45,321 nt of DNA, from assembly GCA_937930675.1 (NCBI GenBank), contig CALHCC010000015.1, positions 1 through 45,321 on the forward strand, given 5' to 3'. The stretch is from an uncultured Flavobacteriaceae bacterium. GTDB taxonomy: Bacteria > Bacteroidota > Bacteroidia > Flavobacteriales > Flavobacteriaceae. The position numbers and the translations under genes are program-made. This document shows positions 1 through 45,321 of this stretch, piece after piece. Below the pieces are notes generated by a model. The model was not told the origin of the DNA. It saw only the letters and a list, made by a program, of their open reading frames with translations, and searched no databases. The stretch's first letter is position 1. Every line of letters begins with the position of its first letter.

Positions 1-2046
1 TTTATTTCAAAAAAAATAAGCATTGCTGTTCAAAAAGAAAAAATGCATAAAATGATGTTGTTTTTACAAGAAAATATAGGTACACTTACGCAACAAAATA
101 TTTTAGTAGACAAAAAAACATACCAACAAAATCCTATCTACGAGCTTAAATATTTTCCTAGCTTTTTACATCCTTATACGTCTGAATTTAAATGGGAAGC
201 CGAATTTTTTAAAGCTTTAACCACACAATACATTCGTCAAATGGTAAATCATAATCTTACCGAAGATTATTGGTTTACTCAAGGCTTAGAAGTGTATTTG
301 TTTGCTACATATATCAATCAATACTATCCAAATTCTAAATTACTAGGCCGATTGGCAAACATTTGGGGAATTAAATCCATGCACATTGCTCAACAAAATT
401 TTAATGCCAAGTTTTCTATTGTACACCAAATTACGGCTAGGGAAAATTTAGATCAAAAACTCACCACTCCTATCCATCAATTATCTAACTACAACAAAAA
501 AGTAGTATCGCCTTATAAAGCAGGTATTGGTTTTTTGTTTTTAAGCGATTACGTAGGAAAAGACATCTTAAAAAACAGCATTACTACCTATGTAAATCAA
601 TACCGTAATCAACCTAGCCATTCTAACTCGTTTTTAAAGTTATTGCAAAAAAACAGCACTAAAAACATCGATTGGTTTGAAAAAGAATGGTTAAATACCG
701 CTAAAAAAATAGATCATAAAATTGTAAAAACACATTTTAAAAAAGACAGCGTACACATCATCTTAAAAAACAAACGATCTATTAAAACTCCCGTAGTGGT
801 CTATGGTTTAAAAAACGACACCGTTATTCATAAAACTTGGTTTGATGGATTTTCTGGAACCCAAAACATTGCTCTTAAAAATCAGAATTTTGATAAAATT
901 GTTTTGAATTACGAAGATATTTATCCTGAAATTAATTACAGAAACAACTGGGATCATCAAAAAAAAAAGTTATTTGAAAGACCCATACAAGTACGATTGT
1001 TAAACGATTTAAACAATCCGAACACTCATCAAATATTCTTAAAACCCGAAGCTGCGTATAATTATTACGATGGAGTTTTGTTAGGAGTTAGCATTCAAAA
1101 CAAAGCCTACATTCAACAAAATTTAGAATATGCTTTAAAACCCACCTATGGTTTCGGCAGCAATAGCTTAACGGGAGGTTTTAAAATAAACTATACTTTT
1201 TATCCAGAAAAAACATCTGTTTATGCCACCCGTTTTGGTATTAGTGGTAGCAATTTTCATTATGCAGAAGACTTAAGCTATAATACATTGTCTCCCTTTT
1301 TTAGTATCGATTTTAAGCAAAAAAACTTTAGAGCCTTAGGTACTAACAAACTAACTGCTACTTTTTTGGTGATTGATAGAGAAACGGAAATCAATACTCC
1401 TAGAGCCGATGAAGATGAATACAACTTATTAAAACTAGCGTACCGTTACAAAAGAAACAAACTCATTCACAATTACGAGTTTAACATCAATACAGAAATT
1501 GCTAGTAAATTCTCTAAACTAAACACCGATTTTAGGTACCGACATTTAACCAACAAAAAAAGACCTATTGAATTGCGTTTTTTTGGAGGATTATTTTTAA
1601 ACAACCATACCTCTAACGATTTTTTTAGCTACAACCAGCACACTGCCAACGATTATTTGTTTGAACTTCCGTACTTAGGGAGATCCGAAGACTCAGGTTT
1701 TGTAAGTCAACAATATTTTAAAGCACAAGGAGGATTTGTTTCTCAAAACAACCCAGGTTTTGCCAATCGATGGTTAACAAGTATAAATACAAGTGTGGGA
1801 ATTTATAAGTGGATAGAAACTTTTAACAATGTCTCATTGTTGAAAAATCGTAATTCTGACGCTTTTTTTGATTACGAAGGAGGGATTCGTTTGAATTTTA
1901 TTCCCAACATTTTAGAGTTTTACCTACCTGTTTACAACAAAGAAGGCCTTGTTATTCAAGAAGATAACTACGCTAAAAAAATTAGATTTGTGTTAAATCT
2001 AAAAGCACAACCTATTATTAAATTCTTAAAACAGCAATTGTTTTAA
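1..2046 (+). CDS. M1 (gluzincin) peptidase-like protein with C-terminal beta-barrel, 5' end outside window
   Basis: The frame is open from base 1, so the start lies upstream and at least 681 residues of the C-terminal part are present. The first ~230 residues look like the C-terminal half of an M1-type catalytic domain plus helical domain: a helix ending LTTQYIRQM, then DYWFTQGLEVYLFATYI, which matches the usual HExxHQ(W/Y)...W(L/F)xEG(F/L)A.Y arrangement. Here the HExxH position reads K-A-L-T-T and the third zinc ligand position reads Q (FTQGLE), so the metal site seems lost. The last ~330 residues consist of alternating aromatic/polar strands with charged turns and end in Phe, as expected of an outer-membrane barrel. 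It may be a non-catalytic surface protein of a Bacteroidota gluzincin-like family. The family call and barrel are inferred by eye; an upstream HExxH outside the window cannot be excluded. Confidence 0.55.
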   Translation, partial: FISKKISIAVQKEKMHKMMLFLQENIGTLTQQNILVDKKTYQQNPIYELKYFPSFLHPYTSEFKWEAEFFKALTTQYIRQMVNHNLTEDYWFTQGLEVYLFATYINQYYPNSKLLGRLANIWGIKSMHIAQQNFNAKFSIVHQITARENLDQKLTTPIHQLSNYNKKVVSPYKAGIGFLFLSDYVGKDILKNSITTYVNQYRNQPSHSNSFLKLLQKNSTKNIDWFEKEWLNTAKKIDHKIVKTHFKKDSVHIILKNKRSIKTPVVVYGLKNDTVIHKTWFDGFSGTQNIALKNQNFDKIVLNYEDIYPEINYRNNWDHQKKKLFERPIQVRLLNDLNNPNTHQIFLKPEAAYNYYDGVLLGVSIQNKAYIQQNLEYALKPTYGFGSNSLTGGFKINYTFYPEKTSVYATRFGISGSNFHYAEDLSYNTLSPFFSIDFKQKNFRALGTNKLTATFLVIDRETEINTPRADEDEYNLLKLAYRYKRNKLIHNYEFNINTEIASKFSKLNTDFRYRHLTNKKRPIELRFFGGLFLNNHTSNDFFSYNQHTANDYLFELPYLGRSEDSGFVSQQYFKAQGGFVSQNNPGFANRWLTSINTSVGIYKWIETFNNVSLLKNRNSDAFFDYEGGIRLNFIPNILEFYLPVYNKEGLVIQEDNYAKKIRFVLNLKAQPIIKFLKQQLF

Positions 2047-2077
2047 CAATGTTAATAGCTTCATTCCACATCTTTCC

Positions 2078-2105
2078 TTTGTCAAATTATAAATGATTAA
2101 CTTTA
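2078..2105 (+). promoter_or_regulatory. possible promoter of fused E1 gene
   Basis: TTTG at 2078-2081 is followed 16 nt later by TAACTTTA at 2098-2105, one base from the Bacteroidota -7 consensus TAnnTTTG. The spacing is short, so this is only a candidate. Confidence 0.35.
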
Positions 2106-2129
2106 TGCGTTGAAAATTGTGAAATAATT

Positions 2130-4595
2130 ATGCCTGTAACTGTGAATTCCCAAAAAGAACAAGAACTTACATTTAAGCAATTCAAAGAAGAAATCTTAAA
2201 AGATTACTACATTGCTGTGCTAAGTCGTGAATGCAGTTTACTAGGTCGTAAAGAAGTATTAACAGGAAAAGCCAAATTTGGAATTTTTGGGGATGGTAAA
2301 GAATTGCCGCAAATAGCTATGGCCAAGGCTTTTGAAAAAGGAGACTGGAGATCTGGATACTACAGAGATCAAACCTTTATGTTGGCTTTAGGAGAGTTAA
2401 CTCCACAACAATTTTTTGCAGGTTTGTATGCACATACAGACATTAAACACGAACCTTTTGCTGCTGGTAGACAAATGGGAGGACATTTTGCCTCACACAG
2501 TTTAGATGCAGACGGAAATTGGAAAAACCTAACGCAACAATACAATACAGCTTCGGATGTCTCTTGTACCGCAGCACAAATGCCAAGGTTGGTAGGACTT
2601 GCCTATGCTTCTAAATTATACCGACAAGAAAAAACAGTACAAACAGGTTACGAGAAGTTTAGCAACAAAGGAAACGAAGTAGCTTGGGGAACCATTGGAA
2701 ATGCCAGTACTAGTGAAGGACACTTTTTTGAAGCCATTAACGCTGCAGGAGTTTTACAAATTCCTATGGTGGCAAGTATTTGGGATGATGAATATGGTAT
2801 TTCTGTGCATCAAAAACACCACACCACTAAAGAAAATATTTCTGAAGTTTTAAAAGGTTTTCAAAGAGATGAAAACACCAAAGGATTAGAAATTTTTAAG
2901 GTAAAAGGTTGGGATTATTCCAATTTAATAGACACCTATACCAAAGCTTCTCAAATTGCAAGAGAAGAACACGTACCGGTCATGATTCATGTAACCGAAG
3001 TTACACAACCTCAGGGACATTCCACATCAGGATCGCACGAACGTTACAAGAGTGCAGAACGCTTACAATGGGAAAAAGATTTTGATTGTAACAAAAAAAT
3101 GCGTGAATGGATTTTAAATTTTGATTTATCAGACAGTAACGGGAATTTAAAGTTGGTGAATGATGAACAAGAACTCATCGACATTGAAAAAAGAGCCAGA
3201 CAAGAAGTTTCTGCTGCCAAAAGAGCTGCGTGGCAAGCATTTATAAAGCCTCTAAAATCAGAACAAACTGGGCTTTTAACTGTTTTAAATAAAGTATGTG
3301 AAGAAAGTTGCAATAAAAACTTTATTCAAAAATTTAAAAACGATTTAGAAGGACTCACAGAACTAACCGAGGTTACTAGAAAAAGTATTTACAGTACTGC
3401 CAGAAAAGTTTTAACGTATTTAAAAGACGAAAACATTCCTAGCAAACAATTACTACAAAACTGGTTACGTATTAATTTACCTATTGCCCAAGAAAAATAC
3501 AGTTCTAAATTATTAAATGATTTTGATAAAGGAGCTAGTACTATAAAAGAAATTTTACCTGCCTACAATACTCAAAAAGAAATTGTAGATGCCAGAGTAA
3601 TTATTAGAGATAATTTTGATGCCTTACTTAAAAAACATCCAAACCTTTTTATTTTTGGAGAAGATGCTGGTAAAATTGGTGATGTAAATCAAGGACTAGA
3701 GAGTTTACAGGATACGTTTGGAGAATTACGTGTGGCAGATACCGGAATTAGAGAAGCCACCATTATGGGACAAGGAATTGGAATGGCTCTACGTGGTTTA
3801 AGACCTATTGCAGAAATTCAGTATTTGGATTATATTTTATATGCCATTCAAACCTTAAGTGACGATTTAGCCTGCTTGCGTTACCGTACTTACGGAAAAC
3901 AAACGGCTCCTTTAATTGTAAGAACCAGAGGACACCGATTAGAAGGTATTTGGCACTCTGGATCTCCTATGGCTTTAATATTAAGCTGTTTAAGAGGAAT
4001 GCACTTGTTAGTGCCTAGAAACATGACCAAAGCGGCCGGTTTTTATAATACTTTATTACAAACAGATGAGCCTGCTATTGTCATTGAAAACTTAAATGGT
4101 TACCGATTAAAAGAAGAAAAACCGAACAATTTAGGAGAATTTTTAACTCCTGTTGGGTACTCTGAAACGATTAAAGAAGGAAGCGACATTACCTTAGTTT
4201 CTTACGGATCTACACTAAAAATTGTACTAGAAGTTGCCCAAAGAGAATTGGCACAAGTAGGCATTAATGCAGAAGTAGTAGATGTGCAAAGTTTAATGCC
4301 TTTTGATTTGGATCACAACATTAGTCACAGTGTTTCTAAAACCAACCGCTTGGCTATTATTGATGAGGATGTACCTGGAGGTGCTTCCGCATACATTTTA
4401 CAAAAAGTAGTAGACGAGCAAAACGCATATCAGTATTTAGACAGCAAACCTATTTGTATTTCTGCCCAAGAACACAGACCTGCTTATGGTAGTGACGGAG
4501 ATTATTTTTCAAAACCTTCTCACGATGATATTTTTGAAAAAATCTATGCGATGTTTAATGAAGTAAACCCTAAAAAGTATCCGAGTTTGTATTAG
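2130..4595 (+). CDS. 2-oxoacid dehydrogenase E1, fused alpha and beta subunits
   Basis: Thiamine-diphosphate-dependent E1 component of a 2-oxoacid dehydrogenase complex, with alpha and beta chains in one 821-residue polypeptide, a common arrangement in Bacteroidota. The alpha part shows the TPP/Mg motif at about residues 187-222 (GNASTSEGHFFEAIN ... WDDEYGIS; canonical GDG...NN is varied as GNA...DD). A charged linker of about 150 residues follows. The beta part starts near residue 505 with FGEDAGKIGDVNQG and continues through GIREATIMGQGIGMALRGLRP and a C-terminal transketolase-like domain (VSYGS...VDVQSLMPFD). The substrate, pyruvate or branched-chain 2-oxoacids, cannot be decided from sequence alone; the architecture is closer to branched-chain/acetoin types than to the AceE type. 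No E2 or E3 gene is adjacent. Its TAG stop abuts the stop of the convergent gene with no bases between. Confidence 0.88.
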   Translation: MPVTVNSQKEQELTFKQFKEEILKDYYIAVLSRECSLLGRKEVLTGKAKFGIFGDGKELPQIAMAKAFEKGDWRSGYYRDQTFMLALGELTPQQFFAGLYAHTDIKHEPFAAGRQMGGHFASHSLDADGNWKNLTQQYNTASDVSCTAAQMPRLVGLAYASKLYRQEKTVQTGYEKFSNKGNEVAWGTIGNASTSEGHFFEAINAAGVLQIPMVASIWDDEYGISVHQKHHTTKENISEVLKGFQRDENTKGLEIFKVKGWDYSNLIDTYTKASQIAREEHVPVMIHVTEVTQPQGHSTSGSHERYKSAERLQWEKDFDCNKKMREWILNFDLSDSNGNLKLVNDEQELIDIEKRARQEVSAAKRAAWQAFIKPLKSEQTGLLTVLNKVCEESCNKNFIQKFKNDLEGLTELTEVTRKSIYSTARKVLTYLKDENIPSKQLLQNWLRINLPIAQEKYSSKLLNDFDKGASTIKEILPAYNTQKEIVDARVIIRDNFDALLKKHPNLFIFGEDAGKIGDVNQGLESLQDTFGELRVADTGIREATIMGQGIGMALRGLRPIAEIQYLDYILYAIQTLSDDLACLRYRTYGKQTAPLIVRTRGHRLEGIWHSGSPMALILSCLRGMHLLVPRNMTKAAGFYNTLLQTDEPAIVIENLNGYRLKEEKPNNLGEFLTPVGYSETIKEGSDITLVSYGSTLKIVLEVAQRELAQVGINAEVVDVQSLMPFDLDHNISHSVSKTNRLAIIDEDVPGGASAYILQKVVDEQNAYQYLDSKPICISAQEHRPAYGSDGDYFSKPSHDDIFEKIYAMFNEVNPKKYPSLY

Positions 4596-5885
4596 TTATT
4601 TAGTTGATTTTTCATCGTTTTGTTGTATCAATCGTAGTCCTACTTCACATTCAGCACATCGTTCTTTATCGCAATATTGCTTTTTTAATGTAAGTAGAGC
4701 CTGAGCTTCTAAGGCAGATGTAGCCGTATATCCTATTTCTTTAAATTTGGTAAGAATGCTATTTTTCTCTGAAGGCAACTCATACAGCACCTCTAAAAAT
4801 CCAGAAGTATCCCACCCTTTTTGTTGATGGTATAAAAACAATACAGGAATTACCACATTTACAATTAAAATTTCTCTAAAATGTTTGCTTATTTTTTTAT
4901 ATGATTTTTTAGAAACCTTCCCAAAATTGTAATGTGTGTACCAATAATCATTCACAGATACATCAAACAAATTCTGATAGTTTTTTAAAGAAGTACCTAA
5001 CACTATCAATTCAGAAAAAACAGCAGGATGTGCCTCGTAAAAAGCAATAAGCTGAGCCAATCGTATGGTAGGAAAATTAGAAGGCCTACATCCATAAAAA
5101 TTTAGAGACTCTTTATTCTCGTTCTTTAACTGATATTTTTGTTGTTGGTATTGGTATTCTTTTTGCAAATTCTGGTAATACACATCTTCCCTATCTTCTG
5201 TTAACAAACCCAATAAGCCATATAAAAAAGAACTCGCTGTTTTATTTACCCATTGATTTCTGATCACCGAATAATCTACATTAGAAAACGTTTCGTAAAA
5301 AATAGTTCCGTTTATCGTTCCCCCAAAATACTTTGTCATCATTAAAAACAAGGTCGCTTCCCAATCCCCTTTACAAGCCTTCCAAATTGTTTCTACCTCT
5401 TTGGTTTTTCTTTCTAAACGTTCTACCATCAAACGTTCTAACCAAAACTTAAATTTTTCATCGGCTAATTCTTTAAAAGAACCCTCACACAAAATCCATG
5501 TATTTTTATGCTGTAGCAATCCTTCATAATTAGCAATAATTTGTTTAGAAATGTATTGTTTTAACTCTAATACAGGAATTTCATTGCCATGTACATCGTA
5601 AACCTCAACATCGTGATGATACACAACATGCAATATTACATTCTGATAATTTTTATCTTTTTGATGCTGATGTGCATACCAATCGGATGAATTTACATGA
5701 ATCTCTATATTTCCTGCCCACTTTTGTTCTCCAATGGTAACAATGGCACTGCTAATATCAGGTCCTTGTAAAGTGTTTACCATTCCATAATGGTTAATTT
5801 CTATATTTTTTTGGTGTACTGTGCGTAACTCTTTTGTGGTAAACAACTTTTGTTGCCATACCAAATGTAAAAAAGACTCTTTCAT
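4596..5885 (-). CDS. DUF2851 family protein
   Basis: A 429-residue soluble protein typical of the DUF2851 family widespread in Bacteroidota, whose function is unknown. Recognised from the N-terminal region (ESFLHLVWQQKLF, VNTLQGPDISSA, GNIEIHVNSSDWYAHQH) and by overall length. The C-terminus has a compact cysteine cluster, C-x4-C-x2-C (YCDKERCAEC), near residues 406-414, which could bind metal, although that is not established. No signal peptide or membrane segment is present. The gene converges on the E1 gene with zero intergenic bases and is divergent from the nitroreductase gene across 85 bp. Confidence 0.8.
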   Translation of the reverse strand: MKESFLHLVWQQKLFTTKELRTVHQKNIEINHYGMVNTLQGPDISSAIVTIGEQKWAGNIEIHVNSSDWYAHQHQKDKNYQNVILHVVYHHDVEVYDVHGNEIPVLELKQYISKQIIANYEGLLQHKNTWILCEGSFKELADEKFKFWLERLMVERLERKTKEVETIWKACKGDWEATLFLMMTKYFGGTINGTIFYETFSNVDYSVIRNQWVNKTASSFLYGLLGLLTEDREDVYYQNLQKEYQYQQQKYQLKNENKESLNFYGCRPSNFPTIRLAQLIAFYEAHPAVFSELIVLGTSLKNYQNLFDVSVNDYWYTHYNFGKVSKKSYKKISKHFREILIVNVVIPVLFLYHQQKGWDTSGFLEVLYELPSEKNSILTKFKEIGYTATSALEAQALLTLKKQYCDKERCAECEVGLRLIQQNDEKSTK

Positions 5886-5934
5886 AGCGTATTAGAATCT
5901 AAGGTGATCCTCCTAAGTTAAAAAATAAATAGCG

Positions 5935-5942
5935 TATTTTTG
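5935..5942 (+). promoter_or_regulatory. -7 element upstream of nitroreductase-pepD
   Basis: TATTTTTG is an exact match to TAnnTTTG, 28 bp before the ATG at 5971. No good -33 TTTG is visible at the expected distance. Confidence 0.5.
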
Positions 5943-5970
5943 TAGTACAAAACAAAGAATCTATCATTGT

Positions 5971-6600
5971 ATGAATATAATAGACAGCCTTAAATGGCGA
6001 TATGCTACCAAAAAATTTGATCCTACTAAAAAACTTTCATCCTCTCAACTTCAAACCTTAAAAGAAGCTTTTAATTTAACGGCTACTTCTTACGGATTAC
6101 AAGCATTGAGTTTGGTGATTGTAAAAAATTCAGACATTAGAGAGACTTTAGTACCTCATTGTTTTGGTCAACAACAAGTGGTAGACGCTTCTCATTTATT
6201 GGTACTTTGTTATCCCGAACATTTTGATGGAAAGGACGTTACCAACTATTTTAACAGAGTAATTGCAGAAAGAAATACTCCAGAAGAAACCATCAAACCA
6301 TTTAAAGATTTTTTAATCAATGAGTTTGACACCAAAAGTACCCAAGACAAACACAATTCTTTTGCAAAACAAACTTACATTGCTTTAGGAAACTTGCTAA
6401 CGGTATGTGCCTTCGAAAAAATAGATTCTTGCCCTATGGAAGGATTTATTCCTGCAAAAGTTGATGAAGTTTTAGACTTAAAAGCTAAAAACTTAAAATC
6501 TGCTTTGCTATTACCTGTAGGATTTAGAGCCAAAGATGATTTTATGGCGAAAGAAAAAAAAGTAAGAAAACCGTTATCAGAATCCATTATAGAAATCTAA
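5971..6600 (+). CDS. NAD(P)H-dependent nitroreductase-family oxidoreductase
   Basis: A 209-residue FMN-dependent oxidoreductase of the nitroreductase superfamily, close to NfsB/YfkO-type proteins in length and in the opening SLKWRYATKKFDPTKKL, which holds the R-Y-x-x-K-x-F phosphate/FMN-binding start of the family. The conserved stretch TSYGLQALSLVIV follows, and the C-terminal LLPVGFRAKDDF is the usual G-(Y/F)-R segment. Such enzymes reduce nitro- or quinone-type substrates in the cytoplasm; the true substrate is unknown. Its TAA stop shares its last base with the ATG of the next gene (TAATG at 6598-6602), so the two are probably translationally coupled. Confidence 0.82.
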   Translation: MNIIDSLKWRYATKKFDPTKKLSSSQLQTLKEAFNLTATSYGLQALSLVIVKNSDIRETLVPHCFGQQQVVDASHLLVLCYPEHFDGKDVTNYFNRVIAERNTPEETIKPFKDFLINEFDTKSTQDKHNSFAKQTYIALGNLLTVCAFEKIDSCPMEGFIPAKVDEVLDLKAKNLKSALLLPVGFRAKDDFMAKEKKVRKPLSESIIEI

Positions 6601-8057
6601 TGAATCACGCTTTAACTACTCTAGAACCTCAAGAAGTTTGGAAACATTTTACGGCCATTAATGCCATTCCTAGAGCCTCTAAAAAAGAGCAAGCCATTGC
6701 TGATTTTATGGTTGCTTTTGGAAAAAAATTAGGATTAGAAACCATACAAGATGCTGCTTTAAATGTATTGATTAAAAAGCCTGCGACCTTGGGTTTTGAA
6801 AACAGAAAAAAAGTAACCTTACAGTCGCATTTAGACATGGTGCATCAAAAAAATAACGACACTGTTTTTGATTTTGCCACACAAGGAATACAAATGTTTG
6901 TAGAAGATGATTGGGTAAAAGCCAACGGAACTACGTTAGGGGCAGACAACGGTATGGGAGTTGCAAGCATCATGGCTATTTTGGCAAGTAACATCTTAGC
7001 ACATCCTGAACTAGAAGCTTTATTTACCGTGGACGAAGAAACAGGCATGACAGGAGCTTTTGAACTGCAACCCAACTTTATTTCTGGAGACATTCTCTTG
7101 AACTTAGATACCGAAGATGATGATGAAATTACCATTGGTTGTGCAGGAGGTATTGATGTTACAGCAGAAAAAACGCATGCATTAATTCCTATATTATCAA
7201 ATAGTAATTTTCACAAAATTGTAGTCAACGGTTTACAAGGAGGGCATTCTGGAATAGAAATACACAAAGGTCTAGGAAATTCTAACAAAATTTTAAATCG
7301 AGTTTTGTATGAATTAAATCAGATGACCGATTTTCAAATCATCAGCATTACTGGAGGAAATTTAAGAAATGCCATCCCTAGAGAAGCAGAAAGTACCATC
7401 GCTACAAAAGATGTAGACTTTACAGCAAAATTAAACAACATTGCCTCTAAAATTGTTACAGAATGGCACGCTAAAGAATCAAAGTTATCTATACAAGCAG
7501 AAACGGTACATGATGTTCTGTATGATAATGCCATTTCTAAAGAAGAACAACATCAACTTTTAAATGTAATTTATACCTGTTTTAATGGTGTATATACGTT
7601 TGATGCTCATATTACAGATTTAGTAGCTACGTCTAACAATTTAGCTTCTGTTACCTTGCATAACGGAAAAACAACCATTGCTTGTTTAACAAGATCTTCT
7701 ATAGAATCTGAAAAGCAAGATGTAGTGAATTTATTAACCGCTACTTTTCATCTTGCTAATTTTAAGGTAACCACTAGCGGAGCGTATCCAGGTTGGCAAC
7801 CCAACACAAAAAGTAGTATTTTAAATACCATGACGCTTATTTATGAACGTCTTTTTCATGAGAAGCCACACGTAAACGCTTGCCATGCAGGTTTAGAATG
7901 CGGAATTATAGGAAAACCGTATCCTAACATGGAAATGATTTCTTTTGGACCTACCATTAGAGGAGCACATTCCCCAGATGAAAAAGTAAGCATTTCGTCC
8001 ACTCAAAAATTTTGGCATTTTTTAACAGAAATTTTAAAAAACATTCCAAAAAAATAG
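6600..8057 (+). CDS. pepD: aminoacyl-histidine dipeptidase (M20C, PepD)
   Basis: A 485-residue cytosolic nonspecific dipeptidase of the M20 metallopeptidase clan, hydrolysing Xaa-His and related dipeptides with two metal ions. The metal and catalytic motifs are in place: H77-L-D79 in SHLDMVHQK, D116 in GADNGMG, the Glu pair E146-E147 in VDEETGMTGAF, D in NLDTEDDDE, and the C-terminal GPTIRGAHSPDEKV with the last His ligand. GGHSGIEIHKGLGNSNK marks the lid/dimerisation domain. Length matches the family (about 485). The start overlaps the upstream stop by one base. The link to the upstream nitroreductase is positional only. Confidence 0.92.
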   Translation: MNHALTTLEPQEVWKHFTAINAIPRASKKEQAIADFMVAFGKKLGLETIQDAALNVLIKKPATLGFENRKKVTLQSHLDMVHQKNNDTVFDFATQGIQMFVEDDWVKANGTTLGADNGMGVASIMAILASNILAHPELEALFTVDEETGMTGAFELQPNFISGDILLNLDTEDDDEITIGCAGGIDVTAEKTHALIPILSNSNFHKIVVNGLQGGHSGIEIHKGLGNSNKILNRVLYELNQMTDFQIISITGGNLRNAIPREAESTIATKDVDFTAKLNNIASKIVTEWHAKESKLSIQAETVHDVLYDNAISKEEQHQLLNVIYTCFNGVYTFDAHITDLVATSNNLASVTLHNGKTTIACLTRSSIESEKQDVVNLLTATFHLANFKVTTSGAYPGWQPNTKSSILNTMTLIYERLFHEKPHVNACHAGLECGIIGKPYPNMEMISFGPTIRGAHSPDEKVSISSTQKFWHFLTEILKNIPKK

Positions 8058-8104
8058 AATTTTCAACATGTAATTATGGTATTATAATTGTTAATATCTT
8101 AACT

Positions 8105-8134
8105 TTTGGTTACAGACAAATAATTGTACTTTTA
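8105..8134 (+). promoter_or_regulatory. promoter of parA-parB operon
   Basis: TTTG at 8105-8108, an 18-nt spacer, then TACTTTTA at 8127-8134 (one mismatch to TAnnTTTG). It lies 26 bp before the ATG at 8160 and overlaps the alternative TTG start at 8124, which argues against that longer frame. Confidence 0.6.
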
Positions 8135-8159
8135 CACTGGTTATAAAAAGCGGCTATTC

Positions 8160-8921
8160 ATGGGAAAAATTATTGCTATTGCAAATCAAAAAGGAGGAGT
8201 TGGTAAAACAACTACCTCAGTAAACCTTGCTGCCTCTTTGGGGGTTTTAGAAAAAAAGGTTTTAATTATTGATGCAGATCCGCAAGCCAATGCAACATCT
8301 GGATTGGGAATTGATATTGAAACCGTAGAAAAGGGAACCTATGAAATTTTAGAACATACTTGTAGTGCTCAAGAGGCTATTGTTAACACCAATTCTCCCA
8401 ATGTAGACATTATTCCTGCACACATTGATTTGGTAGCTATTGAAATAGAGCTGGTAGACAAAGAGCGTAGAGAATATATGTTAAAAGAATCGTTAAAACC
8501 GATTCAAGACCAATACGACTATATTATTATAGATTGTGCTCCTTCTTTGGGTTTAATTACCTTAAACTCCTTAACGGCAGCAAACTCTGTTATTATTCCT
8601 ATACAATGTGAATACTTTGCTTTGGAAGGGCTCGGAAAACTATTAAACACCATTAAAAGTGTTCAAAAGATACACAATGCTGCTTTAGATATTGAAGGAT
8701 TGTTATTAACCATGTACGATTCTCGTTTACGACTGTCAAATCAAGTGGTAGAAGAAGTAAAAACGCATTTTAGCGACATGGTATTTAAAACCATTATACA
8801 ACGTAACATCCGTTTAGGAGAAGCTCCAAGTTATGGAGAGAGCATTATTGCATACGATGCTACGAGTAAAGGAGCTATTAATTATATTAACTTAGCGAAC
8901 GAAGTGATTACCAAGAATTAG
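8160..8921 (+). CDS. parA: chromosome-partition ATPase ParA (Soj)
   Basis: Walker-type ATPase that, with ParB, segregates newly replicated origins. The deviant Walker A is KGGVGKTTT starting at residue 11 of MGKIIAIANQ, followed by DADPQANAT (A') and IIIDCAPSLGLIT (Walker B). At 253 residues without an N-terminal HTH it is of the chromosomal type. I use ATG 8160 rather than a TTG at 8124: the TTG lies inside the -7 element and would add 12 residues before the family's usual M-G-K-I-I start. Followed after 5 bp by parB. Confidence 0.93.
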   Translation: MGKIIAIANQKGGVGKTTTSVNLAASLGVLEKKVLIIDADPQANATSGLGIDIETVEKGTYEILEHTCSAQEAIVNTNSPNVDIIPAHIDLVAIEIELVDKERREYMLKESLKPIQDQYDYIIIDCAPSLGLITLNSLTAANSVIIPIQCEYFALEGLGKLLNTIKSVQKIHNAALDIEGLLLTMYDSRLRLSNQVVEEVKTHFSDMVFKTIIQRNIRLGEAPSYGESIIAYDATSKGAINYINLANEVITKN

Positions 8922-8926
8922 TAACT

Positions 8927-9820
8927 ATGGCAAAAGCAACTAGAAAACAAGCTTTAGGAAGAGGTCTTTCTGCATTATTGAAAGAGAATGATACGAGTAT
9001 TACTTCTGCTCACGATGAAAAAGCTACAGAAATTATTGGTAGTATTATAGATTTAGAACTTGCTAGTATCGAAGTAAATCCGTACCAGCCGAGAACCTAT
9101 TTTGATGAAGAAGCACTCAACGAATTAGGAGAATCTATAAAAATATTAGGGGTTATTCAACCTATTACCGTTAGAAAACTAGAAAACAACAAATTTCAGT
9201 TAGTCTCCGGAGAAAGAAGGTTTAGAGCCTCTAAATTAATAGGCAACACAACAATCCCTGCTTACATACGTTTAGCTAACGACCAAGAAATGCTAGAAAT
9301 GGCCTTGGTTGAAAACATACAACGTAAAAATTTAGACCCTATAGAAGTTGCCTTATCTTACCAACGATTGATTGACGAAATTAATTTAACTCAAGAAGAA
9401 CTTGGAGGACGTGTAGGTAAAAAACGTTCTACCGTTACCAATTACTTACGTTTGTTAAAATTAGACCCTATCATTCAAACAGGAATGAGAGATGGTTTTG
9501 TTAGTATGGGGCATGGTAGAGCTATTATTAATTTAGAAAGCACACAAAAACAGCTAGATGTTTACGAGAAAATTCTAAAAGAGGGCTTGTCTGTTAGACA
9601 AACAGAAGCTTTGGTTTCTCAATTAAAACAACATAAAATAGCGGTTCCTAAACAAGAAACACCTGAGTTTGTTTTAAAAAACGAACAAGCTTTTAATCGA
9701 TTTTTTGGGCAAAAAGTAGCTATTTCTGCCAATCATAAAGGAAAAGGAAAAATTTCTATTTCTTTTAACTCAGAAAAAGAATTTCATCAAATTAAACAAA
9801 TTCTTAATTTAGGTGAATAA
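8927..9820 (+). CDS. parB: chromosome-partition protein ParB (Spo0J)
   Basis: A 297-residue centromere-binding CTPase. The N-terminal Lys/Arg-rich segment RKQALGRGLSALL (the ParA-contact type) is followed by NPYQPRTYFDEEALNELGES (51-70), the CTP/C-box GERRFRA (95-101), ENIQRKNL (129-136), and the helix-turn-helix LTQEELGGRVGKKRSTV at about 154-170. A C-terminal dimerisation segment ends the protein. It is the second gene of the parAB operon. I looked for a parS palindrome of the TGTTTCACGTGAAACA type nearby and did not find one in this window. Confidence 0.93.
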   Translation: MAKATRKQALGRGLSALLKENDTSITSAHDEKATEIIGSIIDLELASIEVNPYQPRTYFDEEALNELGESIKILGVIQPITVRKLENNKFQLVSGERRFRASKLIGNTTIPAYIRLANDQEMLEMALVENIQRKNLDPIEVALSYQRLIDEINLTQEELGGRVGKKRSTVTNYLRLLKLDPIIQTGMRDGFVSMGHGRAIINLESTQKQLDVYEKILKEGLSVRQTEALVSQLKQHKIAVPKQETPEFVLKNEQAFNRFFGQKVAISANHKGKGKISISFNSEKEFHQIKQILNLGE

Positions 9821-10382
9821 ACAACTTATTATTAGCTTTTTAGTACTATTTTTTAGTATTCAATCATCTTTTTCTCAAACAGATGACAAAGGTTCGTTAT
9901 CTGTAGATAGCAAAACATTTTTAGAGGGTTCAGAAGAATTTAATCCTTTATCCCCTTCTAGAGCTGCATTTTTATCTGCAATACTCCCTGGATTAGGTCA
10001 AGCTTATAATAAAAGATATTGGAAAATCCCTATTGTGTACGGAGCACTTGCTACCAGTTTGTACTTTTATACCACCAATAACAACACCTTAAAAGATGTT
10101 CGAAGGACTTTTAGATTAAGAGCTGCTGGAGAACCTACGACTGATTTTGAATTATTCTCAGATCAAAGTTTAGAAAACGCACAAAACACACTAAAAAGAA
10201 ACAGAGACACTTCCCTGCTTATATTTATTGGCTTGTATGCCTTACAAGTACTAGAAGCAAGTATAGATGCACACTTGTTACAATTTAATGTTTCAGATAA
10301 AATAACATTCAACCCAAGACTATTACAACGTCAGAATAGTGAACAAAGATACGTTGGCTTGTCTTTAAACCTTAATTTTTAA
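9813..10382 (+). CDS. DUF5683 family membrane/exported protein
   Basis: A 189-residue protein of unknown function found after parB in many Bacteroidota. It uses a GTG start overlapping the last 8 bp of parB. No in-frame ATG follows, and the GTG start is supported by a good signal peptide (NKQLIISFLVLFFSIQSSFSQ). The family core is PSRAAFLSAILPGLGQAYNK (about 48-67), with a Gly-rich hydrophobic segment and YWKIPIVYGALA just after, then a second hydrophobic segment TSLLIFIGLYALQVLEASID at about 133-152. It ends with a strand and Phe. Likely envelope-located. Confidence 0.82.
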   Translation: MNKQLIISFLVLFFSIQSSFSQTDDKGSLSVDSKTFLEGSEEFNPLSPSRAAFLSAILPGLGQAYNKRYWKIPIVYGALATSLYFYTTNNNTLKDVRRTFRLRAAGEPTTDFELFSDQSLENAQNTLKRNRDTSLLIFIGLYALQVLEASIDAHLLQFNVSDKITFNPRLLQRQNSEQRYVGLSLNLNF

Positions 10383-10384
10383 AA

Positions 10385-11086
10385 ATGAAAATAGCTTTAT
10401 TAGGATACGGAAAAATGGGACAGACTATTGAAAAAATAGCTGTAAATAGAGGTCATGAAATTGTAGTAATTGTAGACGAAAACACTAAAAAATACGATAT
10501 TACGTTAGCAGATGTTGCCATTGATTTTAGTATTCCTGCTGTTGCAGTAGCTAATATTTCTAACTGTTTTAACAACGGAGTTCCTGTCGTTTCAGGAACC
10601 ACAGGTTGGTTAGCAGAATACGATAATATGGTAAATTTGTGTAATGAAAAACAAGGAGGGTTTATTTACGCTTCTAATTACAGTTTAGGGGTAAATATCT
10701 TTTTTGAATTGAATCAGCATTTAGCTAAAATGATGAAGAATTTAACGCAATACAACGTAACCATGGAAGAAATTCATCACAAACAAAAGTTAGATGAACC
10801 TAGTGGTACCGCTATTACCTTAGCAGAAGGTGTTATTGAGCATACCAAATACAAAGGATGGGACGTAGACAAAGCAACCAAAGAATTAAACATACCTATT
10901 AGTGCTGTTAGAAGCCCAGAAGTACCTGGTACACATACCGTAGATTACACTTCTGAAGTAGACAGTATCGAAATTAAACACACAGCACACAACCGCCAAG
11001 GTTTTGCATTGGGTGCTGTAATTGCTGCTGAATGGTTGGCTGGAAAAAAAGGAGTATTCTCTATGAGAGACGTTTTAGGCTTATAA
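10385..11086 (+). CDS. dapB: 4-hydroxy-tetrahydrodipicolinate reductase
   Basis: NAD(P)H-dependent reductase of the diaminopimelate/lysine pathway, supplying lysine and peptidoglycan precursors. The dinucleotide-binding motif GYGKMGQ is at 7-13. GTTGW is at 71-75. The catalytic region EEIHHKQKLDEPSGTA holds His131-His132, Lys135 and the K-x-D-x-P-S-G-T-A substrate loop. The C-terminal HTAHNRQGFALGAVIAAEWL is also typical. At 233 residues it is slightly shorter than the E. coli form (273), as is usual for Bacteroidota. It starts 2 bp after the DUF5683 stop and is followed after 13 bp by lepB. Confidence 0.95.
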   Translation: MKIALLGYGKMGQTIEKIAVNRGHEIVVIVDENTKKYDITLADVAIDFSIPAVAVANISNCFNNGVPVVSGTTGWLAEYDNMVNLCNEKQGGFIYASNYSLGVNIFFELNQHLAKMMKNLTQYNVTMEEIHHKQKLDEPSGTAITLAEGVIEHTKYKGWDVDKATKELNIPISAVRSPEVPGTHTVDYTSEVDSIEIKHTAHNRQGFALGAVIAAEWLAGKKGVFSMRDVLGL

Positions 11087-11099
11087 TACAACAAATACA

Positions 11100-12659
11100 A
11101 TGAACTGGATTTTATTTATTTTAATCATACAAGTACTCCATTTTGCAGCTACTTGGAAACTTTATCAAAAAGCAGGAAAACAAGCATGGCAGGCAGCCGT
11201 TCCTATTTACAATGCTATCGTTTTAATGGACATCATCAAACGTCCTAAGTGGTGGGTACTTGTTCTTTTTATTCCTGTAATTAATCTTTTATTATTTCCA
11301 GTAATATGGGTAGAAATTGCTCGTAGTTTTAGAAAGTTTGATACCAAAGATACTTGGTTAGCTATACTTTCTTTAGGTTTTTACAACTTTTATTTAAACT
11401 ATGTAATTATAGATGAACTAAAGTACAACGAAAATAGAAGTATTAAACCACCTAGTAAAACAGGAGAATGGATTAGCTCTATTACCTTTGCAGTAGCAGC
11501 AGCTACCTTTGTCCATACCTACGTAATGCAACCGTTTACCATACCTACTTCTTCTTTAGAAAAATCCTTATTAATTGGTGACTTTTTATTTGTAAGTAAG
11601 TTTCATTACGGTGCTAAAACACCTATAAGTCCTATTGCACTGCCTATGGTCCACGATTCTATTCCAGGAACAGGACTTAGATCGTATCTAAAAGGAATTG
11701 AACTACCTTATTTTAGATTGCCAGGAATACAAAAAGTAAAACGTAACGAAATTGTAGTATTTAACTGGCCTTCGGATTCTTTGGCTCTAATGTGGGGAGA
11801 TACTTCTGATAAATTTACCTACAAACCCATCGATAAAAAAACCAATTATGTAAAACGTTGTGTAGGTATTGCCGGGGACAGTTTAGAAATTAAAAACGGG
11901 TATGTATACATTAATGGTAAACAAACCATTTTGCCAGACAGAGCCAAAACACAGTTTCATTATTATGTAGAAACCCGTCAACCTTTTACTCCGGATGAAA
12001 TTATTCATGGTTACGGAGTAAATCCAGATGAAGCTTCTTTTTTAGGTAAAGTGAACGAAAATTATAAGTATGTTATCAATCTTGATAAAGAACATGCTTT
12101 ATTGATGAAAAAAGATGCGAAAGTCATTTCCATCAAAAGAAATATTGATGCCAAAGGAAGCTTTGATCCTGAAATTTTCCCTCACGACCCACAATACGCT
12201 TGGAGTCAAGATAATTTTGGACCTATTTACATTCCTGCCAAAGGAGATGTGTTAGAATTAAACAAAGAAACCTTGCCTTTTTACAAAAGAATTGTATCGG
12301 AATACGAAAAAAACAATCTTGAAATTAAAAGCAATGGAGACATTTTCATTAACAATGTAAAAACCAATACATATACGGTAAAACAAAATTATTACTGGAT
12401 GATGGGAGACAACAGGCAACGTTCTCTAGATGCTCGTTACTGGGGGTATACTCCTTTTGACCATGTAGTAGGAAAACCCGTATTTATATGGATGAGTTTA
12501 GACCAAAACGAAACCGCCATTAACAAAAAAATTAGATGGAATAGGCTGTTTACCACCGTACACGGAAGCGGTAAACCTAAATCTTATTTTATATATTTCT
12601 TAGTATTGGTTGGATTGTATTACTTAGGTAAAGAAATTATAAAACGTAGAAAAAAATAA
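11100..12659 (+). CDS. lepB: signal peptidase I, large Bacteroidota form
   Basis: Inner-membrane Ser/Lys-dyad peptidase that removes signal peptides. At 519 residues it is much longer than E. coli LepB (324). Residues 1-110 form a multi-helix membrane domain (WILFILIIQVLHFAATW, WWVLVLFIPVINLLLFPVIW, and others), followed by a single helix near 127-145. The catalytic Ser is S152 in QPFTIPTSSLEKSLLIGD, with Leu in place of the usual Met. The general-base Lys is K252 in NYVKRCVGIAGD. Box E is MMGDNRQRSLDARYWG. A ~130-residue insertion separates K252 from box E. A last hydrophobic segment, YFIYFLVLVGLYYL, sits before the basic C-terminus. wbqC starts 2 bp downstream. Confidence 0.93.
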   Translation: MNWILFILIIQVLHFAATWKLYQKAGKQAWQAAVPIYNAIVLMDIIKRPKWWVLVLFIPVINLLLFPVIWVEIARSFRKFDTKDTWLAILSLGFYNFYLNYVIIDELKYNENRSIKPPSKTGEWISSITFAVAAATFVHTYVMQPFTIPTSSLEKSLLIGDFLFVSKFHYGAKTPISPIALPMVHDSIPGTGLRSYLKGIELPYFRLPGIQKVKRNEIVVFNWPSDSLALMWGDTSDKFTYKPIDKKTNYVKRCVGIAGDSLEIKNGYVYINGKQTILPDRAKTQFHYYVETRQPFTPDEIIHGYGVNPDEASFLGKVNENYKYVINLDKEHALLMKKDAKVISIKRNIDAKGSFDPEIFPHDPQYAWSQDNFGPIYIPAKGDVLELNKETLPFYKRIVSEYEKNNLEIKSNGDIFINNVKTNTYTVKQNYYWMMGDNRQRSLDARYWGYTPFDHVVGKPVFIWMSLDQNETAINKKIRWNRLFTTVHGSGKPKSYFIYFLVLVGLYYLGKEIIKRRKK

Positions 12660-12661
12660 AT

Positions 12662-13285
12662 ATGTTTACAAACATATTGATACAACCTGCATATTTTGCT
12701 TCTATAGCTCAATATGCAGCTATCTTAAAATCTGACACAACACTGTTTGAAGTTCATGACCATTTTGTAAAACAAACCTATAGAACTCGTTGTTATATTT
12801 ATGCTGCCAACGGAAAATTACTATTAAACGTTCCTGTGAACAAATCCAAAGGACAAAAAATAACCACACCACAAGTAGAACTAAATTATAGCGAAGATTG
12901 GCAAACCTTACATTTTAAATCTTTACAATCTGCATATCAAAATTCCCCTTTTTTTGAATATTATCAGGATGATTTGGCTGTTATATTCAACACCAAATAT
13001 CAATATTTGGGAGAATTACACTCGGCTTGCCATCATTTTGTAATGGACGCTTTGCAAGAAAATAGTAAGAGTTCTTACACCAAAGAATATACAATAGACA
13101 CACAAAATGTAACCGATTTAAGAACGTTTATCAATGCTAAAAAACAAGTAGTTATTGATACACCTGATTATATCCAAATGTTTGACGATCAACATGGGTT
13201 TCTTCCCAATTTAAGCGTTCTTGATCTTATTTTCATGGAAGGTCCTAGTAGTGCTATTTACCTAAATAAAATTAGATTTTTATAA
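12662..13285 (+). CDS. WbqC-family protein
   Basis: A 207-residue WbqC-like protein, recognised from the opening ILIQPAYFASIAQYAAIL (family Q-P-x-Y-x-P region), HFVKQTYRTRCYIYAANGK, LLLNVPVNKSKG and FFEYYQDDL. Members occur in O-antigen loci, and this form is regularly found next to lepB in Flavobacteriaceae. The biochemical role is not established. No signal peptide is seen. It is in one run with lepB (2 bp) and the next membrane-protein gene (3 bp). Confidence 0.82.
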   Translation: MFTNILIQPAYFASIAQYAAILKSDTTLFEVHDHFVKQTYRTRCYIYAANGKLLLNVPVNKSKGQKITTPQVELNYSEDWQTLHFKSLQSAYQNSPFFEYYQDDLAVIFNTKYQYLGELHSACHHFVMDALQENSKSSYTKEYTIDTQNVTDLRTFINAKKQVVIDTPDYIQMFDDQHGFLPNLSVLDLIFMEGPSSAIYLNKIRFL

Positions 13286-13288
13286 ACA

Positions 13289-13597
13289 ATGCTTCGTTTT
13301 TTCATTCATTACGGACTTCATTTTATTGTTCCTGTAATTATCGTTTATTTTTACCGCTCTAAACATTGGAAAAAAAACGGGCTATTGGTTCTTAGTACAA
13401 TGCTTATAGATATAGATCATTTGTTTGCAAGTCCTATATACGATGCTAATAGATGCAGTGTTCATTTTCATTTTTTGCATAGTTTTCCTGTAATTTATCT
13501 TTACTTTGTATTACTAATACCTAATAAAACTCGAGTTTTTGCTTTTGGACTTTTATTTCATATATTAACAGATATTATTGATTGTTTTTTGAAATAG
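13289..13597 (+). CDS. DUF6122 family small membrane protein
   Basis: A 102-residue integral membrane protein with about three hydrophobic segments (FIHYGLHFIVPVIIVYFY, LLVLSTMLIDIDHLFASP, FPVIYLYFVLLI) and many His/Asp residues near them: IDIDHLF, CSVHFHFLHSFP and LFHILTDIIDC. The spacing resembles small membrane proteins of the YdjM/metal-dependent hydrolase type, so metal binding is possible but unproven. It is the last gene of the parA-to-DUF6122 run. Confidence 0.72.
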   Translation: MLRFFIHYGLHFIVPVIIVYFYRSKHWKKNGLLVLSTMLIDIDHLFASPIYDANRCSVHFHFLHSFPVIYLYFVLLIPNKTRVFAFGLLFHILTDIIDCFLK

Positions 13598-13644
13598 TTT
13601 ACGTATTTTAGGCGACAAATGTTAATAACAAACTTAAAAAGTAA

Positions 13645-14223
13645 ATGGAAGTATTAATTAACTTTATAAAAGACATTCATCCGCTTTCTAACGAAGACTT
13701 TCAGAGACTACTTAGTATTTCTGAAATTGTTTCTTATAGAGCTGGAGAACATTTATGTGAAATTGGTAAAGTAAATGATAAAGTTTTCTTTATTTTAAAA
13801 GGAGTTACAAGAACATATATGAAGGAATCTTCAAATGCTATAGAAATCAATAAATCTATTGCTTGTAGTGGTAACTTGGCCACATCACTTAAATCTTCTA
13901 TTAACAATAAACCTGCTAAAATAGCTTGCCAAGCTTTAACAGACAGCGTTATTGTATGTACCAAACAAGAAGATTTGATTAAATTACGAGAAGAAAGTAA
14001 AGAATTTAATCAATTTATGTTTAAAGCATTAGAAATGGAATACACAAAGTTAGAAGAAGCTCTAATAGATTTACTTTCTAAAGATGCGACAGAAAGATAT
14101 CTTATTTTAAGAGATAAAATAAAAGATATCGATCAATTAATACCGCAATATCACATTGCATCGCATTTAGGGATTACACCTATACAGTTAAGTAGAATTA
14201 GAAAAAAACTACTAAAAATTTAA
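13645..14223 (+). CDS. Crp/Fnr-family transcriptional regulator
   Basis: A 192-residue cyclic-nucleotide-binding-like regulator. The N-terminal beta-roll starts around LSNEDFQRLLSISEIVSYRAGEHL and includes the G-K-V-N-D-K-V-F-F-I-L-K-G turn. The long dimer helix is followed by a C-terminal helix-turn-helix at about 169-192 (HIASHLGITPIQLSRIRKKL). No Fe-S cysteine pattern and no clear cAMP-binding R-S/T pair are present, so the effector is unknown. Transcribed alone, ending at a strong hairpin shared with the convergent gene. Confidence 0.88.
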   Translation: MEVLINFIKDIHPLSNEDFQRLLSISEIVSYRAGEHLCEIGKVNDKVFFILKGVTRTYMKESSNAIEINKSIACSGNLATSLKSSINNKPAKIACQALTDSVIVCTKQEDLIKLREESKEFNQFMFKALEMEYTKLEEALIDLLSKDATERYLILRDKIKDIDQLIPQYHIASHLGITPIQLSRIRKKLLKI

Positions 14224-14232
14224 AATGTTTAG

Positions 14233-14270
14233 TTAAAAAGGAATTAATTATAAAATTAATTCCTTTTTAA
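14233..14270. terminator. bidirectional intrinsic terminator
   Basis: A perfect 17-bp inverted repeat (14233-14249 against 14254-14270) with a 4-nt loop and A/T tracts on both sides lies between the convergent crp-like and cvfB-like genes, so it can serve both strands. Confidence 0.9.
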
Positions 14271-14274
14271 CTGT

Positions 14275-14712
14275 TTATACTTGTGGTTCTGTGTAATCTA
14301 TCAAACGTATTCCGTTTTCTTCTAGGGAAATTACCTTGTTTTTATACAAACCTCCTATGGCGTTTTTAAAAGCCTTTTTACTCATTCCTAATTCAAACTT
14401 TATGGTATCGGGCTCCGCTTTATCTGTCAAGGGTAAAAAACCATTATGAGCTTTTAACGATGTTAAAATTTGAACTTGAAACTTAGTAATGCTATTTCTA
14501 AACCCAATAGGTTGTAAAGAAATATCTAATCTTCCATCTTCTCTTATTTTTTTTACAAACGCTTTTAAACGCTGTCCTTCTTCTAATCGTTGATAAACTT
14601 CATTTTTATACAACAAACCTTCACAACATTCGTCTACCAATACCGTAATTCCTACTTTGGAGAAACTACCAATAATAATATCAACTTGTTGACCTTCTTT
14701 AAAATCTTCCAT
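14275..14712 (-). CDS. short CvfB-like S1/winged-helix protein
   Basis: A 145-residue protein with an S1-like domain (about residues 8-67: GQQVDIIIGSFSKVGITVL ... FVKKIREDGRLDISLQP). A winged-helix-like C-terminus follows (LPLTDKAEPDTIKFELGMSKKAFKNAIGGLYK), as found at the end of CvfB RNA-binding proteins. Full CvfB proteins are about 280 residues with two or three S1 modules; only one is present here. The frame is intact, so this is a short form rather than an obvious fragment. It starts 3 bp after menD and is probably cotranscribed with it. Nucleic-acid binding is likely; the target is unknown. Confidence 0.72.
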   Translation of the reverse strand: MEDFKEGQQVDIIIGSFSKVGITVLVDECCEGLLYKNEVYQRLEEGQRLKAFVKKIREDGRLDISLQPIGFRNSITKFQVQILTSLKAHNGFLPLTDKAEPDTIKFELGMSKKAFKNAIGGLYKNKVISLEENGIRLIDYTEPQV

Positions 14713-14715
14713 ATT

Positions 14716-16416
14716 TTATTTTTTAAACGATTGAAAATACGTTTTTAAAACCTCATCGTTTTGTTCACTAGGTGTAAAAACCTCTATTATTTTGGGTTGA
14801 TGTGCTTCTTTATAGAACACTGGCAGTTCTTGTGTTAATTCTTTTAAACTAGCAACATTAATATAATCAAAACCATACATAGCACTTAAGTGTTGTGCAT
14901 TTAATCCGTGTGGCGTTTCAAAAAAAGAAAGGGCTTCTGTTTTTTTAGGACCTGGTAAAATTTTAAAAATTCCACCTCCATTGTTATTAATAATGATAAT
15001 TCTAAAGTTTTTAGGAATATAAGCATTCCACAAAGCATTACTGTCATAAAAAAAACTAACATCGCCTGTAATTAACGTAACTTGTTTTTCACTTTTTATG
15101 GCATGACCTATTGCTGTAGAAGTGCTTCCATCAATACCACTAGTACCTCTATTGCAATAAACTTGTATCGTATCATCAATATCAAACATTTGAGCATAGC
15201 GTACCGTAGCACTATTTGCTAATTGTAATATTGAATTTTTAGGTAAAAAGGTATTTAATACTTCAAAGACTTTAAGGTCTGAATACGATGCAGCGTTTAA
15301 AAACATTGTATGTTGTTTTTTTGCTTTTTCCTTAATAGCTAAAATTTCTGCTTGATAGGTGTTTTCTACTTTTTTTGTCAACCAAAAAAACTGACTAAAA
15401 AAGAGTTGCGCACTTATTTTAAAGTGTTTTGTTAAACAAAAAAAGGTATCGTAACCAAAAGACGGATGTACTGCCCAATGTTGTTTAGGTGGATTTGCTC
15501 TTAAAAATTGCTTAATCCTTTTAGAAACAACCAATCCTCCAATAGTAATTAACAGCTCTGGAGCAAATCTTTTTTTATCTTTTTCAGATAAATTTTCTAA
15601 AAACTGATCGATACTGTTAATAACACCTGTATGATGTATATTAGATGTAGTCTCTGTAAATACAACTACAGAAGGATCTTTTAATAAATGATTTATTTGT
15701 GTTTGCAAAAGTTCACAGGGAGCATGTACCCCAATCAACACCCATTTTTTTTGAGCGACATTCCACTCATTTGCATAAGATTCTAAGAGTGCTACAGGCA
15801 AAGGCTCTTCTACATAAACCTCTGTTCCCAACAACAAATGTTTTTCTGGTATTGTTTCTTTTGGATACTCCAACATGGTATCTGTTAGCTCATACAAAGG
15901 CTCATCAAAAGGTACATTAATATGTACAGGCCCTTTTTGTTGATTTGCAATACGAATGGCATTGTATACCAGCTCTTTATTATATACTTTATCTACTTCT
16001 GTAACCACAGCGTTTAAATTTGCCTCGTACAAAATATGATTCTTAAAAACTCCTTCTTGTCTGATGGTTTGTCCATCCCCTACATCAATTAAGTGTTTAG
16101 GTCTATCTGCAGAAATAATCAATAAAGGAATGTTGGCATAAAATGCTTCGGCAATAGCAGGATAATAATTTAACAATGCAGATCCTGAGGTGCAAACAAT
16201 CGCACTTGCTTTTTGTGCTTTTTGAGACATTCCCATAGCTACAAACGCAGCAGAACGCTCATCTACAACACTATATGTATGTATATTCGGTAGTTGATGA
16301 AACCCTATGGTTAAAGGTGCATTTCTAGATCCAGGAGATATTACAACATCCTGTACATGGTTTGCAACGCAAGCTGCAATTACCATCTGTGCCAATTCAT
16401 TTTTAGGGTGCTTCAT
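14716..16416 (-). CDS. menD: 2-succinyl-5-enolpyruvyl-6-hydroxy-3-cyclohexene-1-carboxylate synthase (MenD)
   Basis: TPP-dependent enzyme of menaquinone biosynthesis joining 2-oxoglutarate-derived succinic semialdehyde to isochorismate. Diagnostic are SPGSRNAPLTIGF, VVDERSAAFVAMG (the catalytic Glu), CTSGSALLNYYPAIAEAFY, and the TPP/Mg region at about 450-485 (GDVSFFYDSNALWN ... INNNGGGIF). Two ATGs are possible: 16431, which adds MEKKQ, or 16416 (MKHPKNELAQ). I prefer the second because family members begin a few residues before the x-P-x-x-x-L-A-Q helix. It is divergent from the Nudix gene across about 75 bp. Menaquinone made here would be the acceptor for Mqo, encoded later in the window. 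Confidence 0.92.
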   Translation of the reverse strand: MKHPKNELAQMVIAACVANHVQDVVISPGSRNAPLTIGFHQLPNIHTYSVVDERSAAFVAMGMSQKAQKASAIVCTSGSALLNYYPAIAEAFYANIPLLIISADRPKHLIDVGDGQTIRQEGVFKNHILYEANLNAVVTEVDKVYNKELVYNAIRIANQQKGPVHINVPFDEPLYELTDTMLEYPKETIPEKHLLLGTEVYVEEPLPVALLESYANEWNVAQKKWVLIGVHAPCELLQTQINHLLKDPSVVVFTETTSNIHHTGVINSIDQFLENLSEKDKKRFAPELLITIGGLVVSKRIKQFLRANPPKQHWAVHPSFGYDTFFCLTKHFKISAQLFFSQFFWLTKKVENTYQAEILAIKEKAKKQHTMFLNAASYSDLKVFEVLNTFLPKNSILQLANSATVRYAQMFDIDDTIQVYCNRGTSGIDGSTSTAIGHAIKSEKQVTLITGDVSFFYDSNALWNAYIPKNFRIIIINNNGGGIFKILPGPKKTEALSFFETPHGLNAQHLSAMYGFDYINVASLKELTQELPVFYKEAHQPKIIEVFTPSEQNDEVLKTYFQSFKK

Positions 16417-16492
16417 CTGTTTTTTCTCCATACATCAAGGCTGTAAAATTACAAATAAAAAGGTAGTATCTTTACCCTGTTTCTTTTTAATT

Positions 16493-17044
16493 ATGGACGA
16501 ACTTATAGATATTGTAACTCATAAAGGTGAACCTACAGGAAAAACTTGTTTAAAAAGTGCTGCCCATCGTCATGGAATTTTACATGCCAGTGTTCATGTT
16601 TGGTTTTATACTAAAAAAGGGCAAATATTAATTCAGAAAAGAAGTCCACAAAAAGACATTTTCCCTAATTTATGGGATGTTTCTGTAGCAGGGCATGTAG
16701 GGGCTTCTGAATTACCCAGTATTTGTGCCGTAAGAGAGATCAAAGAAGAAATAGGACATCAAATTGTAAAAAATCAATTGGAATACCTTGGAATTTGGGA
16801 AGAAAAACATACACACGCTAACGGTTTTATAGATTATGAAATTCATCATATTTATTTATCCGAAATAAATATTACTTTAGAAAAATTAACACCACAAAAA
16901 GAAGAAGTTAGCGATCTTGCTTTTGTATCCCTGTCCGATTTTAAAACACAATGTCAAAACCCTCATGTATTTGTTCCGCATGATATAGGGTACTATACCT
17001 ATATCCAACAACAAATAACAGAACGTATTACTTATGAAAAATAG
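16493..17044 (+). CDS. Nudix hydrolase, YfcD/IDI-like
   Basis: A 183-residue Nudix-fold protein. The Nudix box is complete: G67-x5-E73-x7-R81-E82-x2-E85-E86-x-G88 (AGHVGASELPSICAVREIKEEIG region). The N-terminus (DELIDIVTHKGEPTGKT ... HRHGILHASVHVWFY) resembles the YfcD/isopentenyl-diphosphate-isomerase-like subgroup, whose substrates are mostly unknown. The open frame extends upstream to 16307, but that part lies antisense inside menD, so ATG 16493 is used. The last 11 bp overlap the next gene, implying coupled expression. Confidence 0.85.
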   Translation: MDELIDIVTHKGEPTGKTCLKSAAHRHGILHASVHVWFYTKKGQILIQKRSPQKDIFPNLWDVSVAGHVGASELPSICAVREIKEEIGHQIVKNQLEYLGIWEEKHTHANGFIDYEIHHIYLSEINITLEKLTPQKEEVSDLAFVSLSDFKTQCQNPHVFVPHDIGYYTYIQQQITERITYEK

Positions 17045-18947
17045 CATTGCAGAAAGAATTACCGATTTTATTAAAAACTATCCTCCTTTTGATCATGTAG
17101 CCTATCCGGATTTGTATGAATTGGCTGTAGAAATTAACGTTATTTATTTAGATAAAGACGAAGCTTTGTATACACAAGGAAAACCACATAACGATCATTT
17201 TTACATAGTCAATCAAGGAGCGATTAGAATTTACAGACAAGAAGGAGAAAATACGGTAGACGTAGAAATGTGCGATGAGGGAGATGTGCTAGGACTTAGA
17301 CCTTTAATTGTAAACGAAAATTACTTATTAAACGCCAAGGCTTACGAAGAATCTATTATTTATGCCATTCCTATTGATTTTTTTAACACAAAGTTTGAGA
17401 ATCATACAGAAATTAATAAATATCTAATCACACGTTTTGCCAGCAACTCTACCACTCGTTTTTCTCAAGAAGAAAACGAACATATTTTTGCAGATTACAA
17501 ACGTACACGTCAAACAGATTATTTTAGTTCTAAAATATTGAATTTAATGACTTCTGCCATTAGCTGTAGTCACAAGCATACGGTTAGAGAAGCTGCTCAA
17601 ATTATGAGTGAAAATAAAATCAGTTCTATTTTTATTTCCAAAAAAAGTAAGCCTATTGGTATTGTTACTAACAAAGTGTTGTTACACAATATTGCTACCG
17701 GTAAATTTTCTATTGATGAAAATGTAAAAGAAATTATGAATGCCCCTATTGTAACTGCATCTCCAGACATTTCTATTGCAGAGGCACAAATTATTATGCT
17801 AAAAAACAAAGTAGAAAATGTGTGTATTACAAAAGACGGAACTAGAGATTCTAAAATAACAGGAATGCTTACGCAGCAAGACATTGTAGCTTCTTTAAGT
17901 AACAATCCTGCGGTGTTAATGAAACAAATAAATAGAGCTAGAAGCATTTCTAGATTGCGAGATTTACGACAGCAATTAAATGATTTACTAAAAAGATATA
18001 TCGATCAAAAAATATCTTTTACCCATACCTTAACTGTTGTTGCAGAATTAAACGAGTCCATCAACCAAAGAGCTGTAGAATTGTCTGTTAAAGAACTAGA
18101 CACAGCTCCACCTTGTCCGTTTGCTTTTTTTGCACTTGGTAGTCAGGCTAGAAAAGAGCAATTAGTCCCTACAGACCAAGACAACGGAATTATTTTTGAC
18201 GATGTTGAAGAAGACAACCTAGAAAATGTACGTCAGTTTTTTATGAACTTGGCAGCCACCATTACTAAAAACTTACATTCCATTGGTTATGAATATTGTC
18301 CTGCGGAAATGATGGCCAGCAATCCAGAATGGTGTTTAAGTAAAAAAGAATGGGAAGAAAAATTTAAAAATTGGATTTACAATCCTACAGATAAAAATGT
18401 TTTATTATCTGCCATCTTTTTTGATTTTAATTTTGTTTTTGGAACCAAAGAGCTGGTCAATAACATGTCAGACATTGTGTATCAACACACACAAAACAAC
18501 AAACGATTTTTTATGTTCTTAGCAAAAGATGCGTTAAAAAGTCCTAGTCCCATCGGATTTTTTAGACAATTTTTAGTAGATCAAGACGGAGCACATAAAG
18601 ATCAGTTTAATATTAAGCAACGTGCTATTATGCCGTTAATTGATGCAGCTAGAATTTTAACCCTACAACACAACCTACAAGGAATTAACAATACGGCAGA
18701 ACGCTATTACAAGCTTAGAGAATTAGAACCTCAAAATGCAGAGGTATACGAGGCTTGTGCATATGCCTTTAAAGCCCTATTAAAATTTAAAACCAAAAGT
18801 GGATTGGCCTCTTTAGGAGAAGATGATGGTAAATTTATTAAACTAGAAACCCTTTCTAAATCGGACAAAGTAAAATTAAGACGATGTTTTAAACCCATCA
18901 AAAGCATTCAAGAAGTAATTACCGTTCGTTTTCAAGCCAATCTATAA
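17034..18947 (+). CDS. cNMP-binding/CBS/DUF294 nucleotidyltransferase-like protein
   Basis: A 637-residue multidomain signalling protein, probably cytoplasmic. Residues ~15-130 form a cyclic-nucleotide-binding-like beta roll (LDKDEALYTQGKPHNDHFYIVNQGAIRIYR). A pair of CBS domains lies at ~165-290 (VREAAQIMSENKISSIFI; TASPDISIAEAQIIM). A DUF294 nucleotidyltransferase-like domain has the GS-x-AR-K-E ... TDQDNG signature at 369-385, and the DUF294 C-terminal domain lies at ~490-620. The G-S and D-x-D residues of the nucleotidyltransferase fold are present, so activity is possible (GlnD-like uridylyltransfer is one idea, not shown). It overlaps the Nudix gene by 11 bp and is followed after 9 bp by a DEDDh exonuclease. 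Confidence 0.87.
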   Translation: MKNSIAERITDFIKNYPPFDHVAYPDLYELAVEINVIYLDKDEALYTQGKPHNDHFYIVNQGAIRIYRQEGENTVDVEMCDEGDVLGLRPLIVNENYLLNAKAYEESIIYAIPIDFFNTKFENHTEINKYLITRFASNSTTRFSQEENEHIFADYKRTRQTDYFSSKILNLMTSAISCSHKHTVREAAQIMSENKISSIFISKKSKPIGIVTNKVLLHNIATGKFSIDENVKEIMNAPIVTASPDISIAEAQIIMLKNKVENVCITKDGTRDSKITGMLTQQDIVASLSNNPAVLMKQINRARSISRLRDLRQQLNDLLKRYIDQKISFTHTLTVVAELNESINQRAVELSVKELDTAPPCPFAFFALGSQARKEQLVPTDQDNGIIFDDVEEDNLENVRQFFMNLAATITKNLHSIGYEYCPAEMMASNPEWCLSKKEWEEKFKNWIYNPTDKNVLLSAIFFDFNFVFGTKELVNNMSDIVYQHTQNNKRFFMFLAKDALKSPSPIGFFRQFLVDQDGAHKDQFNIKQRAIMPLIDAARILTLQHNLQGINNTAERYYKLRELEPQNAEVYEACAYAFKALLKFKTKSGLASLGEDDGKFIKLETLSKSDKVKLRRCFKPIKSIQEVITVRFQANL

Positions 18948-18956
18948 ATTTTTACC

Positions 18957-19652
18957 ATGATAGATTTTATCAAAAAAAACATAAAGTATTACTTTGCTCC
19001 TAAAAAGTACCCCGACTACTGGAAAGCATATTCGGAAACCTTAAAACACATTCACTCCAAATCTATTTCAGATTCTAAATTTGTTGTTTTTGATTGTGAA
19101 ACTTCTGGTTTAGATCCTAAAACAGATCGTATTTTATCTATGGGAGCCATTACCATTCATGGCAATATGATACAAGTTAAAAATACGTTTGAAAGATATC
19201 TCCATCAAGATGTTTTTAAAAGGGAAAGTGTCGCTATACATGGTTTGTTAAAAAATGGAAATTATCATAAAACCGAAGAAGCAGAAGCTATTAAAGATTT
19301 TTTAAAATACATTGAAGGTGCTATTTTAGTAGGACATCATATTAATTTTGATGTTAACTGTGTGAACTATGCTCTTAAAAGAATGGGACTTCCTAAATTA
19401 AAAAACAAAACGCTAGACACTTCTGTTCTTTTTAAAAAAACCAAACACCAGGTATATTCGCATGTAAACAACAAAGTGTTTAGTTTAGATGAAGTTTGTG
19501 ATGAACTAAAAGTTTCTAAAAAAGACAGACATACTGCCTATGGAGATGCCTACATTACAGCCATTGTGTTTTTTAGAATTCTTGGAAAACTAAACAAAAA
19601 CAACGATTTAACTTTAAAAGATTTATTTTATACTCCAAAAATGATTTATTAA
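18957..19652 (+). CDS. DEDDh 3'-5' exonuclease (DnaQ-like)
   Basis: A 231-residue exonuclease-fold protein. All DEDDh residues are visible: D46 and E48 in FDCETSGLD, D132 in GHHINFDVN, H192 and D197 in RHTAYGDAY. The domain resembles the DNA polymerase III epsilon subunit, but it has an extra N-terminal ~40 residues and no obvious clamp-binding motif. In many bacteria a DnaQ-like exonuclease is encoded next to a CBS/DUF294 protein, as here. Likely the last gene of the Nudix-DUF294-exonuclease operon. Confidence 0.87.
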   Translation: MIDFIKKNIKYYFAPKKYPDYWKAYSETLKHIHSKSISDSKFVVFDCETSGLDPKTDRILSMGAITIHGNMIQVKNTFERYLHQDVFKRESVAIHGLLKNGNYHKTEEAEAIKDFLKYIEGAILVGHHINFDVNCVNYALKRMGLPKLKNKTLDTSVLFKKTKHQVYSHVNNKVFSLDEVCDELKVSKKDRHTAYGDAYITAIVFFRILGKLNKNNDLTLKDLFYTPKMIY

Positions 19653-19744
19653 ATACCCTTATTTTTAGCACTTTAAAATTAGATTTTAATTCTTTTGTAC
19701 TATTTTTTAAGCAAAACCAAACAGTTGTTAAATTTTTATATTCT

Positions 19745-19765
19745 CAACATTTTTAACGAATGTTG
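19745..19765. repeat. inverted repeat upstream of mqo promoter
   Basis: CAACATT (19745-19751) and AATGTTG (19759-19765) form a 7-bp inverted repeat with a 7-nt spacer, about 37 bp upstream of the mqo -7 element. A possible operator; short enough to be chance. Confidence 0.3.
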
Positions 19766-19801
19766 GTCAATTGATTGTTAATTTTTCTTAGGCTAAACCT
19801 T

Positions 19802-19809
19802 TATCTTTG
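19802..19809 (+). promoter_or_regulatory. -7 element of mqo promoter
   Basis: TATCTTTG exactly matches TAnnTTTG and lies 28 bp before the ATG at 19838. Confidence 0.6.
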
Positions 19810-19837
19810 CCATCACTAAAAATAAAGGTTCAGAAAA

Positions 19838-21226
19838 ATGCCCAAAAAATCGACTTCTAAAAAAAACACATCAAAAACTACAGCCATTAAACATTCTGAT
19901 TTTGTACTCATTGGAGGAGGAATTATGAGTGCAACCTTAGCTATTTTATTATACGAAAAATTTCCTGGTAAAAGAATCACCATTATAGAAAAGTTACCTA
20001 AAGTTGCAGAGGAAAGCTCTGAAGCTTGGAACAACGCAGGTACAGGTCATGCCGGAAATTGTGAGCTAAATTACACTCCCGAAAAAAACGGGGTTGTAAA
20101 CCCAGACAAAGCACTTAAAACAGCGGCTCAGTTTTACGATACTTTAGAATTTTGGAAAGATTGTGCCAAAAAAGGATACATTCACAACATAGATAAGTGT
20201 TTGTCTCCTGTTCCGCATATTAGTTTTGTAGAAGGAAAAAAAGATGTGGCTTTTTTAGAGAATCGTTGGAATGTTTTAAAAGAGACTGAGTATTTTAAAG
20301 ACATGCTATTTTCTAAAGACATCGAAGAAATAGCACAATGGATTCCGTTAATGATGGAAGGGAGAAACAAAAAATGTAAAGTTGCTGCCACTTATTTTAA
20401 GAATGGCTATGATGTAAATTTTGGAGAAGTAGCGGAACAAATTTTTAGATTTTTAGAAAAACAACCCAACGTTACATTATACAAACACAGTAATGTATAC
20501 GATGTACAAAAAACAGACAACAAACGATGGTTATTGTCTGTAAAAGGACAAAACGTAGGTAAACACTGGAAAATAGTAAGTAACTACTTATTTGTAGGAG
20601 CTGGTGGAGGTGCTTTGTCTTTATTAGAAAAATCTGATATTAAAGAAGCAAGAGGTTACGGAGGTTTTCCTATTAGTGGTTTGTGGTTGCGTTGTACCAA
20701 TCCTGAAGTGATTGAACAACATGCTGCCAAAGTATATGGTAAAGCTAAAAAAGGAGCTCCGCCAATGTCTGTGCCACATATGGATACTAGAGTAATTAAC
20801 GGGCGTAAAGAATTGTTATTTGGACCTTACGCTGGTTTTACAACCAAGTTTTTAAAGCACGGTTCTTATTTTGATTTGCCTAAATCTGTAGAGTTTGATA
20901 ATATTATGAGTTTGTTAGGTGCAGGATACAATAACCTTCCCTTGGTAGGATATTTAATCAAACAAGTAAGTTTAAGTTTTGAAGATAGAATGGAAATGTT
21001 AAGAGAATTCTATCCCGAAGCTAAAGATGAAGATTGGAAAGTAGTCGTTGCAGGGCAACGTGTTCAAATTATTAAAAAAGATAAAAAAGGAAAAGGAAAA
21101 TTAGAGTTCGGAACCGAAGTAATTGTGTCTAAAGACAAAACCATTGCTGGATTGTTAGGAGCTTCTCCGGGAGCATCTACCTCTTACTCTGTTATGAAAA
21201 AGGTAATTGAAAAATGTTTTGATTAA
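19838..21226 (+). CDS. mqo: malate:quinone oxidoreductase
   Basis: FAD-dependent, membrane-associated enzyme oxidising malate to oxaloacetate and passing electrons to (mena)quinone. A Lys-rich N-terminal ~20 residues precede the FAD-binding GGGIMSATLA (26-35). Then come the Mqo hallmarks EESSEAWNNAGTGHAGNCEL and NYTPEKNGVVNPDKA, with YGGFPISGLWLRC and a C-terminal LLGASPGASTSYSVM. At 462 residues it is a little short of the usual ~490 but covers the family end to end. Transcribed alone, with its own -7 element and a strong terminator. Confidence 0.94.
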   Translation: MPKKSTSKKNTSKTTAIKHSDFVLIGGGIMSATLAILLYEKFPGKRITIIEKLPKVAEESSEAWNNAGTGHAGNCELNYTPEKNGVVNPDKALKTAAQFYDTLEFWKDCAKKGYIHNIDKCLSPVPHISFVEGKKDVAFLENRWNVLKETEYFKDMLFSKDIEEIAQWIPLMMEGRNKKCKVAATYFKNGYDVNFGEVAEQIFRFLEKQPNVTLYKHSNVYDVQKTDNKRWLLSVKGQNVGKHWKIVSNYLFVGAGGGALSLLEKSDIKEARGYGGFPISGLWLRCTNPEVIEQHAAKVYGKAKKGAPPMSVPHMDTRVINGRKELLFGPYAGFTTKFLKHGSYFDLPKSVEFDNIMSLLGAGYNNLPLVGYLIKQVSLSFEDRMEMLREFYPEAKDEDWKVVVAGQRVQIIKKDKKGKGKLEFGTEVIVSKDKTIAGLLGASPGASTSYSVMKKVIEKCFD

Positions 21227-21250
21227 ATACCTATACCTCTTAAAAAACAG

Positions 21251-21281
21251 AAAAACCTACTTAAAATTTAAGTAGGTTTTT
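21251..21281 (+). terminator. intrinsic terminator of mqo
   Basis: A 14-bp perfect stem (21251-21264 with 21268-21281, core CCTACTTAA/TTAAGTAGG), a 3-nt loop and a T-rich tail lie 24 bp after the mqo stop. Confidence 0.88.
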
Positions 21282-21282
21282 T

Positions 21283-21921
21283 ATATTGCATCAATATCTT
21301 TCTAAGTACTACCTCCAAAAAGTGTGTAATACTGTTTTTAATTTATTCTGTCGCATAAATTCAAGTTTATCTGTCAAATTCGTTTATTTGTTGAAAACCA
21401 ACAGTCGGCAATTTATTTTTTAAAAGGTGTAATACTTTTAATTTATAGTTCAAAGTGACATCCCAGCATCTTTTATTTAATTTTTAAAACTCTGGCTATA
21501 ATCTACATACCTTTTTCATTTCTTCAGAACATCACCTATACACGGAAAAGAAGGGTACTCACTATACATATTAATTTACTAACACAATTCCTTTAAAGGT
21601 ATGTAAGTAGTTTCTACATCAAAATAGCTCTAAACTTTTATTTAACATTATTATATAGAACTAAACACCTATGTTTTTTACTCCAAACTCTATAAACTAT
21701 TATAATTTATGTGCTAGAAAAAATACAACTATTTATTATAGTAAAAGGCTATTTGCAAATTAAAAACAAACATTTGATTAAAAGATAATTAACACCTAAA
21801 ATTGCACACCTTTTTTTACTCCTCCAAATAGCCATATTTAAGCAGTTTTAAGGAACATAATATATTAGGAAAGATTCTGTAAAAAAGTAAAGTAGTTGTA
21901 AGCCTAGTAAAATAAGGGCAT
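21283..21921. other. gene-free, AT-rich intergenic stretch
   Basis: About 640 bp between the mqo terminator and the tRNA-Asn terminator. I see no credible coding frame on either strand and no RNA gene. The only structure noted is an imperfect direct repeat of about 25 bp (21317-21346 and 21422-21446, sharing TGTAATAC and TTTTAATTTAT). Confidence 0.6.
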
Positions 21922-21949
21922 AAAAAAAGCACCAACTCATGTTGATGCT
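21922..21949 (-). terminator. terminator of tRNA-Asn pair
   Basis: On the minus strand, AGCATCAAC/GTTGGTGCT (one G-U pair) forms a 9-bp stem with a 4-nt loop (21928-21949), followed by seven Ts (21928-21922). Confidence 0.85.
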
Positions 21950-21955
21950 TTTTGG

Positions 21956-22029
21956 CTCCCCCTCTAGGACTCGAACCTAGGACCCTCTGATTAACAGTCA
22001 GATGCTCTAACCAACTGAGCTAAGGAGGA
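21956..22029 (-). tRNA. tRNA-Asn(GTT), copy 1
   Basis: A 74-nt cloverleaf: acceptor TCCTCCT/AGGGGGA, D arm GCTC/GAGC, anticodon stem TCTGA/TCAGA with loop CTGTTAA (anticodon GTT), T arm CTAGG/CCTAG with TTCGAGT, discriminator G. Identical in body to the other two copies. This is the only copy followed by an encoded CCA. It is 67 bp downstream of copy 2 on the same strand and probably cotranscribed with it. Confidence 0.97.
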
Positions 22030-22096
22030 ATTTCCATATAGGAAAAATAAACCTTAATGCTTACTAAGAAATTCTAAATTAAATTAGTGTTGCTTG

Positions 22097-22170
22097 CTCC
22101 CCCTCTAGGACTCGAACCTAGGACCCTCTGATTAACAGTCAGATGCTCTAACCAACTGAGCTAAGGAGGA
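22097..22170 (-). tRNA. tRNA-Asn(GTT), copy 2
   Basis: Identical 74-nt body to copy 1, anticodon GTT. No CCA is encoded (the 3' flank reads CAAG). It is first in the two-tRNA unit, behind a consensus Bacteroidota promoter at 22208-22237. Confidence 0.97.
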
Positions 22171-22207
22171 ATTTGCTTTAAGCTACAACATTTCCTTTTT
22201 GCGGTTG

Positions 22208-22237
22208 CAAAGATAACCTTTTTTACAATTGTTACAA
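22208..22237 (-). promoter_or_regulatory. promoter of tRNA-Asn copies 2 and 1
   Basis: Read on the minus strand: TTG (22237-22235), a 19-nt spacer, then TATCTTTG (22215-22208), an exact Bacteroidota -33/-7 arrangement. The tRNA begins 38 nt further on. The -7 region closely resembles that of tRNA copy 3. Confidence 0.75.
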
Positions 22238-22313
22238 TAGAAAACGAAACTTTTTACGTTTTTTAATTCTTAAAAAATGTAACTACTCTGATACCCAAAA
22301 AAATATCATTTAA

Positions 22314-23831
22314 CTATTTCAATTTTTTTAAGTCTCTTGTTTTTTTAATTGTAGGATCCGAAGGAGCATTTACATAATTTCTTGCTTTTTTAAAGACAAT
22401 TGTACTCGGTGTTTTTCTTTTTTTAGGAACCCATTTTTTTAATCTTTTAACCACTGATTTATACTTAGAACGCTCAATTAAGTTGGTCCACTCCATTGGA
22501 TCTTTTTCTAAATTATATAGTTCTTCTACACCTTTTAAACTCTTGGTATAATGCCATTTTCCACTTAAAATAGAAGTACCTCTATTACTAATTGTAATTC
22601 CTGGGTAATTCCACTCCTCTTCAGGTTTTTTTAATAATTCCGAAAAATCGTGTCCTTCTAAGTTTTCTTTTTTAGGTAAACCTGCTAATGACACCATTGT
22701 TGGGTATAAATCTAACAAACTCACATTCTTATCAGAATACTGTCTCTCTTTCATTTCTGGTAAACTTACCAGCAAAGGAGTTTTTACAGTCTCTATCCAA
22801 GTAGTTTCTTTTAAATATCTTGATTTCTCACCTAAATGCCAACCATGATCCCCACAAACAACAACAATTGTGTTATCTGCATATTTACTTTTTTCTAAAG
22901 CATCCATCAACACTCCAAAACAAGCATCTACATAAGATATATTCGCCAAATATGCTCGTGTAGCTTCTTTTTCTAAACCATGCTTTTTTACCCATTTATA
23001 TTCTTTTGTTGGCCAATAAGCTTGCTTACCGTTGGGTTTTAAAATATCTTTTAAATCATCTTCTTTTACAATTGGTGCTTTAATTTTATCAACATCATAC
23101 ATATCAAAAAATTGTTTAGGCACATACCACGGCAAATGTGGTTTAATAAAACCAACAGCCATAAAAAATGGTTTTTCAAAATTAGTATCCAATTTTTTCA
23201 CAGCCCAATCTGCAACTTTATAATCTACTGTGTTTTCAAAAGAATCTTTTAAAGGTCCCCAACTTAATTTTGATTTTTTATCTACAAATTCTGGAGACTT
23301 TTCTCCACGAATCATTCCTGCTTTACTAGATGTTAAAAACTTTCTATCTACATGATCTTTATGTCCTCTTCTTGCTCTCGCAAATTCATCAAAAGCCCAA
23401 TGTCCAAAGTCGGTTCCAAATTCTGCTCCATGTTTATGAAATATTTTCCCATTTCCTAAAGAATAATAACCGTGTTTTGAAAAATACTCTGGAAGTGTTG
23501 CATTTTTTTTCACTAAATCCGAGTAAATCATATTCTGAGTATTATTATAAACTCCAGAAGTACTAGGCATAAAACCAGATAGTAATGCAGATCTAGAAGG
23601 TCCACAAACAGGAGCTGCACAAACTGCATTTTTAAAAACTATGGTTCCTTTTTTCGTAAACTTATCTAAATTAGGAGTTTTCACTTGCTTATTTCCATCC
23701 AAAGGTTCAATCCAATCATTCAAATCATCAATCATTACAAAAAGAATGTTAGGCTTTTTATCTTGACTTTTCATAGAAAGAGTACCAATAAACACTAAAA
23801 AGAGTACTAAAACAATATTAATTTTTATCAT
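22314..23831 (-). CDS. secreted S1-family sulfatase (iduronate-2-sulfatase-like)
   Basis: A 505-residue type I sulfatase, exported by an N-terminal signal peptide (IKINIVLVLFLVFIGTLSMKSQ). The metal Asp pair D35-D36 lies in FVMIDDLNDW. The formylglycine site is C76-G-P-S-R80 within APVCGPSRSALLSG. KPHLPWYVP and VVCGDHGWHLGEKSRY supply further active-site Lys/His/Asp. Overall it resembles iduronate-2-sulfatase-like members, which in marine Bacteroidota act on sulfated algal polysaccharides; the substrate is not shown. It needs a formylglycine-generating enzyme encoded elsewhere. No SusC/SusD or glycoside hydrolase gene is nearby, and it lies alone between two tRNA-Asn genes. Confidence 0.9.
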   Translation of the reverse strand: MIKINIVLVLFLVFIGTLSMKSQDKKPNILFVMIDDLNDWIEPLDGNKQVKTPNLDKFTKKGTIVFKNAVCAAPVCGPSRSALLSGFMPSTSGVYNNTQNMIYSDLVKKNATLPEYFSKHGYYSLGNGKIFHKHGAEFGTDFGHWAFDEFARARRGHKDHVDRKFLTSSKAGMIRGEKSPEFVDKKSKLSWGPLKDSFENTVDYKVADWAVKKLDTNFEKPFFMAVGFIKPHLPWYVPKQFFDMYDVDKIKAPIVKEDDLKDILKPNGKQAYWPTKEYKWVKKHGLEKEATRAYLANISYVDACFGVLMDALEKSKYADNTIVVVCGDHGWHLGEKSRYLKETTWIETVKTPLLVSLPEMKERQYSDKNVSLLDLYPTMVSLAGLPKKENLEGHDFSELLKKPEEEWNYPGITISNRGTSILSGKWHYTKSLKGVEELYNLEKDPMEWTNLIERSKYKSVVKRLKKWVPKKRKTPSTIVFKKARNYVNAPSDPTIKKTRDLKKLK

Positions 23832-23854
23832 ATCACTACATATTATATCGTTAA

Positions 23855-23862
23855 CAAATATA
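23855..23862 (-). promoter_or_regulatory. -7 element of sulfatase gene
   Basis: On the minus strand TATATTTG (exact TAnnTTTG), 23 bp before the ATG at 23831. No clear -33 box. Confidence 0.5.
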
Positions 23863-23941
23863 AATAGACGCTTTCATCTTTCATGTAATCTATCATACAT
23901 TAAATGTTTTTGTCAGTACTAAAATGTAATTTTTAAGCATA

Positions 23942-23974
23942 AAAAAAGTCCTAATCTAAAAGATTAAGACTTTT
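23942..23974 (-). terminator. terminator of tRNA-Asn copy 3
   Basis: A 14-bp stem (23944-23957 with 23961-23974, one G-U pair on the minus strand) with a 3-nt loop and a T tract, directly after tRNA copy 3 and upstream of the sulfatase gene. Confidence 0.85.
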
Positions 23975-23978
23975 AAAG

Positions 23979-24052
23979 CTCCCCCTCTAGGACTCGAACC
24001 TAGGACCCTCTGATTAACAGTCAGATGCTCTAACCAACTGAGCTAAGGAGGA
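23979..24052 (-). tRNA. tRNA-Asn(GTT), copy 3
   Basis: Identical 74-nt body to copies 1 and 2, anticodon GTT, no encoded CCA. It stands alone with its own -7 element (24083-24090) and terminator, 147 bp upstream of the sulfatase start. Confidence 0.97.
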
Positions 24053-24082
24053 AGTTGCTTATAGCAAACTTTTTTGCGTTGG

Positions 24083-24090
24083 CAAATATA
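24083..24090 (-). promoter_or_regulatory. -7 element of tRNA-Asn copy 3
   Basis: On the minus strand TATATTTG, 30 bp before the tRNA, inside a stretch (GCGTTGGCAAATATAA on plus) very like the copy 2 promoter (GCGGTTGCAAAGATAA). Confidence 0.6.
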
Positions 24091-24211
24091 ATTCTTTTTC
24101 TTAATCCCAGTCACCTTTTTTCAAAAAAAACAAAAAAAATCAATCTGTTATAATTTTTATTATTTACAAGAATAACTCGCAGAGATTATCCGCTGTCAAG
24201 TACAAATAAAT

Positions 24212-24242
24212 TATTTTTGTTCATTCGACTAATGAACAAAAA
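24212..24242 (+). promoter_or_regulatory. sucA -7 element overlapped by a 12-bp perfect inverted repeat
   Basis: TATTTTTG at 24212-24219 matches the -7 consensus. TTTTTGTTCATT (24214-24225) and AATGAACAAAAA (24231-24242) form a perfect 12-bp inverted repeat with a 5-nt spacer, covering the -7 box and the predicted transcription start, 20 bp before the sucA ATG. It could be an operator or a 5' leader hairpin. Confidence 0.5.
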
Positions 24243-24262
24243 CATAAAGACAACATATTAAC

Positions 24263-26983
24263 ATGGATAAATTTTCTTTTCTTAATGCTGCTCATGCTGG
24301 TTTTATTGCTGATTTATATGAGCAATATCAAACAAATCCAGATAGTGTTGAGCCTAGTTGGAAAAGTTTTTTTCAAGGGTATGATTTGGCAAACGAATCG
24401 TACGAAGATCAAAACAAGGTAGAAGTACCACAAGAAGTAACTAAAGAATTTCAAGTTTTAGATTTAATTAACGGATACAGAACTAGGGGTCATTTATTTA
24501 CGAAAACCAATCCTGTAAGAGAACGTAGATCGTACGAACCTAATTTAGAAATTCAAAATTTTGGATTGTCTACACAAGATTTAAAAACTGTTTTTAATGC
24601 AGGAAATCTTATTGGTATTGGAGCTAGTACCTTAGAAACCATTGTAAATCGTTTAAAAGAGATTTATTGCGATTCTATTGGTGTTGAATATATGTACATC
24701 CGTCAGCCAGAAGAAATTAAATGGTGGCAAAACAAATTAAATGCCAACGGAAATCACGCAACATTTAGTACCGATCAAAAAAAATACATCCTTAAAAAAC
24801 TAACACAAGCTGTTGGTTTCGAGAACTTTTTACAAACAAAATACGTAGGTCAAAAACGTTTTTCTGTAGAAGGGGGAGAAACCGTAGTACCTGCTTTGGC
24901 TACCGCCATGAAAAGTGCTGCAGAAAAATATGGGGTTAAAGAATGTGTGTTAGGAATGGCTCACCGTGGTCGTTTAAACACGCTAACCAACATCTTTAAA
25001 AAACCTGTAAGAGATTTATTTTCTGAATTTGAAGGAAAAGACTTTGAAGAAGACAATATTGATGGAGATGTGAAATACCACATGGGGTTAACACGTAGTA
25101 AAACCTACCAAAATGGTTCAGAAATTAGAATGAACCTATTACCCAACCCATCTCACTTAGAAACCGTAGGACCTGTAGCACAAGGAGTTGCAAGAGCTAA
25201 AATAGACAACTTATACAACGGTAAAGAAGAAGCTATTTTACCCATTATTATTCATGGAGATGCTGCCGTTGCCGGACAAGGTGTGGTGTACGAAGTCATT
25301 CAAATGAGTAAATTAAACGGTTATAAAACAGGAGGTACACTACACTTGGTGATTAACAATCAAGTAGGTTTTACTACCAATTATTTAGATGCACGTTCTA
25401 GTACCTATTGTACAGATGTTGCCAAAGTAACCTTATCACCTGTATTACACGTAAATGCAGACGATGTAGAAGCTGTTTGTCACGCGATTGAATTGGCTCT
25501 AGAATTTAGAATGAAATTCAAACGTGATATTTTTATCGACTTATTAGGATACCGTAAATACGGTCATAACGAAGGAGATGAACCTAGATTCACACAACCT
25601 CAACTTTATAAAAACATTGCAAAGCATAAAAATCCTAGAGATATTTACATCGATCGATTGGTACAAGAAAACAGCATTGATGTAACGTATGCTAAGCAAT
25701 TACAAGCAGATTATAAAAGCTTGTTAGAAGACAAATTCCAACAAGCAAAAACAGACAAAACCTCTAAAGTAATTCCGTTTATGGAAGAAACTTGGGAAGG
25801 TTTTGTAAGAGAAGGATTAACAGAAATGTTAGCCCCTGTAGATACCACATATCCACAAAATAAATTAGAAGACATTACCAAAGTAGTTTCTCAAAACCCA
25901 GAAGGAGTAAAATTTGTACGTAAAGCACAACGTATTATAGAAGGACGTGCTAAAATGGTGTTTGAAGACAACAAATTAGACTGGGGATTGGCAGAAACAT
26001 TAGCCTACGGATCTTTGTTAGAAGAAGGATTTAACGTACGTATTTCTGGGCAAGATGTAGAACGTGGTACTTTTAGTCACAGACACGCTATTTTAAGAGA
26101 TGAAATTTCAGAAGAGCGTATCAACCTACTAAACACAAATAAAAATAACAAAGGTCAAATGACCATTTACAACTCTTTATTATCAGAATACGGAGTATTA
26201 GGTTTTGATTATGGATACGCTATGGCACATCCAAACACCTTAACCATTTGGGAAGCACAATTTGGAGACTTTGGAAACGGAGCTCAAATTATGTTCGACC
26301 AATACATTTGTGCTGCAGAAGATAAATGGAAATTACAAAACGGAATTGTCATGTTATTGCCGCATGGGTACGAAGGACAAGGTTCCGAACACTCTTCTGC
26401 AAGAATAGAAAGATACTTACAATTGTGTGATTACGACAACATGACCATTGCCAACTGTACAGAACCCGCAAACATGTATCACCTACTACGTCGTCACATG
26501 AAACGTAACCACCGTAAACCTTTAGTTGTTTTTACACCTAAAAGTTTGTTACGTCACCCTAAAGCAGTAAACACCATCGAGCAATTGGCAGAAGGTGGTT
26601 TCCAAGAAGTGATAGACGATGCTAATATCAATAAATCAGAAGTTAAAAAAGTAGTATTCTGTACAGGTAAATTTTACTACGATTTGTTAGAAGAAAGAGA
26701 AAAACTAGACAACAAATCGGTAGCTTTAGTACGTATAGAACAACTATTCCCATTGCATAAAGAAAAAATTCAAGCAGTCATAGACAGTTACCCAAACAAC
26801 GTAGAATATGTATGGGCACAAGAAGAGCCAGAAAACATGGGGGCATGGTCTTACATGCTACAACGTTTTGAATTAGTTCCGTTATCCGTGGCCTCTTTAA
26901 AATTCTTCTCTGTACCTGCTGCAGGATCTAGTGCAAGATTTAAGAAAAGACATCAAGCAGTAATCGATAAAGTATTTAATTAA
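24263..26983 (+). CDS. sucA: 2-oxoglutarate dehydrogenase E1 component
   Basis: TPP-dependent E1 (906 residues) of the 2-oxoglutarate dehydrogenase complex of the TCA cycle. The N-terminal E2-binding segment is FSFLNAAHAGFIADLYEQYQ. Active-site features include LGMAHRGRLNTLTN (the His region), NPSHLETVGPVAQG, IHGDAAVAGQGVVYEV (TPP region) with NNQVGFTTN, and GYRKYGHNEGDEPRFTQP. The transketolase-like C-terminal part includes SGQDVERGTFSHRHA and LPHGYEGQGSEHSSAR. Length and order fit the SucA/OdhA family. Followed after ~104 bp by sucB; the pair is the usual operon, with E3 encoded elsewhere. Confidence 0.96.
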   Translation: MDKFSFLNAAHAGFIADLYEQYQTNPDSVEPSWKSFFQGYDLANESYEDQNKVEVPQEVTKEFQVLDLINGYRTRGHLFTKTNPVRERRSYEPNLEIQNFGLSTQDLKTVFNAGNLIGIGASTLETIVNRLKEIYCDSIGVEYMYIRQPEEIKWWQNKLNANGNHATFSTDQKKYILKKLTQAVGFENFLQTKYVGQKRFSVEGGETVVPALATAMKSAAEKYGVKECVLGMAHRGRLNTLTNIFKKPVRDLFSEFEGKDFEEDNIDGDVKYHMGLTRSKTYQNGSEIRMNLLPNPSHLETVGPVAQGVARAKIDNLYNGKEEAILPIIIHGDAAVAGQGVVYEVIQMSKLNGYKTGGTLHLVINNQVGFTTNYLDARSSTYCTDVAKVTLSPVLHVNADDVEAVCHAIELALEFRMKFKRDIFIDLLGYRKYGHNEGDEPRFTQPQLYKNIAKHKNPRDIYIDRLVQENSIDVTYAKQLQADYKSLLEDKFQQAKTDKTSKVIPFMEETWEGFVREGLTEMLAPVDTTYPQNKLEDITKVVSQNPEGVKFVRKAQRIIEGRAKMVFEDNKLDWGLAETLAYGSLLEEGFNVRISGQDVERGTFSHRHAILRDEISEERINLLNTNKNNKGQMTIYNSLLSEYGVLGFDYGYAMAHPNTLTIWEAQFGDFGNGAQIMFDQYICAAEDKWKLQNGIVMLLPHGYEGQGSEHSSARIERYLQLCDYDNMTIANCTEPANMYHLLRRHMKRNHRKPLVVFTPKSLLRHPKAVNTIEQLAEGGFQEVIDDANINKSEVKKVVFCTGKFYYDLLEEREKLDNKSVALVRIEQLFPLHKEKIQAVIDSYPNNVEYVWAQEEPENMGAWSYMLQRFELVPLSVASLKFFSVPAAGSSARFKKRHQAVIDKVFN

Positions 26984-26987
26984 GATA

Positions 26988-27036
26988 TTAGATGTGAGAC
27001 ACGAGAGTCTAGAATCTAACATCTCAGTTCTCAGCA
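26988..27036. repeat. intergenic repeat-like segment between sucA and sucB
   Basis: A mixed-purine segment with several short related words (TTAGATGTGAGAC, TCTAGAATCTAACATCTCAG) giving weak internal inverted symmetry (AGATGT/ACATCT, GAGA/TCTC). It differs in base composition from the AT-rich flanks and resembles dispersed intergenic repeats of Flavobacteriaceae. No other copy is in this window. Confidence 0.3.
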
Positions 27037-27087
27037 CTAAGCAACAAGAACACACTAAATAAACAAATAATATAATAAAATAGTATC

Positions 27088-28314
27088 ATGGTTTTAGAAA
27101 TGAAAGTCCCTTCTCCAGGGGAATCAATCACAGAAGTAGAAATCGCAACTTGGTTAGTTGAAGATGGTGATTATGTAGAAAAAGACCAACCAATTGCTGA
27201 AGTAGATTCTGACAAAGCAACCTTAGAATTACCTGCAGAAGAAAGCGGAATTATTACTTTAAAAGCAGAAGAAGGTGATGCTGTAGAAGTAGGTGCTGTG
27301 GTTTGTTTAATAGACATGGAGGCTGCAAGACCTGATGGTGCTGCTGCTCCAGCAGTTGAGGAGAAAAAAGAAGAAGCTGCACCTGCAAAGGCTGAAGCTC
27401 CAGCAACCAACAACCAACAACCAGCAACAGACGCTACCTACGCTACTGGATCTGCATCTCCAGCAGCTAAAAAAATATTAGACGAAAAAGGAGTTAATGC
27501 AAGTGCTATTCAAGGTACTGGTAAAGACGGTAGAGTAACTAAAGAAGACGCTATCAATGCCGTACCAGCCATGGGAACAACCACAGGTAGCCGTGCTTCC
27601 GAAAAGAAAAAAATGTCTATGCTACGTAGAAAAGTAGCACAACGTTTGGTTTCTGTTAAAAATGAAACTGCCATGTTAACTACGTTTAACGAAGTAAACA
27701 TGCAACCTGTTTTTGACTTACGTGCACAATACAAAGAAGAATTTAAAGCAAAACACGGAGTAGGATTAGGATTTATGTCTTTCTTTACCTTAGCCGTAAC
27801 CAGAGCTTTAGAATTGTACCCAGATGTAAACTCTATGATTGATGGAGACTACCAAATTAAAAACGAATTTGCAGACATTTCTATTGCAGTATCTGGACCT
27901 AAAGGGTTAATGGTACCTGTAATTCGTAATGCAGAAAATTTAACTTTTAGAGGAGTAGAATCCGAAGTAAAACGTTTGGCATTAAGAGCTCGTGACGGAC
28001 AAATTACTGTGGACGAAATGACAGGAGGAACCTTTACCATCACCAACGGTGGAGTATTCGGATCTATGTTATCCACACCTATCATCAACCCACCACAATC
28101 TGCTATTTTAGGAATGCACAACATTGTAGAACGTCCAATGGCAGTAAACGGTCAGGTAGTCATTCAACCAATCATGTACGTTGCCCTATCTTACGATCAC
28201 CGTATTGTAGACGGTCGTGAGTCTGTTGGATTCTTAGTCGCTATTAAAGAAGCTATAGAAAACCCAATTGAATTGCTAATGAACAACAACCCTAAAAAAG
28301 CGTTAGAACTTTAA
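27088..28314 (+). CDS. sucB: 2-oxoglutarate dehydrogenase E2 (dihydrolipoyl succinyltransferase)
   Basis: A 408-residue core enzyme of the 2-oxoglutarate dehydrogenase complex, transferring succinyl groups to CoA. It has one lipoyl domain (about 1-78) with the lipoylated K43 in [13 protein letters not shown]. An Ala/Pro/Glu-rich flexible linker (about 80-118) leads to a peripheral-subunit-binding domain at about 121-157 ([20 protein letters not shown]). The catalytic domain has H371 and D375 in [17 protein letters not shown] strong hairpin terminator follows. Confidence 0.95.
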
Positions 28315-28397
28315 TTAGGTGTAAATCTGTTTTTTGTTAAACAACTCAACTTTTTAAAGTTGGTGTTTCTTTAACCAAAATACACAAATCAATAAAC

Positions 28398-28433
28398 AAA
28401 AAGGATGATTACTATTTCGTAATCATCCTTTTT
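28398..28433. terminator. intrinsic terminator after sucB
   Basis: A perfect 15-bp stem (28398-28412 with 28419-28433, core GGATGATTAC/GTAATCATCC), a 6-nt loop, and A and T tracts on either side, so it may act in both directions. Confidence 0.9.
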
Positions 28434-28487
28434 ATTTTGTCTCGTACTTTATCCAAAAATCAGAATATCCAACTTAGTTAATTCACT

Positions 28488-28600
28488 GGGCATTCCCCTA
28501 TCGGGTCGTGCTTTCACTACTCGCTTTTTATGTAGCATTCTTCCCTTTCGGTCAAATACCAAATAAAAGAGCTCAAACACACCGTTCAATCACTAATGCA
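28488..28600. repeat. GC-richer dispersed-repeat-like intergenic element
   Basis: About 110 bp between the convergent sucB and penicillin-acylase genes. Its wording is unlike its neighbours: GGGCATTCCCC, ATCGGGTCGTGCTTTCAC, TACTCGCTTTTT, and CCGTTCAATCACTAATGC at the far end. From memory, this series of words resembles a dispersed intergenic repeat of Bacteroidota. It has no coding frame and is the only copy here. Confidence 0.4.
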
Positions 28601-28607
28601 AAAAACA

Positions 28608-30971
28608 CTATTCAAACATCAATTTCTGTGCTAGTGTTTTAATTTCTACTTCATTCATCAACATTTTGTAATACAAACCTTTATTGTAGTCATCTGCCTG
28701 ATTTTTATAATACGGACTTAAAAAATTTCCCGATTGCCCTGTGGGTAAAATCGCTACTGAGTTCTCTATATCAGAAAAATCAATCACTCGTCTGGTAGAC
28801 GGCCCAGCATGTGCCTTGTAAATACCTTTCTCATTATAACCAAACATAATATTGTTAATGGTCTCTCTACCCCCAACCACAGGAGTGCTCTGTACATTTA
28901 ATAGTTTTTTTAGAATGTCGAACTTCGCCAAAACATGTTTATGCTCAATGGTATGTACTCTTTTCCATTGCCAATCTTCAACCTCATCACCCAACTGTAC
29001 TCTTAACGCTGCTACCGCCTGTTTAAAAGAACTCGTTACAACATCCGTAAAATTTTCATGCTCCGGTGTATCTATATTGTCCCACCAAACAGAAGTTTTG
29101 TTTTTAAACAATGTATTTTCGGTTCTTTTACACAAACTTGTCTGCGTAAATTGTTTAAATAACGCTTCTCCTAACTCATCTTCAAACGTACTTTTTAAAA
29201 CCTTAAACAACCACTGGTAGTAAATAGTAGGCTCTATATTGTTTAAATAATGATTCCCTTTCCACTTTAACAATCTATCTAAAATATACAATTCGTATTC
29301 AGACATTTCATCTATAGCTATACCACTAGCCAACTCCTGTACACGATCTACCAAGGTATAATTAGTATGACTCGTAGCTAAATTTTTAACATCGCTTACA
29401 GATAATTTTTCTTTAGACAACAACGTACGCTCAATAGCACTACCTCTATTATTCGGCAAATAATAACCTGGATAAGAAACACCTTTTACGGGTTCTGGTT
29501 GTGCATTGGCAGTAATTACATAGCCATTCTCTGGATTTATCGCTTTAGGGTTTTGTTGAAACGGAAGCCATTTTTTTTCTGTATGCAGGGTATCTAAACC
29601 GTTTAATACAAACTTGGTATTCACTTCCTCATTAAATTCGTATAACTGACCTGCAGACCACAAACCTATTTGATTGTTTTTATCTCCATAAACGTAATTC
29701 AACCCTGGAGCCGACAAACCTTTTAATGTATTCTGAAATTCACCTATGGTATTTATATGGTTTAAACCATAAGATACCTGTAATACCTTTGTAGGTTTCT
29801 CGTTATACACCCATTGCACCGTAACAGGGTGTAGAAAATCTACAGGTTTTAAATGCGAATTAAAAACAGTACCCAATATTGTTTTTTTAATTTCTATTTC
29901 TTTTGTTTCTCCTCCCTTTATCTTAATGTTCTTTTTCACATAACGATATGTATGTGTTCCTGTACTTGTTATGTACTTATCCGTATCTGTAGGATGGTTC
30001 TTTAGTTGATAAAAATTAACATCATCATTTTCAAACATGGTAATTCCAAAAGCATACGTTCTGTTATGTGCCAACAACGGAAACGGCATTAATCCTAAAT
30101 AAAAGCCATAATTTTCGTACGTAGGCGTTTTTATATGTGCTTGGTACCATACACAAGGTTGTGCGTAACCAATATGCGGATCGTTTTCAAAAATTACGCT
30201 TCCTGTCGTTGTTTTTTTAGGAGCTAACACCCAACCATTACTTCCTATAAATTGAGGAAAGGGTATTTTTTTCAATACATTTTCAATGGTATTTTGTGCT
30301 ACAATAGCCGTATCATTCGTGTTTTTCTGATAAAAAGACCCATCACTTTCTAAAATGGGCAAATCTTGTACATAAGAAACTCCATACTTATTTTTAATAT
30401 AGCTTAGCAAAGAATCTGTTTTAAAAGCATGTGCAAAACTAAAAGCCATGTATGCCGTTACATAATACATGTCTTTAATTGTATAATGCTCTTTATCAAC
30501 ACCCAACAATCTAAATTCTATAGGAGTAGTTCCTTCATCTATATACTTATTAACTCCTTTTAAATAGGCTTTTGCCATTTTTTGAACCTGTACATTATTT
30601 TCTAAGTTTTCTAGTTGATGAGCAACCGTTTCATCAATTCCTAAAGACAAAAAAAAGGTATCTACAGCTACTAAATCTTCTCCTAAAATCTCTGCTAATC
30701 TCCCAGAAGCAATTCTTCTCAACAATTCCATTTGCCACAAGCGTTCTTTGGCATGAATGTATCCTAAGGCCGTAATGGCTTTTTCTTCGTTATCTGCAAA
30801 AATATGAGGCACACCAATGGTATCAAAGTACACCTCCGTTCCTTCTATTTCCTTAAAATTTACCGTTCCGGAATATGTAGGTTTTAAATTTTGTAAATAC
30901 AAAGCAATGGCAATCACTAAAAGAATTACCAACGCTATCAACCCAACTAAAATTCTTTTAAAAAGTTTCAT
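28608..30971 (-). CDS. penicillin-acylase-family Ntn hydrolase, membrane anchored
   Basis: A 787-residue member of the penicillin amidase family (N-terminal-nucleophile hydrolases), which includes beta-lactam acylases and acyl-homoserine-lactone acylases. It has a basic N-terminus and one transmembrane/signal-anchor segment (LVGLIALVILLVIAIALYL, 9-27). The A-chain features are DTIGVPHIFADNEEKAITALG and HAKERLWQMELLRRIASGRL. The nucleophile is S244 in IGSNGWVLA, where autocleavage would expose Ser, followed by the conserved FENDPH. Late motifs are GGRETINNI and LPTGQSGNFLSPYYKNQ. No spacer deletion is evident. The natural substrate is unknown. It is the second of two minus-strand genes; the gap to the upstream barrel gene is 157 bp. 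Confidence 0.88.
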   Translation of the reverse strand: MKLFKRILVGLIALVILLVIAIALYLQNLKPTYSGTVNFKEIEGTEVYFDTIGVPHIFADNEEKAITALGYIHAKERLWQMELLRRIASGRLAEILGEDLVAVDTFFLSLGIDETVAHQLENLENNVQVQKMAKAYLKGVNKYIDEGTTPIEFRLLGVDKEHYTIKDMYYVTAYMAFSFAHAFKTDSLLSYIKNKYGVSYVQDLPILESDGSFYQKNTNDTAIVAQNTIENVLKKIPFPQFIGSNGWVLAPKKTTTGSVIFENDPHIGYAQPCVWYQAHIKTPTYENYGFYLGLMPFPLLAHNRTYAFGITMFENDDVNFYQLKNHPTDTDKYITSTGTHTYRYVKKNIKIKGGETKEIEIKKTILGTVFNSHLKPVDFLHPVTVQWVYNEKPTKVLQVSYGLNHINTIGEFQNTLKGLSAPGLNYVYGDKNNQIGLWSAGQLYEFNEEVNTKFVLNGLDTLHTEKKWLPFQQNPKAINPENGYVITANAQPEPVKGVSYPGYYLPNNRGSAIERTLLSKEKLSVSDVKNLATSHTNYTLVDRVQELASGIAIDEMSEYELYILDRLLKWKGNHYLNNIEPTIYYQWLFKVLKSTFEDELGEALFKQFTQTSLCKRTENTLFKNKTSVWWDNIDTPEHENFTDVVTSSFKQAVAALRVQLGDEVEDWQWKRVHTIEHKHVLAKFDILKKLLNVQSTPVVGGRETINNIMFGYNEKGIYKAHAGPSTRRVIDFSDIENSVAILPTGQSGNFLSPYYKNQADDYNKGLYYKMLMNEVEIKTLAQKLMFE

Positions 30972-31128
30972 TTTTCTAACAAGCTTTATAGAATGCTAAA
31001 TATAAAAAATGAATTTTCTTAGTAGCTGATTATTAGCTATCATATTTCTTATGATACATACTAACTCATTATACTTTTAAATTATAGAAAAGCGAGATGG
31101 CGGTATAAAGTACGAGTAAACTTTATCA

Positions 31129-32310
31129 TTAGAAAGATTCTGCTATGTTTAAGTATAAACTATTGGTATTTCTTCCGAATCCCCAATCTGTACGAATGTT
31201 TAAGCGTTCTTCTTTATCTATTAAGAAACGAAGTCCTACTCCAAAATTGGGTTTTACGGTTGCAATTTTAAAATTGTCTATTCTGTTAGCCACTGTTCCA
31301 GCTCCTACAAAGGTTACAAAACCTAATCGTCCTGTAATTTGAGCTCTATATTCCATTTGAGCAGCTAACAAATTACGATCTATAAAACGTCCTTTGGTGT
31401 ATCCTCTTAAAATACTACTCCCGCCTAAAAATGCCAATTCTGCCAAAGGAGCATCGTTATGTGTTGCTTGCCCAATGATATGAAACCCTAAAACATCTTC
31501 CCTTTTTTTAAAGGGTTGAAAAAAGTAACGAGCATCAAACCTAGTTAATTGAAATTCGTGTGTACCTCCAAGTACTTCTCCATAAAACCCGTGTGTTAAC
31601 TTAAAGTACGTTCCTTTTCTAGCATTTAAAATATTATCTCTACTATCGTACAAAAGAGCCAATTCTGTTCCTACAGAGGTAGAACCACTAAAACCCTGAG
31701 GTCTTAACGTATTTAACATTCCATCATTTTCAAGCTCTACATCAAAAACTCTATTATATCGAACCCCTCCACCTACGTATAAATATTTTTTTAAGATTTT
31801 TTTAAGAAACAACGGTTCAAACAACAATTGAAATGAATCGTACATTTCTTCATTTGATTTTAACGCATTGGGTCCAAATCCAAAAAACGATCTTGGAAAG
31901 TTTTGAAACAAGAAATTTCCTTCAATCACCCATTTTTCTTGAGGTGTAAAAATTTCGAATCCTGAAAAAAGAATGAATTGATTTTTTAAAGTATACTGAG
32001 CCGTCATCGGCATGTTAGACGTTCTTGTTTCGTCTCCAGAACCTTTAAACTTAAACAAGTACTTTGCTCCTACTCCAAAACCTAAACTCGTTTCTGGAGC
32101 AAAACTGATGATAGGTGCCATGATTAATGCCGATTCGTAAATAGACGAATCTTTAGCCGCAGCCTTTTTATTTGGATGTAATACAAAGAACTCTTTAAAG
32201 TTGTTAAATTTACTCTCTTCCGTTCTTTCTACTTCCTGTGCAAATAGCGAATTTAACATGGTTGAAATAATTGCAAACGCGAACAACCTCAGTACATAAA
32301 ATCTTTTCAT
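31129..32310 (-). CDS. Omp85/BamA-TamA-like outer-membrane barrel protein
   Basis: A 393-residue outer-membrane protein with a signal peptide (MKRFYVLRLFAFAIISTMLNSLFAQ) and a C-terminal Omp85-type 16-strand-like barrel. The family signature region LGGSSILRGYTKGRFIDR (the R-G-Y/F loop motif) precedes LLAAQMEYR, and the protein ends in Phe (YLNIAESF). There is no POTRA repeat, only ~50 residues before the barrel, so it is a short surface-antigen-D15-like member rather than BamA itself. The frame extends to 32343, but an exact -7 box (32332-32339) lies there, so ATG 32310 is used. Confidence 0.78.
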   Translation of the reverse strand: MKRFYVLRLFAFAIISTMLNSLFAQEVERTEESKFNNFKEFFVLHPNKKAAAKDSSIYESALIMAPIISFAPETSLGFGVGAKYLFKFKGSGDETRTSNMPMTAQYTLKNQFILFSGFEIFTPQEKWVIEGNFLFQNFPRSFFGFGPNALKSNEEMYDSFQLLFEPLFLKKILKKYLYVGGGVRYNRVFDVELENDGMLNTLRPQGFSGSTSVGTELALLYDSRDNILNARKGTYFKLTHGFYGEVLGGTHEFQLTRFDARYFFQPFKKREDVLGFHIIGQATHNDAPLAELAFLGGSSILRGYTKGRFIDRNLLAAQMEYRAQITGRLGFVTFVGAGTVANRIDNFKIATVKPNFGVGLRFLIDKEERLNIRTDWGFGRNTNSLYLNIAESF

Positions 32311-32331
32311 AAAACCTACTTTTCTACACCA

Positions 32332-32339
32332 CAAAGGTA
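32332..32339 (-). promoter_or_regulatory. -7 element of the Omp85-like gene
   Basis: On the minus strand TACCTTTG, exact TAnnTTTG, 21 bp before the ATG at 32310. Confidence 0.55.
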
Positions 32340-32491
32340 ACAATCCTTTACTTTAATCATGTTAATTTATAATGAATTTACATTGTAAAAACATCTTTTT
32401 AGATATTATTAATCATATGTCATTCCTTTTATACTATTCTAGGAATAACCTCTATTATTTTGTTTATTTGTTACTGTCGTTAAACATCGTT

Positions 32492-33625
32492 ATGAAAAAA
32501 ATTCAAATGGTCGACTTACAAAGTCAGTACCTAATTCTCAAAGATCAAATCGATACTTCTATACAAGACGTAATTACAAAAGCCACCTTTATTAATGGTC
32601 CACAAGTAGCTGCTTTTAAACAGCATTTAGCAGATTATTTAAACGTAAAACATGTGATTCCTTGTGGAAATGGTACCGATGCGCTACAAATTTCTTTAAT
32701 GGCTTTAAATTTACAGCCCGATGACGAAGTAATTACGGTAGATTTTACATTTGCTGCTACTGTAGAAGTCATCAAACTCTTAAAATTAACTCCTGTATTA
32801 ATAGATGTGGAGTTAGACTCTTTTAACATGTGTGTTGATGCCTTAAAAAAAGCCATCACTCCTAAAACTAAAGCCATTGTGCCAGTACATTTATTTGGAC
32901 AATGTGCAAATATGGAAGCCATTCTTAACATTGCCAAAGAACATCAATTATATGTAATAGAAGATACCGCACAAGCACTCGGAGCAAGCTATACATTTAA
33001 AGATGGTACTACTAAAAAAGCTGGAACCATGGGAACGATAGGAACCACCTCTTTTTTTCCTTCAAAAAATTTAGGTTGTTATGGGGATGGTGGAGCTATT
33101 TTTACGAATGATGATGCTTTGGCTCATACCATGAGTGGTATTGTAAACCACGGTATGTATCAAAAATATTATTACGATGTTGTAGGGGTTAACTCTCGAT
33201 TGGATAGTATTCAAGCAGGAATTTTAAGTGCTAAACTACCGCATCTAAATACTTATAACAAAGCCAGACAAACCGCTGCCGAGTTTTACAATAATGCCTT
33301 TAAAGGCTGTAAATATATTATCACACCTACTACCTCTTCTTTTTCTACGCACGTATTTCATCAATACACCTTAAGAATTACCAATGGAAAAAGAAATGGC
33401 TTGCACGAGTATTTAAAAGTACAAGGAATTCCCAATGCTATTTACTACCCAGTAGCACTACACACTCAAAAAGCATATAAAAAAGAAAACGTTATAGAAG
33501 AAAATTTTAGCAATACAAATACATTGATAAAAGAAGTAATATCTTTACCCATGCACACAGCTCTAGAATTAGAGCAGTTGGAATTAATTACAAATACGAT
33601 ACTTAAATATATTAACACCTATTAA
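32492..33625 (+). CDS. DegT/DnrJ/EryC1/StrS-family sugar aminotransferase
   Basis: PLP-dependent aminotransferase (377 residues) acting on nucleotide-linked keto-sugars for surface glycans. It contains GTDALQISLMALNLQPDDEV (PLP phosphate region), the ring-stacking/Asp region VIEDTAQALGASY with D158, and the Schiff-base Lys192 in SFFPSKNLGCYGDGGAI. NSRLDSIQAGIL is the conserved downstream block. The open frame starts at 32372, but the first 40 residues are a hydrophobic, low-complexity extension not seen in the family, so ATG 32492 (MKKIQMVDL) is chosen. The product sugar cannot be assigned. galE starts one base after its stop. Confidence 0.9.
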   Translation: MKKIQMVDLQSQYLILKDQIDTSIQDVITKATFINGPQVAAFKQHLADYLNVKHVIPCGNGTDALQISLMALNLQPDDEVITVDFTFAATVEVIKLLKLTPVLIDVELDSFNMCVDALKKAITPKTKAIVPVHLFGQCANMEAILNIAKEHQLYVIEDTAQALGASYTFKDGTTKKAGTMGTIGTTSFFPSKNLGCYGDGGAIFTNDDALAHTMSGIVNHGMYQKYYYDVVGVNSRLDSIQAGILSAKLPHLNTYNKARQTAAEFYNNAFKGCKYIITPTTSSFSTHVFHQYTLRITNGKRNGLHEYLKVQGIPNAIYYPVALHTQKAYKKENVIEENFSNTNTLIKEVISLPMHTALELEQLELITNTILKYINTY

Positions 33626-33626
33626 C

Positions 33627-34640
33627 ATGGCTAAGCAAATATTAGTTACAGGAGGTTTAGGATTCATAGGATCTCATACCGTAGTAGAATTACAAAATGC
33701 AGGATTTGATGTAGTAGTGATTGATGACTTGTCTAACACAACTCTTAAAGTTTTAGATCAGATTACCGAAATTACCGGAACAAAGCCCGCTTTTGAACAA
33801 ATTGATTTACGTATTAAAGAAGATGTAAAAGCATTTTTTGACAAATACCAAATTGATGGAATTATTCATTTTGCTGCTTTTAAAGCTGTAGGTGAAAGTA
33901 TGCACAAACCTTTAGATTATTACGAAAATAACTTAGGTGCTTTGGTATACTTATTACAAGAAATGAGAGATAGAAAATTAGATAACTTTATCTTTTCTTC
34001 TTCTTGTACGGTATACGGACAAGCTGATGAGTTGCCTATTACAGAAAAAGCTCCTGTTAAAAAAGCAGAATCTGTATACGGAAACACCAAACAAATTGGT
34101 GAAGAAATTATTGAAGATGCAACCAAAGCTCACGACTTTAAAGCCATTGCTTTACGTTACTTTAACCCTATTGGAGCACATCCAACTACTAAAATTGGAG
34201 AATTACCTATTGGTGTACCTCAAAACCTAATTCCATTCATTACGCAAACTGCTGCTGGAATGAGAGACGAATTATCTGTATTTGGAGATGATTATAACAC
34301 TCCTGACGGAACAGCGGTAAGAGATTACATTCACGTAGTAGATTTAGCAAAAGCTCACATTGCTGCTTTACAACGTTTATTGGATGGTAATAACAAAGAA
34401 AAATTTGAGTATTTTAATGTAGGTACTGGAACTGGAAGTTCTGTTTTAGAAGTAATTAACGCTTTTGAAACCGCTAATAGCTTAAAATTAAATTACAAAA
34501 TTGTAGATCGTAGAGCAGGAGATATTACTGCTGCCTATGCAGATACTACCATTGCCAACAAAGAATTAAACTGGAAAACAGAATTAAGCTTAGAAACCGC
34601 TTTAAAATCTGCCTGGGAATGGCAAGTAAAGCAAAAATAA
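33627..34640 (+). CDS. galE: UDP-glucose 4-epimerase
   Basis: Extended short-chain dehydrogenase (337 residues) interconverting UDP-glucose and UDP-galactose (or the N-acetyl forms). NAD-binding GGLGFIGSH is at 9-17. The Ser/Thr region FSSSCTVYG is at 123-131, and the catalytic Y151-x3-K155 lies in SVYGNTK. PIGAHPTTKIGE and DGTAVRDYIHVVDLA are GalE-specific blocks. One base separates it from the aminotransferase, so the two form an operon for nucleotide-sugar supply. A terminator lies ~60 bp downstream. Confidence 0.94.
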   Translation: MAKQILVTGGLGFIGSHTVVELQNAGFDVVVIDDLSNTTLKVLDQITEITGTKPAFEQIDLRIKEDVKAFFDKYQIDGIIHFAAFKAVGESMHKPLDYYENNLGALVYLLQEMRDRKLDNFIFSSSCTVYGQADELPITEKAPVKKAESVYGNTKQIGEEIIEDATKAHDFKAIALRYFNPIGAHPTTKIGELPIGVPQNLIPFITQTAAGMRDELSVFGDDYNTPDGTAVRDYIHVVDLAKAHIAALQRLLDGNNKEKFEYFNVGTGTGSSVLEVINAFETANSLKLNYKIVDRRAGDITAAYADTTIANKELNWKTELSLETALKSAWEWQVKQK

Positions 34641-34700
34641 TAGAATTCAACATTTTTGATAGGTAATTATCATGTATTAATTCCTAAAAAAAAGAATCTT

Positions 34701-34737
34701 ACACCCTTTTTCATGAAAATGAAAAGGGTGTTTTTTT
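34701..34737 (+). terminator. intrinsic terminator of galE operon
   Basis: ACACCC...GGGTGT stem (34701-34714 with 34719-34731, one bulged T), GAAA loop, then a T tract to 34737. It sits inside the upstream extension of the next open frame, so that extension is not coding. Confidence 0.88.
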
Positions 34738-34769
34738 ATATTGTTAAACCAGATTGTCAAATTCAAAAT

Positions 34770-35222
34770 ATGGAAATTTTAAACATACCCCAATTAAAAA
34801 TACCATGTGTACGCCATAAAGGAATTAATGATGTAGAAAAATCTTTTGATAAAATCATTACATGGGGCATGCAAAAAGATTTAATGCAAAACCCAGAAAC
34901 AAAACTAACAAGGGTTTACCATGATAGTTTTACCAACACGCATGCCAATCAAATAAGAATGAGTATTGGTTTGCAAACACAACAGCACTTTAAACAAGAT
35001 ACGTTTATTTCTTCTATCATTCTTAAAGAACATACTGCTATTATCCATCGTTTTGAAATTGACATCAACGAATTTCAAGATTCATGGACTAGCATGTACC
35101 AATGGATGAGAGAACACAACTACACACCTAGCAACACCTCTCCTTATGAGGTATATCAAAACGATTACAGAAAACATCCCAATAATAAGTGTATTGTAGA
35201 TTTACACATTCCTATATTGTAA
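34770..35222 (+). CDS. GyrI-like/AraC effector-binding-domain protein
   Basis: A 150-residue stand-alone effector-binding domain of the SOUL/GyrI-like type, without a DNA-binding domain. It is recognised from PQLKIPCVRHKGINDVEKSFDKIITWG at the start, RMSIGLQT in the middle, and MYQWMREHNYTPSNTSPYEVYQ at the C-terminal end, all typical of this fold, which binds small ligands. The frame is open from 34656, but the galE terminator (34701-34737) lies within it, so ATG 34770 is taken as the start. Ligand and role are unknown. Confidence 0.75.
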   Translation: MEILNIPQLKIPCVRHKGINDVEKSFDKIITWGMQKDLMQNPETKLTRVYHDSFTNTHANQIRMSIGLQTQQHFKQDTFISSIILKEHTAIIHRFEIDINEFQDSWTSMYQWMREHNYTPSNTSPYEVYQNDYRKHPNNKCIVDLHIPIL

Positions 35223-35295
35223 AAAATATATGAGATTAATTCTTACCTTTTACTGTTTAAGTAATTACTTTTAAAGCGACAAAAGCAGATAAGCT

Positions 35296-35303
35296 TACCT
35301 TTA
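35296..35303 (+). promoter_or_regulatory. -7-like element of cupin gene
   Basis: TACCTTTA, one base from TAnnTTTG, 19 bp before the ATG at 35323. No clear -33 box. Confidence 0.4.
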
Positions 35304-35322
35304 ATTTATAAAGTAATGATGT

Positions 35323-35820
35323 ATGAGTAGAAGTAACGAATTAATACAAAGATTAAACTTAACAGCACATCCCGAGGGAGGTTATTTTAAAGAAACTTAC
35401 AGAAGTAAAGAACAAATTTCTAACCTTCCTAAACAATTTAAAGGAGAAAGAAATTACAGTACAAGCATTTATTTTTTATTAGAATCTAACGATTTTTCTG
35501 CTTTTCATAAAATCAATCAGGACGAACTTTGGTATTTTCATGAAGGAGCTCCTATTAAAATTCATCAAATCTCTCCAAACGGAGATTATTCTTCTGTTGT
35601 TTTAGGAAATCGTATTTTAGAACAACATCAATTCCAGCATGTAGTTCCGGCAGGTTACTGGTTTGCTGCTACGGTAGAAGAACAAGATTCTTATAGTTTG
35701 GTAGGTTGTAATGTAGCTCCTGGTTTTGATTTTAAAGATTTTGTATTGGCTACTAAACAGCAACTTACCGCTGAATTCCCCCAACATAAGAACATCATTT
35801 CTAAGCTTACCCATTCATAA
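35323..35820 (+). CDS. DUF985 cupin-domain protein
   Basis: A 165-residue single-domain cupin of the DUF985 family, recognised from [16 protein letters not shown], the cupin-1 block [19 protein letters not shown] and the C-terminal block [13 protein letters not shown]...[17 protein letters not shown]. The H/E residues that could bind metal are present. Function is unknown; plant and bacterial members have been linked to RmlC-like sugar or small-molecule chemistry. The next gene begins 25 bp downstream. Confidence 0.85.
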
Positions 35821-35845
35821 ATTTCTATTCATTAGCTTTTATACT

Positions 35846-37957
35846 ATGTACCATTCGTTTTACGCTTTTCTTATCATCCTTATTTTATTTACCAATTGTA
35901 AAGGACAAAATTCATCTCATCATCCACATAAATACACCAATCAGTTAAGTAAAGAAACCAGTCCCTATTTACTACAACATGCTCATAATCCTGTAAACTG
36001 GCATGCTTGGAACCCAGAGACTTTAGAAAAAGCTAAAAAAGAAAACAAACTTTTACTAATATCTATAGGATATTCGGCCTGCCATTGGTGCCATGTAATG
36101 GAACACGAAAGTTTTGAAAATGAAGAGGTCGCTAAACTGATGAATGATAATTTCATCAACATTAAAATTGACAGAGAAGAACGACCTGATATCGATCAAA
36201 TCTATATAAATGCTGTGCAGTTAATGACAGGAAGTGCAGGTTGGCCCTTAAACTGTATAGCCCTACCTAACGGAAAACCTTTTTGGGGAGGTACTTATTT
36301 TCCTAAAGAAAACTGGACAAATGCTTTAACACAAATAGCCAATGTTCACAAAACAAATCCTGAAAAGTTGGAAGAGTATGCTGAGAAGCTAACGCAAGGA
36401 ATTCAGCAATCAGAAATTGTACAAGCGAATACATCCGAAATTACATTTGAACTTGATACGATTAAAAAAAGTGTACAACAATGGTCTACTCTTTTTGATA
36501 CAAATTTGGGAGGTATGAACAGAGTACCCAAATTCCCTATGCCTAATAATTATCATTTTTTATTAAGACATGCACATCAAACACAAAATGACTCTTTAAA
36601 AGACTATGTATTCACGACCTTAACTAAAATGGCTTTAGGAGGAATTTACGACCCCATTAACGGTGCTTTTTCTAGATATGCTACAGATGAAAAATGGCAC
36701 ATTCCACATTTTGAAAAAATGTTATACGACAACGCTCAACTAGTAAGTTTGTACAGCGATGCTTATTTAATTACCAAAAACGAACTGTATAAAAAAACGG
36801 TTATCCAAACACTTGAATTTATAGAAAGAGAACTTACCAACACAGAAGGAGCCTTTTATTCTTCTTTAGATGCGGATAGTTTAAACAAAGAGCAACATTT
36901 GGAGGAAGGTGCTTACTATGTTTGGACCAAAGCAGAGCTACAAAAATTAATTACTACCGATTTTGATTTGTTTTCTAAGTATTACAACGTTAATAGTTAT
37001 GGACATTGGGAAGAGGACAAATATCACCTCATACGTAAAGAAACCGACGAAGATTTTGCTAAAAACAACCATCTTGAACTGTCTAACTTAACATCAAAAG
37101 TAAAAACGTGGGATACAATTCTGTTAAAAGCTCGTCAGCAAAAACCGAGACCTAGATTAGATGATAAAACCTTAACTTCTTGGAATGCTTTAATGCTTAA
37201 AGGTTATTTGGATGCTTATAGAGTATTTAACAATCCTAACTATTTAAAAATTGCCCTTAAAAATGCTCATTTTTTAAAAAATCAACAACTTACGCAGCAA
37301 GGAAGATTGTATCATAATTATAAAAATGGTAAAAGTACTATCAATGGTTACTTAATAGATTATGCAACGGTAATAGATGCTTATCTAAAACTTTACGAGG
37401 CTACTTTAGATGAACAATGGTTAAACATTTCTAACACATTAACAGAATATTGCTTTGCTCACTTTTTTGATAAAAATTCTGGATTGTTCTTTTTCACTTC
37501 TAATATAGATCCACAACTAATTACCCGAAAAATTGAAATTAACGACAACGTAATTCCCTCTTCTAATTCTATATTGGCAAACAATCTTTTTAAACTAGGA
37601 CATTATTTTTACAAGCCCAACTACATAAAAACTAGTAAAAAAATGCTGCATCATGTTTCCAACAACTTTGTAAATTATGGTTCCGCTTATGCTAACTGGA
37701 TGAATACATATTCCAATTTTAGTAGTCCCTTTTATGAAATTGCTATTGTGGGGGAACATGCTATTGATAAAATTAAAGAATTGAATCAGATATACATTCC
37801 TAATAAATTAATTGCCGGAAGTAGTGCTAACAACAACATGCCATTACTTAAAGACAGATATATGAAAGGCAAAACACTTATTTATACTTGCATTGATGGT
37901 GCTTGTAAACTCCCCACTACGGATATCCAAACTACATTTGAAGAAATACAGAATTAA
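35846..37957 (+). CDS. exported DUF255/thioredoxin-domain protein (YyaL/SSP411 family)
   Basis: A 703-residue protein. The N-terminal thioredoxin-like DUF255 domain carries C79-H-W-C82 in [17 protein letters not shown], then [24 protein letters not shown]. The long C-terminal part is an (alpha/alpha)6 glycan-epimerase-like barrel ([35 protein letters not shown]). The family is usually cytoplasmic, but this copy begins with [21 protein letters not shown], a probable lipoprotein signal with Cys18. The lipobox is weak because Asn occupies -1. The open frame begins at 35726 inside the cupin gene; ATG 35846 gives the signal peptide. No catalytic activity is known. Confidence 0.87.
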
Positions 37958-38019
37958 ATCCAACACATTGGGTAAATACAAGAGAAGACATTACTTGCGA
38001 CGCATGTAAGCATTAACTT

Positions 38020-38054
38020 AAAAATCCCTTTAGAAAAATTCTAAAGGGATTTTT
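38020..38054. terminator. bidirectional terminator between DUF255 gene and fabD
   Basis: A perfect 16-bp stem (38020-38035 with 38039-38054, core ATCCCTTTAGAA) with a 3-nt loop and A/T tracts on both sides, between convergent genes. Confidence 0.9.
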
Positions 38055-38076
38055 GATTGCTATAAAATTAAAGCAA

Positions 38077-38958
38077 TTAAATTTCTGCACTACTTCTTGC
38101 TACAGATCTATCAATTTTAGCAAATAAACCTTGTAACACTTTTCCCGGCCCTACTTCTATAACTTCAGAAGCACCATCAGCAATCATGGCTTTTGCACAT
38201 TGTGTCCATTTTACAGCTCCTGTTAACTGAGCTATTAAATTTTGTTGAATTTCTGTAGGGTCTGTTACCGCCTTTGCCACTACATTTTGATACACAGGGC
38301 AAGTAGGTTGGTTAAACGTTGTTGCCTTGATAGCCGCTGCCAATTCTTCTTTAGCAGGCTCCATTAATGGAGAATGAAAAGCTCCTCCTACAGGTAATAA
38401 CAATGCTCTTCTAGCTCCTTTTTCTTTAGCCAACTCACACGCTGCTTCTACAGCTTTAAATCCTCCAGAAATCACCAATTGCCCAGGACAATTATAATTA
38501 GCCGCTACCACATCTCCTTCAATAGTTGCACACAATTCTTCAACCACTTCATCATCCAATCCTAAAACGGCAGCCATAGTACCTGGTACAGATTCACATG
38601 CTTTTTGCATCGCATCTGCTCTTTTTGCTACTAACTTTAAACCATCTTCAAAAGACAAAACGTTATTTGCCACCAAAGCAGACAATTCTCCTAAAGAATG
38701 TCCTGCTACCATATTGGGTGTAAAGTTATCCCCTAACACTTTTGCTAAAATTACCGAATGTAAAAAAATGGCAGGCTGCGTTACGTTGGTTTGTTTTAAA
38801 TCTTCTGTAGATCCTTCAAACATTATTTTTGTAATCTCAAATCCTAAAATTTCATTTGCCTTGTCAAACAACTCTTTTGCTACCAATGAGTTATCATACA
38901 AGTCTTTTCCCATTCCTGTAAATTGTGCTCCTTGTCCAGGAAATACATATGCTTTCAT
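38077..38958 (-). CDS. fabD: malonyl-CoA:ACP transacylase
   Basis: A 293-residue acyltransferase loading malonyl groups on acyl carrier protein for fatty-acid synthesis. It contains VFPGQGAQFTGMGKDL, the nucleophile S88 in VAGHSLGELSALVA, the Arg helix KLVAKRADAMQ, the active-site His in GGAFHSPLMEPA, and VEVGPGKVLQGLFAKI at the end. Length is typical (about 290-310). Transcribed alone from a -7 element at 38989-38996. Confidence 0.95.
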   Translation of the reverse strand: MKAYVFPGQGAQFTGMGKDLYDNSLVAKELFDKANEILGFEITKIMFEGSTEDLKQTNVTQPAIFLHSVILAKVLGDNFTPNMVAGHSLGELSALVANNVLSFEDGLKLVAKRADAMQKACESVPGTMAAVLGLDDEVVEELCATIEGDVVAANYNCPGQLVISGGFKAVEAACELAKEKGARRALLLPVGGAFHSPLMEPAKEELAAAIKATTFNQPTCPVYQNVVAKAVTDPTEIQQNLIAQLTGAVKWTQCAKAMIADGASEVIEVGPGKVLQGLFAKIDRSVARSSAEI

Positions 38959-38988
38959 AAAAAATGATTTTTTCTATATTTTGTACCG

Positions 38989-38996
38989 CAAAAATA
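38989..38996 (-). promoter_or_regulatory. -7 element of fabD
   Basis: On the minus strand TATTTTTG, exact TAnnTTTG, about 30 bp before the ATG at 38958. Confidence 0.5.
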
Positions 38997-39149
38997 ACAA
39001 AAAGCTGAGCATTACATTTAAGAAATCATAAGATATTATTCTATAAGAGTCTATTTATCTCATCAATACATCACTAAAAAAACATTAAATTATATGATTT
39101 TTTTAACAAAAATTGTAATGTTGCTCATCATTAAACTACTAAGCTTTAT

Positions 39150-39761
39150 ATGAAAATTACATTCTTTTTCTTATCTGGTTTTATCTTGTCTTTTTTAGGG
39201 GCATTGCCTTTAGGTACTGTAAATTTAGCAGTAATTAATAGCAGTATTGCTTACAAGAAAAAGGCTGTGAAAAGAATAGCTATTGCAGCAGGTTTTTCTG
39301 AAGTAATTATTGCCGTATTTGCTTACAAATATGGAAATACTATTTTAAACACCATTAGCAATTATATTTTTCTCCAATATTTTATGGTGGCGGTTCTTTT
39401 TAGTTTAGCCATCTATTTTTTCACCAGAAAAGAAGAAACTCAAAAAACAGTGAATCTTCATATTTCAGATTTTAATAAAGGGTTCTTACTAGGACTTGCT
39501 AATCCATCTGTATGGGCATATTGGGTAATTGCTATTGCCACGTTAACTTCTAAAATTTCAATTGAATATACAAATTTTATAACTCCAATTAGCAGCATTG
39601 TATTTTTTGCAGCAGTGTATTTTGGTAAGCTATTTGCTCTACTATTATATGGTAAAATTGGAAAACAATTAATTACACAAAAAAAATCTTTTAAAAACAC
39701 ACTTATTGGTAGTTTATTAACCATTACGGCTACCATTCAATTAATCACACAATTATTATGA
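39150..39761 (+). CDS. LysE-family transporter
   Basis: A 203-residue inner-membrane protein of the LysE/RhtB exporter superfamily with about six hydrophobic segments. The family opening FFLSGFILSFLGALPLGTVNLAVINSSI contains the conserved P-L-G/G-P-(N) region. GFLLGLANPSVWAYWVIAIA is the second typical block, with N-P-x-x-x-x-x-W. Such exporters move amino acids or small metabolites out of the cell. It heads the plus-strand run of arsenic genes: its stop overlaps the next ATG by 4 bp (ATGA at 39758-39761). Export of an arsenosugar or thiol compound is a context-based guess. Confidence 0.82.
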   Translation: MKITFFFLSGFILSFLGALPLGTVNLAVINSSIAYKKKAVKRIAIAAGFSEVIIAVFAYKYGNTILNTISNYIFLQYFMVAVLFSLAIYFFTRKEETQKTVNLHISDFNKGFLLGLANPSVWAYWVIAIATLTSKISIEYTNFITPISSIVFFAAVYFGKLFALLLYGKIGKQLITQKKSFKNTLIGSLLTITATIQLITQLL

Positions 39762-40468
39762 TCAAACAAACCATTTTAGCCATACTTATTTTTATTAGTA
39801 CTCAAACTTTTGCTCAGTCAGAAATTTGGAACCAACTTTTAACAAGCCATGTTACCTCTAAAGGAGGTGTTAACTACGATGCTTTTTTAAAAGACAAAAC
39901 TAAATTAGATACTTATTTAACGTATTTAAACAATACCTCTCCACAACAAAGCTGGTCTAAAAACAAAACCAAAGCTTTTTGGGTGAATGTTTACAATGCA
40001 TATACTATTAAGTTAATTTTAAATAACTATCCTATTACATCTATCACTAAAATTAAAGAAAACGGAAAGTCTGCATGGGATCTTCCTTTTGTAAAAGTGG
40101 GAAAGAAAACATATACATTAAACCATATTGAACACGAAATTTTAAGAAAAAAATACAACGACCCTCGTATTCATGTTGCTGTAAACTGTGCTTCTATTTC
40201 ATGTCCTGCTTTAATTAATAAAGCTTTTACAGAAAATAACATAGAACAATTACTAACAAAAGGAATTAAAGATTTTATTAACGATCCTGTTAGAAACCAT
40301 ATTCATGCTGATTTTGTAGAATTGTCTCAAATTTTTGATTGGTTTAAAAATGATTTTACGCAACAAACCAATTTGATTACTTTTATCAACAAGTACAGTA
40401 ACGTAAAAGCAAACGCAAATGCTTCTATTAAGTACAAAGATTATAATTGGAATTTAAACAAGCTATAA
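39758..40468 (+). CDS. DUF547 exported protein
   Basis: A 236-residue protein with a signal peptide (MIKQTILAILIFISTQTFAQS) and the DUF547 domain: WVNVYNAYTIKLILNNYP, then SAWDLPFVKVGKKTYTLNHIEHEILR, then the Cys block VAVNCASISCPALINKAFT. The N-A-x-C-x-S-x-x-C core is characteristic. Its function is not known; a cysteine-peptidase-like/transglutaminase-type fold has been suggested for the family. It overlaps the LysE gene by 4 bp and touches the next gene with no gap (TAA then ATG), so it is firmly part of the arsenic operon here. Confidence 0.85.
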   Translation: MIKQTILAILIFISTQTFAQSEIWNQLLTSHVTSKGGVNYDAFLKDKTKLDTYLTYLNNTSPQQSWSKNKTKAFWVNVYNAYTIKLILNNYPITSITKIKENGKSAWDLPFVKVGKKTYTLNHIEHEILRKKYNDPRIHVAVNCASISCPALINKAFTENNIEQLLTKGIKDFINDPVRNHIHADFVELSQIFDWFKNDFTQQTNLITFINKYSNVKANANASIKYKDYNWNLNKL

Positions 40469-40804
40469 ATGCAAAAGACATACTACGATCCTAAGGATTT
40501 AAAAGATTTTGGAAAAATTAATGAATGGGATGAAGAACTAGGAGAGAAATTTTTTGAATACTACGGAAAGGTTTTTGAAGAAGGAGCTTTAACTTCTAGA
40601 GAAAAGTCTTTAATAGCCTTAGCAGTATCACACGCGGTACAATGTGCTTATTGTATTGATGCTTATACTACGGATGGTTTAAAAAGAGGCTTAGACAGAG
40701 AAGAAATGATGGAAGCAGTACATGTTGCTGCGGCTATAAAATCCGGAGCAACTTTAGTACACGGAGTACAAATGATGAAGAAATACGATAAATTGTCGAT
40801 GTAG
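40469..40804 (+). CDS. arsenosugar biosynthesis-associated peroxidase-like protein (AhpD/CMD-like)
   Basis: A 111-residue carboxymuconolactone-decarboxylase/AhpD-like protein. The redox pair C-x-x-C with its following His-type helix is seen in VQCAYCIDAYTTDGLKRGL, preceded by LTSREKSLIALAVSHAV. The start MQKTYYDPKDLKDFGKI and the short length match the subfamily regularly encoded beside the radical-SAM protein ArsS. It may reduce a peroxide or an arsenical using the Cys pair; the substrate is not established. It starts directly after the DUF547 stop and is followed by 109 bp of repeat-containing DNA before arsS. Confidence 0.85.
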   Translation: MQKTYYDPKDLKDFGKINEWDEELGEKFFEYYGKVFEEGALTSREKSLIALAVSHAVQCAYCIDAYTTDGLKRGLDREEMMEAVHVAAAIKSGATLVHGVQMMKKYDKLSM

Positions 40805-40808
40805 AATT

Positions 40809-40908
40809 TGAGTTACAAGTTGAAAGTTCATAAAGTTTTAAAGTCTTCTTTTTAAGATAATTTAATCTAACAACTTTTCAACCTTCAACTTTAAACCTTA
40901 TAAACTCA
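40809..40908. repeat. imperfect ~100-bp inverted repeat before arsS
   Basis: TGAGTT (40809-40814) and AACTCA (40903-40908) mark the ends of an imperfect inverted repeat. Its arms share words such as AAGTTGAAAGTT on the left and CAACTTTTCAACCTTCAACTTT on the right half. It fills nearly the whole gap between the AhpD-like gene and arsS. Such GTTGAAAGTT-type palindromes look like dispersed intergenic repeats of Flavobacteriaceae. Confidence 0.5.
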
Positions 40909-40913
40909 GAATA

Positions 40914-41963
40914 ATGAAATCACTCGCAAAAAGAAAAGACAGCTTAGCGGATCCTAAAAATCAACTAGCTCTTTTTAATAGTGGAATATTTGCTAATGGC
41001 GATCTTCCTACCTTTAAAGATAAAACATCAGAAACCGATCAGTTTCCCTTAAAACCCAACAACCTTGAAATTTTTCAAGTAAATGTTGGGTATATGTGTA
41101 ATCAAGTATGTGCACATTGCCATGTAGATGCAGGTCCAGATCGTAAAGAAATTATGACCACAGAAACCATGCAATTGTGTTTGGATAAATTAAAAGAGTC
41201 TGGTGCTACTACTTTAGACTTAACAGGAGGAGCTCCAGAGATGAATCCAAACTTTAGATGGTTTGTAGAAGAAGCAAGTAAAATTGGAGTAAAAGACTTT
41301 ATTGTTCGTTCTAACTTAACCATTTTAAGAGCCAATAAAAAATACTACGACTTACCTGAATTCTTTAAAAAACACAATGTTCATGTCGTATCGTCTTTGC
41401 CTTTTTATAAAAGAGGTAAAACAGACAAACAACGTGGTGATGGTGTTTTTGATGCTTCTATAGAAGCACTAAAAGAATTAAACAAAGTAGGCTACGGAGT
41501 ACAAGGCAGCGGACTAAAATTAGATTTAGTTTTTAATCCTTCAGGAGCATTTTTACCAGGAAATCAAGAAGACTTAGAACATGAATTTAAAACCGCTCTT
41601 AAAGAAGATTTTAATATTACGTTTAACAACTTATTTGCCATTACCAATTTGCCTGTAAGTAGATTTTTAGAATTTTTAGTAGCCACTGAAAATTACGAAG
41701 ATTACATGGATGAGTTGGTAGATGCTTACAATCCTACCGCTGTAGAAAGTGTGATGTGTAAAAACACCATTTCTGTAGATTGGCAAGGATACTTGTACGA
41801 CTGTGATTTTAATCAGCAATTAGATTTAAAAGTAGCTACCACTGGTAAACACCTCTCAGAGTTTGATGCTGAGGCTTTAAAAAACCGTAACATTATTGTA
41901 TCTCAACACTGTTATGGTTGTACGGCAGGTGCAGGAAGTAGTTGCCAAGGAACAGTAGCATAA
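40914..41963 (+). CDS. arsS: arsenosugar biosynthesis radical SAM protein ArsS
   Basis: A 349-residue radical-SAM enzyme thought to add a 5'-deoxyadenosyl group from SAM to dimethylarsenite in arsenosugar formation. The [4Fe-4S] motif is C62-x3-C66-x2-C69 (GYMCNQVCAHCHVDAGP). The SAM-binding LDLTGGAPEMNP (GGxP-type) follows. The C-terminal DUF3641 region has further Cys residues: VMCKNTISVDWQGYLYDCDF and HCYGCTAGAGSSCQG. The family includes selenoproteins; here no in-frame TGA is needed and these positions are Cys. The start is the ATG after the repeat, giving the usual N-terminus. It is followed by a hairpin and the DUF2064 gene. Confidence 0.93.
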   Translation: MKSLAKRKDSLADPKNQLALFNSGIFANGDLPTFKDKTSETDQFPLKPNNLEIFQVNVGYMCNQVCAHCHVDAGPDRKEIMTTETMQLCLDKLKESGATTLDLTGGAPEMNPNFRWFVEEASKIGVKDFIVRSNLTILRANKKYYDLPEFFKKHNVHVVSSLPFYKRGKTDKQRGDGVFDASIEALKELNKVGYGVQGSGLKLDLVFNPSGAFLPGNQEDLEHEFKTALKEDFNITFNNLFAITNLPVSRFLEFLVATENYEDYMDELVDAYNPTAVESVMCKNTISVDWQGYLYDCDFNQQLDLKVATTGKHLSEFDAEALKNRNIIVSQHCYGCTAGAGSSCQGTVA

Positions 41964-41980
41964 AATTTAATTTTACACGT

Positions 41981-42018
41981 GTTTAAGTTTACGAATCTTT
42001 AAATTTGTAAACTTAAAC
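41981..42018. repeat. 12-bp perfect inverted repeat before the DUF2064 gene
   Basis: GTTTAAGTTTAC (41981-41992) and GTAAACTTAAAC (42007-42018). The stem can extend inward by four pairs (one G-U) to leave a 6-nt loop. It ends 7 nt before the ATG at 42026 and has no T tail, so it may act on translation or RNA stability rather than termination. Confidence 0.6.
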
Positions 42019-42025
42019 TTATACA

Positions 42026-42634
42026 ATGAGCAATCAACTCTTAATTATATTTACTCGTAGACCTGAGTTAGGAAAAGTAAAAACACGTTTGGCTAAAGAC
42101 ACTTCTGATGAGGTAGCTTTAAAAGTTTACAACCAATTGGTAATACATACACACGGTATTACCAAAGATTTAGACGTTGATAAATGGGTTTTTTATACCG
42201 ATGAAATTGTATTTGACGACTTATGGGATGAAGGTGGTTTTATGAAATTAATCCAAGCTCAAGGAGATTTAGGAATAAAAATGCAAGAAGCTGTATTTAA
42301 AGGTTTTTCGGCAGGTTATTTAGAAATTGTTGTGATTGGTAGTGATATTGAAACCTTAACTTCTGAAATTATTAAAGAAGCTTTTGAACAAGTAAAAACG
42401 CAAAATGTACTTGGCCCATCAGAAGATGGAGGTTATTACCTTTTAGGCTTAAACGAACCTAGAACAGATGTTTTCACCCATAAAAACTGGGGAACAGATA
42501 CCGTATTGATGGAAACCTTGCAAGATTTTGAAAATGAAGAAGTATTTTTGTTAGATGAACTCAATGATATCGACTATTTAGAAGATATCGATGAGAATTC
42601 AGCATTATATTCAATCGTTAAATCCTATAAATAA
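42026..42634 (+). CDS. DUF2064/TIGR04282-type arsenosugar biosynthesis glycosyltransferase
   Basis: A 202-residue GT-A-like protein of the family named arsenosugar biosynthesis glycosyltransferase because it travels with arsM and arsS. The opening LLIIFTRRPELGKVKTRLAKD has the G-x-x-K-T-R-L loop shared with nucleotidyltransferase-like enzymes. The VIGSDIETLT segment takes the place of the D-x-D metal region, and VLGPSEDGGYYLLGL is the diagnostic later block. Its donor and acceptor are not known. It would either glycosylate the arsenic-bearing ribose or activate its 1-phosphate. The azoreductase gene starts 7 bp downstream. Confidence 0.88.
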   Translation: MSNQLLIIFTRRPELGKVKTRLAKDTSDEVALKVYNQLVIHTHGITKDLDVDKWVFYTDEIVFDDLWDEGGFMKLIQAQGDLGIKMQEAVFKGFSAGYLEIVVIGSDIETLTSEIIKEAFEQVKTQNVLGPSEDGGYYLLGLNEPRTDVFTHKNWGTDTVLMETLQDFENEEVFLLDELNDIDYLEDIDENSALYSIVKSYK

Positions 42635-42641
42635 AACTATT

Positions 42642-43229
42642 ATGAATGTTTTACAAATAAACTCAAGTGCCAATACACAGTCTTCTGTGAGTAGAAAATA
42701 TGTTGATGTTATTGTAAACAATATCAAAGAAAAATACCCAAATACGAAAGTGGTAGATAGAGATTTGGTAAAAGAACATTTGCCTCAACTAAATGGAGCT
42801 ATGATTGATTCTTTTTTTGCTAAAGAAGAAAGAACTCCTTCTCAAAAAGAAGCAGTTGCAGTTTCTGATGCTTTGGTAAAAGAATTAAAAGATGCAGATG
42901 TCTTAGTAATAGGTGCACCTATTTACAATTTTTCTATTCCTGCTACCTTAAAAACGTACATCGATTTAATTGTAAGAGTTGGAATGACTTTTAAATATAC
43001 AGAAAATGGACCTGTTGGTTTGTTAAAAAACTTAAAAACATTTATTGTAATTCCTAGCGGTGGGGTTCCTTTAAACAGTCCTGTAGATTTTAACACTCCT
43101 TATTTAAAACAAATTTTATCCTTTTTAGGAATTACAGATATTACTGTGATACCTGCAGATGAATTAATGATGGGAGCTGAAGAAAAATTAAAAACAGCTG
43201 AAAATTTAATTAAACAATTAGATTTTTAA
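42642..43229 (+). CDS. FMN-dependent NADH-azoreductase (AzoR-type flavodoxin-fold reductase)
   Basis: A 195-residue flavodoxin-fold quinone/azo reductase. FMN-phosphate binding is in LQINSSANTQSSVSRKYVD. The central block is DVLVIGAPIYNFSIPATLKTYIDLIVRVGMTF with the flavin-stacking region, then TFIVIPSGGV. A frame open from 42591 would overlap the DUF2064 gene; ATG 42642 gives the family N-terminus MNVLQINSS. AzoR enzymes reduce quinones and azo dyes with NADH; the natural substrate is unclear. Its place between DUF2064 and PNP suggests a reductive role in the arsenic pathway, for instance of a pentavalent arsenical, but it may only be a passenger. Confidence 0.87.
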   Translation: MNVLQINSSANTQSSVSRKYVDVIVNNIKEKYPNTKVVDRDLVKEHLPQLNGAMIDSFFAKEERTPSQKEAVAVSDALVKELKDADVLVIGAPIYNFSIPATLKTYIDLIVRVGMTFKYTENGPVGLLKNLKTFIVIPSGGVPLNSPVDFNTPYLKQILSFLGITDITVIPADELMMGAEEKLKTAENLIKQLDF

Positions 43230-43286
43230 CATAAACGCTTCAGCAATTATTTCAAATCATAGTTATTAAAAAATTACTGCGATTTT

Positions 43287-43295
43287 TATATTTTG
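43287..43295 (+). promoter_or_regulatory. near-consensus -7 element before PNP
   Basis: TATATTTTG, TAnnTTTG with one extra T, 18 bp before ATG 43314. It covers the alternative TTG start at 43293 and could give an internal promoter for PNP-arsM. Confidence 0.35.
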
Positions 43296-43313
43296 CACCC
43301 CAAACTTAAATTT

Positions 43314-44129
43314 ATGACTTTAGATCACATTCAAGAAAGTATTGATTTTTTAACTTCTAAAGGAATTCCTACACCACAAGTAGGCATTGTTTTAGGAACA
43401 GGTTTGGGTCAATTAGTAGCACAAATTACAGTTACACACGAAATTGCGTATACAGACATTCCACATTTTGTAGCTGCCACATTAGAATCTCATGCAGGTA
43501 AACTAATCTTTGGAAGTTTGGCTGGAAAAAATATTGTGGTTATGAATGGTCGTTTTCATAGATATGAAGGCTATGATTTTAATGAAGTAACTTACGGAAT
43601 TAGAATTATAAAAGCATTAGGTGCTAAGCAACTCTTAATTTCTAACGCCGCAGGAGCGATTAATCTAGACTTTAAAAAAGGAGAATTAATGTTAATTGAT
43701 GATCATATTAATTTACAAGGAGATTCTCCTCTAGCCTTTAAAAATGCCAAAGAATTTGGAAATATTTTTGTAGACATGTCTGCTCCTTATCATCAAGAGA
43801 TGAATGCTACTTTAGAAACCATTGCGGCAAATCACAACATTAACTTACACAAAGGGGTATATGCTTCTGTAGTAGGCCCTCAGTTAGAAACAAGAGCAGA
43901 ATACAAATACTTAAAAATTATTGGAGCAGATGCTGTTGGAATGAGTACCGTTCCGGAAGTGATTGTAGCCAATCAAATAAATTTACCATGTGTTGCAGTA
44001 TCTGTATTAACAGATGAATGCGACCCTAATCATTTAAAACCTATTAATATTCCTGAAATTTTTGAAATGGCTGCCAAAGCAGAACCTCAGCTAATCACTT
44101 TGTATAAGGAATTGATTAAAACACTATAA
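43314..44129 (+). CDS. purine-nucleoside phosphorylase (trimeric type)
   Basis: A 271-residue NP-II-family phosphorylase splitting purine nucleosides with phosphate. It contains VGIVLGTGLGQL, HFVAATLESHAGKLIFG (phosphate site), MNGRFHRYEGYDFNEVTYGIR, ISNAAGAIN, GVYASVVGPQLETRAEY and VGMSTVPEVIVANQ (the Glu/Met ribose region). At the purine-specificity site it reads SVLTDECDP, with Asp where 6-oxopurine enzymes have Asn. ATG 43314 is preferred to the TTG at 43293. It ends 3 bp before arsM, which supports removal of adenine from an arsenical nucleoside as its role here, though general salvage is equally possible. Confidence 0.9.
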   Translation: MTLDHIQESIDFLTSKGIPTPQVGIVLGTGLGQLVAQITVTHEIAYTDIPHFVAATLESHAGKLIFGSLAGKNIVVMNGRFHRYEGYDFNEVTYGIRIIKALGAKQLLISNAAGAINLDFKKGELMLIDDHINLQGDSPLAFKNAKEFGNIFVDMSAPYHQEMNATLETIAANHNINLHKGVYASVVGPQLETRAEYKYLKIIGADAVGMSTVPEVIVANQINLPCVAVSVLTDECDPNHLKPINIPEIFEMAAKAEPQLITLYKELIKTL

Positions 44130-44132
44130 AAA

Positions 44133-45101
44133 ATGAGTTATTTAGAAACCACCAAAGACGTATATAAAGAAGCAGCGTTAACGCCAGATGTTGGACTGTG
44201 TTGTACTACCAACCCAATTTGGGAATTACCAGGACTTACCATTCCAAAAATTATGCAAGAAATGAACTACGGATGTGGTTCTACCGTACATGCAAGAGAC
44301 TTAACACGTAGCCCTAAAATTTTATATGTAGGTGTAGGTGGAGGAATGGAATTGTTACAATTCTCTTATTTTTCTCGCCAAAAATCAGGTGTTGTAGGTG
44401 TAGATGTTGTGGATGAAATGTTAGAAGCTTCTGCCAAAAACTTTATTGAAGCCGAAGAAAAAAACGATTGGTTTAAAAAAGAATTTGTAGACCTTAAAAA
44501 AGGAGACGCTTTAAACCTACCTGTAGAAGATAATTCTATTGATGTCGCTGCACAAAACTGCTTATTTAATATTTTTAAAGCAGAAGATTTAAAAAAGGCC
44601 ATTGCAGAAATGTATCGTGTTTTAAAACCTCACGGTCGTTTGGTAATGAGTGATCCTACTTGTGAACAACCTATGAACGATGAATTGCGTAATGACGAAC
44701 GTTTACGTGCCTTATGTTTAAGCGGAAGTTTACCTATCGCAGAATACGTAAAAGCATTGACCGATGCTGGCTTTGGAACCATTGAAATTAGAGCCAGAAA
44801 ACCGTATCGTATTTTAGATCCTAAAAACTATCCTACAGAAGAGTTAATCTATATAGAATCTATTGAAGTAGCTGCTATTAAAGACCCTATGCCAGAAGAT
44901 GGTCCTTGTATTTTTACAGGTAAAGCTGCTATTTATTATGGAGACGAAGACTTTTTTGATGATGGTAAAGGACATACCTTATTAAAAAATCAGCCTTTAG
45001 CCATTTGTGACAAAACAGCAAAAGCTTTAAAAGATTTAGGAAGAGACGATATTTACTTTTCAGAATCTACCTACCATTATGATGGTGGAGGATGTTGCTA
45101 A
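44133..45101 (+). CDS. arsM: arsenite methyltransferase ArsM (arsenosugar type)
   Basis: SAM-dependent methyltransferase (322 residues) converting As(III) to methylated arsenicals. The SAM motif I is LYVGVGGGMELLQF at about 65-77, followed by VVGVDVVDEML. Candidate As(III)-binding cysteines are C23-C24, C48, C143, C177, C195 and one near 269 in EDGPCIFTGKA. The C-terminus ends GGGCC, a feature of the arsenosugar-type subfamily, and differs from classical ArsM, which is about 370 residues with other Cys spacing. It is the last gene of the run and is followed by a strong terminator. Confidence 0.92.
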   Translation: MSYLETTKDVYKEAALTPDVGLCCTTNPIWELPGLTIPKIMQEMNYGCGSTVHARDLTRSPKILYVGVGGGMELLQFSYFSRQKSGVVGVDVVDEMLEASAKNFIEAEEKNDWFKKEFVDLKKGDALNLPVEDNSIDVAAQNCLFNIFKAEDLKKAIAEMYRVLKPHGRLVMSDPTCEQPMNDELRNDERLRALCLSGSLPIAEYVKALTDAGFGTIEIRARKPYRILDPKNYPTEELIYIESIEVAAIKDPMPEDGPCIFTGKAAIYYGDEDFFDDGKGHTLLKNQPLAICDKTAKALKDLGRDDIYFSESTYHYDGGGCC

Positions 45102-45129
45102 AATCGTAACAAATAAATTAGTTTAAAAT

Positions 45130-45168
45130 AAAAAAAGAGGAAAACAAAATTGTTTTCCTCTTTTTTTT
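45130..45168. terminator. intrinsic terminator after arsM
   Basis: An 18-bp stem-loop (45130-45147 with 45150-45167, core GAGGAAAACAA) with A and T tracts of at least seven on each side. Usable in both directions, for arsM and for the minus-strand gene entering from the right. Confidence 0.9.
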
Positions 45169-45192
45169 GTGTTAACAAAAATTAATACCATT

Positions 45193-45321
45193 TTAAAAAT
45201 TAAATGTCTTATTAAAAGCATTTAGATAGTGATGATTCCCAACGATTGATTTTATAGTTTCTGGAGTCATTTCTTTGATCATTTTATAGAGCCATTGCTT
45301 TACTTGTTTTAAATCATCAAA
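45193..45321 (-). CDS. C-terminal end of an unidentified protein (start beyond window)
   Basis: The last 42 codons and a TAA stop on the minus strand, open to the window edge. The peptide contains DDLKQVKQWLYKMIKEMT and then PETIKSIVGNHHYLNAFNK. It is charged and helical. I do not recognise the family with any confidence; a transposase tail is one possibility. The shared terminator just upstream on plus supports a real convergent gene. Confidence 0.45.
   Translation of the reverse strand, partial: FDDLKQVKQWLYKMIKEMTPETIKSIVGNHHYLNAFNKTFNF

Follow-up and report, generated by a model that had tools for sequence, protein, structure and literature searches.

The locus at 39150-45101 of the 45,321-nucleotide stretch analysed here (the window) is best read as a conserved six-gene core, comprising genes for a DUF547 protein, an AhpD-like protein, ArsS, a TIGR04282 protein, a purine-nucleoside phosphorylase (PNP) and ArsM, to which two lineage-specific genes, coding for a LysE-family transporter and an azoreductase, were added. 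Judged by its gene content, it would represent a flavobacterial version of the known arsenosugar cluster, which is thought to convert toxic arsenic into sugars that contain the element. Such arsenosugars abound in seaweed and seafood. We consider it probable that the core acts in the order ArsM, ArsS, PNP and TIGR04282, and that LysE and azoreductase are additions of this lineage.

Table 1. Features of the locus and its surroundings (positions in the window)
Feature	Position	Strand	Evidence	Remark
fabD	38077..38958	-	TIGR00128 339.6 bits	divergent upstream neighbour, synteny anchor, outside the system
LysE-family transporter	39150..39761	+	PF01810 27.1 bits (cut-off 25.6, marginal)	lineage-specific
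DUF547 protein	39758..40468	+	PF04784 94 bits	core; N-terminus signal-peptide-like by eye
AhpD-like / carboxymuconolactone decarboxylase-family protein	40469..40804	+	TIGR04169 187.5 bits (cut-off 120)	core
ArsS radical SAM enzyme, DUF3641 C-terminus	40914..41963	+	TIGR04167 441 bits (cut-off 300)	core
Hairpin in arsS-TIGR04282 spacer	41981..42018	+	-16.5 kcal/mol (fold of 41955-42030)	16 pairs, one G-U, no T tract
TIGR04282 / DUF2064 protein, CofC-like	42026..42634	+	TIGR04282 176.4 bits (cut-off 134)	core; GKVKTRLA motif
FMN-dependent NADH-azoreductase-type protein	42642..43229	+	Flavodoxin_2 PF02525 144.6 bits	lineage-specific; between TIGR04282 and PNP
Trimeric-type PNP, arsS-associated clade	43314..44129	+	NF006054 326 bits (cut-off 218)	core; Ile246 at human-His257 site
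ArsM, arsenosugar-type As(III) methyltransferase	44133..45101	+	NF038099 (AsSugarArsM) 572.6 bits (cut-off 400)	core
Intrinsic-type terminator hairpin	45130..45167	+	-21.3 kcal/mol (fold of 45100-45180)	A/T flanked

The first-pass annotation had placed eight open reading frames here, all on the plus strand. Each lies where it was put (Table 1), the gene families are confirmed by Pfam and NCBIfam profiles, and the gaps of -4, 0, 109, 62, 7, 84 and 3 bp are reproduced exactly once the internal ATG at 42642 is taken as the azoreductase start and that at 43314 as the PNP start. Four of the eight genes already bear NCBIfam names as arsenosugar-biosynthesis proteins (ArsS, ArsM, TIGR04169 and TIGR04282), and all four score over the curated cut-offs, which bears out the proposed arsenosugar-type biosynthesis locus. 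ArsS contains the CX3CX2C motif (C62/C66/C69) as well as C282, C297, C333, C336 and C344, invariant among 14 aligned sequences. The NCBIfam arsenosugar set (TIGR04167, NF038099, TIGR04169, TIGR04282 and TIGR04283) is thus represented by four of its five models; the locus differs from it in TIGR04283, which was not found above its cut-off, in the added LysE and azoreductase, and in the presence of PNP and DUF547, whose best NCBIfam/Pfam models are not arsenosugar-specific.

For comparison we used the stretches around arsS of 122 relatives, which are cut, so that all counts are lower bounds. The AhpD-like gene was present in 122 of them, TIGR04282 in at least 105, PNP in at least 75, ArsM in at least 66 and DUF547 in at least 55. 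In 46 of the 122 loci all six core genes lie close together on one strand, and their clustering is therefore not due to chance. The six congeners all show the order fabD (divergent), transporter, DUF547, AhpD-like, ArsS; five of the six also have the TIGR04282-PNP-ArsM unit. AsSugarArsM (NF038099) was detected in 36/49 ArsS-positive but 0/31 ArsS-negative genomes, its absence from 13 of the 49 counting against the core pathway. The expectation that all four genes beyond the established families recur beside arsS was borne out for PNP and DUF547 only: LysE and azoreductase occurred in none of the 122 stretches, nor were they found in any of the six congener genomes. By the refuting condition set in the first-pass annotation, which names absence of the extra genes beside arsS in relatives, this removes two of the four.

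The PNP is related to trimeric enzymes such as human PNP (it passes NF006054, nearest solved chain PDB 4lna, E 1.7e-79), but in the tree the arsS-associated PNPs form a clade separate from the ordinary His257-type PNPs. At the human-His257 site, the clade has Ile or Val in 100/100 rows (99 distinct places), a change that the tree (two sides, 100/100) traces to a single inherited event and that therefore does not make up 100 independent tests, whereas ordinary flavobacterial PNPs have His (18/18). The window PNP, with Ile246, hence lacks the His at the 5'-OH site that marks ordinary ribonucleoside PNPs. Among human proteins, the same site is Val in MTAP and His in PNP, and MTAP (D220/V233) shares with the window PNP both the base-site Asp and a hydrophobic 5' site. 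On the other hand, the window PNP keeps the Glu whose counterpart in MTAP is presumably Ser178, and as an MTAP it scores only 96.7 bits with TIGR01694, under the cut-off of 274.85. PDB 8swt and 8swu retain His at the 5' site, whereas the PNPs 4lna and 4m1e carry a hydrophobic Leu, which counts against the arsenosugar role proposed for PNP. In PNP, the substrate 5'-OH is hydrogen-bonded by His257 (PMC12648331). An Ile or Val here would suit 5'-deoxy-5'-dimethylarsinoyl-adenosine as a substrate, and the PNP looks adapted to cut this arsenic-adenosine intermediate.

Asp replacing human Asn243 at the base site was considered as an adenosine-specificity switch and rejected, being common to ordinary flavobacterial PNPs (18/18); 4lna has Asp here as well. 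At the Glu201 site the arsS-associated PNP retains Glu, whereas an engineered adenosine-using human PNP is described as altered at both the Asn243 and Glu201 sites (PMC2799393), a point against the proposed role. A role as the MTA/SAH enzyme needed by the genome was likewise discarded, since the host genome encodes a separate MTA/SAH nucleosidase.

The distribution of the clade largely follows that of ArsS, with 43/43 ArsS-positive and 2/27 ArsS-negative genomes carrying it. In one genus (g2), all four ArsS-positive genomes encode both an ordinary PNP and the clade PNP, the latter no more than about 9 kb from arsS, whereas the clade type was detected in none of the 23 ArsS-negative genomes searched. 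Of the 75 PNP genes for which the stretch includes an upstream gene, 61 directly follow a TIGR04282 gene of like orientation, and 42 of these 61 gaps fall between -8 and +8 bp (mechanical start codons). In the stretches of 47/122 relatives PNP was not found; 20 of 42 order-sample genomes are without PNP in the arsS stretch, and in all 20 it is located elsewhere in the genome. Two ArsS-negative genomes (G133 and G251) carry the arrangement rhodanese-TIGR04282-PNP-DUF547-TIGR04283, and the module could thus act on a different substrate. The clade-wide 5'-site change and the usual coupling with TIGR04282 lend support to the earlier assignment of PNP to the predicted removal of adenine.

These data bear on the alternative that PNP is an ordinary purine-salvage phosphorylase parked in the operon, adenine being removed non-enzymatically or by the MTA/SAH nucleosidase that the genome does encode. 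In all 39 ArsS-positive genomes outside g2, as in the genome studied here, the clade PNP is the sole NF006054-type PNP found, so that a general role in purine salvage is conceivable there as well; moreover, the base-site Asp and Glu are those of ordinary PNPs, and the clade extends to the two ArsS-negative genomes. Against it stand the separate clade of the ordinary His257-type PNPs, the presence of both types in g2 genomes with arsS but of no arsS-associated type in the 23 searched without it, and the coupling with TIGR04282. We regard this explanation as unlikely.

For TIGR04282, the statement that this DUF2064 protein glycosylates reflects an NCBI label, not a demonstrated activity; a nucleotidyltransferase fold accounts for its sequence no less well. 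The motif GxxK[T/S]RLA, which we take to function in nucleotide binding, is present in 35/35 rows of the window-type TIGR04282 proteins; a CofC match (PF01983, 24.1 bits) exceeds its cut-off of 22 by a slim margin, and PDB 3cgx is matched at E 2.6e-19. Together, the motif and the resemblance to CofC hint at an enzyme of the nucleotidyltransferase type instead of an established glycosyltransferase. None of the seven genus members, including the genome studied here (85.6% complete), gave a match above cut-off for TIGR04283, usually the second glycosyltransferase of such loci. Since it is present in 36 and missing from 13 of 49 ArsS-positive genomes, it is a common companion but not required.

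In the preferred reading of a six-gene core, ArsM would methylate As(III) to dimethylarsenite, and ArsS would add the 5'-deoxyadenosyl radical to yield 5'-deoxy-5'-dimethylarsinoyl-adenosine; both steps are established in relatives and are assigned here by family. The arsS-associated PNP, to go by its 5' site, clade and distribution, would then phosphorolyse off adenine, leaving 5-deoxy-5-dimethylarsinoyl-ribose-1-phosphate. With less confidence, TIGR04282 would take this arsenoribose-1-phosphate and most likely activate it with a nucleotide. Because no TIGR04283 turned up in the genus, final aglycone transfer would fall to some other enzyme. The scheme allots no step to TIGR04169, DUF547, LysE or the azoreductase. 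A stricter version, in which PNP is dedicated to 5'-deoxy-5'-dimethylarsinoyl-adenosine and TIGR04282 is a nucleotidylyltransferase converting arsenoribose-1-phosphate to NDP-arsenoribose, followed by TIGR04283 or, in this genus, another glycosyltransferase, is put forward tentatively.

That all eight genes form one co-transcribed system, with LysE exporting the product and azoreductase providing a redox step, appears improbable. Such a system would agree with the single strand, the 4-bp overlap of LysE with DUF547, the azoreductase start 7 bp past TIGR04282 and the terminator observed after arsM. However, besides the absence of both genes from the 122 stretches and the six congener genomes, their best family homologues are at most 52% (azoreductase) and 39% (LysE) identical, none of 20 regions around such homologues contained another cluster gene, and at the LysE position all six congeners hold a queuosine-precursor-type transporter (three by NCBIfam, three by Pfam Vut_1). 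LysE and azoreductase were thus rejected as core parts, and neither the export step nor the redox gene of the first-pass annotation is retained. No clear sign of foreign origin emerged from base composition: G+C is 28.9% in LysE and 29.6% in azoreductase, yet 28.3% in DUF547. The azoreductase scores under the NCBIfam azoreductase cut-offs and was assigned by Flavodoxin_2; its nearest solved chain is 1v4b (E 1.3e-39), and azoreductases, together with quinone reductases related to them, make up the solved chains among the matches listed. No ArsH-named model (organoarsenical oxidase) was among its nine NCBIfam matches at E 0.001.

Folding supported the closing terminator, with a 17-pair stem and T tract directly after arsM, a hairpin absent from the output of a consensus terminator scan. 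Given its A/T flanks, it could act on both strands. The run is not evenly tight, and the 62-bp arsS-TIGR04282 spacer carries a hairpin devoid of a T tract; one transcript for the eight genes is for these reasons plausible only. A sigma-70 scan returned 23 sites, fewer than in shuffled sequences (mean 30.4). The Bacteroidetes-type promoter pattern matched once in the locus (42518, inside TIGR04282) and four times on the plus strand of the whole window.

A Pfam scan of 38 window proteins (ORFs of at least 140 aa plus two free-standing ORFs of 60-139 aa) identified no ArsR, ArsB, ArsC or Acr3 domain; the predicted lack of the first three thus holds among these proteins. A ParA-like protein (8124-8921) matches ArsA_ATPase weakly and in second place, at 37 bits versus 237 for its best family. 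A detoxification locus, in which ArsM and ArsS would yield a less toxic organoarsenical and arsenolysis by PNP would give thiol-reduced ribose-1-arsenate in place of ArsC, would accord with the missing ArsC, ArsB and ArsR domains and with arsenate reduction by PNP in vitro, as reported in PMC12608789, but is very improbable, leaving the 5'-site change, the TIGR04282 coupling and the TIGR04169 and DUF547 partners unexplained.

The ArsM and ArsS of Synechocystis PCC 6803, which belong to the same two enzyme families and share the CX3CX2C radical-SAM motif, represent the characterised initial steps, methylation and adenosylation (Xue 2019, Cheng 2021, cited in PMC8552651 and PMC12159101). The literature, in the parts retrieved, describes arsenosugar enzymes for these initial steps only, and a link between PNP and arsenosugar biosynthesis was not found among the matches listed. 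The listed papers containing both "arsenosugar" and "purine nucleoside phosphorylase" concern, by title and abstract, human arsenic metabolism or arsenic generally. Compared with the Synechocystis work, the cluster offers candidates for the steps that follow: PNP is a specific candidate for the one after methylation and adenosylation, and the hypothesis for TIGR04282 is sharpened, while the comparison marks LysE and azoreductase as genes to exclude from the pathway. A likely arsenosugar core is thereby placed in many genera of the Flavobacteriaceae, and if the proposal for PNP and TIGR04282 is true, arsenosugars would be built via a nucleotide-activated arsenic sugar.

Open reading frames and family models confirmed the eight plus-strand genes described in the first-pass annotation, namely LysE, DUF547, AhpD-like (TIGR04169), ArsS, TIGR04282 (DUF2064), azoreductase, purine-nucleoside phosphorylase (PNP, NF006054) and ArsM. 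Folding located the terminator reported to close the run, a strong T-tract hairpin directly 3' of arsM. Upstream of the locus, fabD lies on the opposite strand and points away. The window is the complete contig C15 of a 1.97-Mb genome (85.6% complete), and since the contig ends 220 bp past arsM, the downstream context is missing. The observation of an eight-gene locus is real; the locus is an arsenosugar-type cluster of known sort with two private extra genes, LysE and azoreductase. ArsM and ArsS perform the first steps of arsenosugar biosynthesis, according to excerpts of PMC8552651 and PMC12159101.

Coordinates of the locus and of features in the window and in three relatives' loci (L057, L098, L104)
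Feature	Source	Position	Strand	Context
Eight locus genes	window	39150-45101	+
Long imperfect hairpin (folding), arms like ACAAGTTGAAAGTT / AACCTTCAACTTT	window	40805-40913		109-bp spacer 5' of arsS
Hairpin of 16 pairs (one of them G-U), no T tract	window	41981-42018		arsS-TIGR04282 spacer
DM13-domain protein with type IX secretion tail	L057	10087-10875		between TIGR04282 and PNP
DM13-domain protein with type IX secretion tail	L104	12356-13054		between TIGR04282 and PNP
SusC, SusD and SSF-type symporter genes	L098	10887-17728		near arsS, same strand

In a sample of the order comprising 395 genomes, ArsS scored over the cut-off in 43, the window's genome included. We compared 122 arsS loci, all with distinct ArsS sequences, from the 42 other genomes and from the best 80 of at least 592 confirmed named loci, a choice biased to close kin; among the matches listed, the named loci closest to the window ArsS are nearly all from Flavobacteriaceae. 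The stretches mostly covered 7-9 kb on each side of arsS, some being ended by contig ends, and the counts are lower bounds. Family searches identified AhpD-like genes in all 122 stretches, TIGR04282 in at least 105, PNP in at least 75, ArsM in at least 66 and DUF547 in at least 55, but LysE and azoreductase in none. Thus, of the four genes that had been considered additions beside arsS, this neighbourhood comparison bore out PNP and DUF547 and did not bear out the other two. The six core genes (DUF547, AhpD-like, ArsS, TIGR04282, PNP and ArsM) lie close together on the same strand in 46 loci. A frequent order is AhpD-like, ArsS, rhodanese (near arsS in 57/122), TIGR04282, PNP, ArsM, sometimes a fatty-acid-hydroxylase-like gene (21/122), DUF547 and TIGR04283 (36/122); a family search found no rhodanese gene in the window locus.

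All six congeners, the other members of the window's genus, encode ArsS in the order fabD< transporter> DUF547> AhpD-like> ArsS>. Their transporter is of the queuosine-precursor type (three by NCBIfam TIGR00697, three by Pfam Vut_1), as found near arsS in 5/122 relatives. TIGR04282-PNP-ArsM directly follows ArsS in three congeners, comes after a two-gene opposite-strand insert in the fourth and lies at another chromosomal place in the fifth; in the sixth, where the arsenosugar-type ArsM (AsSugarArsM, NF038099) was not found in the genome, a SusC/SusD/symporter block precedes TIGR04282 at the stretch edge. TIGR04282 and PNP overlap by 1 bp or are 1 bp apart in four congeners. Neither LysE nor azoreductase was found in any of the six genomes. 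Judging from this order and absence, LysE occupies the place of the genus's different transporter, and azoreductase separates two genes that are contiguous in four congeners. Among 397 genomes of the family, the window's included, azoreductase homologues (E 1e-20) occurred in 33 others, with at most 52% identity, and LysE homologues (E 1e-8) in 55, with at most 39%, and none of 20 homologue regions examined, ten for each, contained other cluster genes. LysE and azoreductase therefore look like additions within the window's lineage, and their proposed role as pathway parts, with LysE as exporter, is not sustained. The DM13 proteins of L057 and L104 occupy the place that azoreductase takes in the window; this type occurs near arsS in 10/122 loci.

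In 70 genomes, an arsS-associated PNP clade was present in 43/43 with ArsS vs 2/27 without; the remaining 25 had only ordinary PNP (14) or no match (11). The cleanest case for co-occurrence is another genus, perhaps Flavobacterium, given that two PNPs from it cluster with those of named Flavobacterium: 4/4 ArsS-positive genomes carry both types, and 0/23 ArsS-negative ones the arsS-associated type (Fisher p 6e-5, kinship ignored). In a 118-row tree the two types form two sides of a single branch (support 100/100). The site aligned with human His257 is Ile or Val in 100/100 arsS-associated rows (one gene included twice, L032 = L264) and His in 18/18 ordinary rows; it is Leu in PDB 4lna and 4m1e and His in 8swt and 8swu. 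On the tree, this change is one evolutionary event. Human MTAP, whose substrate is a 5'-deoxy-5'-thio nucleoside, has Val here, and the known arsenic nucleoside is without a 5'-OH. In PNP, His257 hydrogen-bonds the substrate 5'-OH (excerpts of PMC12648331). We read the arsS-associated PNP as having an altered 5' pocket; this reading is limited by the single origin of the change, by the Leu of 4lna and 4m1e, and by two ArsS-negative genomes (G133 and G251, below) that retain the PNP module.

As for the proposed removal of adenine, human PNP E201Q/N243D accepts adenosine-type substrates, as stated in parts of PMC2799393. The window PNP has an Asp of the N243D kind but retains the Glu at the Glu201 site, and ordinary flavobacterial PNPs equally have the Asp; it would thus favour adenine use weakly, and as a marker of the arsS clade it was ruled out. 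Among the papers listed, from a library with few subscription journals, none was seen to connect PNP with arsenosugar biosynthesis.

AsSugarArsM was present in 36/49 ArsS-positive vs 0/31 ArsS-negative genomes, and TIGR04283 in 36/49 (one under the curated cut-off) and 6/31, among the latter G373 and G391; genome searches found TIGR04283 in 0/7 members of the window's genus. A rhodanese-TIGR04282-PNP-DUF547-TIGR04283 module is kept at L169 and L170 in two genomes (G133 and G251) negative for both ArsS and AsSugarArsM, and may act on a second substrate or be supplied by imported precursors. Thirteen ArsS-positive genomes lack AsSugarArsM, including G150, G188, G218 and G390 (another family of the order). 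Same-strand SusC, SusD and SSF-type symporter genes lie near arsS in 26, 27 and 26 of the 122 loci. Among ArsS-positive genomes, AsSugarArsM is absent more often where a symporter accompanies arsS (8/14 vs 5/35; Fisher p 0.004, post hoc, kinship ignored, congener loci judged from their arsS stretches), as if an organoarsenical were imported rather than made.

TIGR04282 is labelled by NCBIfam as an arsenosugar glycosyltransferase, a hypothetical equivalog. The window protein also matches, over the cut-off, Pfam CofC, a guanylyltransferase family, and its sole good solved-structure match is 3cgx ("putative nucleotide-diphospho-sugar transferase"). Of 52 aligned rows, the 35 that share the window's type (35-80% identity to the window protein, which is one of them) have the motif GxxK[T/S]RLA; it is missing from the other 17, which form a second type (19-27% identity), and several SusC/SusD/symporter arsS loci contain such a motif-less second TIGR04282-like gene. 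TIGR04282 lies directly upstream of PNP on the same strand in 61/75 cases, with a gap of -8 to +8 bp in 42 of those 61 (start codons picked mechanically). A sugar-1-phosphate released by PNP would suit a nucleotidyltransferase well as its substrate. The part to pursue is this conserved PNP-TIGR04282 pair, rather than the eight-gene packing.
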